From NCBI RefSeq assembly GCF_029948125.1, contig NZ_JASAMB010000007.1, positions 62,001 to 126,000 on the forward strand: a stretch of 64,000 nt of DNA, given 5' to 3'. Under the pieces are notes generated by a model. That model was not told the origin of the DNA, made no database searches, and saw only the letters and a list, made by a program, of their open reading frames with translations. The first letter of the stretch is position 1; every line of letters begins with the position of its first letter. Shown here piece after piece: positions 1 through 64,000 of this stretch. Source of the stretch: Catellatospora sp. KI3 (GTDB taxonomy: Bacteria; Actinomycetota; Actinomycetes; Mycobacteriales; Micromonosporaceae). The position numbers were made by a program, and so were the translations under genes.

Positions 1-148
1 CGAGGCCAACGCGGCCTGGGCGAGCGGCCACTACGCCGCCGACCCGGACCTGGCGCTGGAGACGGTGCTCCGCTCCGGCGGGCCCCGTGCCGCGGTGCTT
101 CCCGCCGACGAGCGCTACCTGCGCACCCTCCCGGAGGTCGTGCACTGA
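1..148 (+). CDS. C-terminal end of an unidentified protein
   Basis: The reading frame is open from the left window edge to a TGA at 146-148 and gives about 48 residues ending in LPEVVH. Base composition and third-position GC fit a real actinobacterial gene. It converges on the LysR gene, with a dyad repeat between them. The fragment is too short to assign a family. The start lies outside the window. Confidence 0.6.
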   Translation, partial: EANAAWASGHYAADPDLALETVLRSGGPRAAVLPADERYLRTLPEVVH

Positions 149-174
149 CCGAGCGGCGGTGCGCGGCGTGTCGC

Positions 175-223
175 CGCCCGCCCGCACGCCCGCCCGCCCG
201 CACGCCCGCCCGCCCGCCCGCAC
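175..223. repeat. Short C-rich tandem repeat (CGCC/CGCAC units)
   Basis: This is a simple repeat built from CGCCCGCC and CGCAC blocks, directly after the first gene and directly before the dyad at 229-293. It is low-complexity sequence, probably grown by slippage. No coding role is seen. Confidence 0.7.
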
Positions 224-228
224 TTAGC

Positions 229-293
229 ATCGATGCTGGCCTATCCAGAAGACGGTTTTCGCGAAATCGTCCTCTGGATAGGCCAGCGTCGAT
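229..293. repeat. Dyad repeat, family B copy 1 (TCGACGCTGGCCTAT arms)
   Basis: Two 26-base arms (229-254 and 268-293) pair at 24 of 26 positions around a 13-base loop. The outer arm TCGACGCTGGCCTAT recurs at 25997 and, in varied form, at 29420. It sits between two convergent genes, so it probably works as a bidirectional terminator. Confidence 0.8.
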
Positions 294-348
294 TCAAGGC
301 GGGGCGGGAGCGGGCGGGGTGGGGGTGGGGTGGGGTGGCTGTGCGGGG

Positions 349-1308
349 TCAGGGGGTGGGTTGGCGGGTTAGCCAGGCGCGGTAGCCGGGGCTGAGCTGG
401 ATCGCGTCGTCGTATGCCTCTGCGGCGTACTCGATGAGCTTGGGTGCCGCCACGGCCGCCGGAGCCTCCGGATGCCAGCCGATCAGGTGCCGCCAGCGCA
501 GCGGGGTGCCCGCCAGCGGCACCGCGCGCACCCCGGCGACCTCGCGGAACGTCGGCTGGCACAGCGCCACCAGGCCGCCGCCGCGGACCAGGTCGGTGAC
601 GCCGCCGACGTCGTTCTCGTGGATCGGGCTCGGCGTGAACCCGGCCCGGGTGCAGGCGGCGGCGAAGCAGTCGGCCAGGCAGCCGTCGCCGGGCGTGGCC
701 GTCCAGCGGGCCCCGGCCAGCGCGGCCAGCTCCACCTCGGCGGCCCGCGCGTACGGGTGTTGCTCCGGCAGCAGCACGAAGACGGGGGCGACGGCGACGG
801 TGTGCCAGGTCAGGCGGCTGTCCGGCGGTTGCGCCTCGCCGCAGGTGCCGATCAGCGCGAAGTCCAGCCGCCCGTCGCCGAGCATGCTCGCCAGCTCCGC
901 GGCCGACCAGGACGGATGGGTGTGCAGCTGGGCGTGCGGCTGCGCCGCGGCCAGGCGTCGGACCATGCCGCCGATGAGCGGTCCGTTGACCGCGCCGATT
1001 CGGTAGCTGCCGAGCCCGTCGCCGGGTGCGCCGCCGCCCGTACCGGCGAACTGCACCGCCTCGTCCTGCAGCCCCTGCATCGCGGGCAGCAGCACCCGGG
1101 CGCGGGCCAGCACGAGCTCGCCCAGCGGGGTCGGGTGCGCGCCGCGGCGGTCGCGGACGAACAGCTGGCCGCCGAGCGTACGCTCGATGCGCTGCAGCTG
1201 GGTGGTCAGCGCGGGCGCGGCCAGGCCCAGCGACGCGGCGGCCTTGGTGACGCTGCCCGCGTCGGCTATCGCGCAGACGACCCGCAGGTGCCGCAGCTCC
1301 AACCTCAC
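349..1308 (-). CDS. LysR-family transcriptional regulator
   Basis: The 319-residue product has the LysR layout. The N-terminal winged helix-turn-helix (about residues 3-62) begins RLELRHLRVVCAIADAGSVT and includes AAASLGLAAPALTTQLQRIE. A periplasmic-binding-like effector domain follows from about residue 90. The start is GTG with no Shine-Dalgarno, but a TAGCAT box ends six bases upstream, so the mRNA is probably leaderless. It is divergent from the MFS transporter, which it may regulate as LysR proteins often do with a divergent neighbour; that is inference. The ligand is unknown. Confidence 0.9.
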   Translation of the reverse strand: MRLELRHLRVVCAIADAGSVTKAAASLGLAAPALTTQLQRIERTLGGQLFVRDRRGAHPTPLGELVLARARVLLPAMQGLQDEAVQFAGTGGGAPGDGLGSYRIGAVNGPLIGGMVRRLAAAQPHAQLHTHPSWSAAELASMLGDGRLDFALIGTCGEAQPPDSRLTWHTVAVAPVFVLLPEQHPYARAAEVELAALAGARWTATPGDGCLADCFAAACTRAGFTPSPIHENDVGGVTDLVRGGGLVALCQPTFREVAGVRAVPLAGTPLRWRHLIGWHPEAPAAVAAPKLIEYAAEAYDDAIQLSPGYRAWLTRQPTP

Positions 1309-1314
1309 CCGGTG

Positions 1315-1320
1315 ATGCTA
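1315..1320 (-). promoter_or_regulatory. Leaderless -10 box of the LysR gene
   Basis: On the minus strand TAGCAT is followed by six bases and then the GTG start, the spacing expected if transcription begins at the start codon. Confidence 0.6.
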
Positions 1321-1434
1321 AGTCGGCAACCGTTGTCGCAAAAGCGTCCACGATCGGCCGGAACGCACGATGGATCGTGATCGAACCGCGCGGGTAGGGT
1401 GGCGCTGCGACCGGGCGACGAGGCGGAGGTGGCC

Positions 1435-3063
1435 ATGAGGCGCAAAGTCGCGCTCTTCGGCCTGCTCGGAGCCGAACTGGTGTCGTCGGTCGGGTCGCGG
1501 ATGTCCTTTCTGGCCATTCCCTGGCTGGTGCTGGTCACCACGAACGATCCGGCGCGGGTCGGCATCGTCGGCTTCGCCGAGGCGGTGCCGTACATCCTGG
1601 CCGGGATCTTCGGCACGCCGCTGGCCGACCGGTACGGTGTGCGCCAGGTGTCGATCCTGGTGGATCTGGGCAGCGCGCTGAGCGTGGCCGGCATCGCGGC
1701 GTTCGGCGCGGACGACTTCTGGGTGCTGGTGGCCCTGATCGCGGTCACCGGCGCGCTGCGGGGCGTCGGCGACAAGTCGAAACGGGTGCTGCTGCCGCCG
1801 GTGGTGGAGCAGTCGGGCACGTCGATGGCCCGGGTGACCGCGGTGTTCGCCGCGCTGAGCCGGGTGGCCATGCTGATCGGGGCGGCCGTGGCCGGGGTGC
1901 TCATCGCCTGGCTGGGCCCGGTCGGCGCGATCTGGGCCGACGCCGCGACCTTCGCCGCGTGCGCGGCCGTCGTCACGGTGCTGGTGCGGCTGACCGACGC
2001 GCAGAACAAGCCCGCCGCTGAGAAGGAGTCGTACTTCGCGAGCCTGCGCGCGGGCTGGAACTTCGTCCGCCAGGAGCGGCTGGTGCGCAGCCTGGTCGGG
2101 ATGATGTTCGTGACCAACCTGTTCAACCAGGCCAGCGCGGTGGTGTTCGTGCCCATGTGGGTGCGCGAGCACCTGGACTCGCCGCTGGCGCTGGGCTGGC
2201 TCGGCGGGTCGTTCGCCCTCGGCGCGATCGCGGGCGGCGTGGCGTTCGCGGCGCTGGTGACCAGGCTGCCGCGGTACGCGACGCTGGTGCTCGGCTACTT
2301 CATCGGCGGCTCGCCGCGCTTCCTGGTGCTGGCGCTCAGCGACGACCTGCGGGTGGCGCTGGTGGTGTCGTTCGTGGCCGGGATCGCCATGAGCTCCATC
2401 AACCCGACGTACGGCCTGCTCATGTTCGAGCGGGTGCCGCGCGGGATGCAGGCGCGCGTGTTCGGGCTGACCGGCGCGATCACCTTCGGCGGCATCCCGC
2501 TGGGCGGCATGGTGGGGGCCTGGTCGGTGGAGACGCTCGGGCTGAGCGGGGGCCTGCTGCTGGCCGCGGCGGTGTACTTCACCGCGACGCTGACCCCGAT
2601 CTTCGGCTGGCGGCTGTGGCGCCAGCTGAACGACCTGCCCGCGACCCGGCCCGGCACCGAGCTGCCACCCGTGCCGCTGTGGCAGGAGTACATGGTGGAG
2701 ATCGGCCGCCGGATCGGGCTGACCGACACCGGACCGGCGGTGCCGGTGTCGGTGACCCTGGCCTACGCCGGGGGCGGCTGGACGGTGACGGCACGGCGCG
2801 GCAGGCGCAGGCTCGCGCCGACCTACCCGATCACTCCGGCGGAGGCGCTGAAGCACGTGGCGGCGCTGGAGGTGCCCGCGGTGAGCGAGGCGGTCGAGGA
2901 GGTCCACCGCGCCGAGCTCGACGCCGTGGCCCGGCGCGCGGCCACGGTGCGGGCCAACCTCGCCGCCCTCGAGCACACCGCGGCGGACCTGGCCGACGCG
3001 GTGCGGCCGCCGACCGCCCCGGCTCAGCTGCCGCCCGGCCAGTCCGGGCGCCGGCCGAGGTAG
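1435..3063 (+). CDS. MFS transporter (DHA3/enterobactin-exporter type)
   Basis: A 542-residue membrane protein. The first about 410 residues form the transporter, with hydrophobic segments throughout and the MFS loop signature ADRYGVRQVSILVD after helix 2. The N-terminal RRKVALFGLLGAELVSSVGS resembles the MFS_3 group of drug or siderophore exporters. About 120 residues at the C terminus form an Arg/Ala-rich cytoplasmic extension without a recognised domain. ATG 1435 is chosen because AGGCGGAGG precedes it; an in-frame GTG at 1399 has no ribosome site. The gene's last 40 bases overlap the convergent gene at 3024-3599. Substrate unknown. Confidence 0.85.
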   Translation: MRRKVALFGLLGAELVSSVGSRMSFLAIPWLVLVTTNDPARVGIVGFAEAVPYILAGIFGTPLADRYGVRQVSILVDLGSALSVAGIAAFGADDFWVLVALIAVTGALRGVGDKSKRVLLPPVVEQSGTSMARVTAVFAALSRVAMLIGAAVAGVLIAWLGPVGAIWADAATFAACAAVVTVLVRLTDAQNKPAAEKESYFASLRAGWNFVRQERLVRSLVGMMFVTNLFNQASAVVFVPMWVREHLDSPLALGWLGGSFALGAIAGGVAFAALVTRLPRYATLVLGYFIGGSPRFLVLALSDDLRVALVVSFVAGIAMSSINPTYGLLMFERVPRGMQARVFGLTGAITFGGIPLGGMVGAWSVETLGLSGGLLLAAAVYFTATLTPIFGWRLWRQLNDLPATRPGTELPPVPLWQEYMVEIGRRIGLTDTGPAVPVSVTLAYAGGGWTVTARRGRRRLAPTYPITPAEALKHVAALEVPAVSEAVEEVHRAELDAVARRAATVRANLAALEHTAADLADAVRPPTAPAQLPPGQSGRRPR

Positions 3064-3599
3064 GCCACCAGCCGGTCGCCGACCGGCGCGTCAGGGGCGG
3101 GCTCGACCATGAGCCCGAACGCCTTGCTCGGCCGGTCGGTGGGCCACCGCCTGGCCACGGTCATCGCCGAGTTCGCCAGCCCGGGGTCGATGGTGCCGGC
3201 GGCGCCGATGGTCCGGGCCACGTCCCAGCCGTGCACCAGGAAGTCGACGAAGTGCATGCCGAGCACGGTGGCGGCGGTGAAGGTGCCGTAGCCGAACACC
3301 TCGATCTTGCGGTCGAGCAGGGTGCGCGCGCCGAACGCCTTGGTGACCAGGGACGCCGACTCGGTGTACGCGCGGCGCGGGTCGCTGGGCGGGGTCAGGT
3401 CGTCCCAGACCTCGGCGCCGACCGGGCGGCCCGCGGCCGCCGCGGCGAAGCCTCGGTTGTGGCCGATCATGTGGCCGAGCAGCTGTCCCAGGGTCCAGTC
3501 GCCGCAGGGAGTGGGCCGGGCGAGGTCGGCGCGCCTCACCCGGGCGATGACGGCACCGGCTGCGTCCAGGGCACGCCGGTCCAGGTCACGAAGGTCCAT
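3024..3599 (-). CDS. TIGR03086-type, mycothiol-dependent DinB-like protein
   Basis: The 191-residue product resembles the TIGR03086/maleylpyruvate isomerase N-terminal family of actinobacteria. These proteins have a DinB four-helix fold that binds a metal through three histidines and commonly uses mycothiol. Visible features are LARPTPCGDWTLGQLLGHMIGHN near the N terminus (first His) and MHFVDFLVHGWDVART in the middle (further His). The ATG at 3599 follows AAGGTG at good spacing; a longer frame to 3686 is less likely. Its 3' end overlaps the MFS gene by 40 bases, so the two transcripts are antisense there. The reaction is not known. Confidence 0.8.
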   Translation of the reverse strand: MDLRDLDRRALDAAGAVIARVRRADLARPTPCGDWTLGQLLGHMIGHNRGFAAAAAGRPVGAEVWDDLTPPSDPRRAYTESASLVTKAFGARTLLDRKIEVFGYGTFTAATVLGMHFVDFLVHGWDVARTIGAAGTIDPGLANSAMTVARRWPTDRPSKAFGLMVEPAPDAPVGDRLVAYLGRRPDWPGGS

Positions 3600-3806
3600 G
3601 TATCGCACCTTATTCCCGAGACCGGTTCCCGGACACCCCTGGCAGCCATTTCTTTCCTGTCTGTCCGAGCACATAGGACGGTCCAATAAGCTGACTGATC
3701 AGATGTTGACTGATGCAAACGCCTCTACGTAACTTGGTGCGCCATGCTCTCGGGCCCAATCACGACGGGCGCGCCGGTGCGACGGAGCGCCCAAGGAGGT
3801 AACGAA

Positions 3807-5060
3807 GTGAGACACCCCTCCCCGCGGCGCGCGCTGGTCGCCGCCGCCACGCTGGCGGCCACCCTGCTCCTGCTGGCCGGTCCGGGTGGCGCTGCGACCG
3901 CCAAGCCGAAGGGCGAATGGGTCGGGACCTGGTCCGCGGCCCCGACCGCGGCCGGCGGCGGCCAGTCCGGCGCGGGCTTCAACAACCAGACCATCCGCAT
4001 GATCGTGCACACCTCGGTCGGCGGCGACGCGATCCGGATCCGGCTGTCGAACACCTTCGGCACCGCGCCGCTGACCGTCGGCCACGCCACCCTGGCCCGC
4101 CCCGACGCGGCCACCGCCACGCTCACCGACATCCTGCCGGCCTCGGTGCAGGAGCTGACCTTCAACGGGGACGCCGCGGTGACCGTGCCCAAGGGCGGCC
4201 AGGTGCTCAGCGACCCGCTGACGCTGCCGGTGGCCGAGCTGTCGGACCTGGTGGTGAGCATCTACCTGCCGGTCGCGACCGGCCCTGCCACGTTCCACCT
4301 GACCTCGCGCCAGGCCACCTGGTTCGGTGCCGGCGACACGGCCGCCGAGGCGACCGGCGCGACGCTGACCCTGACCCGCAACTCGTGGTTCTACCTCAGC
4401 GGCGTGGACGTGCTCAGCCGCAAGGCGAGCGGCTCGGTGGTGGTGCTCGGCGACTCGATCACCGACGGCACCGCCTCGACGCTCAACGGCAACGCCCGCT
4501 GGACCGACCGCCTGGCGGCCCGGACGCTCGCGCAGCACTCCTCGCACAGCGAGTGGGGCGTGCTCAACGCGGGGCTGGCCGGCAACACGGTCATCCACGA
4601 CGGCAGTGAGATCGGCTTCCCGGAGCTGGGCCTCAACGGCCTGGCCCGGCTGCAGCGCGACGTGCTGAGCCAGACCGGCGTGCAGACCGCGGTGGTGGTG
4701 CTGGGCATCAACGACCTGCAGATCCACAACGAGACCCCGGACCGCATCCTGGACGGGCTGCGCCAGCTGACGACCCAGATCGACGAGGCCGGGATCGACG
4801 TCGTGGTCTGCACCATCACCCCGTTCGAGGGCTTCTCGTCGTGGACGGCGGAGAAGGAGGCGAACCGGCAGACCGTCAACGCGTGGCTGCGGGCGCACGA
4901 GGGCGACTTCGCCGGACTGATCGACTTCGACCAGCTGCTGCGTGATCCGGCTGCCCCGACCAAGCTGCGGTCCGAGTGGGACAGTGGTGACCACATCCAC
5001 CCCAACGACACCGGTTACCAGGCAATGGCCGACTTCGTACCGCTGTGGTTGCTTTCCTGA
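3807..5060 (+). CDS. Secreted SGNH/GDSL-family hydrolase
   Basis: The product is 417 residues. It opens with a Sec signal peptide (RHPSPRRALVAAATLAATL, then a cleavage region near GGAATA). The SGNH blocks follow: VVVLGDSITDGTAS (block I, catalytic Ser), LNAGLAGNTV (block II Gly), VVVLGINDL (block III Asn) and SGDHIHPNDTGY (block V Asp-x-x-His). This order fits a secreted esterase or lipase, perhaps a polysaccharide deacetylase. GTG 3807 is chosen because AAGGAGGT lies six bases upstream; the in-frame ATG at 3744 has none. It lies upstream of the small-peptide locus but has its own ribosome site. Confidence 0.9.
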   Translation: MRHPSPRRALVAAATLAATLLLLAGPGGAATAKPKGEWVGTWSAAPTAAGGGQSGAGFNNQTIRMIVHTSVGGDAIRIRLSNTFGTAPLTVGHATLARPDAATATLTDILPASVQELTFNGDAAVTVPKGGQVLSDPLTLPVAELSDLVVSIYLPVATGPATFHLTSRQATWFGAGDTAAEATGATLTLTRNSWFYLSGVDVLSRKASGSVVVLGDSITDGTASTLNGNARWTDRLAARTLAQHSSHSEWGVLNAGLAGNTVIHDGSEIGFPELGLNGLARLQRDVLSQTGVQTAVVVLGINDLQIHNETPDRILDGLRQLTTQIDEAGIDVVVCTITPFEGFSSWTAEKEANRQTVNAWLRAHEGDFAGLIDFDQLLRDPAAPTKLRSEWDSGDHIHPNDTGYQAMADFVPLWLLS

Positions 5061-5090
5061 GCAAGCTTTTGTATCGAAACATGGAAGCTC

Positions 5091-5123
5091 TTGACACCTG
5101 CCATAGCCGCACGTGAGGCTATG
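5091..5123 (+). promoter_or_regulatory. Promoter and 7-bp dyad before the small-peptide gene
   Basis: A perfect -35 hexamer TTGACA lies at 5091-5096. Downstream is an inverted repeat, CATAGCC (5102-5108) and GGCTATG (5117-5123), whose right arm covers the expected -10 region. This would suit a repressor operator. The -10 itself is not clear. The leader to the ATG at 5156 would be short. Confidence 0.5.
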
Positions 5124-5155
5124 CCTACGGTCCCACCTGATGGAAGGAGTTCGTC

Positions 5156-5233
5156 ATGGAGGTTGCGCAGCGCGAGGTCGCCCGTGAGGTCGCCCGTGAG
5201 ATCGAGGCTGCTCGCGAGGTTGCTGCTCTCTGA
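5156..5233 (+). CDS. 25-residue EVAR-repeat peptide, possible ATP-grasp substrate
   Basis: A small frame reads ATG to TGA for 25 residues: Met, then EVAQ-R, EVAR, EVAR, EIEAAR, EVAAL. A strong Shine-Dalgarno (GGAAGGAG) lies six bases before the ATG. The stretch before the start is nearly the same as before the ATP-grasp gene (both carry GGAGTTCGTC). The peptide is Ala-, Glu-, Val- and Arg-only apart from Met, Gln, Ile and Leu, has no Cys, Ser or Thr, and should form an amphipathic helix. A perfect TTGACA lies upstream and a large hairpin downstream. Possible roles are a ribosomal peptide modified or extended by the ligase, a carrier peptide, or a regulatory leader peptide. I know no matching family. 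Confidence 0.55.
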   Translation: MEVAQREVAREVAREIEAAREVAAL

Positions 5234-5260
5234 GCTGGGAGTGCGGCCCTAGGGCCTGTT

Positions 5261-5299
5261 CGGTGAGCCCCGTCGCGGATTCCGCGGCGGGGCTCACCG
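5261..5299 (+). terminator. Strong hairpin between peptide and ATP-grasp genes
   Basis: A 12-bp perfect stem (CGGTGAGCCCCG with CGGGGCTCACCG) continues into an inner stem CGCGG/CCGCG with a three-base loop. There is no U-tract, which is common in actinobacteria. Placed between two same-strand genes, it would either attenuate the ligase or protect the 3' end of the peptide mRNA, giving more peptide than enzyme. Confidence 0.7.
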
Positions 5300-5335
5300 C
5301 TATTCGGGGTTCTATCGAATAAGAGGAGTTCGTCT

Positions 5336-6565
5336 ATGTCGGCCGACGACCGCCCGCTGCTGCTCGTACTCGGCAGCGGCAAGCAGGAGTTCCGGGAGTA
5401 CCTGCTGCGCTCGCTCGCGAGCCGCTACCGGGTGCACCTGTTCGTCACCGGCAGCGCCTCCTGGGAGCACGCGTACGTCACCGGCGTGACCGGGTTCGCG
5501 TCCATGTTCGACCTGGCGCCGATGGTCGAGGCGGCCCGCGCGCTCGCCGCCCGCGAGCCGATCGCGGGCGTGCTGACCTGGGACGAGGCGCGCACCCCGC
5601 AGACCGCCGCACTGGCCCGCGAACTCGGCCTGGTCGGCGACCCGGCCGCGATCGGCCGCTGCCGCGACAAGCACCAGACCCGGCTGGCGCTGGACGCCGC
5701 AGGCGTGGCGCAGCCGCGTTCGCGGCGGGTGGCGAGCCTGGCCGAGGCGGAGCAGGTCGCGGAGCGGTTCGGGTACCCGGTGATCCTCAAGCCCAGCGAC
5801 CTGGCCCTCAGCGCCGGCGTGATCAAGGTGGAGCGGCCCGGGGACCTGCCCGCGGGATGGGCGTTCACCAGTGGCCAGCGCTATATCGGGCGGCCCGAGT
5901 GGCGGCCGGTGGTGCTGCTGGAGGAGTACGCCGACGGCGAGGAGATCAGCGTCGACGCGGTGGTGTACCGGGGCGAGCTGACGCCGCTGTGCGTGGGGCG
6001 CAAGGAGATCGGGCATCCGCCGTACTGCATCGAGGTGGGGCACTTCGTGCACGGCGACGACCCGCTGCTGCGGGACCCGGAGATCGTGGACCTGCTGCGC
6101 GGGGCGCACGCGGCGCTGGGCTTCACCGACGGGGTGACCCATACCGAGATCAAGCTGTCGTCGCGCGGGGCGCGGATCATCGAGGTCAACGGGCGGCTGG
6201 GCGGCGGGATGATCCCGTACCTGGGGCTGCGCGCGACCGGGGTCGACGTCGCGCTGGCCGCGGCGGCCGCGGCGACCGGCCGGGCGCCGGACGTCGTGCC
6301 CGACCGGAAGCTGGTCGCGGCGGTGCGCTTCTTCTACCCCGAGCACGACGACACCCGCATCGACTCGATCGGGTTCGACCCCGCCGGGCTGCCGCCCGCC
6401 GTCGACCTGACCGCGCTGCTGGCCGTGCCCGGTGACGTGCGCTCGGCGCCGCCCGGGGGCACGGTGAACGGCCGTATCGCCTACGCCACCGCGGTCGCGC
6501 AGACCGCGCAGGAGTGCCGCGACGCCCTGGACGCCGCCGCGGCCGCGCTGCGGGTCAACCGCTGA
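5336..6565 (+). CDS. ATP-grasp carboxylate-amine ligase
   Basis: A 409-residue ATP-grasp enzyme. It has an N-terminal Rossmann-like lobe (LLLVLGSGKQEFREYLL, residues 8-24). The ATP lobe includes VILKPSD (Lys about 152) and LLEEYADGEEISVD (adenine-binding Glu about 197). Metal ligands are HTEIKL (Glu about 271) and IIEVNGRLGGG (Glu 283, Asn 285). Such enzymes join a carboxylate, through an acyl phosphate, to an amine or other nucleophile; L-amino-acid ligases and peptide-extending ligases look like this. The ATG follows AGAGGAG at seven bases. The upstream peptide gene is the obvious candidate partner. The substrate cannot be read from the sequence. Confidence 0.88.
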   Translation: MSADDRPLLLVLGSGKQEFREYLLRSLASRYRVHLFVTGSASWEHAYVTGVTGFASMFDLAPMVEAARALAAREPIAGVLTWDEARTPQTAALARELGLVGDPAAIGRCRDKHQTRLALDAAGVAQPRSRRVASLAEAEQVAERFGYPVILKPSDLALSAGVIKVERPGDLPAGWAFTSGQRYIGRPEWRPVVLLEEYADGEEISVDAVVYRGELTPLCVGRKEIGHPPYCIEVGHFVHGDDPLLRDPEIVDLLRGAHAALGFTDGVTHTEIKLSSRGARIIEVNGRLGGGMIPYLGLRATGVDVALAAAAAATGRAPDVVPDRKLVAAVRFFYPEHDDTRIDSIGFDPAGLPPAVDLTALLAVPGDVRSAPPGGTVNGRIAYATAVAQTAQECRDALDAAAAALRVNR

Positions 6566-6570
6566 CGGGG

Positions 6571-6622
6571 TTGGGAAGGGGCCCTTCCACCACGTAGAGC
6601 GATAGGAAGGGGCCCTTCCTTG
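6571..6622. repeat. GC palindrome pair, family A copy 1
   Basis: Two GGAAGGGGCCCTTCC-type palindromes are separated by a spacer containing ACCACGTA and GCGATA. It lies exactly between the convergent ATP-grasp and sulfotransferase genes and probably serves as a bidirectional terminator. Further copies are at 14954, 16835, 45931, 48775, 48913 and 61380. Confidence 0.85.
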
Positions 6623-6628
6623 CCGGGG

Positions 6629-7492
6629 TCACCAGTCGTAGCCGAGGCGTTCGACGAGGTCGCCGTAGCGGGCGCGGAAGGCCGCCAGGTGGGTGTCGTC
6701 GAAGTGGTTGCGCCAGTCGCCGGCCACGCCCCGGCGGTAGTGGCTGTGCACGTCCTCCTGGCCGCGCTCGCGCCCCTTGGCCAGCCGGGCGAAGGAGAAG
6801 CGCGCGTTGGTGTCGGCCACGTAGGCGCCGGGCAGCCGGTCGATCGGGAGGCGGGGCAGGACCATGCGGGGGTACGCCATCAGCCTGGGCGTGCGGCGCC
6901 GGGCGGCGAGGTTCCACCGGACGGCCGCCATGCGCGCCTTCTCCTCGCCGGAGCCGTCCGGGGTGAGCAGGTCCAGGTGGCTGAGGATGGTGGTCCACAC
7001 CTTCACCGGGTCGGTGGTGAGATCCTCCATCTTCGTCTCCAGCACCCCGGGGCGGTCGTAGGTCCAGCCCGCCATGGGCTCCAGGAACATCCGGCTGAAC
7101 TCGAGCTCGGCGAGCATGCCCTCCTTCTCGTCGAGCCGGCGCAGGTTGCGCCGGTGCTCGACCAGCTCCGGCCAGGGGATGCCGCCGACCACCTCGGGGT
7201 GGCTGTTGAGGTGGCTGAAGTAGCCGGACACGACGATGTCGCGCGGGTCGCGGATCAGGTGGAACGCCCGCATCTCGGGCAGGCTGTCGATCCACTCCGG
7301 CATGGAGTTGGTCAGGATCAGGATGCCCGGCTTGGTGGCGCGTACGAAGTCGCCGAGGCTGGGGTAGGGCGCCCACTGCTCCGGCACGTGGATCGTGACG
7401 ATGTCGAGGTTCAGCGCGTACGCCACCTCGTGCAGGATCGTCCGCGCCCACGTGGACGCGGACTTGTGGCGTCCGAAGTACGCACGCAGCAA
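6629..7492 (-). CDS. PAPS-dependent sulfotransferase-like protein
   Basis: The 287-residue product matches the Sulfotransfer_1 fold. The 5'-phosphosulfate loop is FGRHKSASTWART near the N terminus. The 3'-phosphate site is HLIRDPRDIVVSGYFSHL at about residues 82-99. The C-terminal YRRGVAGDWRNHF corresponds to the family's RKGxxGDWKNHF loop. It would move sulfate from PAPS to a hydroxyl or amine of a small molecule, sugar or peptide. The start is probably TTG at 7492, since no ATG or GTG is in frame between it and an upstream TAA. It converges on the ATP-grasp gene; a shared pathway is possible but not shown. Confidence 0.85.
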   Translation of the reverse strand: MLRAYFGRHKSASTWARTILHEVAYALNLDIVTIHVPEQWAPYPSLGDFVRATKPGILILTNSMPEWIDSLPEMRAFHLIRDPRDIVVSGYFSHLNSHPEVVGGIPWPELVEHRRNLRRLDEKEGMLAELEFSRMFLEPMAGWTYDRPGVLETKMEDLTTDPVKVWTTILSHLDLLTPDGSGEEKARMAAVRWNLAARRRTPRLMAYPRMVLPRLPIDRLPGAYVADTNARFSFARLAKGRERGQEDVHSHYRRGVAGDWRNHFDDTHLAAFRARYGDLVERLGYDW

Positions 7493-7532
7493 GGCAGGCT
7501 CCGCTCAGGCTGTGAACAGATGAATCGTCCTA

Positions 7533-7556
7533 CGCAGGGTCGCCTGAACCTGCGTT
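7533..7556. promoter_or_regulatory. 7-bp dyad upstream of the sulfotransferase
   Basis: ACGCAGG (7533-7539) and CCTGCGT (7550-7556) form a perfect inverted repeat about 45 bases upstream of the sulfotransferase start, in a locally AT-rich leader. It is a candidate operator; no regulator is identified. Confidence 0.4.
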
Positions 7557-7612
7557 AACAATAAATACATCTATCCAGGTTGGCGGAAAACTGTCAAGAA
7601 TTGACGATCTTA

Positions 7613-8134
7613 TTACTCCGGGGCGGGCAGACCGGCCGCGTCCAGCACCTTCTTGCGTTCTTTCGCGGTCAAACGGTCCACATAGACCGTTCCGTCGAGA
7701 TGGTCGCATTCGTGCTGGAGGCAGCGGGCGATCAGCCCGACGCCCTCGAGGCGGACCGGCTCCCCGTGCATGTCGACGCCGGTCACCACCGCCCAGGCGG
7801 TCCGGGCCAGCTCGGCGCTCTGGCCCGGCACCGACAGGCAGCCCTCGGCCTTGACCAGCAGGTCGCGCGGCGGGGGCGGCAGCTCCAGCACCGGGTTGAC
7901 CACGTGGGCGACCACGTTCGGTCCGCCCTCGGTGTCGGGGCAGTCCATGACGAAGACGCGGGCGTCGACCCCGATCTGGTTGGCGGCCAGGCCCACGCCG
8001 TTGGCGGCGTACATGCTGGCGAACATGTCGGCGACCAGGGCGCGCAGCTCGGCGCCGAACTCGGTCACCGGGGCGGTGGCCTGGTGCAGCACCGGGGTGC
8101 CGTACCTGGTGATGGCGCGGGCGGTGCCGGTCAC
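7613..8134 (-). CDS. def: Peptide deformylase
   Basis: The 173-residue enzyme removes the formyl group from new N-terminal methionines. All three family motifs are present: GVGLAANQIG (motif 1), EGCLSVPG (motif 2, metal-binding Cys) and HECDHLDG (motif 3, HExxH-type metal site). GTG 8134 overlaps the stop of the preceding DUF3105 gene in a GTGA junction, so translation is probably coupled. Actinomycetes often carry more than one def gene; this copy is not next to fmt, so it may be a secondary one. Confidence 0.95.
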   Translation of the reverse strand: MTGTARAITRYGTPVLHQATAPVTEFGAELRALVADMFASMYAANGVGLAANQIGVDARVFVMDCPDTEGGPNVVAHVVNPVLELPPPPRDLLVKAEGCLSVPGQSAELARTAWAVVTGVDMHGEPVRLEGVGLIARCLQHECDHLDGTVYVDRLTAKERKKVLDAAGLPAPE

Positions 8135-8793
8135 TTGACCGGCCCGGTCTCGGTCGTGCCGCCCGCGCACGGGGCGCCCGGCTCCGGCCCGGCGTTGATG
8201 CGCGCCGCGGTGATGAAGGCGTCGATCCGCGGGTCGTCGGCGGAGTCGACCTTGAGCTGGTAGCCCCACGCCTGCACCGACACCGCCGCGTCGAGCCCCT
8301 GGTACGGGCTCATCAGCAGGTAGTCGCGCCCGGCGACCTTGTCCGACAGCGTCTTGACCTGCGCCGCGTCCAGATCCGGCCGGTAGGCGAGCCACACCGC
8401 GCCGTGCTCCAGGCTGTGCACGGCCCGCGCGTCCGGGACCGGCACCTGGTACACCGCGCCCTGGCAGTTCTGCCACACCTGGGCGTGGTCCCCGCCGACC
8501 GGCGGCGACTGCGGGTACACGGCCGCGTCCTCGGCCACGTGGTTGCGCGAGAGCGTGTCGGGGGCGTACACCTTGACGCCGTTGATCCTGGCAAGCTGCT
8601 GCTGCCACGGCAGCGTCGGGTCAGAGCTCCGGGCCACGGCCGGGTCGGTCGCGACGGCGTCCTCGACCTTGTCCCGCAGCACGAAGAAGCCGACGGTGCC
8701 GGCCACCCCGCACAGGCACACCAGCAGCACCAGCGCGCCGACCACGTAGGCCCACACCGGCACCGACGACTTGCGCGGCGCGTTCTCCACCAT
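8131..8793 (-). CDS. DUF3105 single-pass membrane protein
   Basis: About 220 residues. A transmembrane helix near the N terminus (VWAYVVGALVLLVCLCGVAG) is followed by an extracytoplasmic domain. That domain carries the DUF3105 signature VWQNCQGAVYQVPVP then AVHSLEHGAVWLAYRP, a His/Glu/His cluster that could bind metal. Two cysteines (NCQG, APCAG) might pair outside the cell. ATG 8793 follows AGGGTGG; a GTG at 8820 is an alternative. It is the first gene of a two-gene unit with def. Function unknown. Confidence 0.8.
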   Translation of the reverse strand: MVENAPRKSSVPVWAYVVGALVLLVCLCGVAGTVGFFVLRDKVEDAVATDPAVARSSDPTLPWQQQLARINGVKVYAPDTLSRNHVAEDAAVYPQSPPVGGDHAQVWQNCQGAVYQVPVPDARAVHSLEHGAVWLAYRPDLDAAQVKTLSDKVAGRDYLLMSPYQGLDAAVSVQAWGYQLKVDSADDPRIDAFITAARINAGPEPGAPCAGGTTETGPVK

Positions 8794-8864
8794 GACCGAC
8801 CCACCCTGAACTCGGCTCACATCGACGCGGCCGATCCTACCGAGGCGGCGCCCGCGGCGGGCGG

Positions 8865-10592
8865 TCAGGCGTGGCGGCGCTTGTCCGCGATGAACTTGCG
8901 CAGCCTGGTCAGCGGCCAGGTGTTGATCACGTCAGCCGGGGTGAGCCAGCCGCGCTGGGCGATGCCGACGCCGAACCGCAGGTTGGCCAGGTGCACCGTG
9001 GAGTGGGCGTCGGAGTCGATCGCGAACTTGGCGCCCCGGCCGCGCGCCCGCCAGATCAGCTCGTCGGGCAGGTCGAGCCGGTCCGGGAACGAGTTGACCT
9101 CCAGGGCGGTGCCGGTGGCGGCCGCGGCGTCGAAGACCGCGTCCCAGTCGGGTTCGACGCCGGGGCGGCCGCCGATCTGGCGGGTGGTCGGGTGGCCGAT
9201 GATGTTGACGTACGGGTTCTCGCACGCCGCCACGAACCGGGCGGTCAACTCGGCGGGCGTCTGCGTGAAGTGCGAGTGCACCGAGGCGACGCAGAGGTCG
9301 AACCCGGCGAGGAAGTCCGCGTCCCAGTCCACCGCGCCGACCGGGTCGATGTTCAGCTCGGTGCCGTGCAGCAGCGCCATCCGGCCGGGCTCGGCCAGTT
9401 CCCGCAGCCGGCGGCGCTGCGCCAGCATCTTCGCGTCGGTCATCCGCTGCATCGCCATGTTCTTGGCATGGTCGGTGACCGCGTAGTAGCGGTAGCCGCG
9501 CTCGCGCGCCGCGGCGATCATCTGCGCCAGCGTGGCGACGCCGTCGGTGAGGTCGGTATGGGTGTGCAGGTCGCCCTTGAGGTCGGCCTCGGTGACCAGC
9601 TCCGGCAGGGTGCCGTCGCGGGCGGCGGCCACCTCGCCGCGGTCCTCGCGCAGCGTCGGCGGGATCCAGGGCAGGCCGAGGCGCTGGTAGACCTCCTCCT
9701 CGGTACGCGACACGATCAGCTCGTCGTCCTCGGCGCGGAACAGGCCGTACTCGGAGAGTTTGAGGCCCTGGCGGACGGCCAGCTCGCGCACCCGGATGTT
9801 GTGCGCCTTCGAGCCGGTGAAGTACTGCAGCGCCGCGCCCCAGGACTCGGCGGGGACCACCCGCAGGTCGACCTGCAGGCCGGTGGTGGTGCGGATGGAG
9901 GTCTTCGTCGGCCCGCTCGCGATCACCTCGCCGACCAGCGGCAGTTCCCTGAAGGCGGCCATCAGCGGGGCGCTGTCGGCCGCCGCGGCCAGGACGTCGA
10001 CGTCGCCGATGCTGTCCCGGTGCCGCCGCAGCGACCCCGCGTACGCGCAGTCCACGCAGCCGGGGACCTGCTTGAGCGCCGCCACCACCGCCTCGGCGGT
10101 CTCCAGTGCGGTCGAGATCAGCACCCGGCCCCCGCCCTGGCGCAGCACGTCGATGCCGTGGCGGATGTTCTCGGCCGTCCTGGCGCCGAACCCGCGCAGG
10201 CCGGACAGGCGGCCGGCGTCGATGGCGTGCAGCAGCTCGTCGACCGAGGCCACGCCCAGCTCGTGGTACAGGGTCATGGCCTTCGCCGGGCCGAGGCCGG
10301 GGATGTCCATCAGCTCGCGTACACCGGCGGGGACCTTCGCGCGCAGCTCCTCCAGGGCGGCGATGCGGCCGTCGGCGCGGTGCTCGATGATCTTGTCGGC
10401 GATGGACCTGCCGACCCCGGGGATCTGGGCCAGGCCCTCGGCGTCGAGGGTGGACAGGTCGGCGCCGTGCCCGGCCACGCCGCGGGCGGCCTTCTCGTAC
10501 GTCCGCGCCCGGAAGGCGTCCCCGCCGGTGATCGAGATCAGGTCCGCGTACTCCTGCAGCAGCGACGCGACCACCTCGTTGGACCGGGCCAT
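8865..10592 (-). CDS. polX: DNA polymerase/3'-5' exonuclease PolX
   Basis: The 575-residue protein has the bacterial PolX layout. Helix-hairpin-helix repeats (IPGVGRSIADKIIEH, IPGLGPAKAMTLYHEL, LRGFGARTAENIRHG) fill residues 1-150. A Pol-beta nucleotidyltransferase palm follows with SLRRHRDSIGDVDVLAA (metal Asp-x-Asp near residue 195). From about residue 340 comes a C-terminal PHP domain opening DLHTHTDLTDG and holding further His/Asp ligands (VTDHA, DSDAHST). It acts in gap filling and base-excision repair. ATG 10592 is preferred because a TAGACT box lies seven bases upstream, giving a leaderless mRNA. Confidence 0.93.
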   Translation of the reverse strand: MARSNEVVASLLQEYADLISITGGDAFRARTYEKAARGVAGHGADLSTLDAEGLAQIPGVGRSIADKIIEHRADGRIAALEELRAKVPAGVRELMDIPGLGPAKAMTLYHELGVASVDELLHAIDAGRLSGLRGFGARTAENIRHGIDVLRQGGGRVLISTALETAEAVVAALKQVPGCVDCAYAGSLRRHRDSIGDVDVLAAAADSAPLMAAFRELPLVGEVIASGPTKTSIRTTTGLQVDLRVVPAESWGAALQYFTGSKAHNIRVRELAVRQGLKLSEYGLFRAEDDELIVSRTEEEVYQRLGLPWIPPTLREDRGEVAAARDGTLPELVTEADLKGDLHTHTDLTDGVATLAQMIAAARERGYRYYAVTDHAKNMAMQRMTDAKMLAQRRRLRELAEPGRMALLHGTELNIDPVGAVDWDADFLAGFDLCVASVHSHFTQTPAELTARFVAACENPYVNIIGHPTTRQIGGRPGVEPDWDAVFDAAAATGTALEVNSFPDRLDLPDELIWRARGRGAKFAIDSDAHSTVHLANLRFGVGIAQRGWLTPADVINTWPLTRLRKFIADKRRHA

Positions 10593-10599
10593 GCCGACC

Positions 10600-10609
10600 A
10601 GTCTACGGT
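10600..10609. promoter_or_regulatory. Overlapping divergent -10 boxes of polX and acylphosphatase
   Basis: TAGACT on the minus strand (10600-10605) lies seven bases from the polX ATG. TACGGT on the plus strand (10604-10609) lies six bases from the acylphosphatase ATG. The two boxes share two base pairs, so both promoters fit in the 23-bp gap and polymerase cannot occupy both at once. Confidence 0.65.
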
Positions 10610-10615
10610 CTGTAC

Positions 10616-10891
10616 ATGATCCGCAAACGGGTTGTGATCTCGGGCGAGGTGCAGGGCGTCTACTACCGCGACACCTGCCGCCGCACCGCACGGGCGACCG
10701 GAGTCGCCGGCTGGGTGCGCAACCGCCCCGACCGTACCGTCGAAGCGGTCTTCGAGGGCGAGCCCGACGCCGTCGCCGACCTGGTCGCCTGGGCCCGCGT
10801 CGGCCCCGAACTGGCCATCGTCGACGGTGTCGACGTCTACGACGAACCCGTCGAGGGCCTGACCGGCTTCGACATCCGCCCCACCGCCTGA
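10616..10891 (+). CDS. Acylphosphatase
   Basis: The 91-residue enzyme hydrolyses acyl phosphates. It shows the family signature SGEVQGVYYRDTCRRTA, with the phosphate-binding Arg at about 19, and GWVRNRPDRTVEAVFEG, with the catalytic Asn at about 37. Length is normal for the family. The start lies six bases after TACGGT, so the message is probably leaderless. It is divergent from polX and nearly abuts the convergent hydrolase gene at 10905. Confidence 0.93.
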   Translation: MIRKRVVISGEVQGVYYRDTCRRTARATGVAGWVRNRPDRTVEAVFEGEPDAVADLVAWARVGPELAIVDGVDVYDEPVEGLTGFDIRPTA

Positions 10892-10904
10892 CCGGCCGCC
10901 CGAC

Positions 10905-11828
10905 TCACCCCAGATGCTCGCCGAACCACCCGGTGAGCTGCGTGTACGCCTGCGCGGCGGCCGCCGGGTCGTAGCGCGGGCCGGTGTCGTTGAAGAACGC
11001 GTGGTCGGCGCCCGGATAGGTGACCACCCGGTGCGTCAGCCCCGCCGCACGCAGCGCCTGCTCGGCCTGCTCGCGGGTGGCGTCGACGCGCGCGTCGCGC
11101 TCGCCGTAGACCGCCAGCACCGCCGCGTGCGGTGACCCGGCCAGGTCCGCGCCCTCCGGGAACGGGCCGTAGAACGGCGCGGCCGCGTACAGGCGGGGCT
11201 CGGCGGAGGCCAGCAGGGACCAGGTCATACCCCCGCCGAAGCAGAAGCCGACCGCGCCCGGCCGGCGCTGCGGCTCGCGGCGCAGCAGCTCGGTCAGGCC
11301 CGCCTTCAGGTCGCCGAGCTTGCGCTCCATCGGCGCGGCGTTCAGGGCCGCGGTCGCCCGCGCCGGATCCGGGAACGCCGCGGTCCCGCCCTCCTCCGAC
11401 AGCAGGTCGATCGCCAGCGCGGAGAATCCGTCGGCCGCCAGCCGCCCGGCGACCGAGGCGATGTGCGGGGTCAGGCCCTTGTTCTCGTGGATCACCAGTA
11501 CGGTGCCGCGCGGCTGGGCGGCGGCGGCCCAGGCGCCGGTGAGCCGCCGTCCGTCCGGGCCGGGAAAGGTGATCTCCTGGGTGGGCAGGGGAGTGGGCCC
11601 GGCGGGCTGGTTGCCCGGCGCGGCCACCAGGGTGGCGTCGGCGCTGGCTGACGGGCTGGGGTCGCCGGTGGCGCCGCGCTGGGCGTCGCACGCCGCGAGC
11701 AGCGGTGCGGCGACCGCCACGCCGACGCCGAGCAGGCCGAGCCGCCGCAGCGCCTCCCGCCGGTCGATCAGCCCGTCGGCGTAGTCCGTCACGACCTCGT
11801 CCCGCAGGTAACCCTCGAACCCCGTCAT
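10905..11828 (-). CDS. Dienelactone hydrolase-family lipoprotein
   Basis: A 307-residue alpha/beta hydrolase. The N terminus has a twin-arginine-like stretch (DRREALRRLGLLGVG) and a lipobox LLAAC, so it is probably exported and lipid-anchored, perhaps by Tat. The hydrolase domain has VLVIHENKGLTPHI, the nucleophile elbow GFCFGGG (Cys about 196), VYGERDARV (Asp) and GADHAFFN (His), the Cys-Asp-His triad of the dienelactone hydrolase group. It would hydrolyse lactones or esters at the cell surface. ATG 11828 begins MTGFEGYL; the frame extends further upstream but that part is Gly-rich and unlikely. Confidence 0.85.
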   Translation of the reverse strand: MTGFEGYLRDEVVTDYADGLIDRREALRRLGLLGVGVAVAAPLLAACDAQRGATGDPSPSASADATLVAAPGNQPAGPTPLPTQEITFPGPDGRRLTGAWAAAAQPRGTVLVIHENKGLTPHIASVAGRLAADGFSALAIDLLSEEGGTAAFPDPARATAALNAAPMERKLGDLKAGLTELLRREPQRRPGAVGFCFGGGMTWSLLASAEPRLYAAAPFYGPFPEGADLAGSPHAAVLAVYGERDARVDATREQAEQALRAAGLTHRVVTYPGADHAFFNDTGPRYDPAAAAQAYTQLTGWFGEHLG

Positions 11829-11933
11829 CGCACACCCCCACCCCCGAGTCTCCCCGAAACCCCGCCCCACCCCCGCCACGCCACCTCGACCACCCCCACA
11901 CGAATCCACCACCCCCTCGGGGGTGGACGGGGG

Positions 11934-13010
11934 TCAGCTTTCGTCGGTGGAGGAGACGATGGTCTGGGTCCAGGTGGCGTGGTACGCGACCAGGGGGTTG
12001 AAGACCGGGGTCGAGCCGGCGGAGGTCAGGTTCAGGGTGCCGGAGACGTCGATCGTCCGGCGGCCGACCGCCCAGGCGGTGACCGGGTCGAACAGGATCT
12101 CGTACGCCGTGCCCCGGTCGGTCTGCCGGATCGCGACCAGCCGGGTGTCGTCGACCATCACCTCGCCGGCGGTCAGCCCGTCCATCCCCGCGTACGCCCG
12201 CAGCAGCGCCGCCCGCACCTGCGGGGCCAGCAGGATGTCGCACTCCGCGTACACCTGCGACATGTAGTCCCACACCTGGTGGTCCACGGCCCAGGAGTCG
12301 TTGCCGGTGACGTCGCCGCGCAGTCGGGCCAGCAGCTGCGCGGGGTCGGTCGGCAGCGAGGCGAGCCACTGCGGCGTCGGCATGAGCACGCTGGGCCCGT
12401 GCTCGGCCAGGAACTGCCGGGCCTGGGCCTGCTCGGCCTCCAGGTCGCTGCGCGGTCCGCCGAACATGTCCCGGTCGCCCGCCAGCAGCCGCAGCGGGAC
12501 CATGCCCTCGGGGTCGTACCAGATGCTGCGCGGCTGGTACTTCACCTGACCCGTGCCCTCCGAGACGTGTGCGGCCCAGCCGTTGGTCTGGACGTGGATG
12601 AGCTGGCCCGGGGCGAGCGTGACGATGGCAGTGCCCTGCTCGGCGGTGTGCGCGAGCGCCTCCAGGGCGGCGATCGCCTCCGGGGTGGTACGGGTGAGGC
12701 TCGGGTCGTGCGTGGCGTGCTCGGCGGGCAGCGGCTGGTGCGACGCGCTGATCGTGCCGATCTGCGGGGCGGCGAAGTCGACGCCGCCCGGGCCGGCGAG
12801 GTTGACGGCGGTCACGGTCACCACGCCCACGAGCGCGGCGGCGACGATCGGGAGCAGCAGGCGCAGCAGCGGGTGGCGGCTGCCGGCCTGCGCGGCGGTC
12901 TGCCGGGCCGAGAGCAGGTACCAGGTACGGGAGACCGAGGCGTCGGTGGGGTCGGCCAGGCCGGGCGGCAGGTCGCGGACGGCGTGCAGGTCGGGGTCGG
13001 TGCGGGTCAT
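11934..13010 (-). CDS. CU044_5270-type membrane protein, sigma-factor partner
   Basis: The 358-residue protein has a charged cytoplasmic N terminus (about residues 1-45), one transmembrane helix (LLLPIVAAALVGVVTVTAVNL) and a large extracellular domain. The layout and the wording around SVSRTWYLLSA match the actinobacterial CU044_5270 family, found next to ECF sigma factors. Its ATG overlaps the sigma-factor stop in an ATGA junction, so the two are co-translated. It may hold or tune the sigma factor as an anti-sigma protein would, but no zinc anti-sigma motif is seen. Confidence 0.75.
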   Translation of the reverse strand: MTRTDPDLHAVRDLPPGLADPTDASVSRTWYLLSARQTAAQAGSRHPLLRLLLPIVAAALVGVVTVTAVNLAGPGGVDFAAPQIGTISASHQPLPAEHATHDPSLTRTTPEAIAALEALAHTAEQGTAIVTLAPGQLIHVQTNGWAAHVSEGTGQVKYQPRSIWYDPEGMVPLRLLAGDRDMFGGPRSDLEAEQAQARQFLAEHGPSVLMPTPQWLASLPTDPAQLLARLRGDVTGNDSWAVDHQVWDYMSQVYAECDILLAPQVRAALLRAYAGMDGLTAGEVMVDDTRLVAIRQTDRGTAYEILFDPVTAWAVGRRTIDVSGTLNLTSAGSTPVFNPLVAYHATWTQTIVSSTDES

Positions 13011-13573
13011 CGGGGTCCTCCGGCGGCGAGCGCAGATTTGATCTTGGTACGGGCGCGGTGCAGCGCGGACCGCACCGAGCCGAGCGGGATGCCGAGCGCC
13101 GCGGCGATCTCGGCGTACTCCAGTTCGGCGACGGCGAACAGCAGCAGCACGTCGCGCTGGCGCCGGGGCAGCCCGGCCAGTGCCCGCGCCACCCGGGCCA
13201 CCGACCGCTGCGCGTCGACCCGCTCGGAACCGCGGGCGTCGGGCGCCTCCACGTGCTCGGTGCGGGCGGCGGCCGCGGCCAGCAGGCGCAGGTTGCGCAC
13301 CTCGGTGCGGCGCTGGCGGCGCAGCAGGTTGGTGCAGATGCCGTACAGCCAGGGCAGCAGGTCGCCCCGGGCGGGGTCGAAGCGGTGCCGCTGCTCGTAC
13401 GCCACCAGGAACGTCTGCGCGACCACGTCCTCGGCCGCCTGCTCGCCGACCCGCTGGGTGGCGTAGCGCAGCAGGTCCCGGGCGTACCGGTCGAAGACCG
13501 CCCCGACGTCGGCGGGGTCGGGCGGTGGCTCGGCCACCTCGGGCGGACCGGAGTCGGTCGTCAGCACACTCAT
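13007..13573 (-). CDS. ECF RNA polymerase sigma factor
   Basis: The 188-residue sigma-70 relative has only regions 2 and 4, as ECF factors do. Region 2 reads FDRYARDLLRYATQRVGEQAAEDVVAQTFLVAYEQ (in parts), with PWLYGICTNLLRRQRR after it. Region 4 reads LPRRQRDVLLLFAVAELEYAEIAAALGIPLGSVRSALHRAR (in parts). AAGGAG lies almost against the ATG at 13573, so the in-frame GTG two codons on (13567) may be the true start. The following gene encodes its likely membrane partner. The signal it senses is unknown. Confidence 0.9.
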   Translation of the reverse strand: MSVLTTDSGPPEVAEPPPDPADVGAVFDRYARDLLRYATQRVGEQAAEDVVAQTFLVAYEQRHRFDPARGDLLPWLYGICTNLLRRQRRTEVRNLRLLAAAAARTEHVEAPDARGSERVDAQRSVARVARALAGLPRRQRDVLLLFAVAELEYAEIAAALGIPLGSVRSALHRARTKIKSALAAGGPR

Positions 13574-13678
13574 GCTCCTTCTTGCCCGCAGCCGGGCTCC
13601 ATGTTCCCGGCCGGCCGCGAGTGCGCAGAGCAAGCGTTCGGGTGGCCGGGTCGCCCTCAGTGCGGCAGGCTGGAGGGC

Positions 13679-14944
13679 ATGAGTGCGGACGAGCGGGTAT
13701 TCATCATCGTCGGCGCCTCGCTGGCCGGGGCGAAGGCGGCCGAGACGCTGCGGGCCGAGGGGTTCACCGGCCGGGTGCTGCTGATCGGACAGGAGCAGGA
13801 GCCGCCGTACGAGCGGCCGCCGCTGTCCAAGGGCTACCTGCTCGGCAACGACCCGCGCGAGCAGGCGTACGTCCACGAACCCGCGTGGTACGAGCAGCAG
13901 CGCATCGAGCTGATGACCGGCCGCCGGGTGGTGGCCCTGCACCCGCAGGCGCACACGGTCACCCTCGACGGCGGCGACCAGTACCGCTACGACCGCCTCC
14001 TGCTGGCCACCGGCTCGGCCGTACGCACGCTGGACACTCCGGGCGCGGATGAGGACGGCGTGCTCTACCTGCGCAGCTTCGGCGACTCCGACAACCTGCG
14101 CGCCGCGCTGACCGCCGACCCGTCCCCGCAGGTGCTGGTCGTCGGCGGGGGCTGGATCGGGCTGGAGGTGGCCGCGGCCGCCCGCAGCCGCGGCTGCCCG
14201 GTCACCGTGGTCGAGACCGACAGCGCGCCGCTGCGCCGGGTGCTCGGCGACGAGCTGGCCGCCCTCTTCCGCGACCTGCACGCCGCCAACGGCGTCGAGT
14301 TCCACTTCGGCACCGGCGTACGCGAGTTCGGCACCCTCGACGGCCGGGTCCGCAGCGCGGTCCTGGACGACGGCACCGAGCTCGGCACCGACCTGGTCGC
14401 CGTGGGCGTCGGCATCCGGCCGCGCACCGAGCTGGCCGAGCACGCGGGGCTGGACGTCGACAACGGCGTGCTGGCCGACGCGTCGCTGCGCACCAGCGAC
14501 CCGGACGTGTTCGCCTGCGGCGACGTGGCCAACTCGTACCACCCGATGCTGGACCGGCGGCTGCGCGTCGAGCACTGGTCCAACGCCGTCGACGGCGGCC
14601 AGGCCGCGGCGAAGGCGATGCTGGGGCAGGAGGTCGCCTACGACCCGGTGCCGTACTTCTTCACCGACCAGTACGACCTGGGCATGGAGTACTGCGGCTG
14701 GGCCGGGCCGGGCGACTACGACCGGGTGGTGTTCCGCGGCGACCCGGCCGTGGTGGACGGCAAGGCGCCCGAGGTGATCGCGTTCTGGCTGCGCGGCGGG
14801 TGCGTGCTGGCCGCGATGAACATCAACGTGTGGGACGTGCAGGACGACCTGAAGGCCCTGGTTCGGGCGGGGTGGGCGGGCAAGTCCGTCGACCCAGCGC
14901 GACTGTCCGACCCGGAGGTCCCCCTCTCCGCCGCGCTCACCTGA
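13679..14944 (+). CDS. Ferredoxin/rubredoxin reductase-type FAD oxidoreductase
   Basis: A 421-residue flavoprotein. Residues 6-25 hold the FAD dinucleotide fold (FIIVGASLAGAKAAETLR). The NAD(P)H fold is at about 158 (VLVVGGGWIGLEVAAAARSRG). The second FAD motif is DVFACGDVAN near 280, followed by VEHWSNAVDGGQAAAKAMLG and a reductase C-terminal domain. Enzymes of this kind pass electrons from NAD(P)H to ferredoxin for P450s or dioxygenases. The P450 at 31.8 kb is a possible client, but nothing local shows it. GGAGGG lies just before the ATG. Confidence 0.9.
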   Translation: MSADERVFIIVGASLAGAKAAETLRAEGFTGRVLLIGQEQEPPYERPPLSKGYLLGNDPREQAYVHEPAWYEQQRIELMTGRRVVALHPQAHTVTLDGGDQYRYDRLLLATGSAVRTLDTPGADEDGVLYLRSFGDSDNLRAALTADPSPQVLVVGGGWIGLEVAAAARSRGCPVTVVETDSAPLRRVLGDELAALFRDLHAANGVEFHFGTGVREFGTLDGRVRSAVLDDGTELGTDLVAVGVGIRPRTELAEHAGLDVDNGVLADASLRTSDPDVFACGDVANSYHPMLDRRLRVEHWSNAVDGGQAAAKAMLGQEVAYDPVPYFFTDQYDLGMEYCGWAGPGDYDRVVFRGDPAVVDGKAPEVIAFWLRGGCVLAAMNINVWDVQDDLKALVRAGWAGKSVDPARLSDPEVPLSAALT

Positions 14945-14953
14945 GCCCAGCCC

Positions 14954-15006
14954 GAAGGAAGGGACCCTTCTTATCGCTTTACGTGGTGGAAGGGCCCCTT
15001 CTTAAC
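14954..15006. repeat. GC palindrome pair, family A copy 2
   Basis: AAGGAAGGGACCCTTCTTA and GGAAGGGGCCCTTCTTAA-type arms flank TCGCTTTACGTGG. It lies between the convergent flavoprotein gene and the decayed DUF4253 gene. Confidence 0.85.
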
Positions 15007-15009
15007 CCG

Positions 15010-15421
15010 TCAGTCCCACCAGAAGCGCCACGAGGTGCGGGTGCGGATCTCGTCGGCGTAGGTGCCGATGGTGCCGCCGTCCTGGTATACGAGCTCCGAG
15101 CAGCAGGCGAAGTGCTCGGCTGCCACGGCCAGCGCCTCCTGCTCGGTGCCGGGCGGGGCGGCGACGCTGAGTCCGAGCGTGCCGGACCCGACGGTGACCA
15201 CCCGGGCCCCGAACCGCTGCTCCTGTGCCGGTCGGCGCGCAGCCGGGCCCAGAGGCCGGGCGCGGGCGGTTCGTCGCTGAGCCAGTACGCCGGGTCGCCG
15301 CCGTACCGCGAGGTCACCGGGCGTCCGGCCGGCAGCGGCACGGACAGGGTGCGGCGGTCGCGCTCCGGGTCGTCGCGCAGCAGCTGGCGGAGGTCGTCGG
15401 GCAGGGTGCTCCGGTCGGCAT
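15010..15421 (-). pseudogene. Decayed DUF4253 gene with internal deletion and frameshift
   Basis: Two minus-strand frames carry the two ends of one DUF4253 protein. The N-terminal part reads TLPDDLRQLLRDDP, TLSVPLPAGRPVTS, PAYWLSDEPPAPGLWARLRA. The C-terminal part, in another frame, reads QRFGARVVTVGSGTLGLSVA, AAEHFACCSELVYQ and ends RTSWRFWWD, the hallmark end of the family. They join near 15230, where the middle of the protein, by my estimate well over 100 residues, is missing and the frame shifts. The only nearby ATG (15421) is also out of frame with the N-terminal part. Confidence 0.75.
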
Positions 15422-15741
15422 GCGGGCAGCGTAGGCGCCTGGGCCGACAGGCGCGCGGCCGGGCGCTGGATGGCCGGTCGGGGTGGTGCGTGCCCCTTGC
15501 CCGCACCCGCCGACCGGCCGCGCGACGGGAGCCGTATCCCGACGCAACCCCGCGTCGCCTGCGGCTGCGCCGCCAGCAGTCGCCGCAGGGGTTCGTCCTG
15601 GCCGCCCCCGAACCGCGGGGCGGCTCGAACATCCACATTGTTGATTGGCGTCCTGCGGTTTGGCAACATTCCAATTAGAAGATGGCCGATCGATTGACTT
15701 GGGTTCGGACGGTTGCGGCATGAGACTGGAGTGCGGGAGGG
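15422..15741. other. Intergenic region upstream of the XRE/DUF397 pair
   Basis: About 320 bases without a convincing gene. The left part may be further remains of the DUF4253 gene or its upstream region. From about 15630 it turns AT-richer (ACATTGTTGATT, CCAATTAGAAGAT), which probably marks the promoter of the XRE regulator. Confidence 0.5.
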
Positions 15742-16602
15742 ATGCCCGTGGTCAGCGCCAAGAGCCCCACCGTGCGCCGCCGCCGCCTGTGCGGCGAACT
15801 GCACCGGCTGCGCGAGGCGGCCCGGATGACCTGTGACGAGGTCGGCCGGGAGCTGGGCTGCACCGGCAGCCGGATCAGCCGGATCGAGAGCGGCCGGCTC
15901 GGGATCCGCCCCGGTGACGTGCGCGAGCTGCTGGAGGTCTACCGGGTGACCGGCCCGGAGGCCGAGCGGCTGGTGCAGCTGGCCCGCGACGCCCGCCAGC
16001 GCGGCTGGTGGTACGCCTACAACGACGTGGTCTCCGAGACGATGAAGACCTTCGTCGGCCTGGAGGCCGAGGCCAGCTCGATCCAGAACTACGAGGCGCA
16101 CTTCGTGCCGGGGCTGCTGCAGGCCGAGCCGTACGCGCGCGAGCTGTTCACCGGCGTGCGGCCGACGCCGCCCGCCGACACGGTCCAGCGCAGGCTGGAG
16201 CTGCGGATGGCCCGCCAGCAGGTGCTCCGCCGCACCGATCCGCCCGACGCGTGGTTCATCCTCGACGAGGCCGTGCTGCGGCACCGGGTCGGCGCCCCGG
16301 ACGTCATGCGGGCGCAGCTGGCGCACCTGCTGGAGATCGGCGAGCTGCCCAACGTCACGGTGCAGGTGATCCCGTTCGCGGCGGGGGTGCACTTCGGCAT
16401 GGGCTCCGGCTTCGTGGTCTTCGACTTCCCCGATCCGCTCGACAACCCGGTGGCGCATACCGAGAACCTGGTCGGCGCGGTCTTCTGGGAGGAGCAGTCC
16501 GAAGTGGACCGGTGCCGGGTGGCCTTCAACCACCTGCGCGCGGCCGCGTTGAGCGACGTCGGGTCCCGGGCATTCATCGGCGACATGGCCAAGGAAATCT
16601 GA
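15742..16602 (+). CDS. XRE-family regulator with DUF5753 domain
   Basis: The 286-residue protein has an N-terminal helix-turn-helix (RLREAARMTCDEVGRELGCT, then SRISRIESGRLGIRPGDV). The long C-terminal DUF5753 region includes YEAHFVPGLLQAEPYAREL and VTVQVIPFAAGVHFGM, the conserved parts of this actinobacterial group. CGGGAGGG precedes the ATG. It is followed after 19 bases by a DUF397 gene, the standard partner (compare BldB/WhiJ-like systems in Streptomyces, where such pairs influence development). The actual target here is unknown. Confidence 0.93.
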   Translation: MPVVSAKSPTVRRRRLCGELHRLREAARMTCDEVGRELGCTGSRISRIESGRLGIRPGDVRELLEVYRVTGPEAERLVQLARDARQRGWWYAYNDVVSETMKTFVGLEAEASSIQNYEAHFVPGLLQAEPYARELFTGVRPTPPADTVQRRLELRMARQQVLRRTDPPDAWFILDEAVLRHRVGAPDVMRAQLAHLLEIGELPNVTVQVIPFAAGVHFGMGSGFVVFDFPDPLDNPVAHTENLVGAVFWEEQSEVDRCRVAFNHLRAAALSDVGSRAFIGDMAKEI

Positions 16603-16621
16603 ACAGGGTTGGAGGCGGGAC

Positions 16622-16822
16622 GTGCTTGAACTGTCCCAGGCTGCCTGGCGCAAGAGCAGCCGCAGCGATTTCGAGAACAACTGCGTGGAGGTCGCGCTGA
16701 CCGTGGCGGCGGTGGGCGTACGGGACTCCAAGGACGCGGCCGGGCCGGTGCTGGTGTTCGACGCCGAAGCCTGGGCCGCCTTCGTGGCACAGGTGAAGGC
16801 GGGCCGGTTCGACCTGCCGTAG
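16622..16822 (+). CDS. DUF397 small protein, partner of the XRE regulator
   Basis: The 66-residue protein shows the DUF397 pattern: WRKSSRSDFENNCVEVAL, then GVRDSKDAAGPVLVFDAEAW and a WxxF-type end. These proteins often act as partners or antagonists of the neighbouring XRE regulator. GTG 16622 follows TTGGAGGCGGG. It forms one transcription unit with the preceding gene and ends against a family A palindrome. Confidence 0.93.
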   Translation: MLELSQAAWRKSSRSDFENNCVEVALTVAAVGVRDSKDAAGPVLVFDAEAWAAFVAQVKAGRFDLP

Positions 16823-16834
16823 GCGATGGACAGT

Positions 16835-16886
16835 GAAGAAGGGCCCCTTCTGCATCGCATTGCGATAAGAAGGGACCCTTCCTCAC
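16835..16886. repeat. GC palindrome pair, family A copy 3
   Basis: GAAGAAGGGCCCCTTCT and CGATAAGAAGGGACCCTTCC arms lie between the convergent DUF397 and glycoside hydrolase genes, filling nearly the whole gap. Confidence 0.85.
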
Positions 16887-16896
16887 TCCGGGCGGG

Positions 16897-19800
16897 CTAG
16901 CAGCGGGAACGGAAGTTGGCGGTGGTCAGTCCGGCGCAGAAGGTGGTGCGGGCGGTGGTGTACTGGCTGAGGCGGCCGTCGGCGAACCAGGTCGAGTTGG
17001 CCGGGAAGTCGAAGGTGCCGTCGTTCACGCCGTCCCAGCCGTACCGGAAGTCCAGGTTGATGTAGGTGACCGCCTGGATGACATTGGACAGGTCGTAGGT
17101 GCCGGACAGGTTCGGGATCGGGCCGTTGTAGGACAGCAGGCTGAACAGGCGCTGCATCCACAGGTTGCCCGCGACCGGCTCCAGGCCCCGGGTGTCCGAG
17201 CCGTCGGCGGTGAAGTTCATCATCCCGGACTCCGACACGATCATCGGCTTGGCGTGCTCCTTGGCGAACTTCATCATCTTCAGCACGTTGCCGTCGTGGT
17301 TGAAGCTGGTCCAGACCGCCGTGTCGTTGCCGTTGGCGTCCTTGGCGAGGTACGCGTTGCGGCACTGCGACGTGCTGGTGTCGTAGTTCTGCGGCGGGGT
17401 GCCGTTGTACAGGTAGCCGTTGTCGTAGATCGGCAGGCACAGCTCGTGCGCGAAGATCGAGACCCCGACCCAGTCGACGGCCGCGTCACCGGGGTAGAGC
17501 GCCTCGAACTCGCCGCGCACCGGGTGGTAGACGTAGCGGACGTTGCCCGCGGTGACCTGGCTCGCGATCGTGTTCCGGATGCGGCTGAAGGCGTTCTTGT
17601 ACGAGGCGCAGCTGCTGTCCGTGCAGTGGTAGAAGCTGCTGACCTCGTAGTCGATGCGCAGGTAGAACGTTGCGGCCGGGTACTGCCTGATGAAGTTGAT
17701 GAGGGTGGTGAACTGCGACGCGTACTGCCCGTTGGCCAGTTCCTGGGTGACCGCGCGGGAGCGGGCCGCCTTGGTGTTCTCGTCGCCGCCGGTGAAGCCG
17801 GGCGGGTTGTCCTTCCAGCTCACGCCGATCTGGATGGCCTGGCCGCGCTGAGCCAGCTGGGTGGCGTAGTCGCGGTGGTTGGTGTTGACCCAGGTCCCGG
17901 ACTTGACCTCGTAGTAGACCGAGCCGCCGCCGGGGGTGTCCACGACGCTGTCCATGTCGGAGTACGAGCCGGAGGTGGACTGCCCGGCCAGCAGCAGCCG
18001 CTGCCCGGTGCCGCCGCCACCGCCGGTGCCCGTGGGGCTCGGCGTCGGGTTCGCGGTGGAGGCCGACGGGGACGGGACGGGCGACGGGCTGGTGGTGGCC
18101 GAGCCGCCGGTGCCGACGAAGGTCACGTAGTCGAGGTCGGCGACCGGGTTCCCGTCGTTGGACTTGAACACCACCGAGATGCTGTTCACGCCGGTCGGGG
18201 CGTTGCTGAGGTTGTAGGTGAGGTCGGCGTAGGTGGTCCAGGAGCCGGTGCCGAGCACGCCGGGGGAGGCGATGACCGGGCCGGTCGGGGAGCCGGAGTG
18301 CACCTCGATGGTGAACGCCGAGTTGGTGGGCCGGTTGGACGAGTAGTGGAACTTGAGCTGCGTCGGCGCGGGTGACCCGAGGTTGAGGTTGCTCCAGGTC
18401 AGCGAGGCGTTGTTGGCGTTGCCGCGGACCTTGGCCCCGCCGTTGGCGCTCGCGTCGGTCACGATCGTCGAGTTGGAGAGGGTGCTCGCCGACTCGGCCT
18501 GGAGGATGCCGTACGGGTTGCCGCCGGTGCCGCCACTGCCGGTCGGGCTGGGCGACGGGGACGCGGACGGGCTGGGCGAGGGGGACGCGGACCGGCTCGG
18601 CGACGCCGACGGGCTCGGGTTGGGCGAGCTGGACGGGGCCGGGGAGGTGGTGCCGACGCCGGTGCCGTTGACCCAGCGGGCGTTGCGCAGTTCGCTCAGG
18701 AAACGGGACTTGATGGTGGCGTCGGCCTGGATGCGCGAGTCGCCCCAGTAGCCGTTGGCGCAGCCCGCGGTGCCCGCGCTGCCGGTGCACTGCCACATCG
18801 TCTGGCTGTCCCAGTTGGTGTTGATGTAGGCGACGGCCCGGATCACGTCGGCGTTGGCGGCGATGTAGCCGAAGTAGTCGGCGTACCAGGTGTTCCAGAT
18901 GGTGTCGGCGCTGACCGGGGCCGGGGCCTTGTTCAGGATGCAGCTGGCGGTCTTGGCGCCGGTGGTGAAGCCCTGCGGCGACGACTCGGCGATCATGACG
19001 GGCTTGCCGTGAGCGCGGGCGAAGGCGAGCACCCGGTCCTGCACCACGCGCGGCGAGGTGTCCACGCCCTTGCAGGACCACTGGTAGGCGGCGTAGGTGC
19101 TGCCGTAGAAGGCCGACATGCCGACCCAGTCGACCACGTCGTCACCCGGGTACCACACGTCGTAGTGATCGGCCGCGGTGATGACGTAGTTCCACTCCGG
19201 GTGGTCCGGGTGCTCGTTGAGGGGCCAGGCGGCCGACTGCCAGACCGTGGCGACCTTGGTGGCGCCGAGGGCGTCGATGCGGCCCTTGATGTAGCGGTAC
19301 GCCTGCTTGTAGTAGTCGGCGCTGTAGCAGTTCCAGGGGCCGTCGAACTCGTACCCGATGCGCAGGAAGACCTCGCGCCCGGTGTTCTTGAACCAGGTGA
19401 CGAGCTCGTCGACCTTGGCCCGGTACTGCGGGGTCAGCGAGGTGACGTCGGCGTCGCCGGTGCCCGCGATGGCGCGCAGCGGCTGGTTGTAGCAGCCGGT
19501 CTTGGTGTCGGACAGGTACAGGCCGACCGCGAGCGCGGCGCCCGGGTACTGCCCCAGGGTGGCGTTGAAGTCGACCAGGCCGGAGCCGTAGTCGACGCCC
19601 GTGTAGACGCCCGCCAGGGCGTCCGGGAAGACGATGTTGGTGTACAGGGTGACCCCGCCGGGACGTGGCGCCGTCGCGTCGGTGTCGAGCACCTGGGACT
19701 TGTACTCGGCCAGCGTGGTGCTGTCCTGGCCCATGAAGAAGCGGATCTGCCCGTTGGCCGGGAGGTTGCGGCCGGAGACCGCGGCGTTGGCCGCGGTCGG

Positions 19801-19899
19801 CGCGACCAGCAACCCGGCGGCCAGTGCGAGTGCCGCGGCCGCACCGGATGCGAGCGCGGCCAGGCCCCGGCGGGGGAGCGGGATGCCCATGTGTGCCAT
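16897..19899 (-). CDS. Secreted two-module glycoside hydrolase with central CBM
   Basis: A 1000-residue exported enzyme. In order: signal peptide (RRGLAALASGAAAALALAAG, cleavage near ANA at about 37); catalytic module 1 (about 45-395) with LRIGYEFDGPWNCY and VMIAESSPQGF supplying the two Glu of a clan GH-A barrel; a Pro-Ser linker (about 413-451); a CBM6/35-like jelly roll (about 458-593) opening ILQAESAS and ending VADLDYVTFVG; a second Pro-Ser-Thr linker; catalytic module 2 (about 640-1000) with YLRIDYEVSSFYH and MIVSESGMMNF. The modules resemble GH26-like mannanases, but I cannot fix the family. An ATG at 19890 is an alternative start with better ribosome-site spacing. A LacI operator lies about 100 bases upstream. 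Confidence 0.8.
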   Translation of the reverse strand: MAHMGIPLPRRGLAALASGAAAALALAAGLLVAPTAANAAVSGRNLPANGQIRFFMGQDSTTLAEYKSQVLDTDATAPRPGGVTLYTNIVFPDALAGVYTGVDYGSGLVDFNATLGQYPGAALAVGLYLSDTKTGCYNQPLRAIAGTGDADVTSLTPQYRAKVDELVTWFKNTGREVFLRIGYEFDGPWNCYSADYYKQAYRYIKGRIDALGATKVATVWQSAAWPLNEHPDHPEWNYVITAADHYDVWYPGDDVVDWVGMSAFYGSTYAAYQWSCKGVDTSPRVVQDRVLAFARAHGKPVMIAESSPQGFTTGAKTASCILNKAPAPVSADTIWNTWYADYFGYIAANADVIRAVAYINTNWDSQTMWQCTGSAGTAGCANGYWGDSRIQADATIKSRFLSELRNARWVNGTGVGTTSPAPSSSPNPSPSASPSRSASPSPSPSASPSPSPTGSGGTGGNPYGILQAESASTLSNSTIVTDASANGGAKVRGNANNASLTWSNLNLGSPAPTQLKFHYSSNRPTNSAFTIEVHSGSPTGPVIASPGVLGTGSWTTYADLTYNLSNAPTGVNSISVVFKSNDGNPVADLDYVTFVGTGGSATTSPSPVPSPSASTANPTPSPTGTGGGGGTGQRLLLAGQSTSGSYSDMDSVVDTPGGGSVYYEVKSGTWVNTNHRDYATQLAQRGQAIQIGVSWKDNPPGFTGGDENTKAARSRAVTQELANGQYASQFTTLINFIRQYPAATFYLRIDYEVSSFYHCTDSSCASYKNAFSRIRNTIASQVTAGNVRYVYHPVRGEFEALYPGDAAVDWVGVSIFAHELCLPIYDNGYLYNGTPPQNYDTSTSQCRNAYLAKDANGNDTAVWTSFNHDGNVLKMMKFAKEHAKPMIVSESGMMNFTADGSDTRGLEPVAGNLWMQRLFSLLSYNGPIPNLSGTYDLSNVIQAVTYINLDFRYGWDGVNDGTFDFPANSTWFADGRLSQYTTARTTFCAGLTTANFRSRC

Positions 19900-19979
19900 G
19901 CCTTTCGAAGGGGGCGAAAGGATCGGCCGCCAACGGTGGCTGTCGGCCGAGGTGTCGATGGCTGGGCACGCTAGCTCTG

Positions 19980-21047
19980 TTACGAAGTCATGTCCCCGAG
20001 TTTCGAAACATTCAGCGGGGGTTGCGCAGTGCTGTTGCGGATCACCAGCTCGGTCGCCAGCTCGATCCGGGGCGCCTCCAGGTGCTCGCCGTTGACCAGG
20101 CGCAGCAGCAGCCGGGCCGCGCTGACGCCCATCTCGTGCAGCGGCTGGCGCACCGTGGTCAGCGGCGGCGCGGTCCACTGCGCGTAGTGCAGGTCGTCGA
20201 AGCCGACCACGCTCAGGTCGTCGGGGATCTGGCGGCCGGACAGGCGTGCCGCCTCGTAAACGCCGGTGGCCTGCTGGTCGCTGCCCGCGAAGATGGCCGT
20301 CGGCGGGTCGGCCAGGGCGAGCAGCTGCTGGGCCGCGCGCAGGCCGCCGACGTGCTGGAAGTTGCCGTACCGGACCAGCTCGCGGTCGGGGGTGAGCCCG
20401 GCCGACTCCAGCGCGGCCCGGTACCCGGCGACCCGGGCGCGGCTGCACAGCATCTGCTCCGGCCCGCCGATGGCGCCGATGCGGCGGTGCCCCAGCTTGA
20501 TCAGGTGGTCGGCGGCGGCGTACCCGCCGGCGAAGTTGGTCGCCCCGACGCTGGGTACGTCCGGCGGCGGCTGGCTGACCCCGTCCACCACGACGAACGG
20601 CAGCGTACGGCGGTGCAGTTCGGCCCGCTGCTCGTCGGACAGGTCCGACAGCACCAGGATCGCGCCCTGCGAGCCGCGCGAGATCAGCCCCTCCAGCCAG
20701 CGCCGGGTCAGGCTCGCCCGGTTGTGCACCGCCGACACGACCAGGCCCAGCCCGGCCGCCTCGGCCACCTGCTCGACGCCGGTGAGGATCTCCAGGCCCC
20801 AGGCGCTGTCGAGTTCGTTGATGACGAGGTCGATCAGGTCGCCGCGCTGGCTCTTGCGCCGGGGCGCGCGGGGGCGCTGATACCCGTACCGCGTCAGCAG
20901 GACCTCGATGCGGCGGCGGGTCTGGGCGGAGATGTCGCTGTGGCCGTTGAGCACCTTCGACACCGTCGGCACCGAGACGTTGGCCTCGCGCGCGATGGTG
21001 CTCAGCGTGGTGCGCGGTTTCGCCTGGCCGGGCGGGGTGGCTGGCAT
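19980..21047 (-). CDS. LacI-family sugar-responsive regulator
   Basis: The 355-residue protein has the LacI helix-turn-helix (LSTIAREANVSVPTVSKVLN), the hinge region and a periplasmic-binding-like effector domain with IGAIGGPEQMLCSRARVAGY and LSVVGFDDLHYAQWTAPPLT. It lies between the exported glycoside hydrolase (same strand, downstream) and the divergent ABC importer. Perfect GTTTCGAAAC palindromes lie before both targets, one of them inside this gene's own 3' end. It probably represses the whole locus until an oligosaccharide, perhaps xylan- or mannan-derived, enters the cell. Confidence 0.93.
   Translation of the reverse strand: MPATPPGQAKPRTTLSTIAREANVSVPTVSKVLNGHSDISAQTRRRIEVLLTRYGYQRPRAPRRKSQRGDLIDLVINELDSAWGLEILTGVEQVAEAAGLGLVVSAVHNRASLTRRWLEGLISRGSQGAILVLSDLSDEQRAELHRRTLPFVVVDGVSQPPPDVPSVGATNFAGGYAAADHLIKLGHRRIGAIGGPEQMLCSRARVAGYRAALESAGLTPDRELVRYGNFQHVGGLRAAQQLLALADPPTAIFAGSDQQATGVYEAARLSGRQIPDDLSVVGFDDLHYAQWTAPPLTTVRQPLHEMGVSAARLLLRLVNGEHLEAPRIELATELVIRNSTAQPPLNVSKLGDMTS
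20000..20009. promoter_or_regulatory. LacI operator upstream of the glycoside hydrolase
   Basis: A perfect palindrome GTTTCGAAAC lies within the last codons of the lacI gene and about 100 bases before the glycoside hydrolase start. It is identical to the site at 21088. Confidence 0.65.
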
Positions 21048-21087
21048 CTCGACAGTTTCGCAAGAACCTCGGTCGAACGACCCCCCT

Positions 21088-21097
21088 GTTTCGAAAC
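21088..21097. promoter_or_regulatory. LacI operator between lacI and the ABC operon
   Basis: A perfect palindrome GTTTCGAAAC lies in the divergent promoter region, 41 bases from the lacI start and 145 bases from the binding-protein start. A weaker half-site (AGTTTCGCAA) lies at about 21053. Confidence 0.65.
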
Positions 21098-21241
21098 TTA
21101 TTTCTTCCAGGTTTCCCCCGCCCCTACTTTGCTGTCACCGCGCCGCCGCCGAAGCCCTCCGGGCCGAACCGCTGCGCGGCGCTCTTCCCACGTGACATCC
21201 CACTCCGGGCCCCGGCGGGCCCGTTCATCGAGGAGGAACGC

Positions 21242-22531
21242 ATGTCCAGCGTCTTCGCCCGCAAGGGCGCGCGCTTGGCGGCCGGGCTCGTGGTGGCCGC
21301 GCTCGCGGTCACCGGCTGCGGCAGCACCGACGACGGCGCCGACGGCGAGAAGATCACGCTCACCGTGGCCACCTTCAGCGACTTCGGCTACGAGCCGCTG
21401 ATCAAGGAGTTCCAGGCGACCCACCCGAACATCACGGTGAAGACCCGCGTCACCGAGTTCGACCAGCACCACAAGCAGCTCGCCACCCGGCTGGGCGCGG
21501 GCGCGGGCACCGCGGACCTGGAGGCGGTGGAGGAGGGCTACATGCCCCAGTTCCGCCAGTCGAAGGACAAGTTCTACAACCTGGCCGACTACGGCGCCAA
21601 GGACCTGGCGTCGCAGTGGCTGCCCTGGAAGTGGCAGCAGAGCCTGGCCGACAACGGCAACTTCGTGATGGGCCTGGGCACGGACATGGGCGGCCTGGCC
21701 CTGTGCTACCGCTCCGACCTGTTCAAGGCGGCCGGCCTGCCCACCTCGCGCGACGAGGTATCGGCGCTGTGGACCAGCTGGGACGACTACTTCGGGGTCG
21801 GCACCCGGTTCGCCGCCTCCGGCACCAAGGCCAAGTGGTTCGACGGCGTCGGCAACATCTACACCGCGATGCTGAACCAGATCCCGTTCGGCTACTTCGA
21901 CACCACCGACGCGTACGTCGGCGACACGAACGCCAACGTGAAGAGCGCGTTCGACAAGGTGGCGGCCGCGGCCGCGAACCCGGGCATGTCGGCCAAGCTC
22001 GACCCGTTCAGCCAGCAGTGGAACGTCGGCTTCAAGCAGGGCACCTTCGCCACGCTGCCGTGCCCGAGCTGGATGCTGGGCCTGATCAAGGACGGCTCCG
22101 GCCCGGAGAACGCCGGCAAGTGGGACATCGCCAAGATCCCCGGCGGCGGCGGCAACTGGGGCGGGTCCTTCCTGACCGTCCCGAAGCAGGGCAAGCACCC
22201 GAAGGAGGCGTACGAGCTGGCGAAGTTCCTCACCTCGCCGGAGTCCGAGGCCAAGATCTTCCAGAACGTGGGCAGCCTGCCCTCGCAGCCGGAGACCCTG
22301 AAGAACCCGGCCGTGCTCGGCTTCAAGAACGAGTACTTCACCAACGCGCCGGTCGGCGAGATCTACGCCAAGTCGGGCGAGTCGCTGCAGCCGAACTACC
22401 GCGGCACCCGTGACGCCGACGTGCGGCCGGTCTTCGGCCGGGCGCTGGCCCGCGTCGAGCAGGGCAAGCAGTCCGCCGCCGACGCCTGGGCGCAGGCGGT
22501 GTCCGAGGCAGCCAAGGCCCTCGGCAAGTGA
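21242..22531 (+). CDS. ABC sugar-binding lipoprotein
   Basis: The 429-residue extracellular binding protein has a signal peptide with lipobox VTGCGS, so it is anchored in the membrane. The mature part follows the carbohydrate-binding SBP_bac_1 pattern (ITLTVATFSDFGYEPLIKEF, then VMGLGTDMGGLALCYRSDLF and a C-terminal VEQGKQSAADAWAQAV helix). GAGGAGG precedes the ATG. It is the first gene of the importer operon. No ATPase gene is present, so a shared ATPase of the MsiK type probably powers uptake. Confidence 0.93.
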   Translation: MSSVFARKGARLAAGLVVAALAVTGCGSTDDGADGEKITLTVATFSDFGYEPLIKEFQATHPNITVKTRVTEFDQHHKQLATRLGAGAGTADLEAVEEGYMPQFRQSKDKFYNLADYGAKDLASQWLPWKWQQSLADNGNFVMGLGTDMGGLALCYRSDLFKAAGLPTSRDEVSALWTSWDDYFGVGTRFAASGTKAKWFDGVGNIYTAMLNQIPFGYFDTTDAYVGDTNANVKSAFDKVAAAAANPGMSAKLDPFSQQWNVGFKQGTFATLPCPSWMLGLIKDGSGPENAGKWDIAKIPGGGGNWGGSFLTVPKQGKHPKEAYELAKFLTSPESEAKIFQNVGSLPSQPETLKNPAVLGFKNEYFTNAPVGEIYAKSGESLQPNYRGTRDADVRPVFGRALARVEQGKQSAADAWAQAVSEAAKALGK

Positions 22532-22607
22532 TTCCCGGGCGGCACGGCGCGACCGCGCGCCGTGCCGCCCCTTTCGTCCATCCCGAAATCCCCTCACAGG
22601 AGCCGAC

Positions 22608-23507
22608 ATGCGCGGGCGTTTCGACCGGCATCTCACGCCATACCTGTTCGTCGCACCCTTCTTCGCCGTGTTCGCCGTGTTCGGCGCGTACCCGCTGCTG
22701 ATGACGCTCTGGATGTCGCTGCACGACTGGCATCTGATCAACGGGGCCGGGGACTGGACCGGCCTGGCCAACTACACCGAGCTGTTCAGCGACCCCGACT
22801 TCTGGAACGCGCTGGGCAACACGCTCAGCCTGTTCGTCATCTCCACCGTGCCGCAGCTGATCCTCGCCCTGTTCCTGGCCGCGCTGCTGAACACGAAGCT
22901 GCGCGGGCGCACCTTCTGGCGCGCGGGCGTGCTGATCCCCAACGTGGTGTCGGTGGTCGCCGTGGCGCTGGTGTTCGCGCAGGTGTTCGGCCGCGACTTC
23001 GGCATCGTCAACTGGCTGCTCGGCCTGGCCGGCGTCGACCCGATCGACTGGCCCGCCGACGTGTGGTCCTCGCACCTGGCCATCGCGCTGATCGTGACCT
23101 GGCGCTGGACCGGCTACAACGCGCTGATCTACCTGGCCGCGATGCAGGCGGTGCCGAACGACCTGTACGAGTCGGCCCGCCTGGACGGCGCGTCCAACTG
23201 GCGCGCGTTCTGGACCGTGACCGTGCCGATGATCCGCCCGACCATCCTGTTCACCACGGTCGTGTCCACCATCGGCGGCCTGCAGCTGTTCGCCGAGCCG
23301 CTGCTGTTCGAGTCCAAGGGCGCCTCCACCGGCACCGGCGGCTCCGACCGGCAGTACCAGACGATCACCATGTACCTCTACGAGAAGGGCTTCACCCTCT
23401 TCGACGCCGGCTACGCCGCGACGATCGCGTGGGTGCTGTTCCTGGTGGTCGCCCTCATCGCCCTGGTCAACTTCGCGCTGGTACGGCGCGCCGTCGCGAG
23501 CCGCTGA
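22608..23507 (+). CDS. ABC sugar transporter permease 1 (MalF type)
   Basis: The 299-residue protein has about six membrane helices beginning YLFVAPFFAVFAVFGAYPLL. The permease EAA loop reads YESARLDGASNWRAFWTVTVPMI (in two parts), where the ATPase docks. ACAGGAG lies six bases before the ATG. It is the second gene of the operon and pairs with the permease that begins 10 bases downstream. Confidence 0.93.
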   Translation: MRGRFDRHLTPYLFVAPFFAVFAVFGAYPLLMTLWMSLHDWHLINGAGDWTGLANYTELFSDPDFWNALGNTLSLFVISTVPQLILALFLAALLNTKLRGRTFWRAGVLIPNVVSVVAVALVFAQVFGRDFGIVNWLLGLAGVDPIDWPADVWSSHLAIALIVTWRWTGYNALIYLAAMQAVPNDLYESARLDGASNWRAFWTVTVPMIRPTILFTTVVSTIGGLQLFAEPLLFESKGASTGTGGSDRQYQTITMYLYEKGFTLFDAGYAATIAWVLFLVVALIALVNFALVRRAVASR

Positions 23508-23517
23508 GGAGCCCGCC

Positions 23518-24393
23518 ATGACGACCACCGCCCTGCCCCAGACGCACCGCCGACGCAGCGGCGCGTCGACGACCGGGTCCGGCCGCCTGCGGCCGTTCAT
23601 CTACCTGCTGCTCACGGCGATCATCGCCGCCTCGGCGTTCCCGCTGTACTGGACCTTCGTCGTCGCCAGCTCCGACAACAGCGCCATCGGCGAGGCCACC
23701 CCGCCGCTGGTGCCCGGCGGCAACCTGTTCGACAACATCAGCCGGGTCTTCGACAGCTCCGAGTTCGGGCTGGCCCTGACCAACTCGGCGATCGTGGCGA
23801 CCACCGTCGCCGTCGGCAACGTGCTGTTCGCGTCGATGGCCGGGTTCGCCTTCGCCCGGCTGAAGTTCCGCGGCCGCAACGCGCTGCTGGTGACCGTCAT
23901 CGGCACGATGATGGTGCCGACCCAGCTCGGCATCATCCCGCTCTACCTGCTCACCACCGACCTCGGCTGGACCGGCCACCTGCAGGCGCTGATCGTGCCC
24001 GCGCTGGTGTCGGCGTTCGGCGTGTTCTGGATGCGCCAGGCCGTCGAGGAGGCGGTGCCCAAGGAGCTGGTCGAGGCGGCGTTCGTGGACGGCTGCTCGC
24101 TGGTGCGGGTGTACTGGCACGTCGCGCTGCCTGCGATCCGCCCGGCCGCGGCCGTGCTGGGCCTGTTCATGTTCATGGGCGCCTGGAACGACTTCTTCTG
24201 GCCCCTGGTCGTGCTCAACCCGGAGAACCCCACCGTGCAGGTGGCGCTGTCGGTGCTGGCCAGCGGGTACTACACCGACTACGCGCTGATGCTGACCGGG
24301 GCGCTGCTCGGCGTGCTGCCGGTGCTCGGCGTGTTCCTGCTGCTGGCCCGCCAGATCGTCGGCGGCATCATGGCCGGTGCGGTGAAGGGATGA
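23518..24393 (+). CDS. ABC sugar transporter permease 2 (MalG type)
   Basis: The 291-residue protein has about six membrane helices, starting PFIYLLLTAIIAASAFPLYW. The EAA loop reads LVEAAFVDGCSLVRVYWHVA followed by LPAIRPAA. GAGGAG precedes the ATG. Its stop overlaps the GH43 start in an ATGA junction, so import and intracellular breakdown are translationally linked. Confidence 0.93.
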   Translation: MTTTALPQTHRRRSGASTTGSGRLRPFIYLLLTAIIAASAFPLYWTFVVASSDNSAIGEATPPLVPGGNLFDNISRVFDSSEFGLALTNSAIVATTVAVGNVLFASMAGFAFARLKFRGRNALLVTVIGTMMVPTQLGIIPLYLLTTDLGWTGHLQALIVPALVSAFGVFWMRQAVEEAVPKELVEAAFVDGCSLVRVYWHVALPAIRPAAAVLGLFMFMGAWNDFFWPLVVLNPENPTVQVALSVLASGYYTDYALMLTGALLGVLPVLGVFLLLARQIVGGIMAGAVKG

Positions 24394-25994
24394 TCCGCAA
24401 CCCGGTGCTGCCCGGCTTCCACCCCGACCCGTCGATCCTGCGCGTGGGCGAGGACTACTACCTGGCCACGTCCACGTTCGAGTGGATGCCCGGCGTACGC
24501 CTGCACCACTCGCGCGACCTGGTCAACTGGCGGCCGCTGGGCGGGGTGCTCGACTCCGGCCGGCTGCTCGACCTCAGCGGCACGCCGGACTCCGGCGGGG
24601 TGTGGGCGCCCTGCCTGTCCTACGCCGACGGCGTGTTCTACCTGGTCTTCACCAACGTGGCCAGCTACACCGGCGGGTTCTGGGACGTGCCGAACTACGT
24701 GGTGACCGCGGCCTCGATCGAGGGGCCGTGGTCGGACCCGGTGCCGCTGCACGCGCGGGGCTTCGACCCGTCGCTGTTCCACGACACCGACGGGCGCAGC
24801 TGGCTGCTCAGCAACGACCTCGACTGGCGGCCCGGCCACCACTGGTCGGCCGGGATCATCGCGCAGGAGTTCGACCGGGGCACCGGCAAGCTGCTGGGCG
24901 AGCCGGTGAACATCTTCGGCGGTACGGCCGCGAACTTCACCGAGGGGCCGCACCTCTACCGCCGCGACGGCTGGTACCTGCTGCTCACCGCCGAGGGCGG
25001 GACGTCGTGGGGGCACCAGGTGACGGTGGCCCGGTCCCGTTCGGTGCTCGGACCGTACGAGGTCGACCCGGCCACGCCGCTGCTGGCCGCCGACGATCCG
25101 GCGCTGCCGCTGCAGAAGGCCGGGCACGGCAGCCTCGTCGACACCCCGGCCGGGGACTGGTACCTGGCGTACCTGACCGGGCGGCCGCTCGGGGTGCGCG
25201 ACGAGTGCATCCTCGGCCGGGAGACCGCGTTCGCGCCGGTGGCCTGGACCGGCGACGGCTGGCCGCGCATCGACGGAGCACGGCCCGAGCTGGAGATCCC
25301 GGCACCCGACCTGCCCGCGCACCCGTGGCCGGTCCCGGCCGAGACCGACGACTTCGACGCCGCCGAGCTCGGCCCGCACTGGGCCACGCTGCGCCGCCCG
25401 TTCGGCCCAGACTGGGCCACGCTGCACGAGCGGCCCGGCCACCTGCGGCTGCGCGGCGGCCGGTCGCCGTCGTCCAAGTTCGACCAGAGCCTGGTGGCGC
25501 GGCGGGTCACCGCGCCGCGGTGCGCGTTCACCGTGTCGGTGGAGGCCGATCCGCGCAGCCCGCAGCAGCTGGCCGGGGTCGGGGCGTTCTACAGCACCCG
25601 CAACTGGTACTACGCGTACCTGACCTGGCGCGAGGGCGTCGGGCGGTGCCTGGAGCTGCTGGCCTGCGACCGGGGCCGGCTGCACCGGCCGGAGCACGAG
25701 CCGGTGCCGGTGCCGGACGGGCCGGTGCTGCTGCGGGCCGGACTCGACCGCGACGAACTGCGCTTCGAGTACGCGCTGGAGCCGTCGGCGTGGCGGCCCC
25801 TGGGCGGGGTGCTCGACGCGCGGGTGCTGTCCGACGAGCACGCCGCCGAGGTGGACGCCGCGGGCGTGTACCAGGTGTGGGGGTTCACCGGGGCGTTCGT
25901 GGGCCTGTGGGCGCACGACCTGACCGGCGGCGGGATGGCGGCGGACTTCGACTTCGCCCGCTACACCGAGCCGGGGGCGCACGCCCCGGCCTGA
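24390..25994 (+). CDS. Intracellular GH43 beta-xylosidase/arabinofuranosidase
   Basis: The 534-residue enzyme lacks a signal peptide and acts in the cytoplasm. The five-blade propeller shows the GH43 catalytic residues: Asp in PGFHPDPSILR, Asp in GFDPSLFHDTDG and Glu in NFTEGPHLYR. A C-terminal beta-sandwich (from about residue 310) includes QSLVARRVTAPRCAFTVSV and closes with VYQVWGFTGAFVGLWAHDL, as in xylosidases of this subgroup. It would cut imported xylo- or arabino-oligosaccharides to monomers. It is the last gene of the LacI-controlled operon and is followed by a family B hairpin. Confidence 0.9.
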   Translation: MIRNPVLPGFHPDPSILRVGEDYYLATSTFEWMPGVRLHHSRDLVNWRPLGGVLDSGRLLDLSGTPDSGGVWAPCLSYADGVFYLVFTNVASYTGGFWDVPNYVVTAASIEGPWSDPVPLHARGFDPSLFHDTDGRSWLLSNDLDWRPGHHWSAGIIAQEFDRGTGKLLGEPVNIFGGTAANFTEGPHLYRRDGWYLLLTAEGGTSWGHQVTVARSRSVLGPYEVDPATPLLAADDPALPLQKAGHGSLVDTPAGDWYLAYLTGRPLGVRDECILGRETAFAPVAWTGDGWPRIDGARPELEIPAPDLPAHPWPVPAETDDFDAAELGPHWATLRRPFGPDWATLHERPGHLRLRGGRSPSSKFDQSLVARRVTAPRCAFTVSVEADPRSPQQLAGVGAFYSTRNWYYAYLTWREGVGRCLELLACDRGRLHRPEHEPVPVPDGPVLLRAGLDRDELRFEYALEPSAWRPLGGVLDARVLSDEHAAEVDAAGVYQVWGFTGAFVGLWAHDLTGGGMAADFDFARYTEPGAHAPA

Positions 25995-25996
25995 CT

Positions 25997-26059
25997 TCGA
26001 CGCTGGCCTATCTGGAGTAGCAACACGCCAGGGCAGGCCTCTGGATAGGCCAGCGTCGA
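25997..26059. repeat. Dyad repeat, family B copy 2
   Basis: Perfect 15-base arms TCGACGCTGGCCTAT (25997-26011) and ATAGGCCAGCGTCGA (26045-26059) flank a less regular centre. It lies between the convergent GH43 and ECF sigma genes. Confidence 0.85.
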
Positions 26060-26136
26060 TCACAAGACGGCCGTGGGGGCTGGTGGGAGGGCGTTCGCGC
26101 CGGCGGGTGGCGTCGGGGCGGGCGCCTTTCCCGCGT

Positions 26137-27368
<1,232 letters not shown>

Positions 27369-27372
<4 letters not shown>

Positions 27373-27731
27373 ATCTCCAGCCCGGAGGAGGCCATGATCG
27401 GGCGCACCTCGATCGCGAAGTACTTCGCGTCGGGGATCTTCCCGGCCAGCTCGTACGCCCGCTCCGGGGTCTCTGCCTCGATCGCGTAGTAACCCGCCAG
27501 CCACTCCTTGGCCTCCAGGTACGGCCCGTCGGTGACGGTCAGCTCGCCGTCGCGGACCCGGGCCGTCCTCGTCTGCGACGGATCCGCCAGCGCGGCGAAG
27601 CCGAGCAGCTCACCGGTGCCGGTCAGCTCCTTGATGAACTCCTCGTGCCCGGCCATGACCGCCTCGCGCACCTCGGCGGGCAGCGCCTCCCAGTTGGCCG
27701 GGTTCATGTGGATGATCAGCAGGTACTTCAT
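27369..27731 (-). CDS. YciI/DGPF-domain protein paired with the ECF sigma
   Basis: The 120-residue ferredoxin-fold protein reads MKYLLIIHMNPANWEAL and has TDGPYLEAKEWLAGYYAIEA, the family's DGPF site with Tyr in place of Phe. AAGGAG precedes the ATG. It is co-transcribed and translationally coupled with the downstream sigma factor. The biochemical role of these sigma-linked YciI proteins is not established. Confidence 0.92.
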
Positions 27732-27825
27732 CTCCGCACTCCTTCGTCGTCGCGGCCGGGGGCCGCCGTCGGGGGTGGGTCGGAGCGGGGCGCTCGCTCT
27801 CGACATACCCCCGCAAGATTGTTTC

Positions 27826-27889
27826 GTGCAGTTTCGGGGAAGGTGCTGGAATGCGGGTCCGGCCGGGTGCAGTTTCCCCGAAACCGCAC
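27826..27889. repeat. Inverted repeat, family C copy 1 (GCAGTTTCGGGGAAA arms)
   Basis: GTGCAGTTTCGGGGAA on the left and CAGTTTCCCCGAAACCGCAC on the right form an inverted pair around GGAATGCGGGTCC. Similar elements are at 41059 and 55554. It lies 3' of the VOC gene. Confidence 0.8.
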
Positions 27890-27915
27890 CCGACCGGCAC
27901 GTCAGGGTCGGGCCG

Positions 27916-28343
27916 TCAGGCGAAGTCGTCCGGCTTGAAGTCGCGGGGTTCGACCAGGACCAGCCAGTTGCCGGAGTTGTCGCGCATGACCGCCTCGACG
28001 CCGTACGGCCGGTCGGCGGGCTCCTGCAGGAACACCACCCCCTTGGCGACCAGCTCGGCGTACGTCCGGCGGCAGTCGTCGACGCGCAGGCCGAGCCCGC
28101 CCATCTTGCCCTGCTCCAGCTGGCGGCGCACGAAGTCGGCCGCGTCGGCGTCCAGCGGCGGCCCCGGCGTCATCAGCGTGACCTCCAGCTCCGGCTGGCT
28201 CGGGTGGCACAGGGTCACCCAGCGGAACCCCTCACCCATGGTGATGTCGGTACGCGGGGCGAACCCGAGCACCTCCACGTAGAAGTCCCGGCCTGGTCCT
28301 GATCGAGGCAGTAAACCGTGACGAGCGAAATGTTCGTGATCAT
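27916..28343 (-). pseudogene. VOC-family protein with a one-base frameshift
   Basis: The C-terminal 120 residues form a glyoxalase-fold (VOC) domain, with TLCHPSQPELEVTLMTP, MGGLGLRVDDCRRTYAELVA and VEAVMRDNSGNWLVLVEPRD. Upstream, another frame reads MITNISLVTVYCLDQDQA, the normal N terminus of this group, from ATG 28343, which has a leaderless TAGGGT box seven bases upstream. The two frames meet in GGCCGGG near 28290, where one extra C would restore QARDFYVEVLGF. It is therefore either a recent frameshift or a sequencing error. A shortened protein from GTG/ATG 28278 is possible. Confidence 0.8.
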
Positions 28344-28350
28344 AAGTTCG

Positions 28351-28356
28351 ACCCTA
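28351..28356 (-). promoter_or_regulatory. Leaderless -10 box of the VOC gene
   Basis: TAGGGT on the minus strand lies seven bases from the ATG at 28343. It supports that ATG as the ancestral start although the frame is broken downstream. Confidence 0.55.
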
Positions 28357-28365
28357 AACCGCAGC

Positions 28366-28722
28366 TCAGGGCGGTTGCTTCTCCGAGATTGCGCCGGGCG
28401 CGCCGGGGCCGCCGGTGGTACCCGCCAGATCCACCACGCCCCGCATGAACAGGTAGCAGCCGGGCACGTGCGGGCCGCCCCGGGCCGCCCAGCGATCGCG
28501 GTACGCCGTCGGGGTCTCGCCGGTGAGCTGGGCGAACCTCGACGAGAACGAGCCGAGGCTGGCGAAGCCGACCGCCATGCAGATCTCGGTGACGGTCAGG
28601 TTGGCGCCGCGCAGCAGGTCCTGGGCGCGCTCGAGGCGGCGCCGGGTCAGGTAGCGGATCGGGGTCTCGCCGTACACCGCCTCGAAGCTGCGCACGAAGT
28701 GGAACTTGGACACGCGGGCCAC
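28366..28722 (-). CDS. AraC-type DNA-binding protein (domain only)
   Basis: The product is a lone AraC helix-turn-helix domain: ARVSKFHFVRSFEAVYGETP, then RRLERAQDLLRGANLTVTEI and ICMAVGFASLGSFSSRFAQL. No effector domain is present. The frame continues upstream with PEPLALARVARV, which matches the normal N terminus of the domain, but no good start codon exists there before the macro-domain gene. Either GTG 28722 is used or the 5' end is damaged. The neighbouring VOC gene is the usual partner of such short regulators. Confidence 0.75.
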   Translation of the reverse strand: MARVSKFHFVRSFEAVYGETPIRYLTRRRLERAQDLLRGANLTVTEICMAVGFASLGSFSSRFAQLTGETPTAYRDRWAARGGPHVPGCYLFMRGVVDLAGTTGGPGAPGAISEKQPP

Positions 28723-28785
28723 CCGGGCCAGCGCCAGCGGCTCGGGGGTCGGGTCCGCTTGGCCGGATCGGTGGGGGTCGGCGGG

Positions 28786-29295
28786 TCAGCGCAGCTCGGC
28801 GGCGAGCAGGTCGTAGGTCTCGCGGTCGAAGGCGACCAGGCGGATGTGCGTGACCTCGGTCGGGGTGGTGCGCAGGGTGGCCACGGCGATGCGGGCGGCG
28901 CGCTCGGGCGGGAAGCCGTACAGTCCGGTCGCGATGGCGGGGAAGGCGACGGTGCGGGCGCCGAGTTCGTCGGCGACGGCCAGGCTGCGGCGGTAGCAGG
29001 AGGCGAGGGTGTCGTCCTCGCCGTAGTCGCCGCCCTCCCATACCGGGCCGACCGTGTGGATCACGTGGCGCACCGGCGGGTCCAGGTCGAAGGCGGGAGT
29101 GGCCATGGCGTCGCCCGGCTCGCACGGGCCGACGCGCCCGCCCGCCTGCGCCAGCCGTGGTCCGGCCGCACGGTGGATCGCCCCGTCGACGCCGCCCCCG
29201 CCGAGCAGCGACTCGTTGGCGGCGGTCACGACCGCATCCACCTGCTCAGCGGTGATGTCCCCGTGAACCACCTCGATGCGTACCACGGTCCGCAT
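28786..29295 (-). CDS. Macro-domain protein, O-acetyl-ADP-ribose deacetylase type
   Basis: The 169-residue macro domain reads IEVVHGDITAEQVDAVVTAANESLLGGGGVDGAIHRAAG (in parts), with the ADP-ribose-binding GDIT and the NxxxxGGGGVDGAIH loop. HTVGPVW and AFPAIATGLYGFPPERAA then contact the second ribose and the phosphate. It should remove ADP-ribose or acetyl-ADP-ribose adducts. The ATG at 29295 is chosen because the domain begins there; an upstream extension would run through a repeat. An ADP-ribosylglycohydrolase is also in the window, at 57.0 kb. Confidence 0.92.
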   Translation of the reverse strand: MRTVVRIEVVHGDITAEQVDAVVTAANESLLGGGGVDGAIHRAAGPRLAQAGGRVGPCEPGDAMATPAFDLDPPVRHVIHTVGPVWEGGDYGEDDTLASCYRRSLAVADELGARTVAFPAIATGLYGFPPERAARIAVATLRTTPTEVTHIRLVAFDRETYDLLAAELR

Positions 29296-29419
29296 TCTGC
29301 CACCGCCGCGCCCACCCCACCCGCCCCCGTCCGCCGGCCCGCCTCGCATCTCGCCCCGCCGACGAGTCACCGTTCCACCCGTTCTGCCCACACTCGCCCG
29401 CTGGTCCGCCCCGTCCACG

Positions 29420-29486
29420 CATCGACGTTGTCCTATTACGAGGAGTTTTTGTAGATCATCTTCCACGTAATAGGCCAACGTCGATG
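29420..29486. repeat. Dyad repeat, family B copy 3 (diverged inner stem)
   Basis: 21-base arms (29420-29440 and 29466-29486) pair with one mismatch. The outer part TCGACGTTG resembles copies 1 and 2, while the inner part (CCTATTACG with CGTAATAGG) differs on both sides together, so pairing is kept. It lies 3' of the DUF5522 gene. Confidence 0.8.
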
Positions 29487-29569
29487 TAAAACCGCAGCGT
29501 GTGGCTCGTTGGCGTGGCACGTTGGCGTGGTCCGTCGGTGTGGCGCGGTTTGTGTGGCGTGGGGGTGGG

Positions 29570-29815
29570 TCAGGTGGTGTATGGGCAGTGGCGGCAGCCG
29601 CGGTCGCAGCAGAAGCCGCGGTCGGCCAGGAAGGCGGCGCTCAGTACGAACAGGCCGCTGCCCGGGTCGAGGTATCCGGGCTGCCCGGCGGCCAGTGCCT
29701 CGCCGTGCCGGCGCAGGATCTCCGCGCGCTCCGGATGGTCATCGCGCAGCCTGCTCGGATGCGGCTCGTCCAGCCCGCGCGGGGCCAGCGTCTGTCGAGG
29801 CCGGGGTGCGCGCAC
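29570..29815 (-). CDS. DUF5522 small Cys-rich protein
   Basis: The 81-residue protein contains HPSRLRDDHPERAEILRRH, PGYLDPGSGLFVLSAAFLAD and the C-terminal RGFCCDRGCRHCPY. The Cys cluster (CC, C, C) is the mark of DUF5522 and may bind zinc or an iron-sulfur cluster. GTG 29815 is supported by a TATCGT box six bases upstream (leaderless). It is divergent from the GNAT gene. Function unknown. Confidence 0.85.
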   Translation of the reverse strand: MRAPRPRQTLAPRGLDEPHPSRLRDDHPERAEILRRHGEALAAGQPGYLDPGSGLFVLSAAFLADRGFCCDRGCRHCPYTT

Positions 29816-29821
29816 GCGGTG

Positions 29822-29866
29822 ACGATACCGCGCCGCGGGGGCGGGGCCGGCCGGCCGGGGTAGCGT
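29822..29866. promoter_or_regulatory. Divergent leaderless -10 boxes (DUF5522 and GNAT)
   Basis: TATCGT on the minus strand (29822-29827) lies six bases from the DUF5522 GTG. TAGCGT on the plus strand (29861-29866) lies six bases from the GNAT GTG. Both genes thus seem to start transcription at their start codons from a 57-bp shared gap. Confidence 0.6.
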
Positions 29867-29872
29867 CGGCAC

Positions 29873-30352
29873 GTGATCGAGGTGAGGCGGGCGGTGGCCG
29901 CGGACGCGGCCGAGATCGTGCGGCTGCGTACGGTGATGCTCGGCGCGATGGCGGGCGAGCCGGTGCCGGACGGGCCGTGGCAGGAGCTGGTGGGGGCGAA
30001 CCTCCGGCGGCTGCTGGCCGATCCGGCGGGCGACTTCGCCGCGTACGTGGTGGCGGGGGCGGACGGGGTGGGTCTGCTGGCGTGCGCGGTCGGCGTGATC
30101 GACGTGCGGCTGGGCGGTCCGCTGGATCCGAGCGGGCGCACCGGGTACGTGTCCAACGTGGTGACCGAGCCCGGTCACCGGCGCCGGGGGCTGTCCCGGG
30201 CCTGCCTGTCGGCGCTGCTGGAGTGGTTCGCCGGACGGGGCGTGACCAGCGTTGATCTGCGCGCGACCGAGGACGGGGCGCCGCTGTACCGCGAGCTGGG
30301 TTTCCGACCGGTCGATCATCCCGGGATGCGGCTGCGCACCGGTCGCAGGTGA
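29873..30352 (+). CDS. GNAT-family N-acetyltransferase
   Basis: The 159-residue protein has the GNAT fold. The acetyl-CoA loop reads VSNVVTEPGHRRRGLSRACL (motif A, R/Q-x-x-G-x-A/G type) and the final strands read LRATEDGAPLYRELGFRPV. It would acetylate an amine of unknown identity. GTG 29873 follows TAGCGT by six bases. It is divergent from DUF5522, with convergent genes on its 3' side. Confidence 0.88.
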   Translation: MIEVRRAVAADAAEIVRLRTVMLGAMAGEPVPDGPWQELVGANLRRLLADPAGDFAAYVVAGADGVGLLACAVGVIDVRLGGPLDPSGRTGYVSNVVTEPGHRRRGLSRACLSALLEWFAGRGVTSVDLRATEDGAPLYRELGFRPVDHPGMRLRTGRR

Positions 30353-30532
30353 AGGGCACTTACCGCCGAGTCAGGCTTGCACGGTCGGGTGAGGCGCTGC
30401 CGCCGACCGGCTGTGATGATGTCGCCATCGGACGTCACCGGCGTCGTCCGAGGCGCTCTTTCCGCGCCGGAGGCTCACGAAGTCCTGGCTGCGACGCACC
30501 CGTGCGGGGCACGACCTTCAGGGTGACAGGTG

Positions 30533-30562
30533 GGACCTGCTTCTGCATGGTGAGGCAGGTCC
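30533..30562. terminator. Hairpin in the convergent gap after the GNAT gene
   Basis: GGACCTGC (30533-30540) and GCAGGTCC (30555-30562) form an 8-bp stem with a 14-base loop, just beyond the 3' end of the minus-strand gene that ends at 30573. Confidence 0.5.
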
Positions 30563-30572
30563 TTCGCTGTGT

Positions 30573-31403
30573 TCAGCCGTCGGGGCGGTGCGGCAGCCGG
30601 GCGGTGATCCGGTGGCGCACCCGGCGGAGCAGAGCGCGGGCAGGTCCGGGCTGCCGGGGCAGGTCGCCGGGGCGCAGGTTGAGCCGGCCGGTGAGCAGGC
30701 CGCGGCCGGTGACGACGCTGCCGGGCGCGGGCGGTGCGGCGAGTTCGGCGGTGCCCGCGGCGAGGTCGAGTTCGAGTGCGGGCCGGACGCTGAGGCGCAG
30801 CCAGTGGAACGCGGTGCCGGTCAGCGAGTTGACGCGGAGTTCGGCGCGGCGGACGGTGGCGGTGAAGTCGACCTCGGCCGTCGGCGCCCAGTCGCCGGGG
30901 GCGGCGGGCGGCCGGCGGAGCTCCTGGCTGAGCAGGTGGCCGCGGTCCAGCCGCGCGCCCGTTTCCTGCTGGTACGACCTGAGATCCGGGTACGCGGTGA
31001 TCCGGTCGGCGAGCACGGACAGCACCACTTGTCCGCGTGCCAGCAGCCCGCCGGCCAACCGCAGCAGCGAGTGGTCCTCCAACTGCGCCGCGACGGAGCA
31101 GAGCAGGTTGCCCTCGGTCTCGTCGAGCAGGTTCAGCGTGGCCACCCGGTCGTCCAGTAGCCGTACGTCGGTGCAGGCCACGGTGGGTGCGCTGCCCGCG
31201 AGGCCGGTGAGCACGCCCGCGATGAGCCCGCCGCGCGCCTGCACCACCACCCGGGCGGCGGAGGGGCAGGTCCACACGTGATCGCAGCGTTCCCGGTCGA
31301 CCTGCACGGGTTCGGCGGCACCGAGGATCGTCGCCATGAGATCGCGCAGCTCGTCCTGGGTTCGCACGTCGACGCCGATCGACGGGAATCGAGTCGTCAC
31401 CAT
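30573..31403 (-). CDS. Hypothetical protein
   Basis: A 276-residue soluble protein I do not recognise. ATG 31403 follows CCGGGGAGGG. The N-terminal part is rich in Val, Ala and Leu (RVVVQARGGLIAGVLTGLAG, CTDVRLLDDRVATLNLLDET). The middle has many Arg and Asp, and the C terminus is basic (RRVRHRITARLPHR). There is no signal peptide or clear membrane helix. Codon use looks native. Confidence 0.7.
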   Translation of the reverse strand: MVTTRFPSIGVDVRTQDELRDLMATILGAAEPVQVDRERCDHVWTCPSAARVVVQARGGLIAGVLTGLAGSAPTVACTDVRLLDDRVATLNLLDETEGNLLCSVAAQLEDHSLLRLAGGLLARGQVVLSVLADRITAYPDLRSYQQETGARLDRGHLLSQELRRPPAAPGDWAPTAEVDFTATVRRAELRVNSLTGTAFHWLRLSVRPALELDLAAGTAELAAPPAPGSVVTGRGLLTGRLNLRPGDLPRQPGPARALLRRVRHRITARLPHRPDG

Positions 31404-31517
31404 GCCCTCCCCGGTGAGGCCGGCCGGCCTCAACCGTACCCCCGGCGACCGAGGGCTGCCGGTGTAACGGCGCCAAGGTACGGTGGGCAACTGGCGAACG
31501 CGGGAGACGGAGGAGAC

Positions 31518-31751
31518 ATGTTCTGGAGGAGGCGAAAGCCGGCAGGCCAGTGGGTTGTGGTCGTCAGCCGGATTCGTCCGTTGGATCCCAATGGTGGTGG
31601 CCGGGACGAGCTGCGCTGGCCGGAGCAGCAGGACGCCGTGCACAACCTGGATTCCCGTTCGGCAGCGGACGACGTGGCTGGTCAGCTGCGCGGCGATGTG
31701 TCAGTCCAAAACGGGCGCAAGCGGGTCAAAGTCCTCTTCACCGGGCACTGA
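31518..31751 (+). CDS. Small hypothetical protein
   Basis: A 77-residue frame reads MFWRRRKPAGQWVVVVSRIR and ends RKRVKVLFTGH. A strong Shine-Dalgarno (GACGGAGGAG) precedes the ATG. It looks like a single beta-rich domain with a charged N terminus. It is divergent from the gene at 30573-31403 and convergent with the P450. No family recognised. Confidence 0.65.
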   Translation: MFWRRRKPAGQWVVVVSRIRPLDPNGGGRDELRWPEQQDAVHNLDSRSAADDVAGQLRGDVSVQNGRKRVKVLFTGH

Positions 31752-31763
31752 GTTCCGGCCGGT

Positions 31764-33062
31764 TCACTGCGCGAGCGACCCCGCCGACTGCGCGGCGGGG
31801 ACGCCTGCGTCCAGCCGTACCCACAGCTCCTCGTGGCCGCGCAGCATCAGCTGGTGCGGCACGGGCGGCTCGACGGCGAGGCCGATGCCGGGGAACCGGT
31901 CGAGCAGCGCGCTCAAGCCGCGCTCACCTTCCATCTTGGCCAGCGCCGCACCCAGGCAGTAGTGCCCGCCGCTGCTGAAGGCGAGGTGCGCCCGCTGCGG
32001 CCGGTGGGGGTCGAACCGGTCGGGGTCGGCGTACCGGGACGGGTCGCGGTTGGCCGCGGCCAGCAGCACCAGCACCTCGCTGCCCGCCGGCACGCGCGTG
32101 CCGCAGACCTCGACGTCGGTGGCGGCCCGGCGCACCACGAAGTGGGTCGGGCCCTGGCAGCGCAGGATCTCGTCGACATACCCGGGCAGCACCGAGCGGT
32201 CGGTCCGGGCCCGCCGCCAGAGCTCGGGCTGCTCCAGCAGCAGGGTCAGCCCGTTGCCGAGCAGGTGCACGGTGGTCACGAAGCCCGCGTTGAAGACCAC
32301 GACCAGGTTCGACAGCAGCTCCCGGTCGGTGAGCGGGTCCTGCTCCGCCGCCTGCGCCTGGATCAGCACGGTGATGAGGTCGTCGGCGGGCCGGGCCCGC
32401 CGACGCGCCACCATCTCGGCGAAGTAGTCGGTCAGCTCCTCCGACGCCCGGTCGGCTCGGCGCATGTTCTCCTCGGTGCCGCCGCCGAGTTCGATGACCT
32501 TCGCCAGCTCCGCCGCGCGCGGGCGGTACCAGGGCAGGTCCGCGTCCGGCACGCCGAGCAGCCGGCCCAGCACCGCGGCGGGCATCGGGAACGCGAAGTC
32601 GCGCATGAAGTCCACCGGCTCGCCCGCCGCGGCCCGGCGGGCCATCGCGTCGAGCAGGTCCGCGCAGATGTCGTCGATCTGCGGTTCGAGGTCCATGATC
32701 CGGCGCGGGGTGAAGGTGTGCGCGAACAGGCGGCGCATCTGGGTCTGCCGCGGCGGGTTGGTGAACATCATCGAGTGGCTGAAGACCGCGTGCGTGCGGC
32801 GCTCCTCCCAGGACGGCGGCTGCGCCATCATGCTGCCGTCGAGCACCTGGAAGGCCGGGTCGCGCAGCGCCTGGCTGGCGGCCTCGAAGCCGCAGAGCAG
32901 GAACTGGTAGCGCGCGGGCTGCTCGATGGCGAGAACCGGTGCGCCGAGTTCGTGCAGCGAGCGGTAGTACGCGAACGGGTTGCGGCGGACCTGTGCGGAG
33001 AAGAGCGGTCCCAGTGGCACGGTGGGCAAATCATTGAAGACAGTCGATGCATTCGCGCCCAT
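31764..33062 (-). CDS. Cytochrome P450
   Basis: The 432-residue P450 has the heme loop FSSGGHYCLGAALAKME (Cys ligand about 366), the K-helix ExxR (DEILRCQGP) and the meander region. The I-helix reads NAGFVTTVHLLGN: the usual acidic residue before Thr-Thr is replaced by Val. Such enzymes hydroxylate or couple small molecules and need ferredoxin and ferredoxin reductase; none is adjacent. ATG 33062 is preferred, with GGAG nine bases upstream; GTG 33077 adds five residues. It is divergent from a LuxR-type regulator, and there are no other secondary-metabolism genes around. Confidence 0.92.
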   Translation of the reverse strand: MGANASTVFNDLPTVPLGPLFSAQVRRNPFAYYRSLHELGAPVLAIEQPARYQFLLCGFEAASQALRDPAFQVLDGSMMAQPPSWEERRTHAVFSHSMMFTNPPRQTQMRRLFAHTFTPRRIMDLEPQIDDICADLLDAMARRAAAGEPVDFMRDFAFPMPAAVLGRLLGVPDADLPWYRPRAAELAKVIELGGGTEENMRRADRASEELTDYFAEMVARRRARPADDLITVLIQAQAAEQDPLTDRELLSNLVVVFNAGFVTTVHLLGNGLTLLLEQPELWRRARTDRSVLPGYVDEILRCQGPTHFVVRRAATDVEVCGTRVPAGSEVLVLLAAANRDPSRYADPDRFDPHRPQRAHLAFSSGGHYCLGAALAKMEGERGLSALLDRFPGIGLAVEPPVPHQLMLRGHEELWVRLDAGVPAAQSAGSLAQ

Positions 33063-33336
33063 GGCTCTTATCTCCACGATGTATCACAAATCGCCATCGA
33101 AAAATGCGCACAAAGCAACCACGGATCGGCCCTGAGCTGGACCTGCCGGATCGTTGCGCAGTCAGACGACCAAAGGCTAGGACCGGGCGTCATGCCTCTG
33201 GAAGTGGCGGAACGGAAGTTGACGCCAAAACGCCAACACAGGTGGTGATCCGCCCATCGCGCCATCGGCGCGCCCGTACGGGTAACAACACCGTCAAGAT
33301 CGCATCGACGATGTTCACCTGAGCGGGCCGCGCCAC

Positions 33337-33342
33337 TATCCT
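33337..33342 (+). promoter_or_regulatory. Leaderless -10 box of the LuxR-type gene
   Basis: TATCCT lies seven bases before the ATG at 33350. The rest of the P450/LuxR gap (33063-33336) is AT-richer than its surroundings and holds the divergent promoters. Confidence 0.5.
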
Positions 33343-33349
33343 TACCCGC

Positions 33350-33946
33350 ATGGGTGGTCCGAGTTGGCCGGACGGCCCAGCCGGGACGCCTGAACCGACG
33401 ATTGGCAAGCAGTGGGTGTCGGCGCCATCGGCTGACGCCGCCCGCAGCGCCAAGCGTGCGAGAGCGTCGAGAATCGATCCGTCGCAGGCTGTCGTGAGGC
33501 CGTCAGACGCGGACGCGCGGCGCGCCCCCTCGGCTGATCGCGTGCGGGTAGCCGCAGGTCGGCGCGTCGCCGCTCAAACTGACAGGCAGCTGGGAGAAAG
33601 CGCGGCGACGACCGCCCCACTTGACGTCGGAAGTAGACGGTCGGAAGATTCAACCCGGCTCGTGTCGCCCGGCGGGACGGCGACGACCCTGGCGTGGGCG
33701 GGGAGGGGTGCGGTGGACGCAGCGGCAATCTCGGCAGAGGAGCGGCTGATGGTCGAAATGATCATCACCGACCATGGAGACGAGCAGATCGCCTCCCAAC
33801 TCAACGTCGCCGTCCGCACCATGCAGCGCCACCTGCGGGCCCTGATGGATCGGGTGGGCGCGCCCAACCGCGGCGCGCTGTGCGCGATCGCCACCTTCTA
33901 CGGCTGGATCGACATGGCGTCGATCCTCATGAACGAGCTGAAGTAG
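33350..33946 (+). CDS. LuxR-type HTH protein with disordered N terminus
   Basis: The 198-residue frame ends in a LuxR-type DNA-binding domain (ISAEERLMVEMIITDHGDEQ, IASQLNVAVRTMQRHLRALM, DRVGAPNRGALCAIATFYGW). The first about 125 residues are rich in Arg, Ala, Ser and Pro with no recognisable domain and less biased codons. The true protein could be shorter, or the sensor part may have decayed. A TATCCT box seven bases before ATG 33350 supports the long form. It faces the divergent P450 and may control it. The last 20 bases overlap the convergent gene. Confidence 0.6.
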   Translation: MGGPSWPDGPAGTPEPTIGKQWVSAPSADAARSAKRARASRIDPSQAVVRPSDADARRAPSADRVRVAAGRRVAAQTDRQLGESAATTAPLDVGSRRSEDSTRLVSPGGTATTLAWAGRGAVDAAAISAEERLMVEMIITDHGDEQIASQLNVAVRTMQRHLRALMDRVGAPNRGALCAIATFYGWIDMASILMNELK

Positions 33947-34178
33947 CCCCGCCGGGCCGCAGCCGTCTCGGGTCGGGGTCGCGCCCCGGGAAGCGGCGCA
34001 GGTATTCGCGCTCCAGCTCGCGGCTGCGCTCAGAGTGGTTGGCCAGGGCGCTGTCCGACCCGTGCACGAAGGTGTCGTGCCGGGTGCGGTGCAGCGAGGC
34101 CAGTTCGCGGGCGAGCTCGTGGTTGCTTAGGTCGCCCGCGGGGACGCCGCTGTGGTCGGCTGTACGCATCGTCGTCAT
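33927..34178 (-). CDS. DUF6158-like small protein
   Basis: The 83-residue protein reads AGDLSNHELARELASLHRTR, HDTFVHGSDSALANHSERSR and ELEREYLRRFPGR, a helical pattern I associate with the actinobacterial DUF6158 group. ATG 34178 is chosen, with ATG 34169 as alternative. It overlaps the LuxR-type gene by 20 bases at the 3' end and is divergent from the CBS/BON gene. Function unknown. Confidence 0.7.
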   Translation of the reverse strand: MTTMRTADHSGVPAGDLSNHELARELASLHRTRHDTFVHGSDSALANHSERSRELEREYLRRFPGRDPDPRRLRPGGATSARS

Positions 34179-34286
34179 GTCATACCCCGGGTATTTTGAT
34201 CCGTCGTAGCGGTTAATGCCGGACTCGGTACGATCACAGGTGTCATGTACCCACCGGTGCGGCAGAACATGCCAGGCCGGTGAGCG

Positions 34287-35054
34287 ATGCCGGACCCCGA
34301 CGGGGAGGGGGTGCGCCTGATGGCGGCGCGCACCGTGGCGGACGTGATGTCGGCGCCAGTGGTCAGCGTGGCGCCGCGGACGCAGTACCGGGAGATCGTC
34401 GAGCTGCTGGCCGAGCACGGCATCAGCGCGATGCCGGTGGTCGGCGCGGACGGCGTCGTGCTCGGCGTGGTCTCCGAGGCCGACCTGCTGCACAAGCTGG
34501 CGCTGGGCGGCGAGGAGCCACAGCGGCGGCTGTTCGAGCGGCGCCGCCGCGCGGTGGCGCGGACCAAGGCCGAGGGCGAGACCGCCGAGGACCTGATGAC
34601 GACCCCGGCCGTGGTGGTCCGGCCGGGCGCCTCCGTGGTCGAGGCTGCCCGGATCATGGAGAACGAGCAGCTCAAGCGGCTTCCGGTGGTGTCCGGGAAC
34701 CGGCTGGTCGGGATGGTGTCGCGGCGCGATCTGCTGCGCACGTACCGGCGGACCGATGAGGCGATCCGGCACGACGTGGTGCACGACGTGATCGAGGGGA
34801 TGCTCTTCGTCCAGCCGCCGCGGATCGACGCGGAGGTGGTCGACGGGGTGGTCCGGCTGACCGGCACCACCGGCCGCCGCAGCACCGCGCAGATCGCCGA
34901 GCACCTGGTGCGTACCGTGCCCGGGGTGGTCGACGTCGTCAACGAGCTGGCCTCGGAGTGGGACGACACCTCCCGGCGCGAGCGGCGGCACGACTTCGAC
35001 GCCGAGGTCGACGGTCCGGAGCGCCCCCGCGACGGCACCCTCGACATGATGTGA
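34287..35054 (+). CDS. CBS-domain pair with C-terminal BON domain
   Basis: The 255-residue protein has two CBS motifs (TVADVMSAPVVSVAPRTQYR to GVVSEADLLHKLAL; TAEDLMTTPAVVVRPGASVV to GMVSRRDLLRTYRR), which together bind an adenosine nucleotide. A BON domain follows from about residue 165 (IDAEVVDGVVRLTGTTGRRS, PGVVDVVNELA). CBS-BON proteins are common in actinobacteria as stress or energy sensors. GGTGAG precedes the ATG; an ATG at 34320 is possible. A small gene follows 32 bases downstream. Confidence 0.9.
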   Translation: MPDPDGEGVRLMAARTVADVMSAPVVSVAPRTQYREIVELLAEHGISAMPVVGADGVVLGVVSEADLLHKLALGGEEPQRRLFERRRRAVARTKAEGETAEDLMTTPAVVVRPGASVVEAARIMENEQLKRLPVVSGNRLVGMVSRRDLLRTYRRTDEAIRHDVVHDVIEGMLFVQPPRIDAEVVDGVVRLTGTTGRRSTAQIAEHLVRTVPGVVDVVNELASEWDDTSRRERRHDFDAEVDGPERPRDGTLDMM

Positions 35055-35086
35055 CCTCCACCAGCCTCGAGCAGGGAGCGGGAGCC

Positions 35087-35272
35087 ATGCCCATCCAGCG
35101 GGAGATGCGCAGCAAGCTGCGGTACACCTCGACGGAGACCAAGGACCAGCTGCTGAACGTGGCCAAGCGCCTCAACATCAGCGGCCGCTGGCAGATGACC
35201 AAGGCCGAGCTGGTACGGGCCATCGAGAACGCCGGCGCCCAGTCGCGCCGCAACCGGCGCGAGCCCCGGTGA
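35087..35272 (+). CDS. Small basic protein, SAP/Rho-N-like
   Basis: The 61-residue protein reads LRYTSTETKDQLLNVAKRLN, then SGRWQMTKAELVRAIENA and a basic tail (RRNRREPR). The helix-extended-helix with KAELVRAI resembles SAP or Rho N-terminal nucleic-acid-binding motifs. GGGAGCGGGAG precedes the ATG. It is probably co-transcribed with the CBS/BON gene. Confidence 0.75.
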   Translation: MPIQREMRSKLRYTSTETKDQLLNVAKRLNISGRWQMTKAELVRAIENAGAQSRRNRREPR

Positions 35273-35346
35273 CCGGCGCCGGGTCCTGGCCCCTGCGCCA
35301 GGCGGCCGCGCCCGCGCCGCCGCGCCGACCGCGTATGTTCGCCCTC

Positions 35347-35844
35347 ATGCTCACCGCCCTGACCCCGACCGAGCTCGTGCCCGGTGCGCCGCTGGCCGGG
35401 CAGCTGCACCGGCTCTACGCGGGCAACGCCGCCTACCACCGGCTCAGCGGCGAGTTCGGCCCGGACCTCACCGAGGCGCAGGTGCTGGCCTCGATCGAGG
35501 AGGACCTGGCCACCCCCGGGGTGGAGGTGTTCGCGGTGGGCGCCGACCGGGGCGCGCCGACCGCCGTGGTGAACCTGCTGGCCGAGCATCCCCGCGACGG
35601 CCTGCCCTGGATCGGGCTGCTGCTGGTCGACGCCGACCGGCACGGCACCGGCCTGGGCACCGCGGCCGCCCGCGAGGTGCACGACCTGCTGCGCGGGCGC
35701 GGCCGTACGGCGGTGCGGCTGGCGGTGCTGGAGAACAACCCGGTGGCGTTCGCGTTCTGGACCTCGCTGGGCTACACCGAGGTCGACCGGCGTCCTGACC
35801 TGCGGTTCGGTCGCCCCTGCATCGTGATGCACCGGCCGCTGTAA
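35347..35844 (+). CDS. GNAT-family N-acetyltransferase
   Basis: The 165-residue protein has the GNAT core WIGLLLVDADRHGTGLGTAA with the acetyl-CoA loop, then LAVLENNPVAFAFWTSLGYT, where Asn and Tyr serve the reaction. ATG 35347 is chosen because TATGTT lies seven bases upstream (leaderless). A GTG at 35269 overlapping the previous stop would add a Pro/Ala-rich segment unlike the family. Substrate unknown. Confidence 0.85.
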   Translation: MLTALTPTELVPGAPLAGQLHRLYAGNAAYHRLSGEFGPDLTEAQVLASIEEDLATPGVEVFAVGADRGAPTAVVNLLAEHPRDGLPWIGLLLVDADRHGTGLGTAAAREVHDLLRGRGRTAVRLAVLENNPVAFAFWTSLGYTEVDRRPDLRFGRPCIVMHRPL

Positions 35845-35892
35845 GTTTCCCGGCCGGCACCGCTCCGGTTCCGGGCCGCCGCCCGCCGCGAC

Positions 35893-35898
35893 TAGGCT
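35893..35898 (+). promoter_or_regulatory. Leaderless -10 box of the aldo/keto reductase
   Basis: TAGGCT is followed by six bases and the GTG start at 35905. Confidence 0.6.
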
Positions 35899-35904
35899 GC
35901 CGAT

Positions 35905-36891
35905 GTGGAGCAGCGGATTCTCGGCCGTACCGGCCGCAGCGTGGGTGTGATCGGACTCGGCGCCTGGCAGCTCGGCGCCGACTGGGGCGACGTCGCCGAA
36001 GACGACGCCCTGGCGGTGCTCGGCGCCGCCGTCGACGCGGGCGTCACCTTCATCGACACCGCCGACGTGTACGGCGACGGCCGCAGCGAGCGGCTGATCG
36101 GACGGTTCCTGCGCGAGGGCGGGGCCGGACGGGGTCTGACGGTCGCGACCAAGATGGGGCGCCGGGTGCCGCAGACCGTGGACGCCTATCGCCTCGACGC
36201 GTTCCGGGCCTGGAACGATCGGTCCCGGCAGAACCTCGGCGTGGACACGCTCGACCTGGTGCAGCTGCACTGCCCGCCGACGGCCGTGTACGGCGCCGAC
36301 GCGGTGTTCGACGCGCTGGACACCATGGTCGAGGAGAAGCGGATCGCCGCGTACGGCGTCAGCGTTGAGACGTGCGACGAGGCACTGACCGCGATCGCCC
36401 GCCCGAACGTGGCGTCGGTCCAGATCATCCTCAACGCGCTGCGGCTCAAGCCGCTGGAGCGGGTGCTGCCCGCCGCCGCGGCGGCCGGGGTCGCCATCAT
36501 CGCGCGGGTGCCGCTGGCCAGCGGCCTGCTGTCCGGGCGCTACGACGAGAACACCGTGTTCGGCTCCGACGACCACCGCAACTACAACCGGCACGGCGAG
36601 GCGTTCGACGTCGGCGAGACGTTCTCCGGCGTCGACTTCGGCACCGGCCTGGCCGCGGTGCGCCGGCTGGCGCCGCTGGTGCCCGACGGCGCGACGACGG
36701 CCCAGTTCGCGCTGCGCTGGATCGTGGACCAGCCGGGCGTGAGCGTGGTGATCCCCGGCGCGCGCAACGCGGCGCAGGCGCAGGCGAACGCGGCCGCCGC
36801 GACCCTGGCGCCGCTGCCGGAGCCGGCGCTGGCCACCGTCACCGAGATCTACGACGAGCTGATCCGCCCGCAGGTGCACCACCGCTGGTGA
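35905..36891 (+). CDS. Aldo/keto reductase
   Basis: The 328-residue TIM-barrel oxidoreductase shows the catalytic tetrad Asp (FIDTADVYG), Tyr (same loop), Lys (VATKMGRR) and His (VQLHCPPTA). The C-terminal NADPH site reads SVVIPGARNAAQAQANAAAA. It reduces a carbonyl with NADPH; the substrate is unknown. GTG 35905 follows TAGGCT by six bases (leaderless). A perfect 18-bp hairpin lies directly after the stop. Confidence 0.93.
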   Translation: MEQRILGRTGRSVGVIGLGAWQLGADWGDVAEDDALAVLGAAVDAGVTFIDTADVYGDGRSERLIGRFLREGGAGRGLTVATKMGRRVPQTVDAYRLDAFRAWNDRSRQNLGVDTLDLVQLHCPPTAVYGADAVFDALDTMVEEKRIAAYGVSVETCDEALTAIARPNVASVQIILNALRLKPLERVLPAAAAAGVAIIARVPLASGLLSGRYDENTVFGSDDHRNYNRHGEAFDVGETFSGVDFGTGLAAVRRLAPLVPDGATTAQFALRWIVDQPGVSVVIPGARNAAQAQANAAAATLAPLPEPALATVTEIYDELIRPQVHHRW

Positions 36892-36898
36892 CTGAAGT

Positions 36899-36948
36899 TG
36901 CCGGGCAATCGGGGGTATGCGAGCGCTGAGACCCCCGATTGCCCGGCA
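36899..36948. terminator. Perfect 18-bp hairpin terminator
   Basis: TGCCGGGCAATCGGGGGT (36899-36916) and its exact reverse complement (36931-36948) enclose a 14-base loop, followed by CTTTG. It lies between the convergent aldo/keto reductase and LPXTG genes and should stop both. Confidence 0.85.
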
Positions 36949-36979
36949 CTTTGAAACGGTCTTGACCGCGGCTCGGCGG

Positions 36980-37516
36980 TCAGCGGCGGGGGCGAGGGGA
37001 CCTGCCGGCAGGGTGGGGGCGCTCGCCCCCGCGGCGGTTGAGCAGGGCGGCCAGCCACAGGGCGCCCGCTCCGCCGAGCAGCACCGTCGAGCCGATCGTG
37101 GCCAGCGTGCCGGTCGACGGGCCGGACGTGCCGGTGCGCGGCAGTTCGCCGCCCTCGCTGTCGCCGTCGTGGCCGCGACCGTCATCGTCGTCGCCCCCGT
37201 CGTCGCCGTCGTCGTTGCCCCGGGGCGTCTGCGACGGCCACGGCGACTGGCCGTGCGCCGACAGCGACGGCGACGGTGAATGGGGCCGCGGCCGCGACGG
37301 GCTCGGCGAGTCGTCCGGCGACAGTGAGGCCGAGGGGGAGTGCGGCGGCCGGGGCGAGGGCGAGTGGGAGCCGTAGCCGTGGTGCTTGCCGCGCTCGGCG
37401 GCGTGGCCGTCACCGGGGGCGAGCAGTCCGAACACACCCGTCGCGAGCAGCACGGCGGCCGGTGTGGCCACGGCGGCGAAGGTGGCGCGGCGGACCGGCG
37501 TTCCCGTGATACCCAT
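36980..37516 (-). CDS. LPXTG cell-wall-anchored Pro/Ser-rich protein
   Basis: A 178-residue surface protein. A signal peptide (RRATFAAVATPAAVLLATGV, cleavage near HAAE) is followed by a low-complexity mature part: a Ser-Pro-His stretch, then an Asp-Gly acidic block. The sorting signal is complete: ELPRTG, a hydrophobic helix (TLATIGSTVLLGGAGALWLA) and a basic tail. A sortase would join it to the wall through LPRTG. ATG 37516 follows GAAGGA. There is no folded domain, so it may be a spacer or acidic metal-binding wall protein. No sortase gene is in view. Confidence 0.85.
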   Translation of the reverse strand: MGITGTPVRRATFAAVATPAAVLLATGVFGLLAPGDGHAAERGKHHGYGSHSPSPRPPHSPSASLSPDDSPSPSRPRPHSPSPSLSAHGQSPWPSQTPRGNDDGDDGGDDDDGRGHDGDSEGGELPRTGTSGPSTGTLATIGSTVLLGGAGALWLAALLNRRGGERPHPAGRSPRPRR

Positions 37517-37770
37517 CAATTCGTCCTTCGTCTCGAACGGCGGCCGGTTGGTGGCACCACTCTCGTCAACGCGACGGTCCTGGCCGAGATACGGGACCAG
37601 CCCCGGTATAACGGCACGAACAGGACATATCTCCCCCGATCCGCTCTTGCCAACGCGCCAACCGGCGATGGGTGACGGTTAGTTGACAATTGCCCTACTT
37701 CGGGCATGCCCCGTGTCCGTGCCCGGTTCCCCCCGTTGACCTCGCGGAGCATGAGGCCGGGGGGGTTTCG

Positions 37771-38544
37771 ATGGAGACGCAGGGGCATGACCACGGCGCG
37801 CTGCTCGACGGGCTGACCGCGGCGTTCACCGCGATGGTCGGCGCGCACCGCCTCACTCTCGGCTTCGCGTCGCTCGCGCTGCTGGTGGCGGTCCTGCTGG
37901 GGGCGGCGCACGCGCTGGCACCCGGGCACGGCAAGGTCATGATGGCGACGTACCTGGTGGCGGGGCGCGGGGCGGTGCGGCAGGCGGTGGCCCTGGCCGC
38001 GACGGTGGCGCTGACGCACACCGCGGGCACGCTGCTGCTGGGCATCGTGCTCGCCGGCGGCCTGCACTTCGCCTCGCACGGGGTGTACGCGCTGCTGACC
38101 GCCGTCAGCGGCCTGCTGGTCGCCGGGGTCGGCGTGTCGCTGCTGCGCCGTGCCTACCGGGTGCTGCGGCACGGACCGCACGACGACCACGACCACGATC
38201 ACGGGCCGGGGCTGGTGCGCGGGCGCGGCGTGGTCGCGATGGGCCTGGCCGGGGGCCTGGTGCCGAGCCCGTCGGCGGTGGTGGTGCTGCTCGGCGCGGT
38301 CGGGCTGGGGCGGGCCTGGTTCGGCGTGCTGCTGGTCGCGGCGTACGGCGTGGGCATGGCGGCGACGCTGGTCGGGCTGGGGCTGCTGCTGACCCGGATG
38401 CGGGCCTGGCTCAAGCGCGCGTCGGCGTACGGCCGGGGCCGGACCCTGCTGCGCCATCGCGCCTGGCGGCTGGTGCCGCTGTTCACCTCCGCGACGGTCG
38501 TCGTGATCGGACTCGGTGTCGCCACCCGGGCGCTTGCCCTCTGA
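37771..38544 (+). CDS. NicO/RcnA-type metal transporter (short form)
   Basis: About 257 residues with six predicted helices. The family's first signature is AHALAPGHGKVMMATYLVAG and the second is GLAGGLVPSPSAVVVLLGA. A His-rich loop (HGPHDDHDHDHGP) between the halves would bind Ni2+ or Co2+. It is shorter than many actinobacterial relatives, which have a long extracytoplasmic N-terminal part; that part is absent here. ATG 37771 is chosen at the start of the conserved region; a TTG at 37690 would add a Pro/Cys-rich segment. Confidence 0.8.
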   Translation: METQGHDHGALLDGLTAAFTAMVGAHRLTLGFASLALLVAVLLGAAHALAPGHGKVMMATYLVAGRGAVRQAVALAATVALTHTAGTLLLGIVLAGGLHFASHGVYALLTAVSGLLVAGVGVSLLRRAYRVLRHGPHDDHDHDHGPGLVRGRGVVAMGLAGGLVPSPSAVVVLLGAVGLGRAWFGVLLVAAYGVGMAATLVGLGLLLTRMRAWLKRASAYGRGRTLLRHRAWRLVPLFTSATVVVIGLGVATRALAL

Positions 38545-38669
38545 GCTGCGCGGATCCTGTGTGCACGGTCGGCATGAAACTGGTATGGACATTAACAGTT
38601 AAGTCTATTAATAATTAGGCCCACCATCAGACGCCCGTGACCGCGGTCACCGGGCCGGGAGGAGGGTCC

Positions 38670-40967
38670 GTGCACATCAAATCCCGTCTGCTCGCCGTCG
38701 CGGCCGCGCTGCTCGTCGCGGGCGGCGTGCTCGCGGTCGCCAGCCCGGCGTCCGCGGCCAATCTGCTCGGCAACCCCGGATTCGAGTCCGGCAGCCTGTC
38801 GCCGTGGTCCTGCAGTCTCGGCAGCGTCGTCTCCACGCCCGTCCGCAGCGGCACCAAGGCCCTTCAGGGTGCCGCGTCCAGCTCGGACAACGCCCAGTGC
38901 ACGCAGACCGTCGCGGTGCAGCCGAACACGGCGTACTCGCTGACCGGCTGGGTGCGCGGCGCGTACGTGTACCTCGGCGTCACCGGCGGCGCGTCCACCT
39001 GGACCCCGTCGGCCACCGCCTTCACCCAGCTGACCGTCAACTTCACCACCGGCGCGTCGCAGACCAGCGCCCAGGTGTACCTGCACGGCTGGTACGGCCA
39101 GGGCACCTACTACGCCGACGACGTCAGCCTGGACGGCCCCGGCGGCACCGGCGTGCCCGGCGTCCCCGGCAACCCGGCGGTCGGCACGGTCACCAACAGC
39201 TCGATCGCCCTGAGCTGGGGCGCGTCCAGCGGCACCGTCACCGGCTACCGGGTGTACGAGGGCAGCACCGTCGTGGCGACGGTCACCGGCACCTCGGCGA
39301 CGGTCTCCGGCCTGGCGACGTGCTCGGCGCACTCGTACAGCGTGGCGGCGTACAACTCCACCGGTGAGTCGGCCAAGAGCGGCACGGTCACCGCCACCAC
39401 CACGGGCTGCACCACCGTCCCGGCGACCCCGTCCGGCCTGACCGCCACGGGCACCACGAACAGCATCATCTCGCTGTCCTGGAACGCCTCCGCGGGGGCC
39501 ACCGGCTACCGCGTCTACGAGGGCACCACCGTGGTCGCCACGGCTACCGGCACCTCTGCCACGGCCATCGGCCTGGCGACCTGCTCGACCCACACGTACA
39601 CCGTCGCCGCGTACAACAGCAGCGGTGAGTCGGCCAAGAGCGGTGCGGCCAGCGCGACCACGACCGGCTGCACCACCGTCCCGCCGACCCCGTCCGGACT
39701 GGCCGTGACCGGCACCGCGAACACGTCGGTGTCGCTGTCGTGGAACGCCTCCTCGGGCGCGACGGGCTACCGCGTGTACGAGGGCACCACGGTCAAGGCC
39801 ACCGTCACCGGCACCACCGCGACGGTCTCCGGGCTGGCCACGTGCTCGGCGCACTCGTACACGGTGGCGGCGTACAACAGCAGCGGCGAGTCGGCCAGGA
39901 GCGGCGCGGTCAGCGCGACCACGACCGGCTGCGTCAACACCGGCCTGCCAAAGCACGCGCTCGTCGGCTACCTGCACGCCAGCTTCGCCAACGGCTCGGG
40001 CTACCTGCGCATGGCCGACGTCCCGGCCGCCTGGGACATCATCAACCTGTCCTTCGCCGAGCCCACCTCGGTCACCTCCGGCGACGTGCGGTTCAAGCAG
40101 TGCCCGGTAGCCGAGTGCCCCAACGTGGAGTCCGAGGCGGACTTCATCGCCGCGATCCGGGCCAAGCAGGCCCAGGGCAAGAAGGTGCTGATCTCCATCG
40201 GCGGCGCCAACGGGCAGGTGCAGCTCACCACCACCGGTGCGCGAGACGCGTTCGTCAACTCGGTCAGCGCGATCATCGACAAGTACGGCCTGAACGGCCT
40301 CGACATCGACTTCGAGGGCCACTCGCTGTACTTCAACGCCGGTGACAGCGACTTCAAGAACCCGACCACCCCGGTCATCGTCAACCTGATCTCGGCGCTG
40401 AAGTCCCTCAAGGCGCGGTACGGGGCCGGGTTCGTGCTGACCATGGCGCCGGAGACGTTCTTCGTGCAGCTGGGCTACCAGTTCTACGGCGGCACCTGCA
40501 ACGGCTGCGACACCCGGGCCGGGTCGTACCTGCCGGTCATCTACGCGATGCGCAACGACATCACCGTGCTGCACGTGCAGGACTACAACTCGGGCCCGAT
40601 CATGGGCCTGGACAACCAGTACCACAACATGGGCGCCGCGGACTTCCACATCGCGATGACCGACATGCTGTCGGCCGGGTTCCCGGTGGCGGGCAACACC
40701 GCCAACATGTTCCCGGCGCTGCGCGACGACCAGATCGCCTTCGGCACCCCGGCCGCCGTCAGCGCGGGCGGCGGGTACGTCGGCCCGGCCGTCGTCCAGC
40801 AGGCCGTCAACTGCCTGGTGAAGAACCAGAACTGCGGCGGGTACACCCTGCGGGGCGGCACCATGCCGGACTTCCGCGGCCTGATGACCTGGTCCATCAA
40901 CTGGGACAAGTACTACGGCTGGGAGTTCCAGAACAACCACGAACCGTTCCTGAACGCCCTGCCCTGA
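38670..40967 (+). CDS. Secreted modular GH18 chitinase
   Basis: A 765-residue enzyme. It has a signal peptide (SRLLAVAAALLVAGGVLAVA, cleavage near ASAA), a CBM4/9-like domain (about 30-160, NLLGNPGFESGSLSPW to YYADDVSLDG), three near-identical FnIII repeats (about 163-422), and a GH18 barrel with GLNGLDIDFEG at about 545, the DxxDxDxE motif whose Glu is the acid/base. ISIGG and MTWSINWD are further GH18 strands. It hydrolyses chitin outside the cell, like the family A chitinases of Streptomyces. GTG 38670 follows GGAGGAGGG. The upstream region is AT-rich with a weak match to the DasR-type operator. Confidence 0.94.
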   Translation: MHIKSRLLAVAAALLVAGGVLAVASPASAANLLGNPGFESGSLSPWSCSLGSVVSTPVRSGTKALQGAASSSDNAQCTQTVAVQPNTAYSLTGWVRGAYVYLGVTGGASTWTPSATAFTQLTVNFTTGASQTSAQVYLHGWYGQGTYYADDVSLDGPGGTGVPGVPGNPAVGTVTNSSIALSWGASSGTVTGYRVYEGSTVVATVTGTSATVSGLATCSAHSYSVAAYNSTGESAKSGTVTATTTGCTTVPATPSGLTATGTTNSIISLSWNASAGATGYRVYEGTTVVATATGTSATAIGLATCSTHTYTVAAYNSSGESAKSGAASATTTGCTTVPPTPSGLAVTGTANTSVSLSWNASSGATGYRVYEGTTVKATVTGTTATVSGLATCSAHSYTVAAYNSSGESARSGAVSATTTGCVNTGLPKHALVGYLHASFANGSGYLRMADVPAAWDIINLSFAEPTSVTSGDVRFKQCPVAECPNVESEADFIAAIRAKQAQGKKVLISIGGANGQVQLTTTGARDAFVNSVSAIIDKYGLNGLDIDFEGHSLYFNAGDSDFKNPTTPVIVNLISALKSLKARYGAGFVLTMAPETFFVQLGYQFYGGTCNGCDTRAGSYLPVIYAMRNDITVLHVQDYNSGPIMGLDNQYHNMGAADFHIAMTDMLSAGFPVAGNTANMFPALRDDQIAFGTPAAVSAGGGYVGPAVVQQAVNCLVKNQNCGGYTLRGGTMPDFRGLMTWSINWDKYYGWEFQNNHEPFLNALP
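39150..39935 (+). repeat. Three tandem FnIII-encoding repeats, 261-bp period
   Basis: Inside the chitinase gene the sequence ACCACCGTCCCGsCGACCCC recurs at 39411 and 39672, giving a 261-bp (87-residue) period. The units are highly alike in DNA (for example the shared GGCTACCGCGTGTACGAGG region), so they probably arose by recent duplication and can recombine. Confidence 0.8.
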
Positions 40968-41029
40968 CCCTGCCCCACCCGCTCACCTCGGCCGCGTCGC
41001 CCACCCCGGGCGGCGCGGCCGCCGCCGTA

Positions 41030-41060
41030 GGTGGGTGGGTGGGTGGGTGGGTGGGTGGGT
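41030..41060 (+). repeat. GGTG tandem repeat, possible G-quadruplex
   Basis: About seven GGGT units run directly into family C copy 2. Four or more GGG runs spaced by single T bases are ideal for a G-quadruplex on this strand. Confidence 0.75.
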
Positions 41061-41122
41061 GCAGTTTCGGGGAAAGTGCAGGAATCTTGGCCGTCTTACG
41101 TGCAGTTTCCCCGAAACTGCAC
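41059..41122. repeat. Inverted repeat, family C copy 2
   Basis: GTGCAGTTTCGGGGAAAGTG at the left and CAGTTTCCCCGAAACTGCAC at the right form an inverted pair around GGAATCTTGGCC. It is the cleanest copy of the family, and each arm is itself nearly palindromic. It lies 3' of the chitinase. Confidence 0.85.
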
Positions 41123-41139
41123 GCTCCCGCGCCACACCC

Positions 41140-41322
41140 TCAGTCGAGGAGGCGGGTGCGTTTGAGGTCCATGCCGCCCAGGCCGAGCGGGATGTCGGGG
41201 TCGGAGTGGGCGTCGGCGCCCGCGCAGACCACGTCCGAGGTGCTGGTCCGCTCATGCTCGCTGGCGAAGTCGGGTTCGTCGTCGGTCCCCGCCCCGAAGG
41301 CTTCCGGTCGTTGCGGCTGCAT
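41140..41322 (-). CDS. Small acidic hypothetical protein
   Basis: A 60-residue frame reads MQPQRPEAFGAGTDDEPDFA and ends DIPLGLGGMDLKRTRLLD. It is acidic in the middle and looks protein-like rather than a shadow, since nothing overlaps it. It ends next to family C copy 2, as real genes do here. No Shine-Dalgarno is obvious. No family recognised. Confidence 0.45.
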   Translation of the reverse strand: MQPQRPEAFGAGTDDEPDFASEHERTSTSDVVCAGADAHSDPDIPLGLGGMDLKRTRLLD

Positions 41323-41630
41323 ACGGCCATTGTCCGCGTACCGGCACCGCGGTTGGCCCGATCGGCGCGCTGTCCCCGGACCGCCCGCGTTCGCCCTTTC
41401 ACCTCACGTGACTCATCTGCCCGGTCTGCCCGCCCCGCCGCCCGCCGGTGATCATGAGGTTGTGCCCGCGACACGCCGTCGAACCGTGCCAAAGGTTCAT
41501 GATCGGCGGAAAGGAGGGTACGGGGGTGGGGGTGAGTGAGGCGGGAGAAGGGGTGAAAAGGGGGTGAGCGGGTAGGGAGGAGGGTAGTTTTGCGGGTCCA
41601 CGGGGAACCTCGACATGTTGAGGGAGGTGG
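41323..41630. other. Purine-rich intergenic region before egtA
   Basis: This gap holds a G-rich, almost C-free stretch at about 41508-41590 (runs such as GGGGGTGGGGGTGAGTGAGG). A TAGTTT box at 41585-41590 is a candidate egt promoter, about 40 bases before the egtA start. No gene is seen in it. Confidence 0.5.
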
Positions 41631-42896
41631 ATGCAAGTGCGGCAGGAGACGCTGGCGGCGGGGGCTCCCGTCGTCACCGACCGGGCGCAGGCCGAAGGGT
41701 ATGTCGCCAAGGTGTGCTTCAAGACCGGACCGCCACGCGGAACCGGAGTGGAACTCGAATGGACGGTGCACCACCGCGACGATCCGGCGCGGGCGGTGGA
41801 CGCACAGACCCTGGCGCGGGCGCTGGGGGAGCACGCGCCGAGGACCCTGGTGGCCGACAGCCCGCAGTCGCCGCTGGGGTGCGGCGGGGCGGTGACGCTG
41901 GAGCCGGGCGGCCAGGTGGAGATCTCGTCCGCGCCGTCGGACTCGCTCGCGGCGCTGCTGGCGGATACGGCCGCCGATCAGCGCGAACTCGCGGGGCTGC
42001 TGGGCCGGGCCGGGCTGGTGCTGGCCGGGCGGGGGTGCGACGAGCACCGCGCCGGGCAGCGGATCCTCGACACGCCGAGGTACGCGGCGATGGAGGCGGT
42101 CTTCGACCGGTTCGGGCCGTACGGGCGGATGTGGATGTGCGGCACGGCCAGTGTGCAGGTGTGCCTGGACGCCGGGCTGCCCGGCCGGGCGGGGCCGCGC
42201 TGGCACGCGCTGCACGCGATCGGGCCGGTGCTGGTGGCGGCGTTCGCGAACTCGTCCCGCCAGGCCGGGGTGGACACCGGCTGGGCCTCGGCCCGGCTGC
42301 GGGCCTGCCTGGCCGCCGACCCGGCGCGCAACGGGCCGCCGGCCGGCCTGGACGGCCACGCCGGGACGGAGCAGGAGCTGATCGCGGCCTGGGCCAGGCG
42401 GGTGCTGGACACCCCGGTGCTGTGCGTACGCCGTCCGGCCGGACCGTGGGCCGCCCCGCCGGGGCTGACCTTCGCCGACTGGATCGCGGGCGCGCTGACC
42501 CCGCCCCCGACCCTCGACGACCTGGACTACCACCTGAGCACCGTGTTCCCGCCGGTGCGGGCGCGGGGCTACTACGAGGTCCGCTACCTGGACATGCAGT
42601 CCGACGGCGACGGCAGCGGCGCCGACACCGCGTGGACCGTGCCGGTGGCGGTGGTGGCGGCGCTGTTCACCCGGGAGGAGACCGTCGACGCCGCGGCCGA
42701 GCTGGCCGCGCCCGCGGCGGGGCGCTGGGTGCAGGCGGCCCGGCACGGGCTGGCCGACCCGGCGATCGCGGCGGCGGCGCCGAGGCTGCTGGACCTGGCC
42801 CGCGCGGCGCTCGACGGCACCGACCTGCCGCCGGACACCGTACGGGCGGTGCGCGACGCGGTGGACCGCCGACTCCGGCAGGGAGGCATCCGATGA
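41631..42896 (+). CDS. egtA: Ergothioneine pathway glutamate-cysteine ligase EgtA
   Basis: The 421-residue ATP-dependent ligase joins Glu and Cys to give gamma-glutamylcysteine, the sulfur donor for EgtB. The GCS2 signatures are GVELEWTVHH (metal and Glu binding), GGAVTLEPGGQVEISSAPSD, and YGRMWMCGTASVQVCLDAG. It is the first of four overlapping egt genes. GGGAGGTGG lies close to ATG 41631, so GTG 41637 is a possible start. The order egtA-B-C-D is the standard actinobacterial one. Confidence 0.95.
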   Translation: MQVRQETLAAGAPVVTDRAQAEGYVAKVCFKTGPPRGTGVELEWTVHHRDDPARAVDAQTLARALGEHAPRTLVADSPQSPLGCGGAVTLEPGGQVEISSAPSDSLAALLADTAADQRELAGLLGRAGLVLAGRGCDEHRAGQRILDTPRYAAMEAVFDRFGPYGRMWMCGTASVQVCLDAGLPGRAGPRWHALHAIGPVLVAAFANSSRQAGVDTGWASARLRACLAADPARNGPPAGLDGHAGTEQELIAAWARRVLDTPVLCVRRPAGPWAAPPGLTFADWIAGALTPPPTLDDLDYHLSTVFPPVRARGYYEVRYLDMQSDGDGSGADTAWTVPVAVVAALFTREETVDAAAELAAPAAGRWVQAARHGLADPAIAAAAPRLLDLARAALDGTDLPPDTVRAVRDAVDRRLRQGGIR

Positions 42897-44212
42897 CGCA
42901 GGCAGGCGTACGCCCCGAGCGGCTGCGCGAGCACGCCGCGGCCGGACTGGACCGGGCGCGGGAGCGCAGCATCGCGCTCACCGACGCCGTCGACGACGAG
43001 GACCTGGTGCGCCAGCACTCGCCGCTGATGTCGCCGCTGGTGTGGGACCTGGCCCACGTGGGCAACCAGGAGGAGCTGTGGCTGGTGCGCGACGTGGGCG
43101 GCCGCGAGCCGGTCCGCGCCGACATCGACCACCTGTACGACGCGTTCAAACACGCCCGCGGCGACCGTCCCGCGCTGCCGCTGCTCGGGCCGGCCGAGGC
43201 GCGCGCATACGTGCGCTCGGTCCGCGGCCAGGTGCTGGACCTGCTGGACTCGGTCGACCTGGAGGGCCGTCCGCTGGTGGAGCGGGGCTTCGCCTTCGGC
43301 ATGATCATCCAGCACGAGCAGCAGCACGACGAGACCATGCTCGCCACGCACCAGCTGCGCGAGGGCGAGCCGGTGCTGGTGGCCGTACCCCCGCCGGCCT
43401 CGGCCGGACCCGTCGCGGGCGAGGTGGCGGTGCCGGGCGGGCCGTTCACCATGGGCACCTCGCTGGAGGCGTGGGCGCTGGACAACGAGCGCCCGGCGCA
43501 CACCGTCGACGTGCCCGCGTTCCTCATCGACCGGGCCCCGGTCACCAATGCGCAGTACCAGGCGTTCATCGACGCGGGCGGATACGACAACCCGCGCTGG
43601 TGGAGCCCGGCGGGCTGGGCGCACCGGCGTGAGGCGGGGCTGGTCCGGCCGATGCACTGGCACGTGGACGGGACGTACACCCGGTTCGGCCGTCGCGAGC
43701 CGATCGTGGCCGACGAGCCGGTGGTGCACGTGTGCTGGTACGAGGCGCAGGCGTACGCGGCCTGGGCCGGGCGGCGGCTGCCCACCGAGGCGGAGTGGGA
43801 GAAGGCGGCCCGGTTCGACCCGGCCACCGGGCGCTCGCGCCGCTACCCGTGGGGCGACGAGGACCCGGACGAGCGGCACGCCAACCTGGGGCAGCGGCAC
43901 CTGGCCCCGGCGCCGGTCGGCGCCTACCCGGCCGGGGTGTCGCCGCTGGGGGTGCACCAGCTCGTCGGCGACGTGTGGGAGTGGACGTCGTCCACCTTCC
44001 GCGGCTACCCCGGCTTCACCCCGTTCCCGTACCGGGAGTACTCGGAGGTCTTCTTCGGAGACTCGTACCGGGTGCTGCGGGGCGGGTCGTTCGGCACCGA
44101 CGCGGCCGCGTGCCGGGGCACGTTCCGCAACTGGGACTACCCGATCCGGCGGCAGATCTTCAGCGGGTTCCGCACCGCCCGCGACGCCCGGCCCGAGGAG
44201 GAGATCGCCTGA
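42893..44212 (+). CDS. egtB: Hercynylcysteine sulfoxide synthase EgtB
   Basis: The 439-residue non-heme iron enzyme uses O2 to join gamma-glutamylcysteine to hercynine. The N-terminal DinB domain supplies three iron-binding His: DLAHVGNQEE and the pair in IIQHEQQHDET. The C-terminal formylglycine-generating-like domain reads GGPFTMGTSLEAWALDNERP, LPTEAEWEKAARFDP, GDVWEWTSS and GGSFGTDAAACRGTFRNW. Its ATG overlaps the egtA stop (ATGA). Length and motifs are complete. Confidence 0.96.
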   Translation: MTQAGVRPERLREHAAAGLDRARERSIALTDAVDDEDLVRQHSPLMSPLVWDLAHVGNQEELWLVRDVGGREPVRADIDHLYDAFKHARGDRPALPLLGPAEARAYVRSVRGQVLDLLDSVDLEGRPLVERGFAFGMIIQHEQQHDETMLATHQLREGEPVLVAVPPPASAGPVAGEVAVPGGPFTMGTSLEAWALDNERPAHTVDVPAFLIDRAPVTNAQYQAFIDAGGYDNPRWWSPAGWAHRREAGLVRPMHWHVDGTYTRFGRREPIVADEPVVHVCWYEAQAYAAWAGRRLPTEAEWEKAARFDPATGRSRRYPWGDEDPDERHANLGQRHLAPAPVGAYPAGVSPLGVHQLVGDVWEWTSSTFRGYPGFTPFPYREYSEVFFGDSYRVLRGGSFGTDAAACRGTFRNWDYPIRRQIFSGFRTARDARPEEEIA

Positions 44213-44946
44213 TGTGCCGCCACCTGGTCTACCTCGGCCCGCCGGTGCCGCTGTCGGCGCTGCTGGTCGAACCCCCGTACGGCCTGGTGCACCAGTCCTG
44301 GGCGCCGCGCGACATGCGCGGCGGCGGGACGATCAACGTGGACGGCTTCGGCGTCGGCTGGTTCACCCCGTCCGGCCCGGTCCGCTACCGGCGCGGCGTG
44401 CCGATCTGGGGCGACCAGAACTTCGGCGCGATCGCGCGGCAGACCAGCGTGACCGCGGCGCTGGCGGCGGTCCGGTCCGCCACCCCGGGCATGGTCGTCA
44501 ACGACCACGCCTGCGCACCGTTCGGCGGCGAGGGCTGGTGGTTCAGCCTCAACGGCTTCGTCGCGGGCTGGCCCGACAGCGTCGCCAAGCTGGCCGAGCG
44601 CCTGCCGGTGACCGATCTGATGACGATGGACGCCCCGACCGACGCGGCGTTCCTGTGGGTGCTGCTGCGGCAGCGGCTGCGCGCGGGCGGCAGGCCCGCC
44701 GAGGCGGTGGCGGCGACGGTGGCCGAGGTGGCCGCCGCTGCCGCCGGGTCGCGGCTGAACCTGCTGCTCACCGACGGCGAGTGGGCGTACGCGACGACGT
44801 ACGGGCACGCGCTGTCGGTGCGCCACGACCCCGGACGGGTGATCGTGGCCTCGGAACCGTTCGACGACGACTCCGGCTGGGTAGGGGTACCCGACCGCCG
44901 ACTGGTGGTCGCGCACCCGGCCTCGTACACGGTGGAGGAGCTATGA
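44212..44946 (+). CDS. egtC: Gamma-glutamyl hercynylcysteine sulfoxide amidohydrolase EgtC
   Basis: The 244-residue class II glutamine-amidotransferase-like enzyme removes the gamma-glutamyl group. Cys2 directly after Met (MCRHLVYLG) is the N-terminal nucleophile. Substrate-site parts are NVDGFGVGWF and NDHACAPFGGEGWWFSLNGF. Its ATG shares one base with the egtB TGA (TGATG), so translation is coupled. Confidence 0.95.
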   Translation: MCRHLVYLGPPVPLSALLVEPPYGLVHQSWAPRDMRGGGTINVDGFGVGWFTPSGPVRYRRGVPIWGDQNFGAIARQTSVTAALAAVRSATPGMVVNDHACAPFGGEGWWFSLNGFVAGWPDSVAKLAERLPVTDLMTMDAPTDAAFLWVLLRQRLRAGGRPAEAVAATVAEVAAAAAGSRLNLLLTDGEWAYATTYGHALSVRHDPGRVIVASEPFDDDSGWVGVPDRRLVVAHPASYTVEEL

Positions 44947-45923
44947 GGATCGACGTACACCTGACCCCGGAAGACCTGACCGAGCAGCTGCGCGCCGACG
45001 CCAGAGCGGGGCTCACCGCGACGCCGAAGTGGCTGCCGCCGAAGTACTTCTACGACGCGTACGGCAGCGACCTGTTCGAACGCATCACCGCCCTGCCCGA
45101 GTACTACCCGACCGGGGCCGAGCGGGAGATCCTGACCGCGCACGCGGCCGACATCGCCCGCGAGTCCGGCGTCAAGACGCTGGTGGAGCTCGGTTCGGGG
45201 TCCTCGGACAAGACCCGGCTGCTGCTGGACGCGCTGCACGCCCACGGCACCCTGGGCCGCTTCGTGCCGCTGGACGTGTCGCAGCCGGCGCTGGCGGCCG
45301 CGACCGAGGCCATCGCCGCCGACTACCCCGACATCGAGGTGCACGCGATCGTCGGCGACTTCACCCGCGACCTGGACCGCATCCCGGGCGGGGGCAGCCG
45401 GATGGTCGTCTTCCTGGGCAGCACCATCGGCAACCTCGACCCGGGCGAGCGCGCGGCGTTCCTGCGCGAGCTGCGCGGGGCGCTGGAGCCGGGGGAGTGG
45501 CTGCTGCTCGGCACCGACCTGGTCAAGGACGAGCAGACCCTGGTCGCGGCGTACGACGACGAGCAGGGCATCACCGCGGAGTTCAACACCAACGTGCTGC
45601 GGGTGCTCAACCGCTCGCTGGGCGCCGACTTCGACCTGACCGGGTTCGACCACGTGGCGCTGTGGGACGCCCAGCACCGCTGGATCGAGATGCGGCTGCG
45701 GGCCCAGCGCGAGATGCGGGTGCACCTGCCCGCCCTCGACCTGGAGATCGAGTTCAAGCCGGGTGAGGAGCTGCGGACCGAGATCTCGGCGAAGTTCGAC
45801 CGGCAGACGGTCGCCACGGAGCTGGCCGCAGCCGGGTTCACCATGCGCCAGTGGTGGACCGACCCGCGGCAGCGCTTCGGCCTCAGCCTCTCCCGCACCA
45901 CCGAACGCCCCGCCCGCCACTGA
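44943..45923 (+). CDS. egtD: Histidine N-alpha-methyltransferase EgtD
   Basis: The 326-residue SAM-dependent enzyme trimethylates histidine to hercynine, the first pathway step. Signatures are PKYFYDAYGSDLFERITALP, the SAM loop LVELGSGSSDKTRLLLDAL, VFLGSTIGNLDPGE, and AAYDDEQGITAEFNTNVLR for histidine binding. The ATG overlaps the egtC stop (ATGA). It is the last gene of the operon; no egtE (the final C-S lyase) follows. Confidence 0.96.
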   Translation: MRIDVHLTPEDLTEQLRADARAGLTATPKWLPPKYFYDAYGSDLFERITALPEYYPTGAEREILTAHAADIARESGVKTLVELGSGSSDKTRLLLDALHAHGTLGRFVPLDVSQPALAAATEAIAADYPDIEVHAIVGDFTRDLDRIPGGGSRMVVFLGSTIGNLDPGERAAFLRELRGALEPGEWLLLGTDLVKDEQTLVAAYDDEQGITAEFNTNVLRVLNRSLGADFDLTGFDHVALWDAQHRWIEMRLRAQREMRVHLPALDLEIEFKPGEELRTEISAKFDRQTVATELAAAGFTMRQWWTDPRQRFGLSLSRTTERPARH

Positions 45924-45930
45924 ACCGTCC

Positions 45931-45976
45931 CAGGGGCCCTTCCGGTACGCCGCGCGGAAAGAAGGGCCCCTTCCTC
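45931..45976. repeat. GC palindrome pair, family A copy 4 (diverged)
   Basis: CAGGGGCCCTTCC and GAAGGGCCCCTTCC arms flank a spacer unlike the other copies. It lies directly after egtD and probably ends the egt message before the next same-strand gene. Confidence 0.75.
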
Positions 45977-46011
45977 TCGCGCGCGGATTTCATTGGGTGT
46001 TGACTTATGGG

Positions 46012-48759
46012 GTGAGTGCGACGCTGACCCCCGCCACCGCCCTCGTCCTCGACTTCGCCGACATCGACGGCGGCATGCTCGCCGCGGTCGGCGGCAAGGC
46101 GGGCAACCTGGGCGAGCTGACCCGGGCCGGGCTGCCGGTGCCGCCCGGCTTCTGCCTCACCACCGAGGCGTACCGGCAGGCCACCGAGGCCGCCGACCTC
46201 GGCGGGGTGTTCGACGCGCTGGAGCGCGCCGAGCCGACCGACGTCGCGGCGCTGACCGCGCTGGCCGCCCGCGCCCGCGCCGCGGTGCTGGCCGCGCCGG
46301 TCCCGCCCGGCATCGCCGCGGCGGTGGCCGAGGGGTACGCCCGACTGGGCGCGGACGCCCCGGTCGCGGTCCGCTCGTCGGCCACCGCCGAGGACCTGCC
46401 CTTCGCCAGCTTCGCCGGGCAGCAGGACACCTACCTGAACGTGGTCGGCGAGGCGGCGGTGCTGGACGCGGTACGGCGCTGCTGGGCCTCGCTGTGGACC
46501 GACCGGGCCGTGGTCTACCGGGCGGGCAACGGCATCGAGGACCGGACGGTCCGTTTGGCCGTGGTCGTGCAGCTCATGGTCGACTCGGCCGTGGCCGGCG
46601 TGCTGTTCACGGCGAACCCCGTCACCGGCCGCCGCCGCCAGGCGGTCGTCGACGCCGCCCCGGGACTTGGCGAGGCGGTCGTGTCCGGTGCCGTCAACCC
46701 CGACCACTTCGTGGTCGACACGGCGCACGCGGCGATCGCGCACCGGCGCCTGGGCGACAAGCGCCTGGCCGTACGGTCGCTGCCCGGCGGCGGCACCGAG
46801 CACGTCGCGCAGGCCGACGGGGCCGACGCCGCCTGCCTCACCGACGCGCAGGTGCTGGCGCTGGCCGCGCTCGGCGACCGCGTCGAGGCGCACTACGGCG
46901 CGCCGCAGGACACCGAGTGGGCCGTCGACGGCGACGGGGTCCTGTGGCTGACCCAGGCCCGTCCCATCACGACCCTGTTCCCGCTGCCCGCGACCGCCCC
47001 CGCGGCCGAGGACGACCTGCGCGTCTACTTCTGCTTCAGCGTCGCGCAGGGCGTGTTCCGCCCGGTCACCCCGGCGGGCATGGCCGCGTTCCGGCTGATC
47101 GGCTCGGGTGCCGCGCGCCTGTTCGGCTTCGCCGTCGCCGACCCGCTGGCCGGGCCGCCGCTGCTCACCGAGGCGGGGCGGCGCGTCTTCCTCGACATCA
47201 CCACGGCCGCGCGCAGCCGGGTCGGGCAGGCGCTGATCCCGAAGGTGCTGGGCGTGATGGAGGCGCGCTCGGCGGCGGTGCTGCGCGAGCTGTTCACCGA
47301 CCCGCGCCTGTCGGTGACCCGGCCGTCGCGGCTGCCGTTCCTGCGCCGGGTGGGGCGGGTCGCGCTCCGGTACCGGATTCCGCCGTACCTGGTGCACGCC
47401 CTGGTCAAGCCGGACGCGGCACGGGCCCGGGTGCAGCGGATCGACGGGCGGCTCGACGTCCGGCTGGCCGCGCCCGCCGACCTCACCGCCGAGCAGCGGC
47501 TGGACTGGATCGAGCGGCTGCTGCAGGAGACGGCGCCGATGCTGCCCACGATCCTGCCGGTGGCGGGCGCCGGGTTCCTCGCGCTCGGGCTGGCCGATCG
47601 GCTGCTGGGTGCGGACGCGCAGGTCGGGGATGTGCAGGCGGTGCTGCGGGGCATCCCGCACAACGTCACCACGGAGATGGACCTGGAGCTGTGGCACGTG
47701 GCCGTGCGGCTGCGCGCCGACGGGGCGTCGGCGCGGGTGCTGCGTACCGGCGACTCCGGTGAGCTCGCCGCCCGCTATGCCGCCGGGACGCTGCCGGACC
47801 TGGCCCAGCGCGAGCTGGGGGACTTCCTGCGCCGGTACGGCCACCGCGCCGTCGCCGAGATCGACCTCGGCATGCCCCGCTGGTCCGACGACCCCCGCTA
47901 CCTGCTCGGCGTGCTCGCCAACTACCTGCGGATGAGCCCCGAGGACAGCGCGCAGGCGTCCCCGGACCGGCTGTTCGCACAGGGCGCCGCCGAGGCCGAG
48001 GCGATGATCGGGACGCTGGCGGGGCGGGCCCGCCGCCGCGGCCGGCTGCGGGCCCGGCTGGTGCGCGGGCTGCTGGGCCGGGCCAGAGCGCTGGCGGGGG
48101 TACGGGAGCTGCCCAAGTACTACCTGGTCCGCATCATCGCCGCCGCGCGGGCCCAGCTCGGGCTGGTCGGCGAGCAGCTGAGCGCCCAGGGGCGCATCGA
48201 GGCGCCCGGGGACGTGTACTTCCTCGACCTCGCCCAGGCGCGGGCCGGGCTGCGCGGCACCGACCTGCGCGAGGCGGTCGCGGCCGCCCGGCAGGGCTAC
48301 GACGAGGAACTCCGCCGCCGCCACCTCCCGCGCGTACTGCTGTCCGACGGCACCGAGCCGGAGGCGGGCATGCACACGGCCGCGCCCGACGGGTCGCTGA
48401 CCGGCACCCCCGCCTCGGCGGGCACGGTCACCGGCACCGCCCGGGTGGTCCTCGATCCGGTCGGGGCGCATCTGGAGCCCGGCGAGATCCTGGTCTGCCC
48501 GTCCACCGACCCGGGCTGGACGCCGCTGTTCCTGACCGCGGGCGGCCTGGTCATGGAGATGGGCGGCGCCAACTCCCACGGGGCCGTGGTCGCCCGGGAG
48601 TACGGCATCCCCGCCGTCGTCGGCGTCCCCGACGCCGTCGCCACCCTCACCACCGGCCAGCACATCACCGTCAACGGCACCCTCGGCACCATCACCCCCA
48701 CCATCACCCCCACCATCACCCCCACCCCCACCCCCACCCCCACCCCCACCCCCACCTGA
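46012..48759 (+). CDS. Rifampicin phosphotransferase/PEP synthase-like enzyme
   Basis: The 915-residue dikinase-type protein has an N-terminal ATP-grasp PPDK domain (VGGKAGNLGELTRAGLPVPP, VRSSATAEDLPFASFAGQQD, LTQARPITTLFPLP) covering about 1-320. A long variable middle (about 340-770) follows, then a C-terminal phosphohistidine domain with MEMGGANSHGAVVAREYGIP (His about 855). This order matches rifampicin phosphotransferase, which uses ATP, phosphohistidine and a substrate domain; PEP synthase is the other option. The last about 20 residues are Pro-Thr repeats. The GTG at 46012 has no good ribosome site; GTG 45997 is also in frame. Confidence 0.8.
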   Translation: MSATLTPATALVLDFADIDGGMLAAVGGKAGNLGELTRAGLPVPPGFCLTTEAYRQATEAADLGGVFDALERAEPTDVAALTALAARARAAVLAAPVPPGIAAAVAEGYARLGADAPVAVRSSATAEDLPFASFAGQQDTYLNVVGEAAVLDAVRRCWASLWTDRAVVYRAGNGIEDRTVRLAVVVQLMVDSAVAGVLFTANPVTGRRRQAVVDAAPGLGEAVVSGAVNPDHFVVDTAHAAIAHRRLGDKRLAVRSLPGGGTEHVAQADGADAACLTDAQVLALAALGDRVEAHYGAPQDTEWAVDGDGVLWLTQARPITTLFPLPATAPAAEDDLRVYFCFSVAQGVFRPVTPAGMAAFRLIGSGAARLFGFAVADPLAGPPLLTEAGRRVFLDITTAARSRVGQALIPKVLGVMEARSAAVLRELFTDPRLSVTRPSRLPFLRRVGRVALRYRIPPYLVHALVKPDAARARVQRIDGRLDVRLAAPADLTAEQRLDWIERLLQETAPMLPTILPVAGAGFLALGLADRLLGADAQVGDVQAVLRGIPHNVTTEMDLELWHVAVRLRADGASARVLRTGDSGELAARYAAGTLPDLAQRELGDFLRRYGHRAVAEIDLGMPRWSDDPRYLLGVLANYLRMSPEDSAQASPDRLFAQGAAEAEAMIGTLAGRARRRGRLRARLVRGLLGRARALAGVRELPKYYLVRIIAAARAQLGLVGEQLSAQGRIEAPGDVYFLDLAQARAGLRGTDLREAVAAARQGYDEELRRRHLPRVLLSDGTEPEAGMHTAAPDGSLTGTPASAGTVTGTARVVLDPVGAHLEPGEILVCPSTDPGWTPLFLTAGGLVMEMGGANSHGAVVAREYGIPAVVGVPDAVATLTTGQHITVNGTLGTITPTITPTITPTPTPTPTPTPT
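48690..48758 (+). repeat. CCCCCA/CCATCA hexamer repeat in the 3' end of the gene
   Basis: ACCCCC units, with ATCACC variants at the left, run to the stop codon and encode an (Ile/Pro)-Thr tail. The six-base unit keeps the frame when it expands or shrinks. Confidence 0.85.
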
Positions 48760-48774
48760 CGCCGCCGCCGGAGG

Positions 48775-48826
48775 TAAGGAAGGGTCCCTTCTTATCGCAA
48801 TGTGTAGTAGAAGGGCCCTTTCTTAA
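48775..48826. repeat. GC palindrome pair, family A copy 5
   Basis: TAAGGAAGGGTCCCTTCTTA and AGAAGGGCCCTTTCTTAA arms flank TCGCAATGTGTAGT. It lies 3' of the phosphotransferase-like gene and forms an inverted pair with copy 6. Confidence 0.85.
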
Positions 48827-48912
48827 CGCATGCCGCGCCGCCGTCGAACCCTAGCTGCGGGCGGCACAATCAGCCCGGTCGGCGGCGGGCACCACGTCGC
48901 GCGGCGGCGTGG

Positions 48913-48966
48913 TTAAGAAGGGGCCCTTCTACTACGGAAAGCGATAAGAAGGGGCCCTTCCTTACC
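48913..48966. repeat. GC palindrome pair, family A copy 6 (inverted to copy 5)
   Basis: TTAAGAAGGGGCCCTTCT and GATAAGAAGGGGCCCTTCC arms flank ACTACGGAAAGC. Read on the other strand it closely matches copy 5, with 86 bases of ordinary sequence between them. It lies 3' of the DUF6232 gene. Confidence 0.85.
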
Positions 48967-48981
48967 GCGCGGCGGTGGGGG

Positions 48982-49479
48982 TCAGCGGTCGAGGGCGCGT
49001 TCGAGGGCGCGGTAGATCTGGCCGAAGCGGGTGGCGTTGTCGAGGCGGAGCAGGAGGATCTGGCCCTGGGCGGTCTGCGCCCAGATCTCGTGGATGGCGT
49101 CGCCGCGGTCGTAGCTGTCGTCGATGCGGTGCAGCATCCACTCCCAGAGCGCGGGGGCGAAGCCGAGCAGCAGCAGCACCACGGCGAGCAGGAGCAGCGT
49201 GTTGCGGGGGACGTGCAGCCTGCCGACGGCCGAGGCGACCTGGGATTCGCCGTACGCGGCGGCGGCGAAGGCGACCAGCAGGATGAACCCGGCGAAGACG
49301 GAGAGGATCATGAGGAGGTTGAGGACGCCGCGTCCGGCGGTGCGGCCGCGCACCCGCCAGTCGGGGCGGACCCGCTTGTGCCACACGTAGTGCAGGTCCG
49401 CCAGGGCGAGGCGGCGGTCGCCGATGTGGACGTACGACGAGGTCACGAGCACTGTGTCGTCGCGATAGTAGGTGATCAC
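48982..49479 (-). CDS. DUF6232-like membrane protein
   Basis: A 165-residue protein. The N-terminal part (ITYYRDDTVLVTSSYVHIGD, LADLHYVWHKRVRPDWR) precedes two membrane helices (LLMILSVFAGFILLVAFAAA, TLLLLAVVLLLLGFAPALW). The C-terminal part ends LRLDNATRFGQIYRALERAL. This fits DUF6232. GTG 49479 is chosen because GCGGAGG lies seven bases upstream. Function unknown; it precedes no other gene on this strand within the convergent gap. Confidence 0.8.
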   Translation of the reverse strand: MITYYRDDTVLVTSSYVHIGDRRLALADLHYVWHKRVRPDWRVRGRTAGRGVLNLLMILSVFAGFILLVAFAAAAYGESQVASAVGRLHVPRNTLLLLAVVLLLLGFAPALWEWMLHRIDDSYDRGDAIHEIWAQTAQGQILLLRLDNATRFGQIYRALERALDR

Positions 49480-49543
49480 AAACGCCTCCGCGCCGGGTAC
49501 ACCTACAGCCTGGCGCATGGGCGCCACGACGATCGTGAATGAA

Positions 49544-51841
49544 TCAGGCGGGTGGCGGGGTGGCCGCGGTGTACGCGGGCGGGGCGGGCAGGCGCGGCTG
49601 GAGCAGCCGGGCGGCGGCGTCGGGCGGCAGCGGGCGGGACAGCAGGTAGCCCTGCCCCAGGCGGCAGCCCAGCCGCCGCAGCGCGGCGCCCTGCTCCTCG
49701 GTCTCGATGCCCTCGGCGATGGCGACCAGGCCGAGCGAGTCGGCGATGGCCAGGATCGCCCGCACGATGCTGAGGTCCAGCTCGCCGCCGACGACCCCGC
49801 TCACGAACGACTTGTCGATCTTCAGGATCTCGATCGGCAGCCGCTTGAGGTAGGCCAGGTTCGAGTACGCCGTGCCGAAGTCGTCCAGCACCAGGTGCAC
49901 CCCGGCCACCCCGAGCGCGGTGACGTAGTCGGTGACGTCGTGGCGCAGGTAGCTGTGCTCGGTGATCTCCAGCCAGATGTCGGTGGGGTGCAGCCCGGAG
50001 GCGCGGATTATGTCGATCGTCCGCTCGGCCGCCTGCGGCTGGTGCAGCTGCACCGGTGACAGGTTCACGCTCATCCCGATGCCGCGCCCGTGCGGGAGCT
50101 GGTGCCAGGCGTGCAGCTGGGCGCAGGCGCGCGCCAGCACCCACTCGCCGATCGCGGTGATCTGGCCGGAGTCCTCCGCCATCGGGATGAACACCTCCGG
50201 CGAGACCGTGCCGTGGTACGGGTGCGTCCAGCGCAGCAGCGCCTCGAAGGCCACGATCCGGTGCGTGTCGAGGGTGAAGATCGGCTGGTAGACCAGGTGG
50301 AGCTGGTCGCGGTCGAGCGCGTGCAGCAGCTCCGAGCGCAGGTCCAGCCGGTCGCGGGAGCGGTGCGAGGCGTCCTCGTCGAAGACCTCCACCTGGCCGC
50401 GGCCGCGGCCCTTGGCCACGTACATGGCGGCGTCGGCGTCGCGGAGCATGGCGGTGGGCGTGGTCTGGCCCCGGATGCCGAGCACGCCGCCGACGCTGGC
50501 CGAGACGCGCACCTGCTCGCCGGCGACCACGTACAGGTCGTCGAGGTCGGCGCAGACGCGGGCGCCGACCTCGGCCACCTCGGCGAGCTGGCGGATGCCG
50601 TCGAGCACGATGACGAACTCGTCGCCGCCGAAGCGGGCCAGCAGGTCGTCGGGGCGGATGCTGCCGCGCAGCCGCTCGGCGACCTGCAGCAGCAGCTCGT
50701 CCCCGGCCTCGTGGCCGAGCAGGTCGTTGACCGCCTTGAACCCGTCCAGGTCGCAGAAGAGCAGCCCGACGCGGGTCAGCTCGGGCCGCTGCAGCACCGC
50801 CTCCAGGTGGGTCACCATGGCGCTGCGGTTGGCCAGGTTGGTCAGCGGATCTAGGGTGGCCCGCTGCTTGAGCGCGTGGTAGAGATCGGCGTTGGTCATC
50901 GCCACCCCGAGGTGGTTGGCGAAGATCGTCATGATCTCGGTGGTACCGGGCGCGAAGTGCTCACCCCGGTCGCGGGCCGCGTACAGCAGCGCCATCGGGC
51001 CCTCCTCGCGCGGCACCGCCACGCTGAGCACGCCCGACTCCGACTCCGAGCCCGGCGGCCCGTCCACCCCGAACGGGTGCGGCCAGCCCGCGATCTCGTC
51101 GGGGCGCAGCCCCCGGTGCGCCCGCAGGTGCGCCTGGCCGTCCTCGACGAGCTCGACCCAGGTGCGGTCGGCCGAGGTGAGCAGCAGCAACTGGGCGGCG
51201 GCCTCGTCGAGCAGCGGCTCCAGCCGCAGATGCCGGGTGAGCAGGTGGCCGTGGTGGGCCAGCCGCTCGATCACGGCGTTGCGCTCGCGCTCGCGCAGGG
51301 TGAGGCAGAGCCGGGACGCCACCGAGTTGAGGATCGGCACGTCGGAGGTGGCGAACGGGAGCGGGCTGGACCGGAACAGGATGATCAGGCTGTCGGCGTA
51401 CCCGTAGATCGGCACCCAGGCGGCCGAGCGGATCCGCAGCGGCGCCACCGTCCCCGGGATGTCCGCGGCGCTCAGGGCCGTGTCGGTCTCGCCGTCGCCC
51501 CTGGTCACGGTGCGGCCCTCGGCCAGCGCGTGCCGGGCCGCGGGCCCGGCCGGCCAGCTCGTCGTGTACGCCGGATCGTCTTCCGGCAGCCCGCACGCCG
51601 TGGTCACGGCCAGCCGGTCGCCCTCGCGGCGCACCATGCACACCACGTCGGCGAAGAAGACGTCCGACAGCACCGTGAGCAGCCGCTCGGTCATCTCCTC
51701 CGCGCTGGCCGGCTGCCCCAGCACCGACAGCAGCCGGATCAGCCGGGTGGTGTCGCGGTAGGCGTCGCGGGCGGCCTCGGCCGCCTGGCCGAGCTTGCGC
51801 CGCAGCTGCTCGACCTCGGTCTCAGGGTGCCAGTCCGCCAT
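49544..51841 (-). CDS. GAF-GGDEF-EAL cyclic-di-GMP enzyme
   Basis: A 765-residue protein. A short coiled start is followed by two GAF-type sensor regions (about 35-180 and 190-330), a diguanylate cyclase domain (LDPLTNLANRSAM, RFGGDEFVIVLDG at about 403) and an EAL phosphodiesterase domain (FEALLRW at about 532, LEITEH, LDDFGTAYSNLAYLKRLPIE). Both catalytic motifs are intact, so it could make or break cyclic-di-GMP depending on the GAF signal. It lies seven bases downstream of the FIST gene on the same strand, so the two are probably one operon. Confidence 0.93.
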   Translation of the reverse strand: MADWHPETEVEQLRRKLGQAAEAARDAYRDTTRLIRLLSVLGQPASAEEMTERLLTVLSDVFFADVVCMVRREGDRLAVTTACGLPEDDPAYTTSWPAGPAARHALAEGRTVTRGDGETDTALSAADIPGTVAPLRIRSAAWVPIYGYADSLIILFRSSPLPFATSDVPILNSVASRLCLTLRERERNAVIERLAHHGHLLTRHLRLEPLLDEAAAQLLLLTSADRTWVELVEDGQAHLRAHRGLRPDEIAGWPHPFGVDGPPGSESESGVLSVAVPREEGPMALLYAARDRGEHFAPGTTEIMTIFANHLGVAMTNADLYHALKQRATLDPLTNLANRSAMVTHLEAVLQRPELTRVGLLFCDLDGFKAVNDLLGHEAGDELLLQVAERLRGSIRPDDLLARFGGDEFVIVLDGIRQLAEVAEVGARVCADLDDLYVVAGEQVRVSASVGGVLGIRGQTTPTAMLRDADAAMYVAKGRGRGQVEVFDEDASHRSRDRLDLRSELLHALDRDQLHLVYQPIFTLDTHRIVAFEALLRWTHPYHGTVSPEVFIPMAEDSGQITAIGEWVLARACAQLHAWHQLPHGRGIGMSVNLSPVQLHQPQAAERTIDIIRASGLHPTDIWLEITEHSYLRHDVTDYVTALGVAGVHLVLDDFGTAYSNLAYLKRLPIEILKIDKSFVSGVVGGELDLSIVRAILAIADSLGLVAIAEGIETEEQGAALRRLGCRLGQGYLLSRPLPPDAAARLLQPRLPAPPAYTAATPPPA

Positions 51842-51848
51842 CGCCGCC

Positions 51849-53051
51849 TCACAGCGCGATCGCGGTCAGGGTGGCGTTGTGGAAGCCGGAGACCCGGGTG
51901 GTGCGGGCGAACTCGCCGTACGTGTACATGCCGAACGTGGTCATCTCCCCGGCCGCCTCCTGGATCAGCGAGGCCTCGACGGGACCCTGCTCGGCCAGCA
52001 CGTCCAGCCGGGCCACGCAGCTGAACGCGAGCAGCACCGACGCCTCGCGCCCGAGCACCGCCTCGCGCACCACGTCGTCGATGACGCCGAGCAGGTCGGC
52101 CGAGGTGCACGTGACGATCTGCACCGCCGCGTACGGCGGCAGCGGGGTGAACGTGCGCAGCAGCCCGTCGCTGTCGAGGTAGGCGCCGCGGATGATCCGG
52201 GTGCCGTCCGGCTCGATCAGCCCGAACCCGTACGCCGACTGGTAGCCGGGCGCCGGGCGCACCAGGCCAGGGCGGCGCTGGGGCGCGTCGGGGGTGAAGT
52301 GCTCCTGGAACACCTCGGCGGCGGGCCGGCCGCCGATCTCGCACACCACGTGCCCGTCGGTCTTGGTGACCAGCAGCGGCAGGCTGACCGCCTCCCAGCC
52401 GTGGTCGGCCACCACACTCAGCGGCCAGGGCGAGTCGACCCAGATCGCGGCCGCGCCGCCGTCGGTGAGCAGCCGGTCGCCGTCGAAGACGCAGGTGCGC
52501 TCCAGCATCCGGTCGTCGCCCGCGCTGCCGCCGACCACGGGCACCTTCGCGCCGACCACCTTGTGCACGCCGTTGAGCAGCTCCTGCTGGTGCCCGGAGA
52601 GGCCGGTGGCCAGCAGGATCAGGGCCGCGTCGCGGTCGTGGCGGGGCCCGGCGGCGGCGCGGGCCGCACGGGCGAGCTGCTGGCCGGCCTGGACGGCGTG
52701 CTCGCGGATGCCGGTGACCGAGGCCGTGCCGAAGCGGTAGTCGCCAGAGGTCAGGGCGAGCACCGACACCCCGGCGCCGGGGATGGTGAGGGCGCCGTCC
52801 TGGAAGTGGCCGCTGGAGGTGGCGCCGACCAGCGGGGTGGGCGCGGTCAGCCGCCGCACCGTGTGCAGCAGCACGGCCAGGTCGTAGCGGATCGAGGCGT
52901 ACATGATGAGCAGCGCGGGGGCGTCGCCGCCCAGTCCGGCCAGGGCGGCGGTGGCCGCCTCGGTGCCCGCCTGGACGCTGTCGGCGGCCGTGCTGGCGCC
53001 GACCGCCGCGCGTACCCGCTGGCCGCGCTGCTCGGACGACGTCACGGGCAT
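51849..53051 (-). CDS. FIST N/FIST C sensory protein
   Basis: The 400-residue cytoplasmic sensor has a FIST N region (LIMYASIRYDLAVLLHTVRR, LVGATSSGHFQDG, VVGGSAGDDRMLERTCVFDG) and a FIST C region (GLLRTFTPLPPYAAVQIVTC, VLLAFSCVARLDVLAEQGPV, MYTYGEFARTTRVSGFHNAT). FIST domains are thought to bind small ligands such as amino acids and are found with cyclic-di-GMP enzymes and kinases. GGAAGG precedes ATG 53051. It is probably the input partner of the adjacent GGDEF-EAL protein. Confidence 0.92.
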   Translation of the reverse strand: MPVTSSEQRGQRVRAAVGASTAADSVQAGTEAATAALAGLGGDAPALLIMYASIRYDLAVLLHTVRRLTAPTPLVGATSSGHFQDGALTIPGAGVSVLALTSGDYRFGTASVTGIREHAVQAGQQLARAARAAAGPRHDRDAALILLATGLSGHQQELLNGVHKVVGAKVPVVGGSAGDDRMLERTCVFDGDRLLTDGGAAAIWVDSPWPLSVVADHGWEAVSLPLLVTKTDGHVVCEIGGRPAAEVFQEHFTPDAPQRRPGLVRPAPGYQSAYGFGLIEPDGTRIIRGAYLDSDGLLRTFTPLPPYAAVQIVTCTSADLLGVIDDVVREAVLGREASVLLAFSCVARLDVLAEQGPVEASLIQEAAGEMTTFGMYTYGEFARTTRVSGFHNATLTAIAL

Positions 53052-53174
53052 GCGCGTGCCTTCCACCGCACCACCGGCCGGGGCGGCGTACTGCGGAATA
53101 TCACATAGCGACCATAACGCGCGTACCGCCGTGTCATCCAAGGATCGGCGCTGGTCAGCGCGGCAGCGGGACGG

Positions 53175-53663
53175 TCAGGGCAGCTCTTCGGTCTCGGTCC
53201 GCGCCACCTCGGCGAAGGCCGCCGTCAGGTACGGCTCCAGCGGCTCGCCCGCCCCCGCCAGCAGGTGCGCCAGCAGCAGGATCGCGTGCCGGTCCAGCAG
53301 CTTCGGGTCCGGTCGGCGCGGGACCTCGGCCGGATCGTGCACGCCCAGCGCGCCGGTCAGCACCGTGACCAGGGTGTCCACGTCCAGCTCGGTCCAGGCC
53401 AGCGCGGAGCGGGCGCACTGCTCGAACAGCGCCTGCACGTCCTCGCCGGACAGGCCGTCGGGGTGCAGCCGCTCGATCAGCAGCCGCACCGCCTCGCCCA
53501 GCACCACGCCGACCTGCGCCTGGTCGCAGCCGGCCAGCCGGGCCGCGGCCGCGTCCAGCTCGGCGTCGTCGCGGGCGCGGGCGGCGGCCACCGCGTCGGC
53601 GGTGGCCGCGGCGATCGCGCGGGCCGGTGCGGGCAGGCGGCGCCAGGGCGTGCTCACGGTCAT
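53175..53663 (-). CDS. Hypothetical helical protein
   Basis: A 162-residue protein, almost all alpha-helical, rich in Ala and Leu (AIAAATADAVAAARARDDAE, VVLGEAVRLLIERLHPDGLS, AILLLAHLLAGAGEPLEPYL). There is no signal peptide or membrane helix. It lies between the FIST gene and the VWA gene on the same strand, 37 bases after the latter, and is probably part of that transcription unit. No family recognised. Confidence 0.75.
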   Translation of the reverse strand: MTVSTPWRRLPAPARAIAAATADAVAAARARDDAELDAAAARLAGCDQAQVGVVLGEAVRLLIERLHPDGLSGEDVQALFEQCARSALAWTELDVDTLVTVLTGALGVHDPAEVPRRPDPKLLDRHAILLLAHLLAGAGEPLEPYLTAAFAEVARTETEELP

Positions 53664-53700
53664 ACCCGGGATGCTTTCACGCCCTGGCGCCGCCCGCCGG

Positions 53701-55440
53701 TCAGGAGGGGTTGGCCGAGCGCAGCGAGATCGCCTTGAGGAAGATCTCGCCGATCTTGGCCGGGTCCTTGGCCTGGAACACGCCGCCGCCGGTGAGCTTG
53801 GTGATCTCCTGCAGTGGAGCCGGGTTGATCTTGTCGCCGATGGCGAGGATCACCACCTGGATCGGCCGGTTCTTGTCGGCCTTCTCCTTCAGCGTGGCCA
53901 GCAGCTGCTCCAGCGAGACGCCGTTGTCGTCGTCGTTGTCGCCGTCGGTCATCATCACCACCGAGTTGACCCGGCCCGGATCCCAGTCCCGCTGCACCGT
54001 CTCGTACGCGGCCAGCAGGGTGTCGTAGAGGCCGGTGTCGCCGTCGGGCTTCGGGGTGATCGAACCCAGCGTGGCCAGCATCTGGTTGCGCTGCTGCGAC
54101 AGCTGCCCGATCGGCACCAGCTGCTTGTAGTCGCGGTCGCCCTGCAGCTTCGTGGAGAACGTCCACAGGCCGACCGCCCACGAGTCGTCGAACAGGCCCA
54201 GGCCGCGCCGCGCCGCCTCCAGCGTCACCTGCGCCCGGGTCGCGCCGCCCGCGGTGGCGACCCGCTCCAGCATCGAGCCGGACACGTCGATCACGGCCAG
54301 CATCCGGGCGGGCAGCGTCACGGCCACCCAGGTGGACAGGGCGCGGTCGACCGCGGCCACGGTCGCCGCCGGACTCGGCGTGGCCGCCGGGTTCGGCGAC
54401 GCGGCCGCAGGGGCGCCCTTCGGCGTCGCCAGCGCCGAGCCGTACGTGCCGTCGGCGGCACGCAGGCCCAGGCCGGCCAGCCGGTCCCGGAACGCGGGCT
54501 GGCGCAGCTCGTCGAGCAGGCGCTGCGCGACCCCGGCCTTGGTCGTGGGCAGGCCGGGCATCACCGCGTACGGGAAGGTCAGGGCCGTCGGGGCGGGCTC
54601 CAGGTACAGCGCGGCCAGCGGCACCGGCGGCTTGGTCGCGTTGTAGTGGATCACAGCCTGCTCCGACAGCGAGGCCGCGCTCAGCCCGGACTTCAGCGCC
54701 GCCGGGTCCTTGCTGCGCGGGAAGCGCGCCAGCAGATCATCGCGCAGCACCGACCGGCCCGAAGCCAGCGAGCGCAGCGCGCCGGTGGCGGCGGCCTGGG
54801 CGTTCGCGCCGGTCCCGGCCGCGGCGCCCAGCGCGAGCAGGCCGGACAGGCCCGCCGCGTCGCGGGTCGGCTCGACGATGCCCACCCGCAGGCCCGTGCC
54901 CGAGGTCATCGCCTGCAGCAGCGTGTTCCAGGTCGGCGTCTTGGCGGGCCAGCCCAGGCTCGCGGCGATCGGCTCGGGCATGGCGACCACGACCGGGCTG
55001 CGCGCGATCGAAGGCGCCTGCGCCACCTGGAACGCCGGCGCGGCGGTGGTCAGCCGGGCCAGCCAGGTCGCGGAGTCCGGCACCCACACGTCGGGGATCT
55101 GGGTGTTGCCGCTGGGCTGGCCGATGCCGGTCAGCGACACGCTGTTGAGCTCGGCCAGCGCCGCCGCCATGTCGGCGGGCTCGACCATGGTCACCTCGAT
55201 CGCCGCGCACTTGCCGTCGACGGCGACCTTCTGCTGGTTGAGCGAGTCGGCCGTCGCGCGCAGCGCGTCGACGATGTCGGCGGAGGCGGCCACGCTCAGT
55301 GGCGCCTCGCCCTCGCACGACGGGGCGTTCAGCTCCCGGTAGACCAGGAAGGAACCGGCCAGTACCAGACCCGCCGCGGCGACGGCGGCGGTGACTCGAA
55401 GGGCGGTGTTACGTCGGGGATCACGATGACGACCAGGCAC
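53701..55440 (-). CDS. Substrate-binding/VWA-domain surface protein
   Basis: A 579-residue exported protein. One N-terminal helix (TAAVAAAGLVLAGSFLVY) anchors or exports it. A periplasmic-binding-like domain (about 45-330) follows, with DVWVPDSATWLARL and VVVAMPEPIAASLGWP. After a Pro/Ala linker there is a von Willebrand A domain from about 375 with an intact metal site: DVSGSM, DTGLYDTLLAAYE and MMTDGDNDDDN. This arrangement recurs in actinobacteria, and its role is not established; adhesion or metal-dependent protein binding is likely. The GTG at 55440 follows an AT-rich promoter region. Confidence 0.88.
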   Translation of the reverse strand: MPGRHRDPRRNTALRVTAAVAAAGLVLAGSFLVYRELNAPSCEGEAPLSVAASADIVDALRATADSLNQQKVAVDGKCAAIEVTMVEPADMAAALAELNSVSLTGIGQPSGNTQIPDVWVPDSATWLARLTTAAPAFQVAQAPSIARSPVVVAMPEPIAASLGWPAKTPTWNTLLQAMTSGTGLRVGIVEPTRDAAGLSGLLALGAAAGTGANAQAAATGALRSLASGRSVLRDDLLARFPRSKDPAALKSGLSAASLSEQAVIHYNATKPPVPLAALYLEPAPTALTFPYAVMPGLPTTKAGVAQRLLDELRQPAFRDRLAGLGLRAADGTYGSALATPKGAPAAASPNPAATPSPAATVAAVDRALSTWVAVTLPARMLAVIDVSGSMLERVATAGGATRAQVTLEAARRGLGLFDDSWAVGLWTFSTKLQGDRDYKQLVPIGQLSQQRNQMLATLGSITPKPDGDTGLYDTLLAAYETVQRDWDPGRVNSVVMMTDGDNDDDNGVSLEQLLATLKEKADKNRPIQVVILAIGDKINPAPLQEITKLTGGGVFQAKDPAKIGEIFLKAISLRSANPS

Positions 55441-55553
55441 AAGGTCCTATGTTTCGTGACCGTGACGTGCTCCCGCCACATACGTTCGGCCATATGTTAC
55501 TCGTCAGGAAACAAAGAGTTTCAATATATGAGGGTGGTGATGTGCGCGGTTTC

Positions 55554-55619
55554 GGCAGCTGTTTCCGGGAAAGTGTTCGAATGGGGGCCGCGATTCGCGC
55601 AGTTTCCCCGAAACTGCAG
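55554..55619. repeat. Inverted repeat, family C copy 3 (diverged left arm)
   Basis: GCAGCTGTTTCCGGGAAAGT on the left and GCAGTTTCCCCGAAACTGCA on the right, with GAATGGGGGCC between. It lies 3' of the gene at 55634 and 5' of the VWA gene. Confidence 0.75.
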
Positions 55620-55633
55620 CGTGCGGGCGGGGT

Positions 55634-56344
55634 TCACGTGCGGAGGGTGCCGGTCGCGGGCAGGCCGGTGGTGGTGGTCACGTAGACGGCTGTGGTCCAC
55701 CAGTGACTGGCGAGGCGGCCCGCGCTGGTCCAGTCGAGGATCCAGTCGAGCATGCTCAGCGGTGTCTCGCCGAACGGGTCGTCCATCTCACACAGCGTGA
55801 TGCCGCCGTCGGGCTCGACGAAGCCGTGCAGCGGGAGCTGCCCGGCGCGGGCCAGACGGGACGGGATGAGCCGCCACGCCCGGTGCACCGGATAGGTGTG
55901 GTCGACCGCCCACGAGTCGATGATCCCGGCCCGCATCAGCGGCCGCAGCAGCGCGGCCGTGTCCACGCACAGCCGGTCCTGCTTGGGCGGGTGCGGCGTG
56001 AAGCTGAGCAGCCGCGCCACGGTACGCGGCCCGCCGCCACCGGTCGGGGCGGCGGCCTCGTCCAGCGCCGGCTCGGTGGCCCACGGCGGCCCGTCCGCTT
56101 CGGTGCCGACGATCGGGCGGAGGCCCGCGCCGAGGTCGAGAGCCTGGTCGTGGGCTCGGTCGAGTGCCTCGTCGTGGGCTTGGTCGTGGGCTTGGTCGAG
56201 GTCTTGGCCGGGGTCGACCGGCGCCGGGTCGAAGCGGTCGACCGGCTCAAACCGGGGCAGCGCTGCCTGGTCTGCGGCGAGCGTCGCGGCGGCCGCCCGT
56301 GCGCCGCGGCGGCGGCCGATCGTGCTACGTGGTGTCGCCCACAT
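55634..56344 (-). CDS. Hypothetical protein with DQAHDEAL-type repeat
   Basis: The 236-residue frame starts MWATPRSTIGRRRGARAAAA. At about residues 47-72 it has an acidic helical repeat (DLDQAHDQAHDEALDRAHDQ). The second half looks like a folded domain (LCVDTAALLRPLMRAGIIDS, VHRAWRLIPSRLARAGQLPL, MLDWILDWTSAGRLASHWWT). No family recognised. The repeat encodes DxAHDxAL units in DNA of simple composition. It is separate from the VWA gene by a family C element. Confidence 0.65.
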   Translation of the reverse strand: MWATPRSTIGRRRGARAAAATLAADQAALPRFEPVDRFDPAPVDPGQDLDQAHDQAHDEALDRAHDQALDLGAGLRPIVGTEADGPPWATEPALDEAAAPTGGGGPRTVARLLSFTPHPPKQDRLCVDTAALLRPLMRAGIIDSWAVDHTYPVHRAWRLIPSRLARAGQLPLHGFVEPDGGITLCEMDDPFGETPLSMLDWILDWTSAGRLASHWWTTAVYVTTTTGLPATGTLRT

Positions 56345-57034
56345 CGGCGCACCTCCTGCCGTGATCGGGGTCGACGCCCGGTGACACCGGCGCCGTCACC
56401 CAGCACAACGCGCAACCACCCCGGCGGGTTAGGCCGTTCGGCGCAACCCGAGTGCCGGATTCGCGTCGACTGCCGTTCGGGCGAGGACGTGGCCGGGCTC
56501 GGCCACGCCCGGGGGAGGTGGCTGGCCAGGGCTCGGGGCGTGGCTGGGCTGGGGGCGTGGCTGAGCTCGGGGCTCGGGGCGTGGCTGGGCCAGAGGCTCG
56601 GACCAGTGGCTGGGCTCGGGGTGTGGCTGGACTTGCGCGAGGTGCGGCCGGTGTCCGGGGGTGATGAGGGCGTTGGGCTGGGGAAGATCGCTATTCGGGG
56701 GTCATCGCGTCGGCTGACAACCGAGACTTTGACCCCAGACCGCGACCATCGTCGGGAAACAGCCTCTAGATCGCGACTTCCGGTCAGTTAGCTGCGCGAC
56801 CGCAGGTCCCGAACCCGCTTCCTGTCCGCAGGCGCTGATCACTCACGACGAAGCGCGCTGAAGATCGCGATCTGTGGACAGGCCGCGCGCCTCGGGCCGA
56901 CGTGCCTCGGGTGGGCGCGCGTCCGGTGGGTGCGCCTCGGGTGGGCGTGCCCGGAGCGCGTGCTGCGCCCCGGGGCGTGCCCGCCGGAGCCGGGGGTCAT
57001 GGCGCGGTCCGTTGCCGATGGGCGGTGCGGGTGG
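56345..57034. other. 690-bp region without a convincing gene
   Basis: No frame here has protein-like composition. From about 56510 to 56640 the plus strand repeats GCTCGGGGCGTGGCTGGGC-type units. From about 56870 to 56990 another GCCTCGGGTGGGCGTG-type repeat occurs. The middle (56690-56870) is less GC-rich and has several GATCGCGA sequences. It may be a decayed gene or simple-sequence filler. Confidence 0.6.
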
Positions 57035-57937
57035 TCAGGCGGTACCGGCGGCGGGGTCGGTCCAGGCGGGGAGGGGTTCGCGGGAGGCCAGCCAGGAGGC
57101 GGGGACGGTGCCCAGGCCGGTGCGGGCGGCGATGATGCCGCCGACGATGGCGCAGGTGGTGTCGATGTCGCCGCCCGCCGAGGCGGTCGCCCACAGCGCC
57201 TCGGGCAGGTCGTCGAGGTGCCGGGCGGCGCACCAGACGGCGTACGGCACCGTGTCCGCCGCGGAGATCCGCAGCCCGCAGCCGACCTCGCCCGCCACCC
57301 AGCTCGGCGCCAGGCTGAACCGCAGCCGCGCCACCCGGCGCAGCCCGGCCGCCACCTCGCCGTCGGGCGTACGCGCCGCCACGGCGTCGAGCAGCTCCCC
57401 GGCCGCGACCCCGCGCACCGCCAGCGCCGCCGCGACGGCGACCGCCACCGCCCCGGCCAGCGCCTCCGGGTGGGCGTGCGTGACCTGCGCGGACAGCACC
57501 GCCTGGGCGGGGACCCGGTCCAGGTCGGCGGCGAACCACACCCCGAGCGGTGCCACGCGCATAGCCGCGCCGTTGCCCCAGGAGCCCTGCCCGTCGAACT
57601 GGCGCGCCGTCACCGACGGCCAGTGCTCACCCTCGTGGATCGCCCGCAGCACCCCGTGCATCGACGGCCCGTAGTTGCGGTAGGGGTCGGCCTCGTACTC
57701 GGCGGCGAAGGCGGTGGCGAGGGTGTCCTGGTCGACCTCGCCCTGGTCGATCAGCATCCGGGTGAGGACCAGTGCCATCGCGGTGTCGTCGGTCCACGGC
57801 CAGTGGCCGTCGGCGGCGGCGCGCGCGGCGATGAGCCGCTCCACCTGGTCGGCGGGCTTGAAGAACCAGGTCTCGCCGAAGGCGTCGCCGAGCGCGAGTC
57901 CGTGCAGGCTGGTGAGGGTCGGGGCGAGTCTCGTCAC
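57035..57937 (-). CDS. ADP-ribosylglycohydrolase
   Basis: The 300-residue all-helical enzyme is of the DraG/ARH type. It has the metal-site motifs WPWTDDTAMALVLTRML, GSWGNGAAMRVAPLGVW and SAGGDIDTTCAIVGGIIAAR, whose Asp residues bind two Mg or Mn ions. It removes ADP-ribose from proteins or small molecules. GTG 57937 has only a weak -10-like GACGAT six bases upstream. It is next to, but probably not co-transcribed with, the HxlR gene. Confidence 0.92.
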   Translation of the reverse strand: MTRLAPTLTSLHGLALGDAFGETWFFKPADQVERLIAARAAADGHWPWTDDTAMALVLTRMLIDQGEVDQDTLATAFAAEYEADPYRNYGPSMHGVLRAIHEGEHWPSVTARQFDGQGSWGNGAAMRVAPLGVWFAADLDRVPAQAVLSAQVTHAHPEALAGAVAVAVAAALAVRGVAAGELLDAVAARTPDGEVAAGLRRVARLRFSLAPSWVAGEVGCGLRISAADTVPYAVWCAARHLDDLPEALWATASAGGDIDTTCAIVGGIIAARTGLGTVPASWLASREPLPAWTDPAAGTA

Positions 57938-57973
57938 CGGTTCATCGTCACCGGTCGGGCAACCGGTTTCGGG

Positions 57974-58369
57974 TCAGGCGGGCTGGCGGGCCGCGTCGTA
58001 GCGGGCGCGGGCCTGGGTGACGTCGTCCATGCGCTGCTGGGTCCACCGGCCCAGGGCACGGACCTGGGTGGCCGCTTCCTGCCCGATCTCGGTGAGGGAG
58101 TAGTCGACGCGCGGCGGGATGACCGGCTTGGCGTCGCGGTGCACCATCCCGTCGCGCTCCAGCGTCTGCAGCGTCTGGGTGAGCATCTTCTCGCTGACGC
58201 GGCCGACCGCGCGGCGCAGCTCGCTGAAGCGGCGCGGGCCGTCGAGCAGCTCGATCAGCACCAGCACGCCCCAGCGGCTGGTGACGTGCTCCAGCACCAG
58301 CCGGTACGGGCACAGGCTCTCCGCGGAGCTGGAGTTCGACGATCCGCTGCTGACCATACTTACCGACAT
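57974..58369 (-). CDS. HxlR-family winged-helix regulator
   Basis: The 131-residue regulator reads CPYRLVLEHVTSRWGVLVLI, GPRRFSELRRAVGRVSEKML and TQTLQTLERDGMVHRDAKPV, the standard HxlR winged helix. The single Cys near the N terminus is where redox- or quinone-sensing members (YodB, QorR) react. It is divergent from an NmrA/QorB-like reductase, with two dyads between, so it probably represses that gene and itself. Confidence 0.93.
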   Translation of the reverse strand: MSVSMVSSGSSNSSSAESLCPYRLVLEHVTSRWGVLVLIELLDGPRRFSELRRAVGRVSEKMLTQTLQTLERDGMVHRDAKPVIPPRVDYSLTEIGQEAATQVRALGRWTQQRMDDVTQARARYDAARQPA

Positions 58370-58371
58370 GC

Positions 58372-58398
58372 CAGTACCTTACTTCAAAGTGGGTACTG
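58372..58398. promoter_or_regulatory. HxlR operator dyad
   Basis: CAGTACC (58372-58378) and GGTACTG (58392-58398) are exact inverted halves flanking ACTTCAAAGT, itself a near palindrome. HxlR/QorR-type sites usually contain GTAC halves at this spacing. It sits against the regulator's own start. Confidence 0.65.
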
Positions 58399-58399
58399 A

Positions 58400-58444
58400 T
58401 CAAACGGTTAGTTCCGGCCTAGGGTGGATGGCAGAACCGTTTGA
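58400..58444. promoter_or_regulatory. Second 10-bp dyad in the HxlR/NmrA gap
   Basis: TCAAACGGTT (58400-58409) and AACCGTTTGA (58435-58444) are exact inverted repeats 25 bases apart, the right one just before the reductase Shine-Dalgarno. It may be a second operator or an mRNA hairpin. Confidence 0.5.
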
Positions 58445-58460
58445 CAAGGAGATTTCCGAC

Positions 58461-59315
58461 ATGAGCATCGTCGTCACCGGAGCCACCGGACAGCTGGGCC
58501 GCCACGTCGTGGACGGGTTGCTGGCCCGGGTGCCCGCCGAACAGGTCACCGCCGTGGTCCGGGACCGGCAGAAGGCCGCCCCGCTGGCCGAGCGCGGGGT
58601 GCGGCTGCACGTGGCCGACTACGACACGCCCGGGTCGTTCGCGGGGCTGTTCGCGGCGGGGGACCGGGTGCTGCTCATCTCGGGCAGCGAGGTCGGCAAG
58701 GACCGGGTGGGCCAGCACCGCACCGTGGTCGAGGCGGCCGCGGCGGCGGGCGTGGGGCTGCTGGCGTACACCAGCGCGCCCGGCGGGCTGACGGCGGCGC
58801 TGGCCGACGACCACCGGGCCACCGAGCAGGTCGTGCTCGGATCGGGGCTGCCGTACACACTGCTGCGCAACAACTGGTACCACGAGGTCTTCACCGGGAA
58901 CCTGGCGCCGGTGCTGGCGCACGGTGCCGTGGTCCAGGCGGCGGGGGACGGCCGGGTCGCCTCGGCGGCGCGGGCCGACTACGCGGCGGCGGCCGTCGCG
59001 GTGCTGACCGGCGAGGGCCACGAGAACCGGAGCTACGAGCTGGGCGGCGACACCGCCTGGAGCTTCGCCGAGTACGCCGCCGAGCTGAGCCGCCAGACCG
59101 GCCGGGAGATCGGCTACCGCGACATGGCACCCGACGTCTACCGGGGCATCCTGGTCGGTGCGGGCCTGCCGGAGTTCTTCGCCGCGATCCTCGCCGACGT
59201 CGACGTGGCGATCGGCAAGGGCGAACTGGCCGAGACCAGCGGCGACCTGTCCCGCCTCATCGGCCGCCCGACCACGCCGCTGGCCGACGCCGTGGCCGCC
59301 GCCCTGCGCGCCTGA
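58461..59315 (+). CDS. NmrA/QorB-type NAD(P)H reductase
   Basis: The 284-residue atypical short-chain dehydrogenase opens with the NADP fold SIVVTGATGQLGRHVVDGLL. It then has LLISGSEVGKDRVGQHRTVV, YTSAPGGLTAALADDHRATE and LPYTLLRNNWYHEVFTGNL, as in quinone oxidoreductase QorB and NmrA-like proteins. It probably reduces quinones or senses the NADP state. AAGGAG lies eight bases before the ATG. The divergent HxlR regulator matches the known qorR-qorB arrangement. Confidence 0.92.
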   Translation: MSIVVTGATGQLGRHVVDGLLARVPAEQVTAVVRDRQKAAPLAERGVRLHVADYDTPGSFAGLFAAGDRVLLISGSEVGKDRVGQHRTVVEAAAAAGVGLLAYTSAPGGLTAALADDHRATEQVVLGSGLPYTLLRNNWYHEVFTGNLAPVLAHGAVVQAAGDGRVASAARADYAAAAVAVLTGEGHENRSYELGGDTAWSFAEYAAELSRQTGREIGYRDMAPDVYRGILVGAGLPEFFAAILADVDVAIGKGELAETSGDLSRLIGRPTTPLADAVAAALRA

Positions 59316-59352
59316 GCCGCGATCGCGGGGCGCCTGAGCCGCGATCGCGGGG
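59309..59352. repeat. Exact 22-bp tandem duplication
   Basis: CGCCTGAGCCGCGATCGCGG plus GG occurs twice without a gap, once covering the reductase stop codon and once after it. The unit contains the palindrome GCGATCGC. Confidence 0.85.
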
Positions 59353-59445
59353 CGCCCAGCTGGGAAAGCGAGACGCCTGAGCTGCGAACGCGGGCGGCAC
59401 CAGCCGAAGTCGGAGTGGTGCCGCCCGCGTGCAGATCGTCGGGTC

Positions 59446-60882
59446 TCAGTTCGCGGCCGGCGCGGCCGGTTCGGCGGCCGCCGCGACGCGGGCCTGTTCG
59501 AGCAGGTCGGCACGCAGCCGCCGCATCGTGCGGCCCACCCCGAACAGCACCAGCAGGACGATCGCCAGTACGCCGGTCAGCACCGGGATGGTCAGCGGGA
59601 TCTCGCCGTACCCGTCGGACTGCTGGGCGCGCCAGACCACCGGGCCGAGCGCCTGGGCGGCCAGCAGCAGCGTGGCGAAGCCCAGGCCCACCGAGCCCGC
59701 GGTGCGGACCGGTCCGCCCTCGGCGGTGCCCAGGACGCGGACCACGCCCGCGCCGAGCGCCAGGCCCAGCCCGCCCGCGAGCAGCAGGCCGGACATGGTC
59801 CACCAGGTCGGCGTCTGGCGGTACGCGACGAGCCCGGCCAGCACCCCCACCGCCGACAGCGCCAGGCCGATCGTCTCCCAGGCGAACCACCGGTCGGCGC
59901 GGCGTACCAGCAGCGTCCCGGCGGCCGCCCCGGCCACGGCGGCCAGCGCCGCGGGGAGCTGGTCGATCAGCTCGCCGTCGCCGCGGACGCCGATCTGCAG
60001 GTAGCCCAGGGGAGCGGCGGCGGCGAAGGCCAGCACGGTCCAGCGGGCCAGGTCGGCGCCGCCGCGACGGGCGGCGTACCAGGTGAGCAGGGTCGCGAGG
60101 AGCAGGGCGAGCACGAGCGGGCCGAAGTAGGTCAGGTCCTGCACGAACTCCATGCGCCGCAGCGAGGCGAGGCCGTCGGCGCTCACGCGCAGCGCCTCGT
60201 ACAGCACCCGCAGGGTCACCGAACCGGCCGCCAGCAGGAAGACCGCCGCGCCCACGACGGCGAGCAGGCCGCCGGTGCCCGCGGGCCGCTCCGGCTGCTC
60301 GGGCCGCACCGGTCGGCCGGGCGGGTCGGTCAGCGCGGCGACGATCACCAGCAGCAGCGTGGCACCGGGCACCATCAGCTCGGCCGCGGTCGGCGGCAGG
60401 TCGACCTGGGCGTAGGCCAGGTTCATCAGGTGCCAGAGCAGGCGGCTGCCGGCCAGGCCCGCGGCCAGTCCGGCACCGATCGCGAGCCGGTGGACGGATC
60501 CGGCGGCGGCGTTCAGCGTGCCGAGCAGGGCCAGCCCGCCGGTGGCGCTCAGCGCGGCCCAGTACAGCAGGACCGCCTCCGGCCCGGAGATCGAGCTGGT
60601 CAGCGCCGCGACGGCCATGAGCGCGGCCAGACCCGCCCCGGCCAGCGGCCAGCCGCCGAACCGGTGCCGCAGCGGCACCGCGAGCACCGCCGCGCCGACG
60701 GCGGCGATCAGCGTGCCGAGCAGGATGAGCCGGATGTGGTCGGCCTCCGGCTGGTCGACGCGGGCGCCGGCGATGGCCGGATACACGTTCATGACGGCGA
60801 AGGTGGCGCCGACGGCGGTGGCCGCGACCGCGGCGACGGCGGCGGCCAGTGGAGACGTTCGCGGTAGGGGTTCCCCGTTCAT
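59446..60882 (-). CDS. Multi-pass membrane protein of unknown function
   Basis: A 478-residue protein with about 12-14 hydrophobic helices (AAAVAAVAATAVGATFAVMN, LILLGTLIAAVGAAVLAVPL, TVLAFAAAAPLGYLQIGV, AIVLLVLFGVGRTMRRLRAD). Short Arg/Pro-rich loops separate two halves, which gives it the general look of an MFS or polytopic carrier. The MFS loop signature is not seen, so the family is open. ATG 60882 is chosen where the membrane protein begins. No partner genes adjoin. Confidence 0.8.
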   Translation of the reverse strand: MNGEPLPRTSPLAAAVAAVAATAVGATFAVMNVYPAIAGARVDQPEADHIRLILLGTLIAAVGAAVLAVPLRHRFGGWPLAGAGLAALMAVAALTSSISGPEAVLLYWAALSATGGLALLGTLNAAAGSVHRLAIGAGLAAGLAGSRLLWHLMNLAYAQVDLPPTAAELMVPGATLLLVIVAALTDPPGRPVRPEQPERPAGTGGLLAVVGAAVFLLAAGSVTLRVLYEALRVSADGLASLRRMEFVQDLTYFGPLVLALLLATLLTWYAARRGGADLARWTVLAFAAAAPLGYLQIGVRGDGELIDQLPAALAAVAGAAAGTLLVRRADRWFAWETIGLALSAVGVLAGLVAYRQTPTWWTMSGLLLAGGLGLALGAGVVRVLGTAEGGPVRTAGSVGLGFATLLLAAQALGPVVWRAQQSDGYGEIPLTIPVLTGVLAIVLLVLFGVGRTMRRLRADLLEQARVAAAAEPAAPAAN

Positions 60883-61023
60883 GCGGGGGATGGTGCCAGG
60901 TCGGGGCCGCCCGCGCTGTCCCGCGTTGTCCGGCGTCGACGGACGGCGGGGCGTAGCCTGGAGTCGATGATCATCTCCTGGTAGGACCGGCCGGTCCCTC
61001 ACCCCACGCTAGGGCGGTGGACG

Positions 61024-61353
61024 ATGGGACCCACATTCAGACGCTCGATCGTCGCGGCAGCCGCGCTCGCGGTCGCGCTCGGCGCCTTCCCGGCCGCATC
61101 GGCGCGGGCGGGGGCCCGGGACGAGCGGGCGACGGTGCGGGAGGCGACGAACCTGCGGTCGTACCCGAGCACCGACGCCTCGGTGATCGCGAAGCTCGCG
61201 GCGGGCAGCACCGTCGAGGTGCTCTGCTGGACCTCCGGTGAGCCGGTCGGCGGCAGCGGACCGTACGCGGCGATGTGGCTCTACACCTCGCTGGGCGGCT
61301 ACCTGCACTCGTTCCAGGTGTCCCCGGTCGACGTGCGCGCCTGCGGGTACTGA
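61024..61353 (+). CDS. Secreted SH3-domain small protein
   Basis: The 109-residue exported protein has a signal peptide (RRSIVAAAALAVALGAFPAA, cleavage near ARAG) and one bacterial SH3 domain (ATVREATNLRSYPSTDASVI, then GSTVEVLCWTSGE). Two Cys could form a disulfide. It probably binds peptidoglycan or other wall material. GGGCGGTGG precedes the ATG. A family A palindrome follows its stop. Confidence 0.88.
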   Translation: MGPTFRRSIVAAAALAVALGAFPAASARAGARDERATVREATNLRSYPSTDASVIAKLAAGSTVEVLCWTSGEPVGGSGPYAAMWLYTSLGGYLHSFQVSPVDVRACGY

Positions 61354-61379
61354 CCCGAGGCTGCGCCGTGGGCGACCGG

Positions 61380-61431
61380 TTGGGAAGGGGCCCTTCTTCT
61401 GCGCAAAACGATAAGAAGGGGCCCTTCCTTC
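61380..61431. repeat. GC palindrome pair, family A copy 7
   Basis: GGGAAGGGGCCCTTCTT and CGATAAGAAGGGGCCCTTCC arms flank CTGCGCAAAA. It lies directly 3' of the SH3 gene. Confidence 0.85.
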
Positions 61432-61487
61432 GCTGAGACTGGTTTCGGTGCTCGGGATGAGGGGCTCAGTGACCTACGGGAGGCGTG

Positions 61488-61748
61488 ATGGGTACGTGCG
61501 AGGTCTGCAAGAACGAGTACTGGCTGTCGTTCGAGGTGCACACCGCGGGCGGCAACGTGCACGTGTTCGACAGCTTCGAGTGCGCGGTGCAGCGGTTGGC
61601 GCCGGTGTGCGAGCACTGCGCCTGCAAGATCATCGGGCACGGGGTCGAGGTGTCGGGGCACTTCTACTGCTGCGCGCACTGCGCCAGGTCCGCCGACGCC
61701 CGCGAGGGCTTCAAGATCCGCGACGCGGTGGGGGTGCACCCCGGCTAG
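61488..61748 (+). CDS. Cys-rich zinc-binding small protein
   Basis: The 86-residue protein has four or more Cys pairs: GTCEVCKNEY at the start, FECAVQRLAPVCEHCACKI in the middle and FYCCAHCARS near the end, with His interspersed. The pattern suggests one or two zinc sites, and related small proteins are often labelled metallothionein-like. GGGAGG precedes ATG 61488, with a GTG one codon earlier. No operon partner is seen. Confidence 0.85.
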   Translation: MGTCEVCKNEYWLSFEVHTAGGNVHVFDSFECAVQRLAPVCEHCACKIIGHGVEVSGHFYCCAHCARSADAREGFKIRDAVGVHPG

Positions 61749-61897
61749 CCCGGGGATGAACATCGCGAACAGGACGTGACAGCGCCGGCGGGGGACGAAT
61801 CCCTCGCCGGTTACCGCTAGCTGGCGGATGTTCCGGGCGCCCCGGTGCCGGATCGTGGATGTCGGAAAGGCGCACCGCACGGAACGGAGACCACTGG

Positions 61898-62101
61898 ATG
61901 TACCTCGCCGCAGACCGCACGCTGAACCTGATCGACCAGGCGCTGCCCCACGGCACGGACAGTGCGTCGATGCGTGCCGCCATCCGGGAGGCCTTCGCGG
62001 GCAACGCGCCGGTGGAGCACATCGCCACCCGGGCGCGCACCACCATCGCGGGCGTGCTGGCCGTCATCGACGAGATGTACGCCGAGCCTGCCGCCTGCTG
62101 A
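61898..62101 (+). CDS. Small hypothetical helical protein
   Basis: The 67-residue protein reads MYLAADRTLNLIDQALPHGT and IREAFAGNAPVEHIATRART, then IAGVLAVIDEMYAEPAAC, which looks like a short helix-turn-helix-type bundle. ATG 61898 is chosen because CGGAG lies eight bases upstream; an ATG at 61859 in frame lacks one. No family recognised. Confidence 0.6.
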   Translation: MYLAADRTLNLIDQALPHGTDSASMRAAIREAFAGNAPVEHIATRARTTIAGVLAVIDEMYAEPAAC

Positions 62102-62219
62102 GCAAGCCCCACGGTCCGCCCAGGCGCCGCCCCACGGCCGCGGACCGGTCTCACCCATCCCGACGCCGCCAGGCTTGAGGCTGGTGCGGGTAACGCCCTG
62201 TACGGGCGTCGCCCGCGAC

Positions 62220-62225
62220 TAGGCT
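62220..62225 (+). promoter_or_regulatory. Leaderless -10 box of the LuxR-type ATPase gene
   Basis: TAGGCT is followed by six bases and the ATG at 62232, the same hexamer and spacing as before the aldo/keto reductase. Confidence 0.6.
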
Positions 62226-62231
62226 TGGGCC

Positions 62232-64000
62232 ATGGCGGCGCCCGTCTTCGTGGGCCGGGCGAGCGAGATCGAGCGGCTGGACGCGCTGGCCCGGGACGCG
62301 GCCGCCGGCCACGGCGCGGCCGCGGTGCTCGCGGGCGAGCCGGGCATCGGCAAGACCACCCTGCTCGACCACGCGGCCGCCACCTGCGCCCGGCTGGGCA
62401 TGCGGGTGCTGCGCGGCACCGCCGAGGACCTCGAGCAGCAGATGCCGTTCGCGACCATGGCCGCCTGCCTGGACCTGCGCGCGGCCGGCGACGACCCGGC
62501 CGCCGGGCGGGTGCTGCGGCTGCTGCGCGGCGAGGGCGCGCTGGCCGAGAGCGCCGCCGCCGCCAACCACCAGCTCGCGGTCACCGAGGCGATGCTCGAC
62601 CTGGTCGACACCTGGTGCGCCCAGGGGCCCGTCGCGGTGATCGTCGACGACGCCCAGTGGGCCGACCAAGAGAGCATGGTGGTGCTGCACCGCCTCGGCC
62701 GGGGCATCGAGGAGTATCCGCTGCTGCTGGTGCTCGCCGCCCGCGCGCCCGCGCGGGGTGAGCTGGCCGGGCTCATCCGCAGCCTGCACGCGCGCGGCGC
62801 CCACTCGCTGCGGCTGGACCCGCTGGCCCCCGCCGACGCCGCCGACCTGGCCGCCGGTGCCCTCGGCGCCGATCCCGGCCCGCGGCTGGCCGCGCTGCTC
62901 GCCGGGGTCGGCGGCCACCCCTTCTACCTCACCGAACTGGTCGCGGCGCTGCAGCGGGAGGGCGGCATCCGGGTGGCGGACGGGCGGGCCGAGCTGATCG
63001 GGCCTGGCCGGCTGCCGCCGTCGCTGCTCGCCTCGATCCTGGGCCGCCTGGACTACCTGCCCGCGCGCGAGCGCGAGATCCTCCAGCAGGCCGCGGTGCT
63101 GTCCCGGACCATCGACGTGGGCGAGCTGGCCACCGTTCTGGGCGAGCCGGTGCTGGGGCTGTCGGAGCTGCTGTCGGCCGCGATCGAGGCGGGCATCCTG
63201 GTCGACGCGGGGCCTTACCTGGAGTTCCGGCACGCGCTGATCCGGCAGGCGCTGGTCGAGGGGGTGCCCGAGCAGCTGCGCGCGGCGCTGCACCTGCGCG
63301 CCGGGCAGGTGCTGATCACGGCGGGAGGCGGGGTCGACCGGGTGGCCGAGCACCTGGTCAGCGGGTCGGTGCTCGATCCGGCCACGCTGGACTGGCTGGA
63401 CCGCTCGGCCGAGGAGCTGATCACGCGGGCGCCGGGCACGGCGGTGCGGCTGCTGCGGCGGGCGCTGGCCTCGGTCACCGGCACCCAGGCGTACGAGCTG
63501 CGCTTTCAGCTGGTCCGGGCGCTGATCTGGGCGGGCGAGGTGGACGAGGCCGAGCGCGCCGCCCGGGGCGCCCTGGCCAAGGACACCGACCCGCACCGCC
63601 GCGCCGAGCTGTACTGGCTGCTGATGGATGCCTGCTTCCGGCAGGGCCGCCAGGCCGAGGCGGTCCGGGTGGCGGAGGCGGCGCTGGCCCGGCCCGATCT
63701 GCCGCCCGAGAGGACCGGCCGCTTCCACGGCTTCTGCGCCAAGTCGCTGTTCTTCCTGCGCCGGCACGAAGCCAGTGCCGCCGCGGCCGGGCGGGCCATC
63801 GCCGACGGCACCGCCGCCGGCGACCACTACGCCGTCGCGCTGGGCCGGATGGTCCAGGGGGTGCTGCGGCTCATCGAGGGCGACGTCCCGGGCGGGCTGG
63901 CCCTGGCCGAGCTGGCCGTCGCCGACCTGGGCGCGGGCGTGCTGCCCGACCTGCCCGCCGGGGAGCACGTGCTGAGCGGCTACTGCCTGCTGCTGCTGGA
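62232..64000 (+). CDS. Large LuxR-type ATPase regulator (LAL), N-terminal part
   Basis: The frame is open to the right window edge, giving about 589 residues of a larger protein. The AAA/STAND ATPase domain starts FVGRASEIERLDAL and has Walker A (LAGEPGIGKTTLLDHA, about residue 37) and Walker B (VAVIVDDAQWADQESM). A helical sensor region follows, with TPR-like parts (ELRFQLVRALIWAGEVDEAE, AELYWLLMDACFRQGRQAEA). Such proteins end in a LuxR helix-turn-helix, here beyond the window. They are ATP-dependent activators, often of antibiotic or sugar genes. The start is leaderless, six bases after TAGGCT. Confidence 0.9.
   Translation, partial: MAAPVFVGRASEIERLDALARDAAAGHGAAAVLAGEPGIGKTTLLDHAAATCARLGMRVLRGTAEDLEQQMPFATMAACLDLRAAGDDPAAGRVLRLLRGEGALAESAAAANHQLAVTEAMLDLVDTWCAQGPVAVIVDDAQWADQESMVVLHRLGRGIEEYPLLLVLAARAPARGELAGLIRSLHARGAHSLRLDPLAPADAADLAAGALGADPGPRLAALLAGVGGHPFYLTELVAALQREGGIRVADGRAELIGPGRLPPSLLASILGRLDYLPAREREILQQAAVLSRTIDVGELATVLGEPVLGLSELLSAAIEAGILVDAGPYLEFRHALIRQALVEGVPEQLRAALHLRAGQVLITAGGGVDRVAEHLVSGSVLDPATLDWLDRSAEELITRAPGTAVRLLRRALASVTGTQAYELRFQLVRALIWAGEVDEAERAARGALAKDTDPHRRAELYWLLMDACFRQGRQAEAVRVAEAALARPDLPPERTGRFHGFCAKSLFFLRRHEASAAAAGRAIADGTAAGDHYAVALGRMVQGVLRLIEGDVPGGLALAELAVADLGAGVLPDLPAGEHVLSGYCLLLL

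Follow-up and report, generated by a model that had tools for sequence, protein, structure and literature searches.

The question raised by this locus is why a very short, repetitive gene lies directly upstream of a gene for an ATP-grasp ligase, and whether its peptide could be a substrate of that enzyme. The stretch analysed, called the window here, comprises 64,000 nucleotides of Catellatospora sp. KI3, a soil-type bacterium. An earlier note had described a 25-residue ORF at 5156-5233 with a -35 box and a strong Shine-Dalgarno sequence, followed by an ATP-grasp gene and a convergent sulfotransferase gene, and this arrangement was confirmed. Its central proposal, that an ATP-grasp ligase is paired with a ribosomal peptide belonging to no known precursor family, draws support from orthologues, third-position variation, recurrence and a common layout of ORF and hairpin.

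The EVAR-repeat peptide gene

The gene at 5156-5233 (+) encodes the EVAR-repeat peptide MEVAQREVAREVAREIEAAREVAAL, and its Shine-Dalgarno sequence (5144-5149, +) is invariant in the three genomes that carry an EVAR peptide. When the peptide region was used as a 286-nt DNA query, near-full-length matches besides its own were found in 2 of 60 related genomes, both Catellatospora, and 16 further genomes gave short matches only (23-56 bases). Two other Catellatospora genomes hold orthologous ORFs, MEVAQREVAREVAREVAREVAAL and MEVAQREVAREVAREVAREVAREVAREVAR, in which the number of EVAR units differs, and the length changes between orthologues are in frame (23 and 30 residues versus 25 in the window). 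When the six units of MEVAQREVAREVAREVAREVAREVAREVAR were compared in pairs, the differences at codon positions 1/2/3 numbered 0/0/31. Because all 31 unit-to-unit differences fall in third codon positions, the EVAR peptide itself is under selection, which is the outcome of the codon-variation check that the idea needed to pass. Judged from sequence, the EVAR peptide gene is real and more than a product of chance. It also has one general feature of a RiPP precursor gene, being a short gene with protein-level selection that adjoins a possible modifying enzyme.

Upstream of the gene is a promoter-like element (5091-5120, +) made up of TTGACA (5091-5096), an 18-nt spacer and GAGGCT (5115-5120), the last of which is a poor -10 box. 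TTGACA and the GCACGTGAGGCTATG block show no change across the three EVAR genomes. This element is not peptide-specific, because TTGACA-17-GAGGCT also precedes the ATP-grasp gene in 4 of the 8 Catellatospora that have no repeat peptide there. It had also been claimed that the sequence upstream of the peptide gene is nearly copied before the ATP-grasp gene. This is the case in the window only, and since the ribosome-binding region of the ATP-grasp gene differs in both relatives, the likeness appears coincidental, a matter of Shine-Dalgarno context.

The window's own peptide had no Pfam or NCBIfam match at E 0.001. When 6 of 10 peptides were scanned against both databases with E up to 10, no recognised precursor family was found, and each scan gave one match, to a single peptide and far below cut-off. 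A search with an EVAR nucleotide pattern found no further short EVAR gene across 11 Catellatospora genomes; the pattern also matched other sites of G004 and of the window's own genome, but these lie inside longer open frames and were rejected.

Repeat peptides and neighbouring genes in related loci

Four homologues of the window ATP-grasp (50-52% identity), from another genus of the family, have different repeat peptides upstream, in the same orientation and with comparable spacing; these are the branch-A repeat loci. These peptides are of FEVDPSGALTK-, FEVNPGTFDVN- and REVEPQVKDLGF-type. In genomes G177 and G178 the nearest repeat-peptide starts lie at -182 to -242 from the ATP-grasp gene, with second copies at -626 and -717. 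When Shine-Dalgarno-preceded ORFs of 15-60 aa in 1,015,747 bases were ranked by internal repeat (539 ORFs), the top seven were all peptides upstream of ATP-grasps. The set of repeat peptides is small, with seven loci spread over five genomes and one further tentative case. Different repeat peptides at an equivalent place in relatives suggest ribosomal peptides of an uncharacterised kind that are modified by an enzyme.

Branch-A peptides of separate loci are similar to one another, the best pair being L108/L109 (z 14), but some pairs reach only z 4.0-4.2, no better than unrelated ORFs (up to 5.8). The window peptide scored 35 against that of L100 (z 2.9), whereas an unrelated ORF had a higher z (3.6), and no branch-A peptide was among the five best matches of the two other EVAR peptides. 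Sequence comparison does not establish homology between EVAR and branch-A peptides. The units of L108 differ from one another by 1/0/3 at codon positions 1/2/3. Glu occurs in every unit of nine repeat peptides, partly by construction as units were delimited by eye around Glu. The absence of Cys, Ser and Thr, which had been noticed in the window, holds for the EVAR peptides but not for those of L094, L100 and L109, which contain Ser, nor for those of L094 and L100, which contain Thr. Unlinked copies of two branch-A peptides were not found in 16 genomes; matches of a branch-A peptide in C1 of G177 (E 0.05 and 0.08) fall in a low-complexity open frame and were rejected.

In a tree of 90 rows, the seven ATP-grasps linked to repeat peptides fall inside one clade of 18 rows (support 100/97). 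Outside this clade no repeat peptide was found, either among the other 74 of the 92 loci or in 17 further ones. One caveat of these counts is the sampling of loci: 53 of 71 places outside the window's own were taken in and then 42 of 69, the remainder being mostly lower-scoring, and at most the best 4-9 ATP-grasp candidates per genome were scored, so that some weaker paralogues may have escaped. In all, the searches amounted to 1,839 genome look-ups, a genome being counted again when it was searched twice. L191 and L192, whose translations from the projected start end before 200 aa, were left out of the tree, the ORF ranking, the peptide comparison and the hairpin count, and the tree was built without L200-L216. 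These last were taken with about 1.5 kb of flank (L202 with 139 bases upstream), L092 lies at a contig end without upstream sequence, and L093, L104, L113, L156, L158 and L166 have a shortened flank on one side. The ATP-grasps of L089, L095, L107 and L155 are preceded by conserved ORFs of 54-56 aa (MNGH/MNGN...LTLLPVRAA...), which were set aside as non-repetitive and outside the clade. At L090 there is an 11-aa ORF, MDYEEIAADKA, a tentative observation without sequence support.

The sulfotransferase gene (6629-7492, -; PF00685 by Pfam) is convergent with the ATP-grasp gene. A homologue adjoins the ATP-grasp in all 13 rows of the sub-branch, and none was found in the flanks taken for the other 96 loci. 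It is tied to the ATP-grasp and not to the peptide, as only three of those 13 rows have a repeat peptide; 8 of 11 Catellatospora, plus L088, keep both enzymes without a repeat peptide upstream, and L092 is cut by the contig end. The expectation that a small ORF is conserved upstream of orthologous ATP-grasps was therefore only half borne out, as those 8 Catellatospora lack one of the repeat type. Further upstream, the GDSL esterase/lipase gene (3744-5060, +; Pfam) was present in 8 of 13 sub-branch loci when the window protein was the query; it was rejected as a cluster member given its absence from the other 5, and is probably a neighbour. Of 109 loci, five have an AMP-binding enzyme within the flanks taken, and these are precisely L090 and the four branch-A loci with repeat peptides; two sister clusters also carry an FMN-dependent dehydrogenase and an aminotransferase. 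Among ten sister-locus and four window proteins, no protease, exporter or leader-binding domain was identified as part of a cluster.

These distributions bear on the idea that the peptide is an independent small protein, such as a helix stabilised by salt bridges, or a peptide that is secreted or acts as a signal, and that the enzyme pair makes a small molecule alone. The 8 of 11 Catellatospora with the enzyme pair and no repeat peptide fit this idea, and (EVAR)n would suit a helix with Glu-Arg salt bridges. However, repeat peptides stand directly upstream of the ATP-grasp in one clade only, in two genera and among different flanking genes, and an independent protein is considered rather unlikely.

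Hairpins behind the peptide genes

A perfect hairpin of 18 bp (5261-5299, +; dG -40.3 kcal/mol) lies between the peptide and ATP-grasp genes. It begins 27 nt past the peptide stop and is terminator-like but without a T-run, and its stem has changes on both arms in the EVAR relatives. Strong hairpins follow 9 of 9 repeat-peptide genes compared to 24 of 522 control ORFs, and T-runs accompany those of L108 and L109. At two loci another peptide cassette, again with a hairpin of its own, lies farther upstream.

Promoter, short ORF, hairpin and gene are also the layout of an attenuator, in which translation of the small ORF would set whether the hairpin stops transcription before the ATP-grasp gene and the peptide itself would be inert. 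When base pairing between the ORF and the 5' arm of the hairpin was compared with shuffles, two of ten ORFs were at or near the 5% tail (the second copy of L094 at 0.03 and L128 at 0.06), which favours such a leader. In this form of antiterminator pairing, however, 9 of 10 ORFs did not exceed shuffles at 5%, no one amino acid is dominant in the peptides, the units of the EVAR relatives vary at third positions only, and the second upstream cassettes have hairpins of their own. A regulatory leader is thus unlikely.

The ATP-grasp enzyme and the proposed system

The ATP-grasp gene (5336-6565, +) encodes 409 aa matching PF13535 at 2.7e-15. The best match in a PDB profile search was 3vot (BL00235; 2.4e-34), with BacD next, and the AlphaFold model (pLDDT 94.5) gave 3vot, 3vmm and 3wnz as best Foldseek matches. 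By family match and modelled fold, the enzyme is predicted to have the fold of the amide-forming L-amino-acid ligases. RimK/LysX structures were absent from the best 50 fold matches, their sequence-profile matches were weak, and rimK_fam scored 32.5 bits where its cut-off is 143.4. None of the 24 NCBIfam matches is a graspetide maturase, so the enzyme does not class as a RimK-like graspetide synthetase, and judged by family models alone PGM1 was not represented in its matches to Pfam (six) and NCBIfam (24) at E up to 0.001.

The reading favoured here, with little more than even confidence, is a RiPP-like precursor of several units on which an amide ligase acts, in loose analogy to pheganomycin. 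The precursor would consist of Glu-bearing units in tandem, of [FRS]E[VI]-type and, in Catellatospora, EVAR. It would be made in excess over the enzyme, as the promoter would drive the peptide gene and the hairpin would pass only part of transcription into the ATP-grasp gene. The ligase would form an amide bond on the peptide, either at the recurring Glu side chain or, once a protease has released the units, at their N-terminus. The partner in this bond may be a small acid or an amine. In sister clusters the AMP-binding enzymes would make or activate it, joined in two of them by the FMN-dependent dehydrogenase and aminotransferase. In Catellatospora the sulfotransferase may sulfate the added part, since EVAR has no hydroxyl. 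A more ambitious proposal, considered less likely than not, is an undescribed Micromonosporaceae RiPP class in which the ligase decorates every unit of the hypervariable repeats through the recurring Glu, so that a single strand offers many sites, as substrate or carrier, to small molecules which are activated or sulfated by enzymes encoded nearby.

A variant with release of the product is less probable still. LysW-type amino-group carriers are small acidic proteins modified on Glu by an ATP-grasp ligase, and the repeat peptide could be a many-armed version, in which the amine of a small amino acid is linked to the Glu side chains, tailored there by activation or sulfation and cut off. The Glu in all units (as delimited around it), the lack of Ser, Thr, Lys and Cys in EVAR, and a linked sulfotransferase despite the missing hydroxyl are consistent with this. 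However, no peptidase that could release the product was identified next to the genes, the ligase is of a different type by the fold and profile matches given above, and the peptides have tandem repeats and lack the C-terminal motif of LysW-type carriers; such a carrier seems improbable. A chance ORF or non-coding repeat is very improbable, since although G+C-rich DNA often yields short low-complexity ORFs and the window peptide ranks only 15th of the 539 by internal repeat strength, the codon-position bias, in-frame length changes, conserved Shine-Dalgarno sequence and recurrence all speak against it.

For the enzyme of the favoured RiPP-like system, the L-amino acid ligases are the closest known relatives, with BL00235 and BacD the nearest solved structures by profile and BL00235, BacD and RizA among the seven best folds, but identity over the fold alignment is only 15-20%. 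No L-amino acid ligase is known to act beside a ribosomal peptide gene. The repeat peptides (23-50 aa) are so short and repetitive that gene finders could easily overlook them, and the layout provides a search rule, by which genes of this ATP-grasp clade are scanned for a repeat ORF with a hairpin lying about 200 nt before them.

The decRiPPter study predicted RiPP clusters whose ATP-grasp enzymes differ from those of graspetides and of pheganomycin (PMC7794033). These candidate families may overlap with the present loci. Graspetides, such as microviridin and other side-chain-linked peptides, also depend on an ATP-grasp enzyme, and some of their precursors have several core repeats (PMC8939145). 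However, the ligase here is L-amino-acid-ligase-like with no graspetide model among the matches listed, and EVAR has no Ser, Thr or Lys acceptor to pair with Glu/Asp, although branch-A peptides have some. In the pheganomycin pathway, the peptide ligase PGM1 acts with a ribosomal peptide (PMC8939145, PMC7794033). The pairing of an ATP-grasp amide ligase with a short ribosomal peptide is shared, as are, in the sister clusters, enzymes that could supply an unusual acid, but the window enzyme has no PGM1 match among its Pfam and NCBIfam matches and the gene set differs. If the repeat peptide is the substrate of its ligase, this would be a further use of ribosomal peptides by ATP-grasp enzymes, beside graspetide cross-linking and pheganomycin-type ligation.

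The peptide gene and its Catellatospora orthologues

The 8.2-Mb genome containing the window belongs to Catellatospora, a genus of Micromonosporaceae. The earlier note placed an EVAR-repeat ORF with a Shine-Dalgarno sequence (SD) and a -35 box before an ATP-grasp gene, and this arrangement was borne out: the ORF lies at 5156-5233 (product MEVAQREVAREVAREIEAAREVAAL), AAGGAG precedes it, TTGACA is at 5091-5096, and the ATP-grasp gene is at 5336-6565. The sulfotransferase gene described as convergent with the latter is indeed so, at 6629-7492. It adjoins a frame at about 7613-8131 on the reverse strand that resembles peptide deformylase by eye. Also present in the window is a dispersed palindrome, GAAGGGGCCCTTC, found mainly in pairs with a 31-bp spacing between starts (6575-6618, 14958-15001, 16838-16881, 45961-45973, 48779-48822, 48917-48960 and 61384-61427); with at most one mismatch and both strands counted there were 25 matches, against 0.08 expected from shuffles.

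When 61 genomes (this one and 60 others) were searched at the DNA level, near-full-length matches to the peptide region were found only in the genome itself, in C. tritici and in a third Catellatospora, G009, and short matches were found in 16 other genomes. In C. tritici and G009 the orthologous peptides are 23 and 30 residues long, with differing numbers of EVAR units. Among six units of G009 all 31 of the 31 pairwise nucleotide differences fall at third codon positions, as do 6 of 6 among three units of C. tritici. Differing aligned codons were 1 synonymous and 1 nonsynonymous between the window and C. tritici, 6 and 3 between the window and G009, and 5 and 1 between C. tritici and G009. 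Together these differences show that the peptide sequence is conserved, less strictly in the window, so codon variation without protein-level selection, which the earlier note held would count against the peptide, was not what was found.

Repeat peptides beyond Catellatospora

When 354 genomes of the family were searched for the ATP-grasp, 59 contained matches at E <=1e-60. Fifty loci were fetched first and then 40 more, 38 of them after the search had been extended to the order (397 genomes) and the class (394 genomes). Two other families, represented by 327 and 200 genomes, contributed a further 17 loci, which were also inspected. Four further ATP-grasps with upstream repeat peptides were found, two in each of two genomes of one genus (G177 and G178). 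Locus L094 has two peptides, MARFEVDPSGALTKFSEVDPSGALTKFSEVDPSGALTKFSEVSPGRTLSL nearer the enzyme and MARREVTPGSFELNFEVNPGTFDVNFEVSGSVALNFEVEPQAAL farther upstream, as does L108 (MREVEPQIKDLGFREVEPQVKDLGFEMEPQLKDAPLPEAR nearer, MREVEPQIKDQVAQLRFEAEPQIKDAPLPEAR farther); L100 and L109 have one each (MTRREVDPSTSDAKFEVEVREVAFEVEVREVAL and MRIEIEPQVKDAGFRIEDEPQIKFESEPQVKEAAAA). Relative to the aligned start of the ATP-grasp, the nearest peptide gene begins at -182 to -242 at these loci, and the three EVAR genes begin at -175 to -196.

When 539 SD-preceded ORFs of 15-60 aa in 1,015,747 bases (107 loci including the 64-kb window, with L191 and L192 excluded) were scored for internal repeats against shuffles, ranks 1 to 7 went to the peptides of L094 (two), L129, L108, L128, L100 and L109, L128 and L129 being the other EVAR loci. 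Rank 8 was an alternative frame of the L129 repeat, rank 10 the second L108 peptide and rank 15 the window peptide, whose repeat is more decayed. Motifs derived from the repeat peptides themselves were also run against the SD-preceded ORFs of 92 loci, both strands included; they matched the nine repeat peptides plus two further ORFs, which lie on the opposite strand. A perfect stem of at least 11 bp that begins no more than 35 nt from the stop codon follows 9 of 9 repeat-peptide genes and 24 of 522 other SD-preceded ORFs. In the EVAR genomes the pairing of this hairpin is maintained despite changes in both arms. The whole 250-nt leader folds somewhat more stably than shuffles (z -2.42). T-runs lie 3' of the L108 and L109 hairpins; there is none behind the window hairpin, which is thus only a putative terminator.

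Peptides from different loci of G177 and G178 are mostly similar to one another (z 5.7 to 14.3, some pairs only 4.0 to 4.2), in a comparison where unrelated ORFs score up to z 5.8; the L094 peptide at -242 matches only L100 (z 6.7). Similarity between these and the EVAR peptides is weak at best (window and L100, raw score 35, z 2.9), so sequence does not establish a common origin of the two sets.

The ligase clade and its partner genes

The window ligase matches PF13535, and by profile its closest solved structures are BL00235 (3vot, 2.4e-34) and then BacD. These were also the best matches, at about 20% identity, of its AlphaFold model (pLDDT 94.5, pTM 0.92). Enzymes of this fold phosphorylate a carboxylate and then couple it to an amine.

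In a 90-row maximum-likelihood tree, an 18-row clade (support 100/97) holds all seven repeat-peptide-linked ATP-grasps and L090, where the layout is similar and the ORF encodes 11 residues. Branch A of this clade comprises L090, L094, L100, L108 and L109; branch B comprises L088, L092 (which begins at a contig end) and 11 Catellatospora, with the three EVAR species grouped in a single clade. Conservation of a small ORF upstream of orthologous ATP-grasps, which the earlier note made its test, therefore held in part: it is seen in the three EVAR species, and a repeat peptide is absent upstream of the ATP-grasp in the other 8 of 11 Catellatospora and in L088. Such a mixture of rows would fit a single gain followed by losses, or several independent gains. 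Twenty-four homologues all share residues K112, K152, E196, E271, E283, N285 and R287; among them are three peptide-less branch-B enzymes (L088, L131 and L134), so these appear intact too. In L088 (G369) a large open frame, subtilase-like by eye, ends just before the ATP-grasp, where the peptide gene would be. Outside the clade, L089, L095, L107 and L155 share a small conserved protein of 54-56 aa (MNGH/MNGN...LTLLPVRAA) about 470-580 nt 5' of the ATP-grasp.

Eleven neighbour proteins were used as queries over the flanks of 109 loci. An AMP-binding enzyme was found at five loci, exactly those of branch A, and a convergent sulfotransferase homologue (54-90% identity to that of the window) at thirteen, exactly those of branch B. 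Two things somewhat inflate this contrast: the queries were taken from these same loci, and flanking sequence is limited to about 1.5 kb at 17 of the 109 and is short on one side at several more. L094 and L100 also have in common an FMN-dependent dehydrogenase, an aminotransferase and an alpha/beta hydrolase. In L113 and L216, outside the clade, the ATP-grasp is preceded by a gene resembling amidinotransferases by eye (with a weak match in L191), which suggests guanidino-acid substrates for other ATP-grasp members.

A possible precursor peptide and known systems

We lean slightly towards a RiPP-like system in which the repeat peptide is a precursor modified by the ATP-grasp ligase. The promoter, tiny ORF, hairpin and enzyme gene would together give plentiful precursor and scarcer enzyme. 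Since each repeat unit, as we delimited them, contains Glu, and enzymes of this type activate carboxylates and use amines, an amide may be formed either at the Glu of the units or, once units have been released, at their N-terminus, and its partner may come from the associated activation enzymes. The main argument against the peptide as the only substrate is the existence of Catellatospora without it. The promoter-like element is also present in four of these and is thus not specific to the peptide, which, with the weak similarity between peptides, keeps our preference for a modified precursor slight.

Pfam and NCBIfam searches with six of the ten peptides, allowing E values as high as 10, produced no family match that passed the cut-off. 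No description of EVAR- or FEV-type repeat peptides was found in the portions of PMC8939145, PMC7794033 and PMC13307308 consulted. PMC7794033 describes candidate RiPP families with ATP-grasp enzymes that differ from graspetides and pheganomycin, and the peptide/ATP-grasp system described here may overlap with these.
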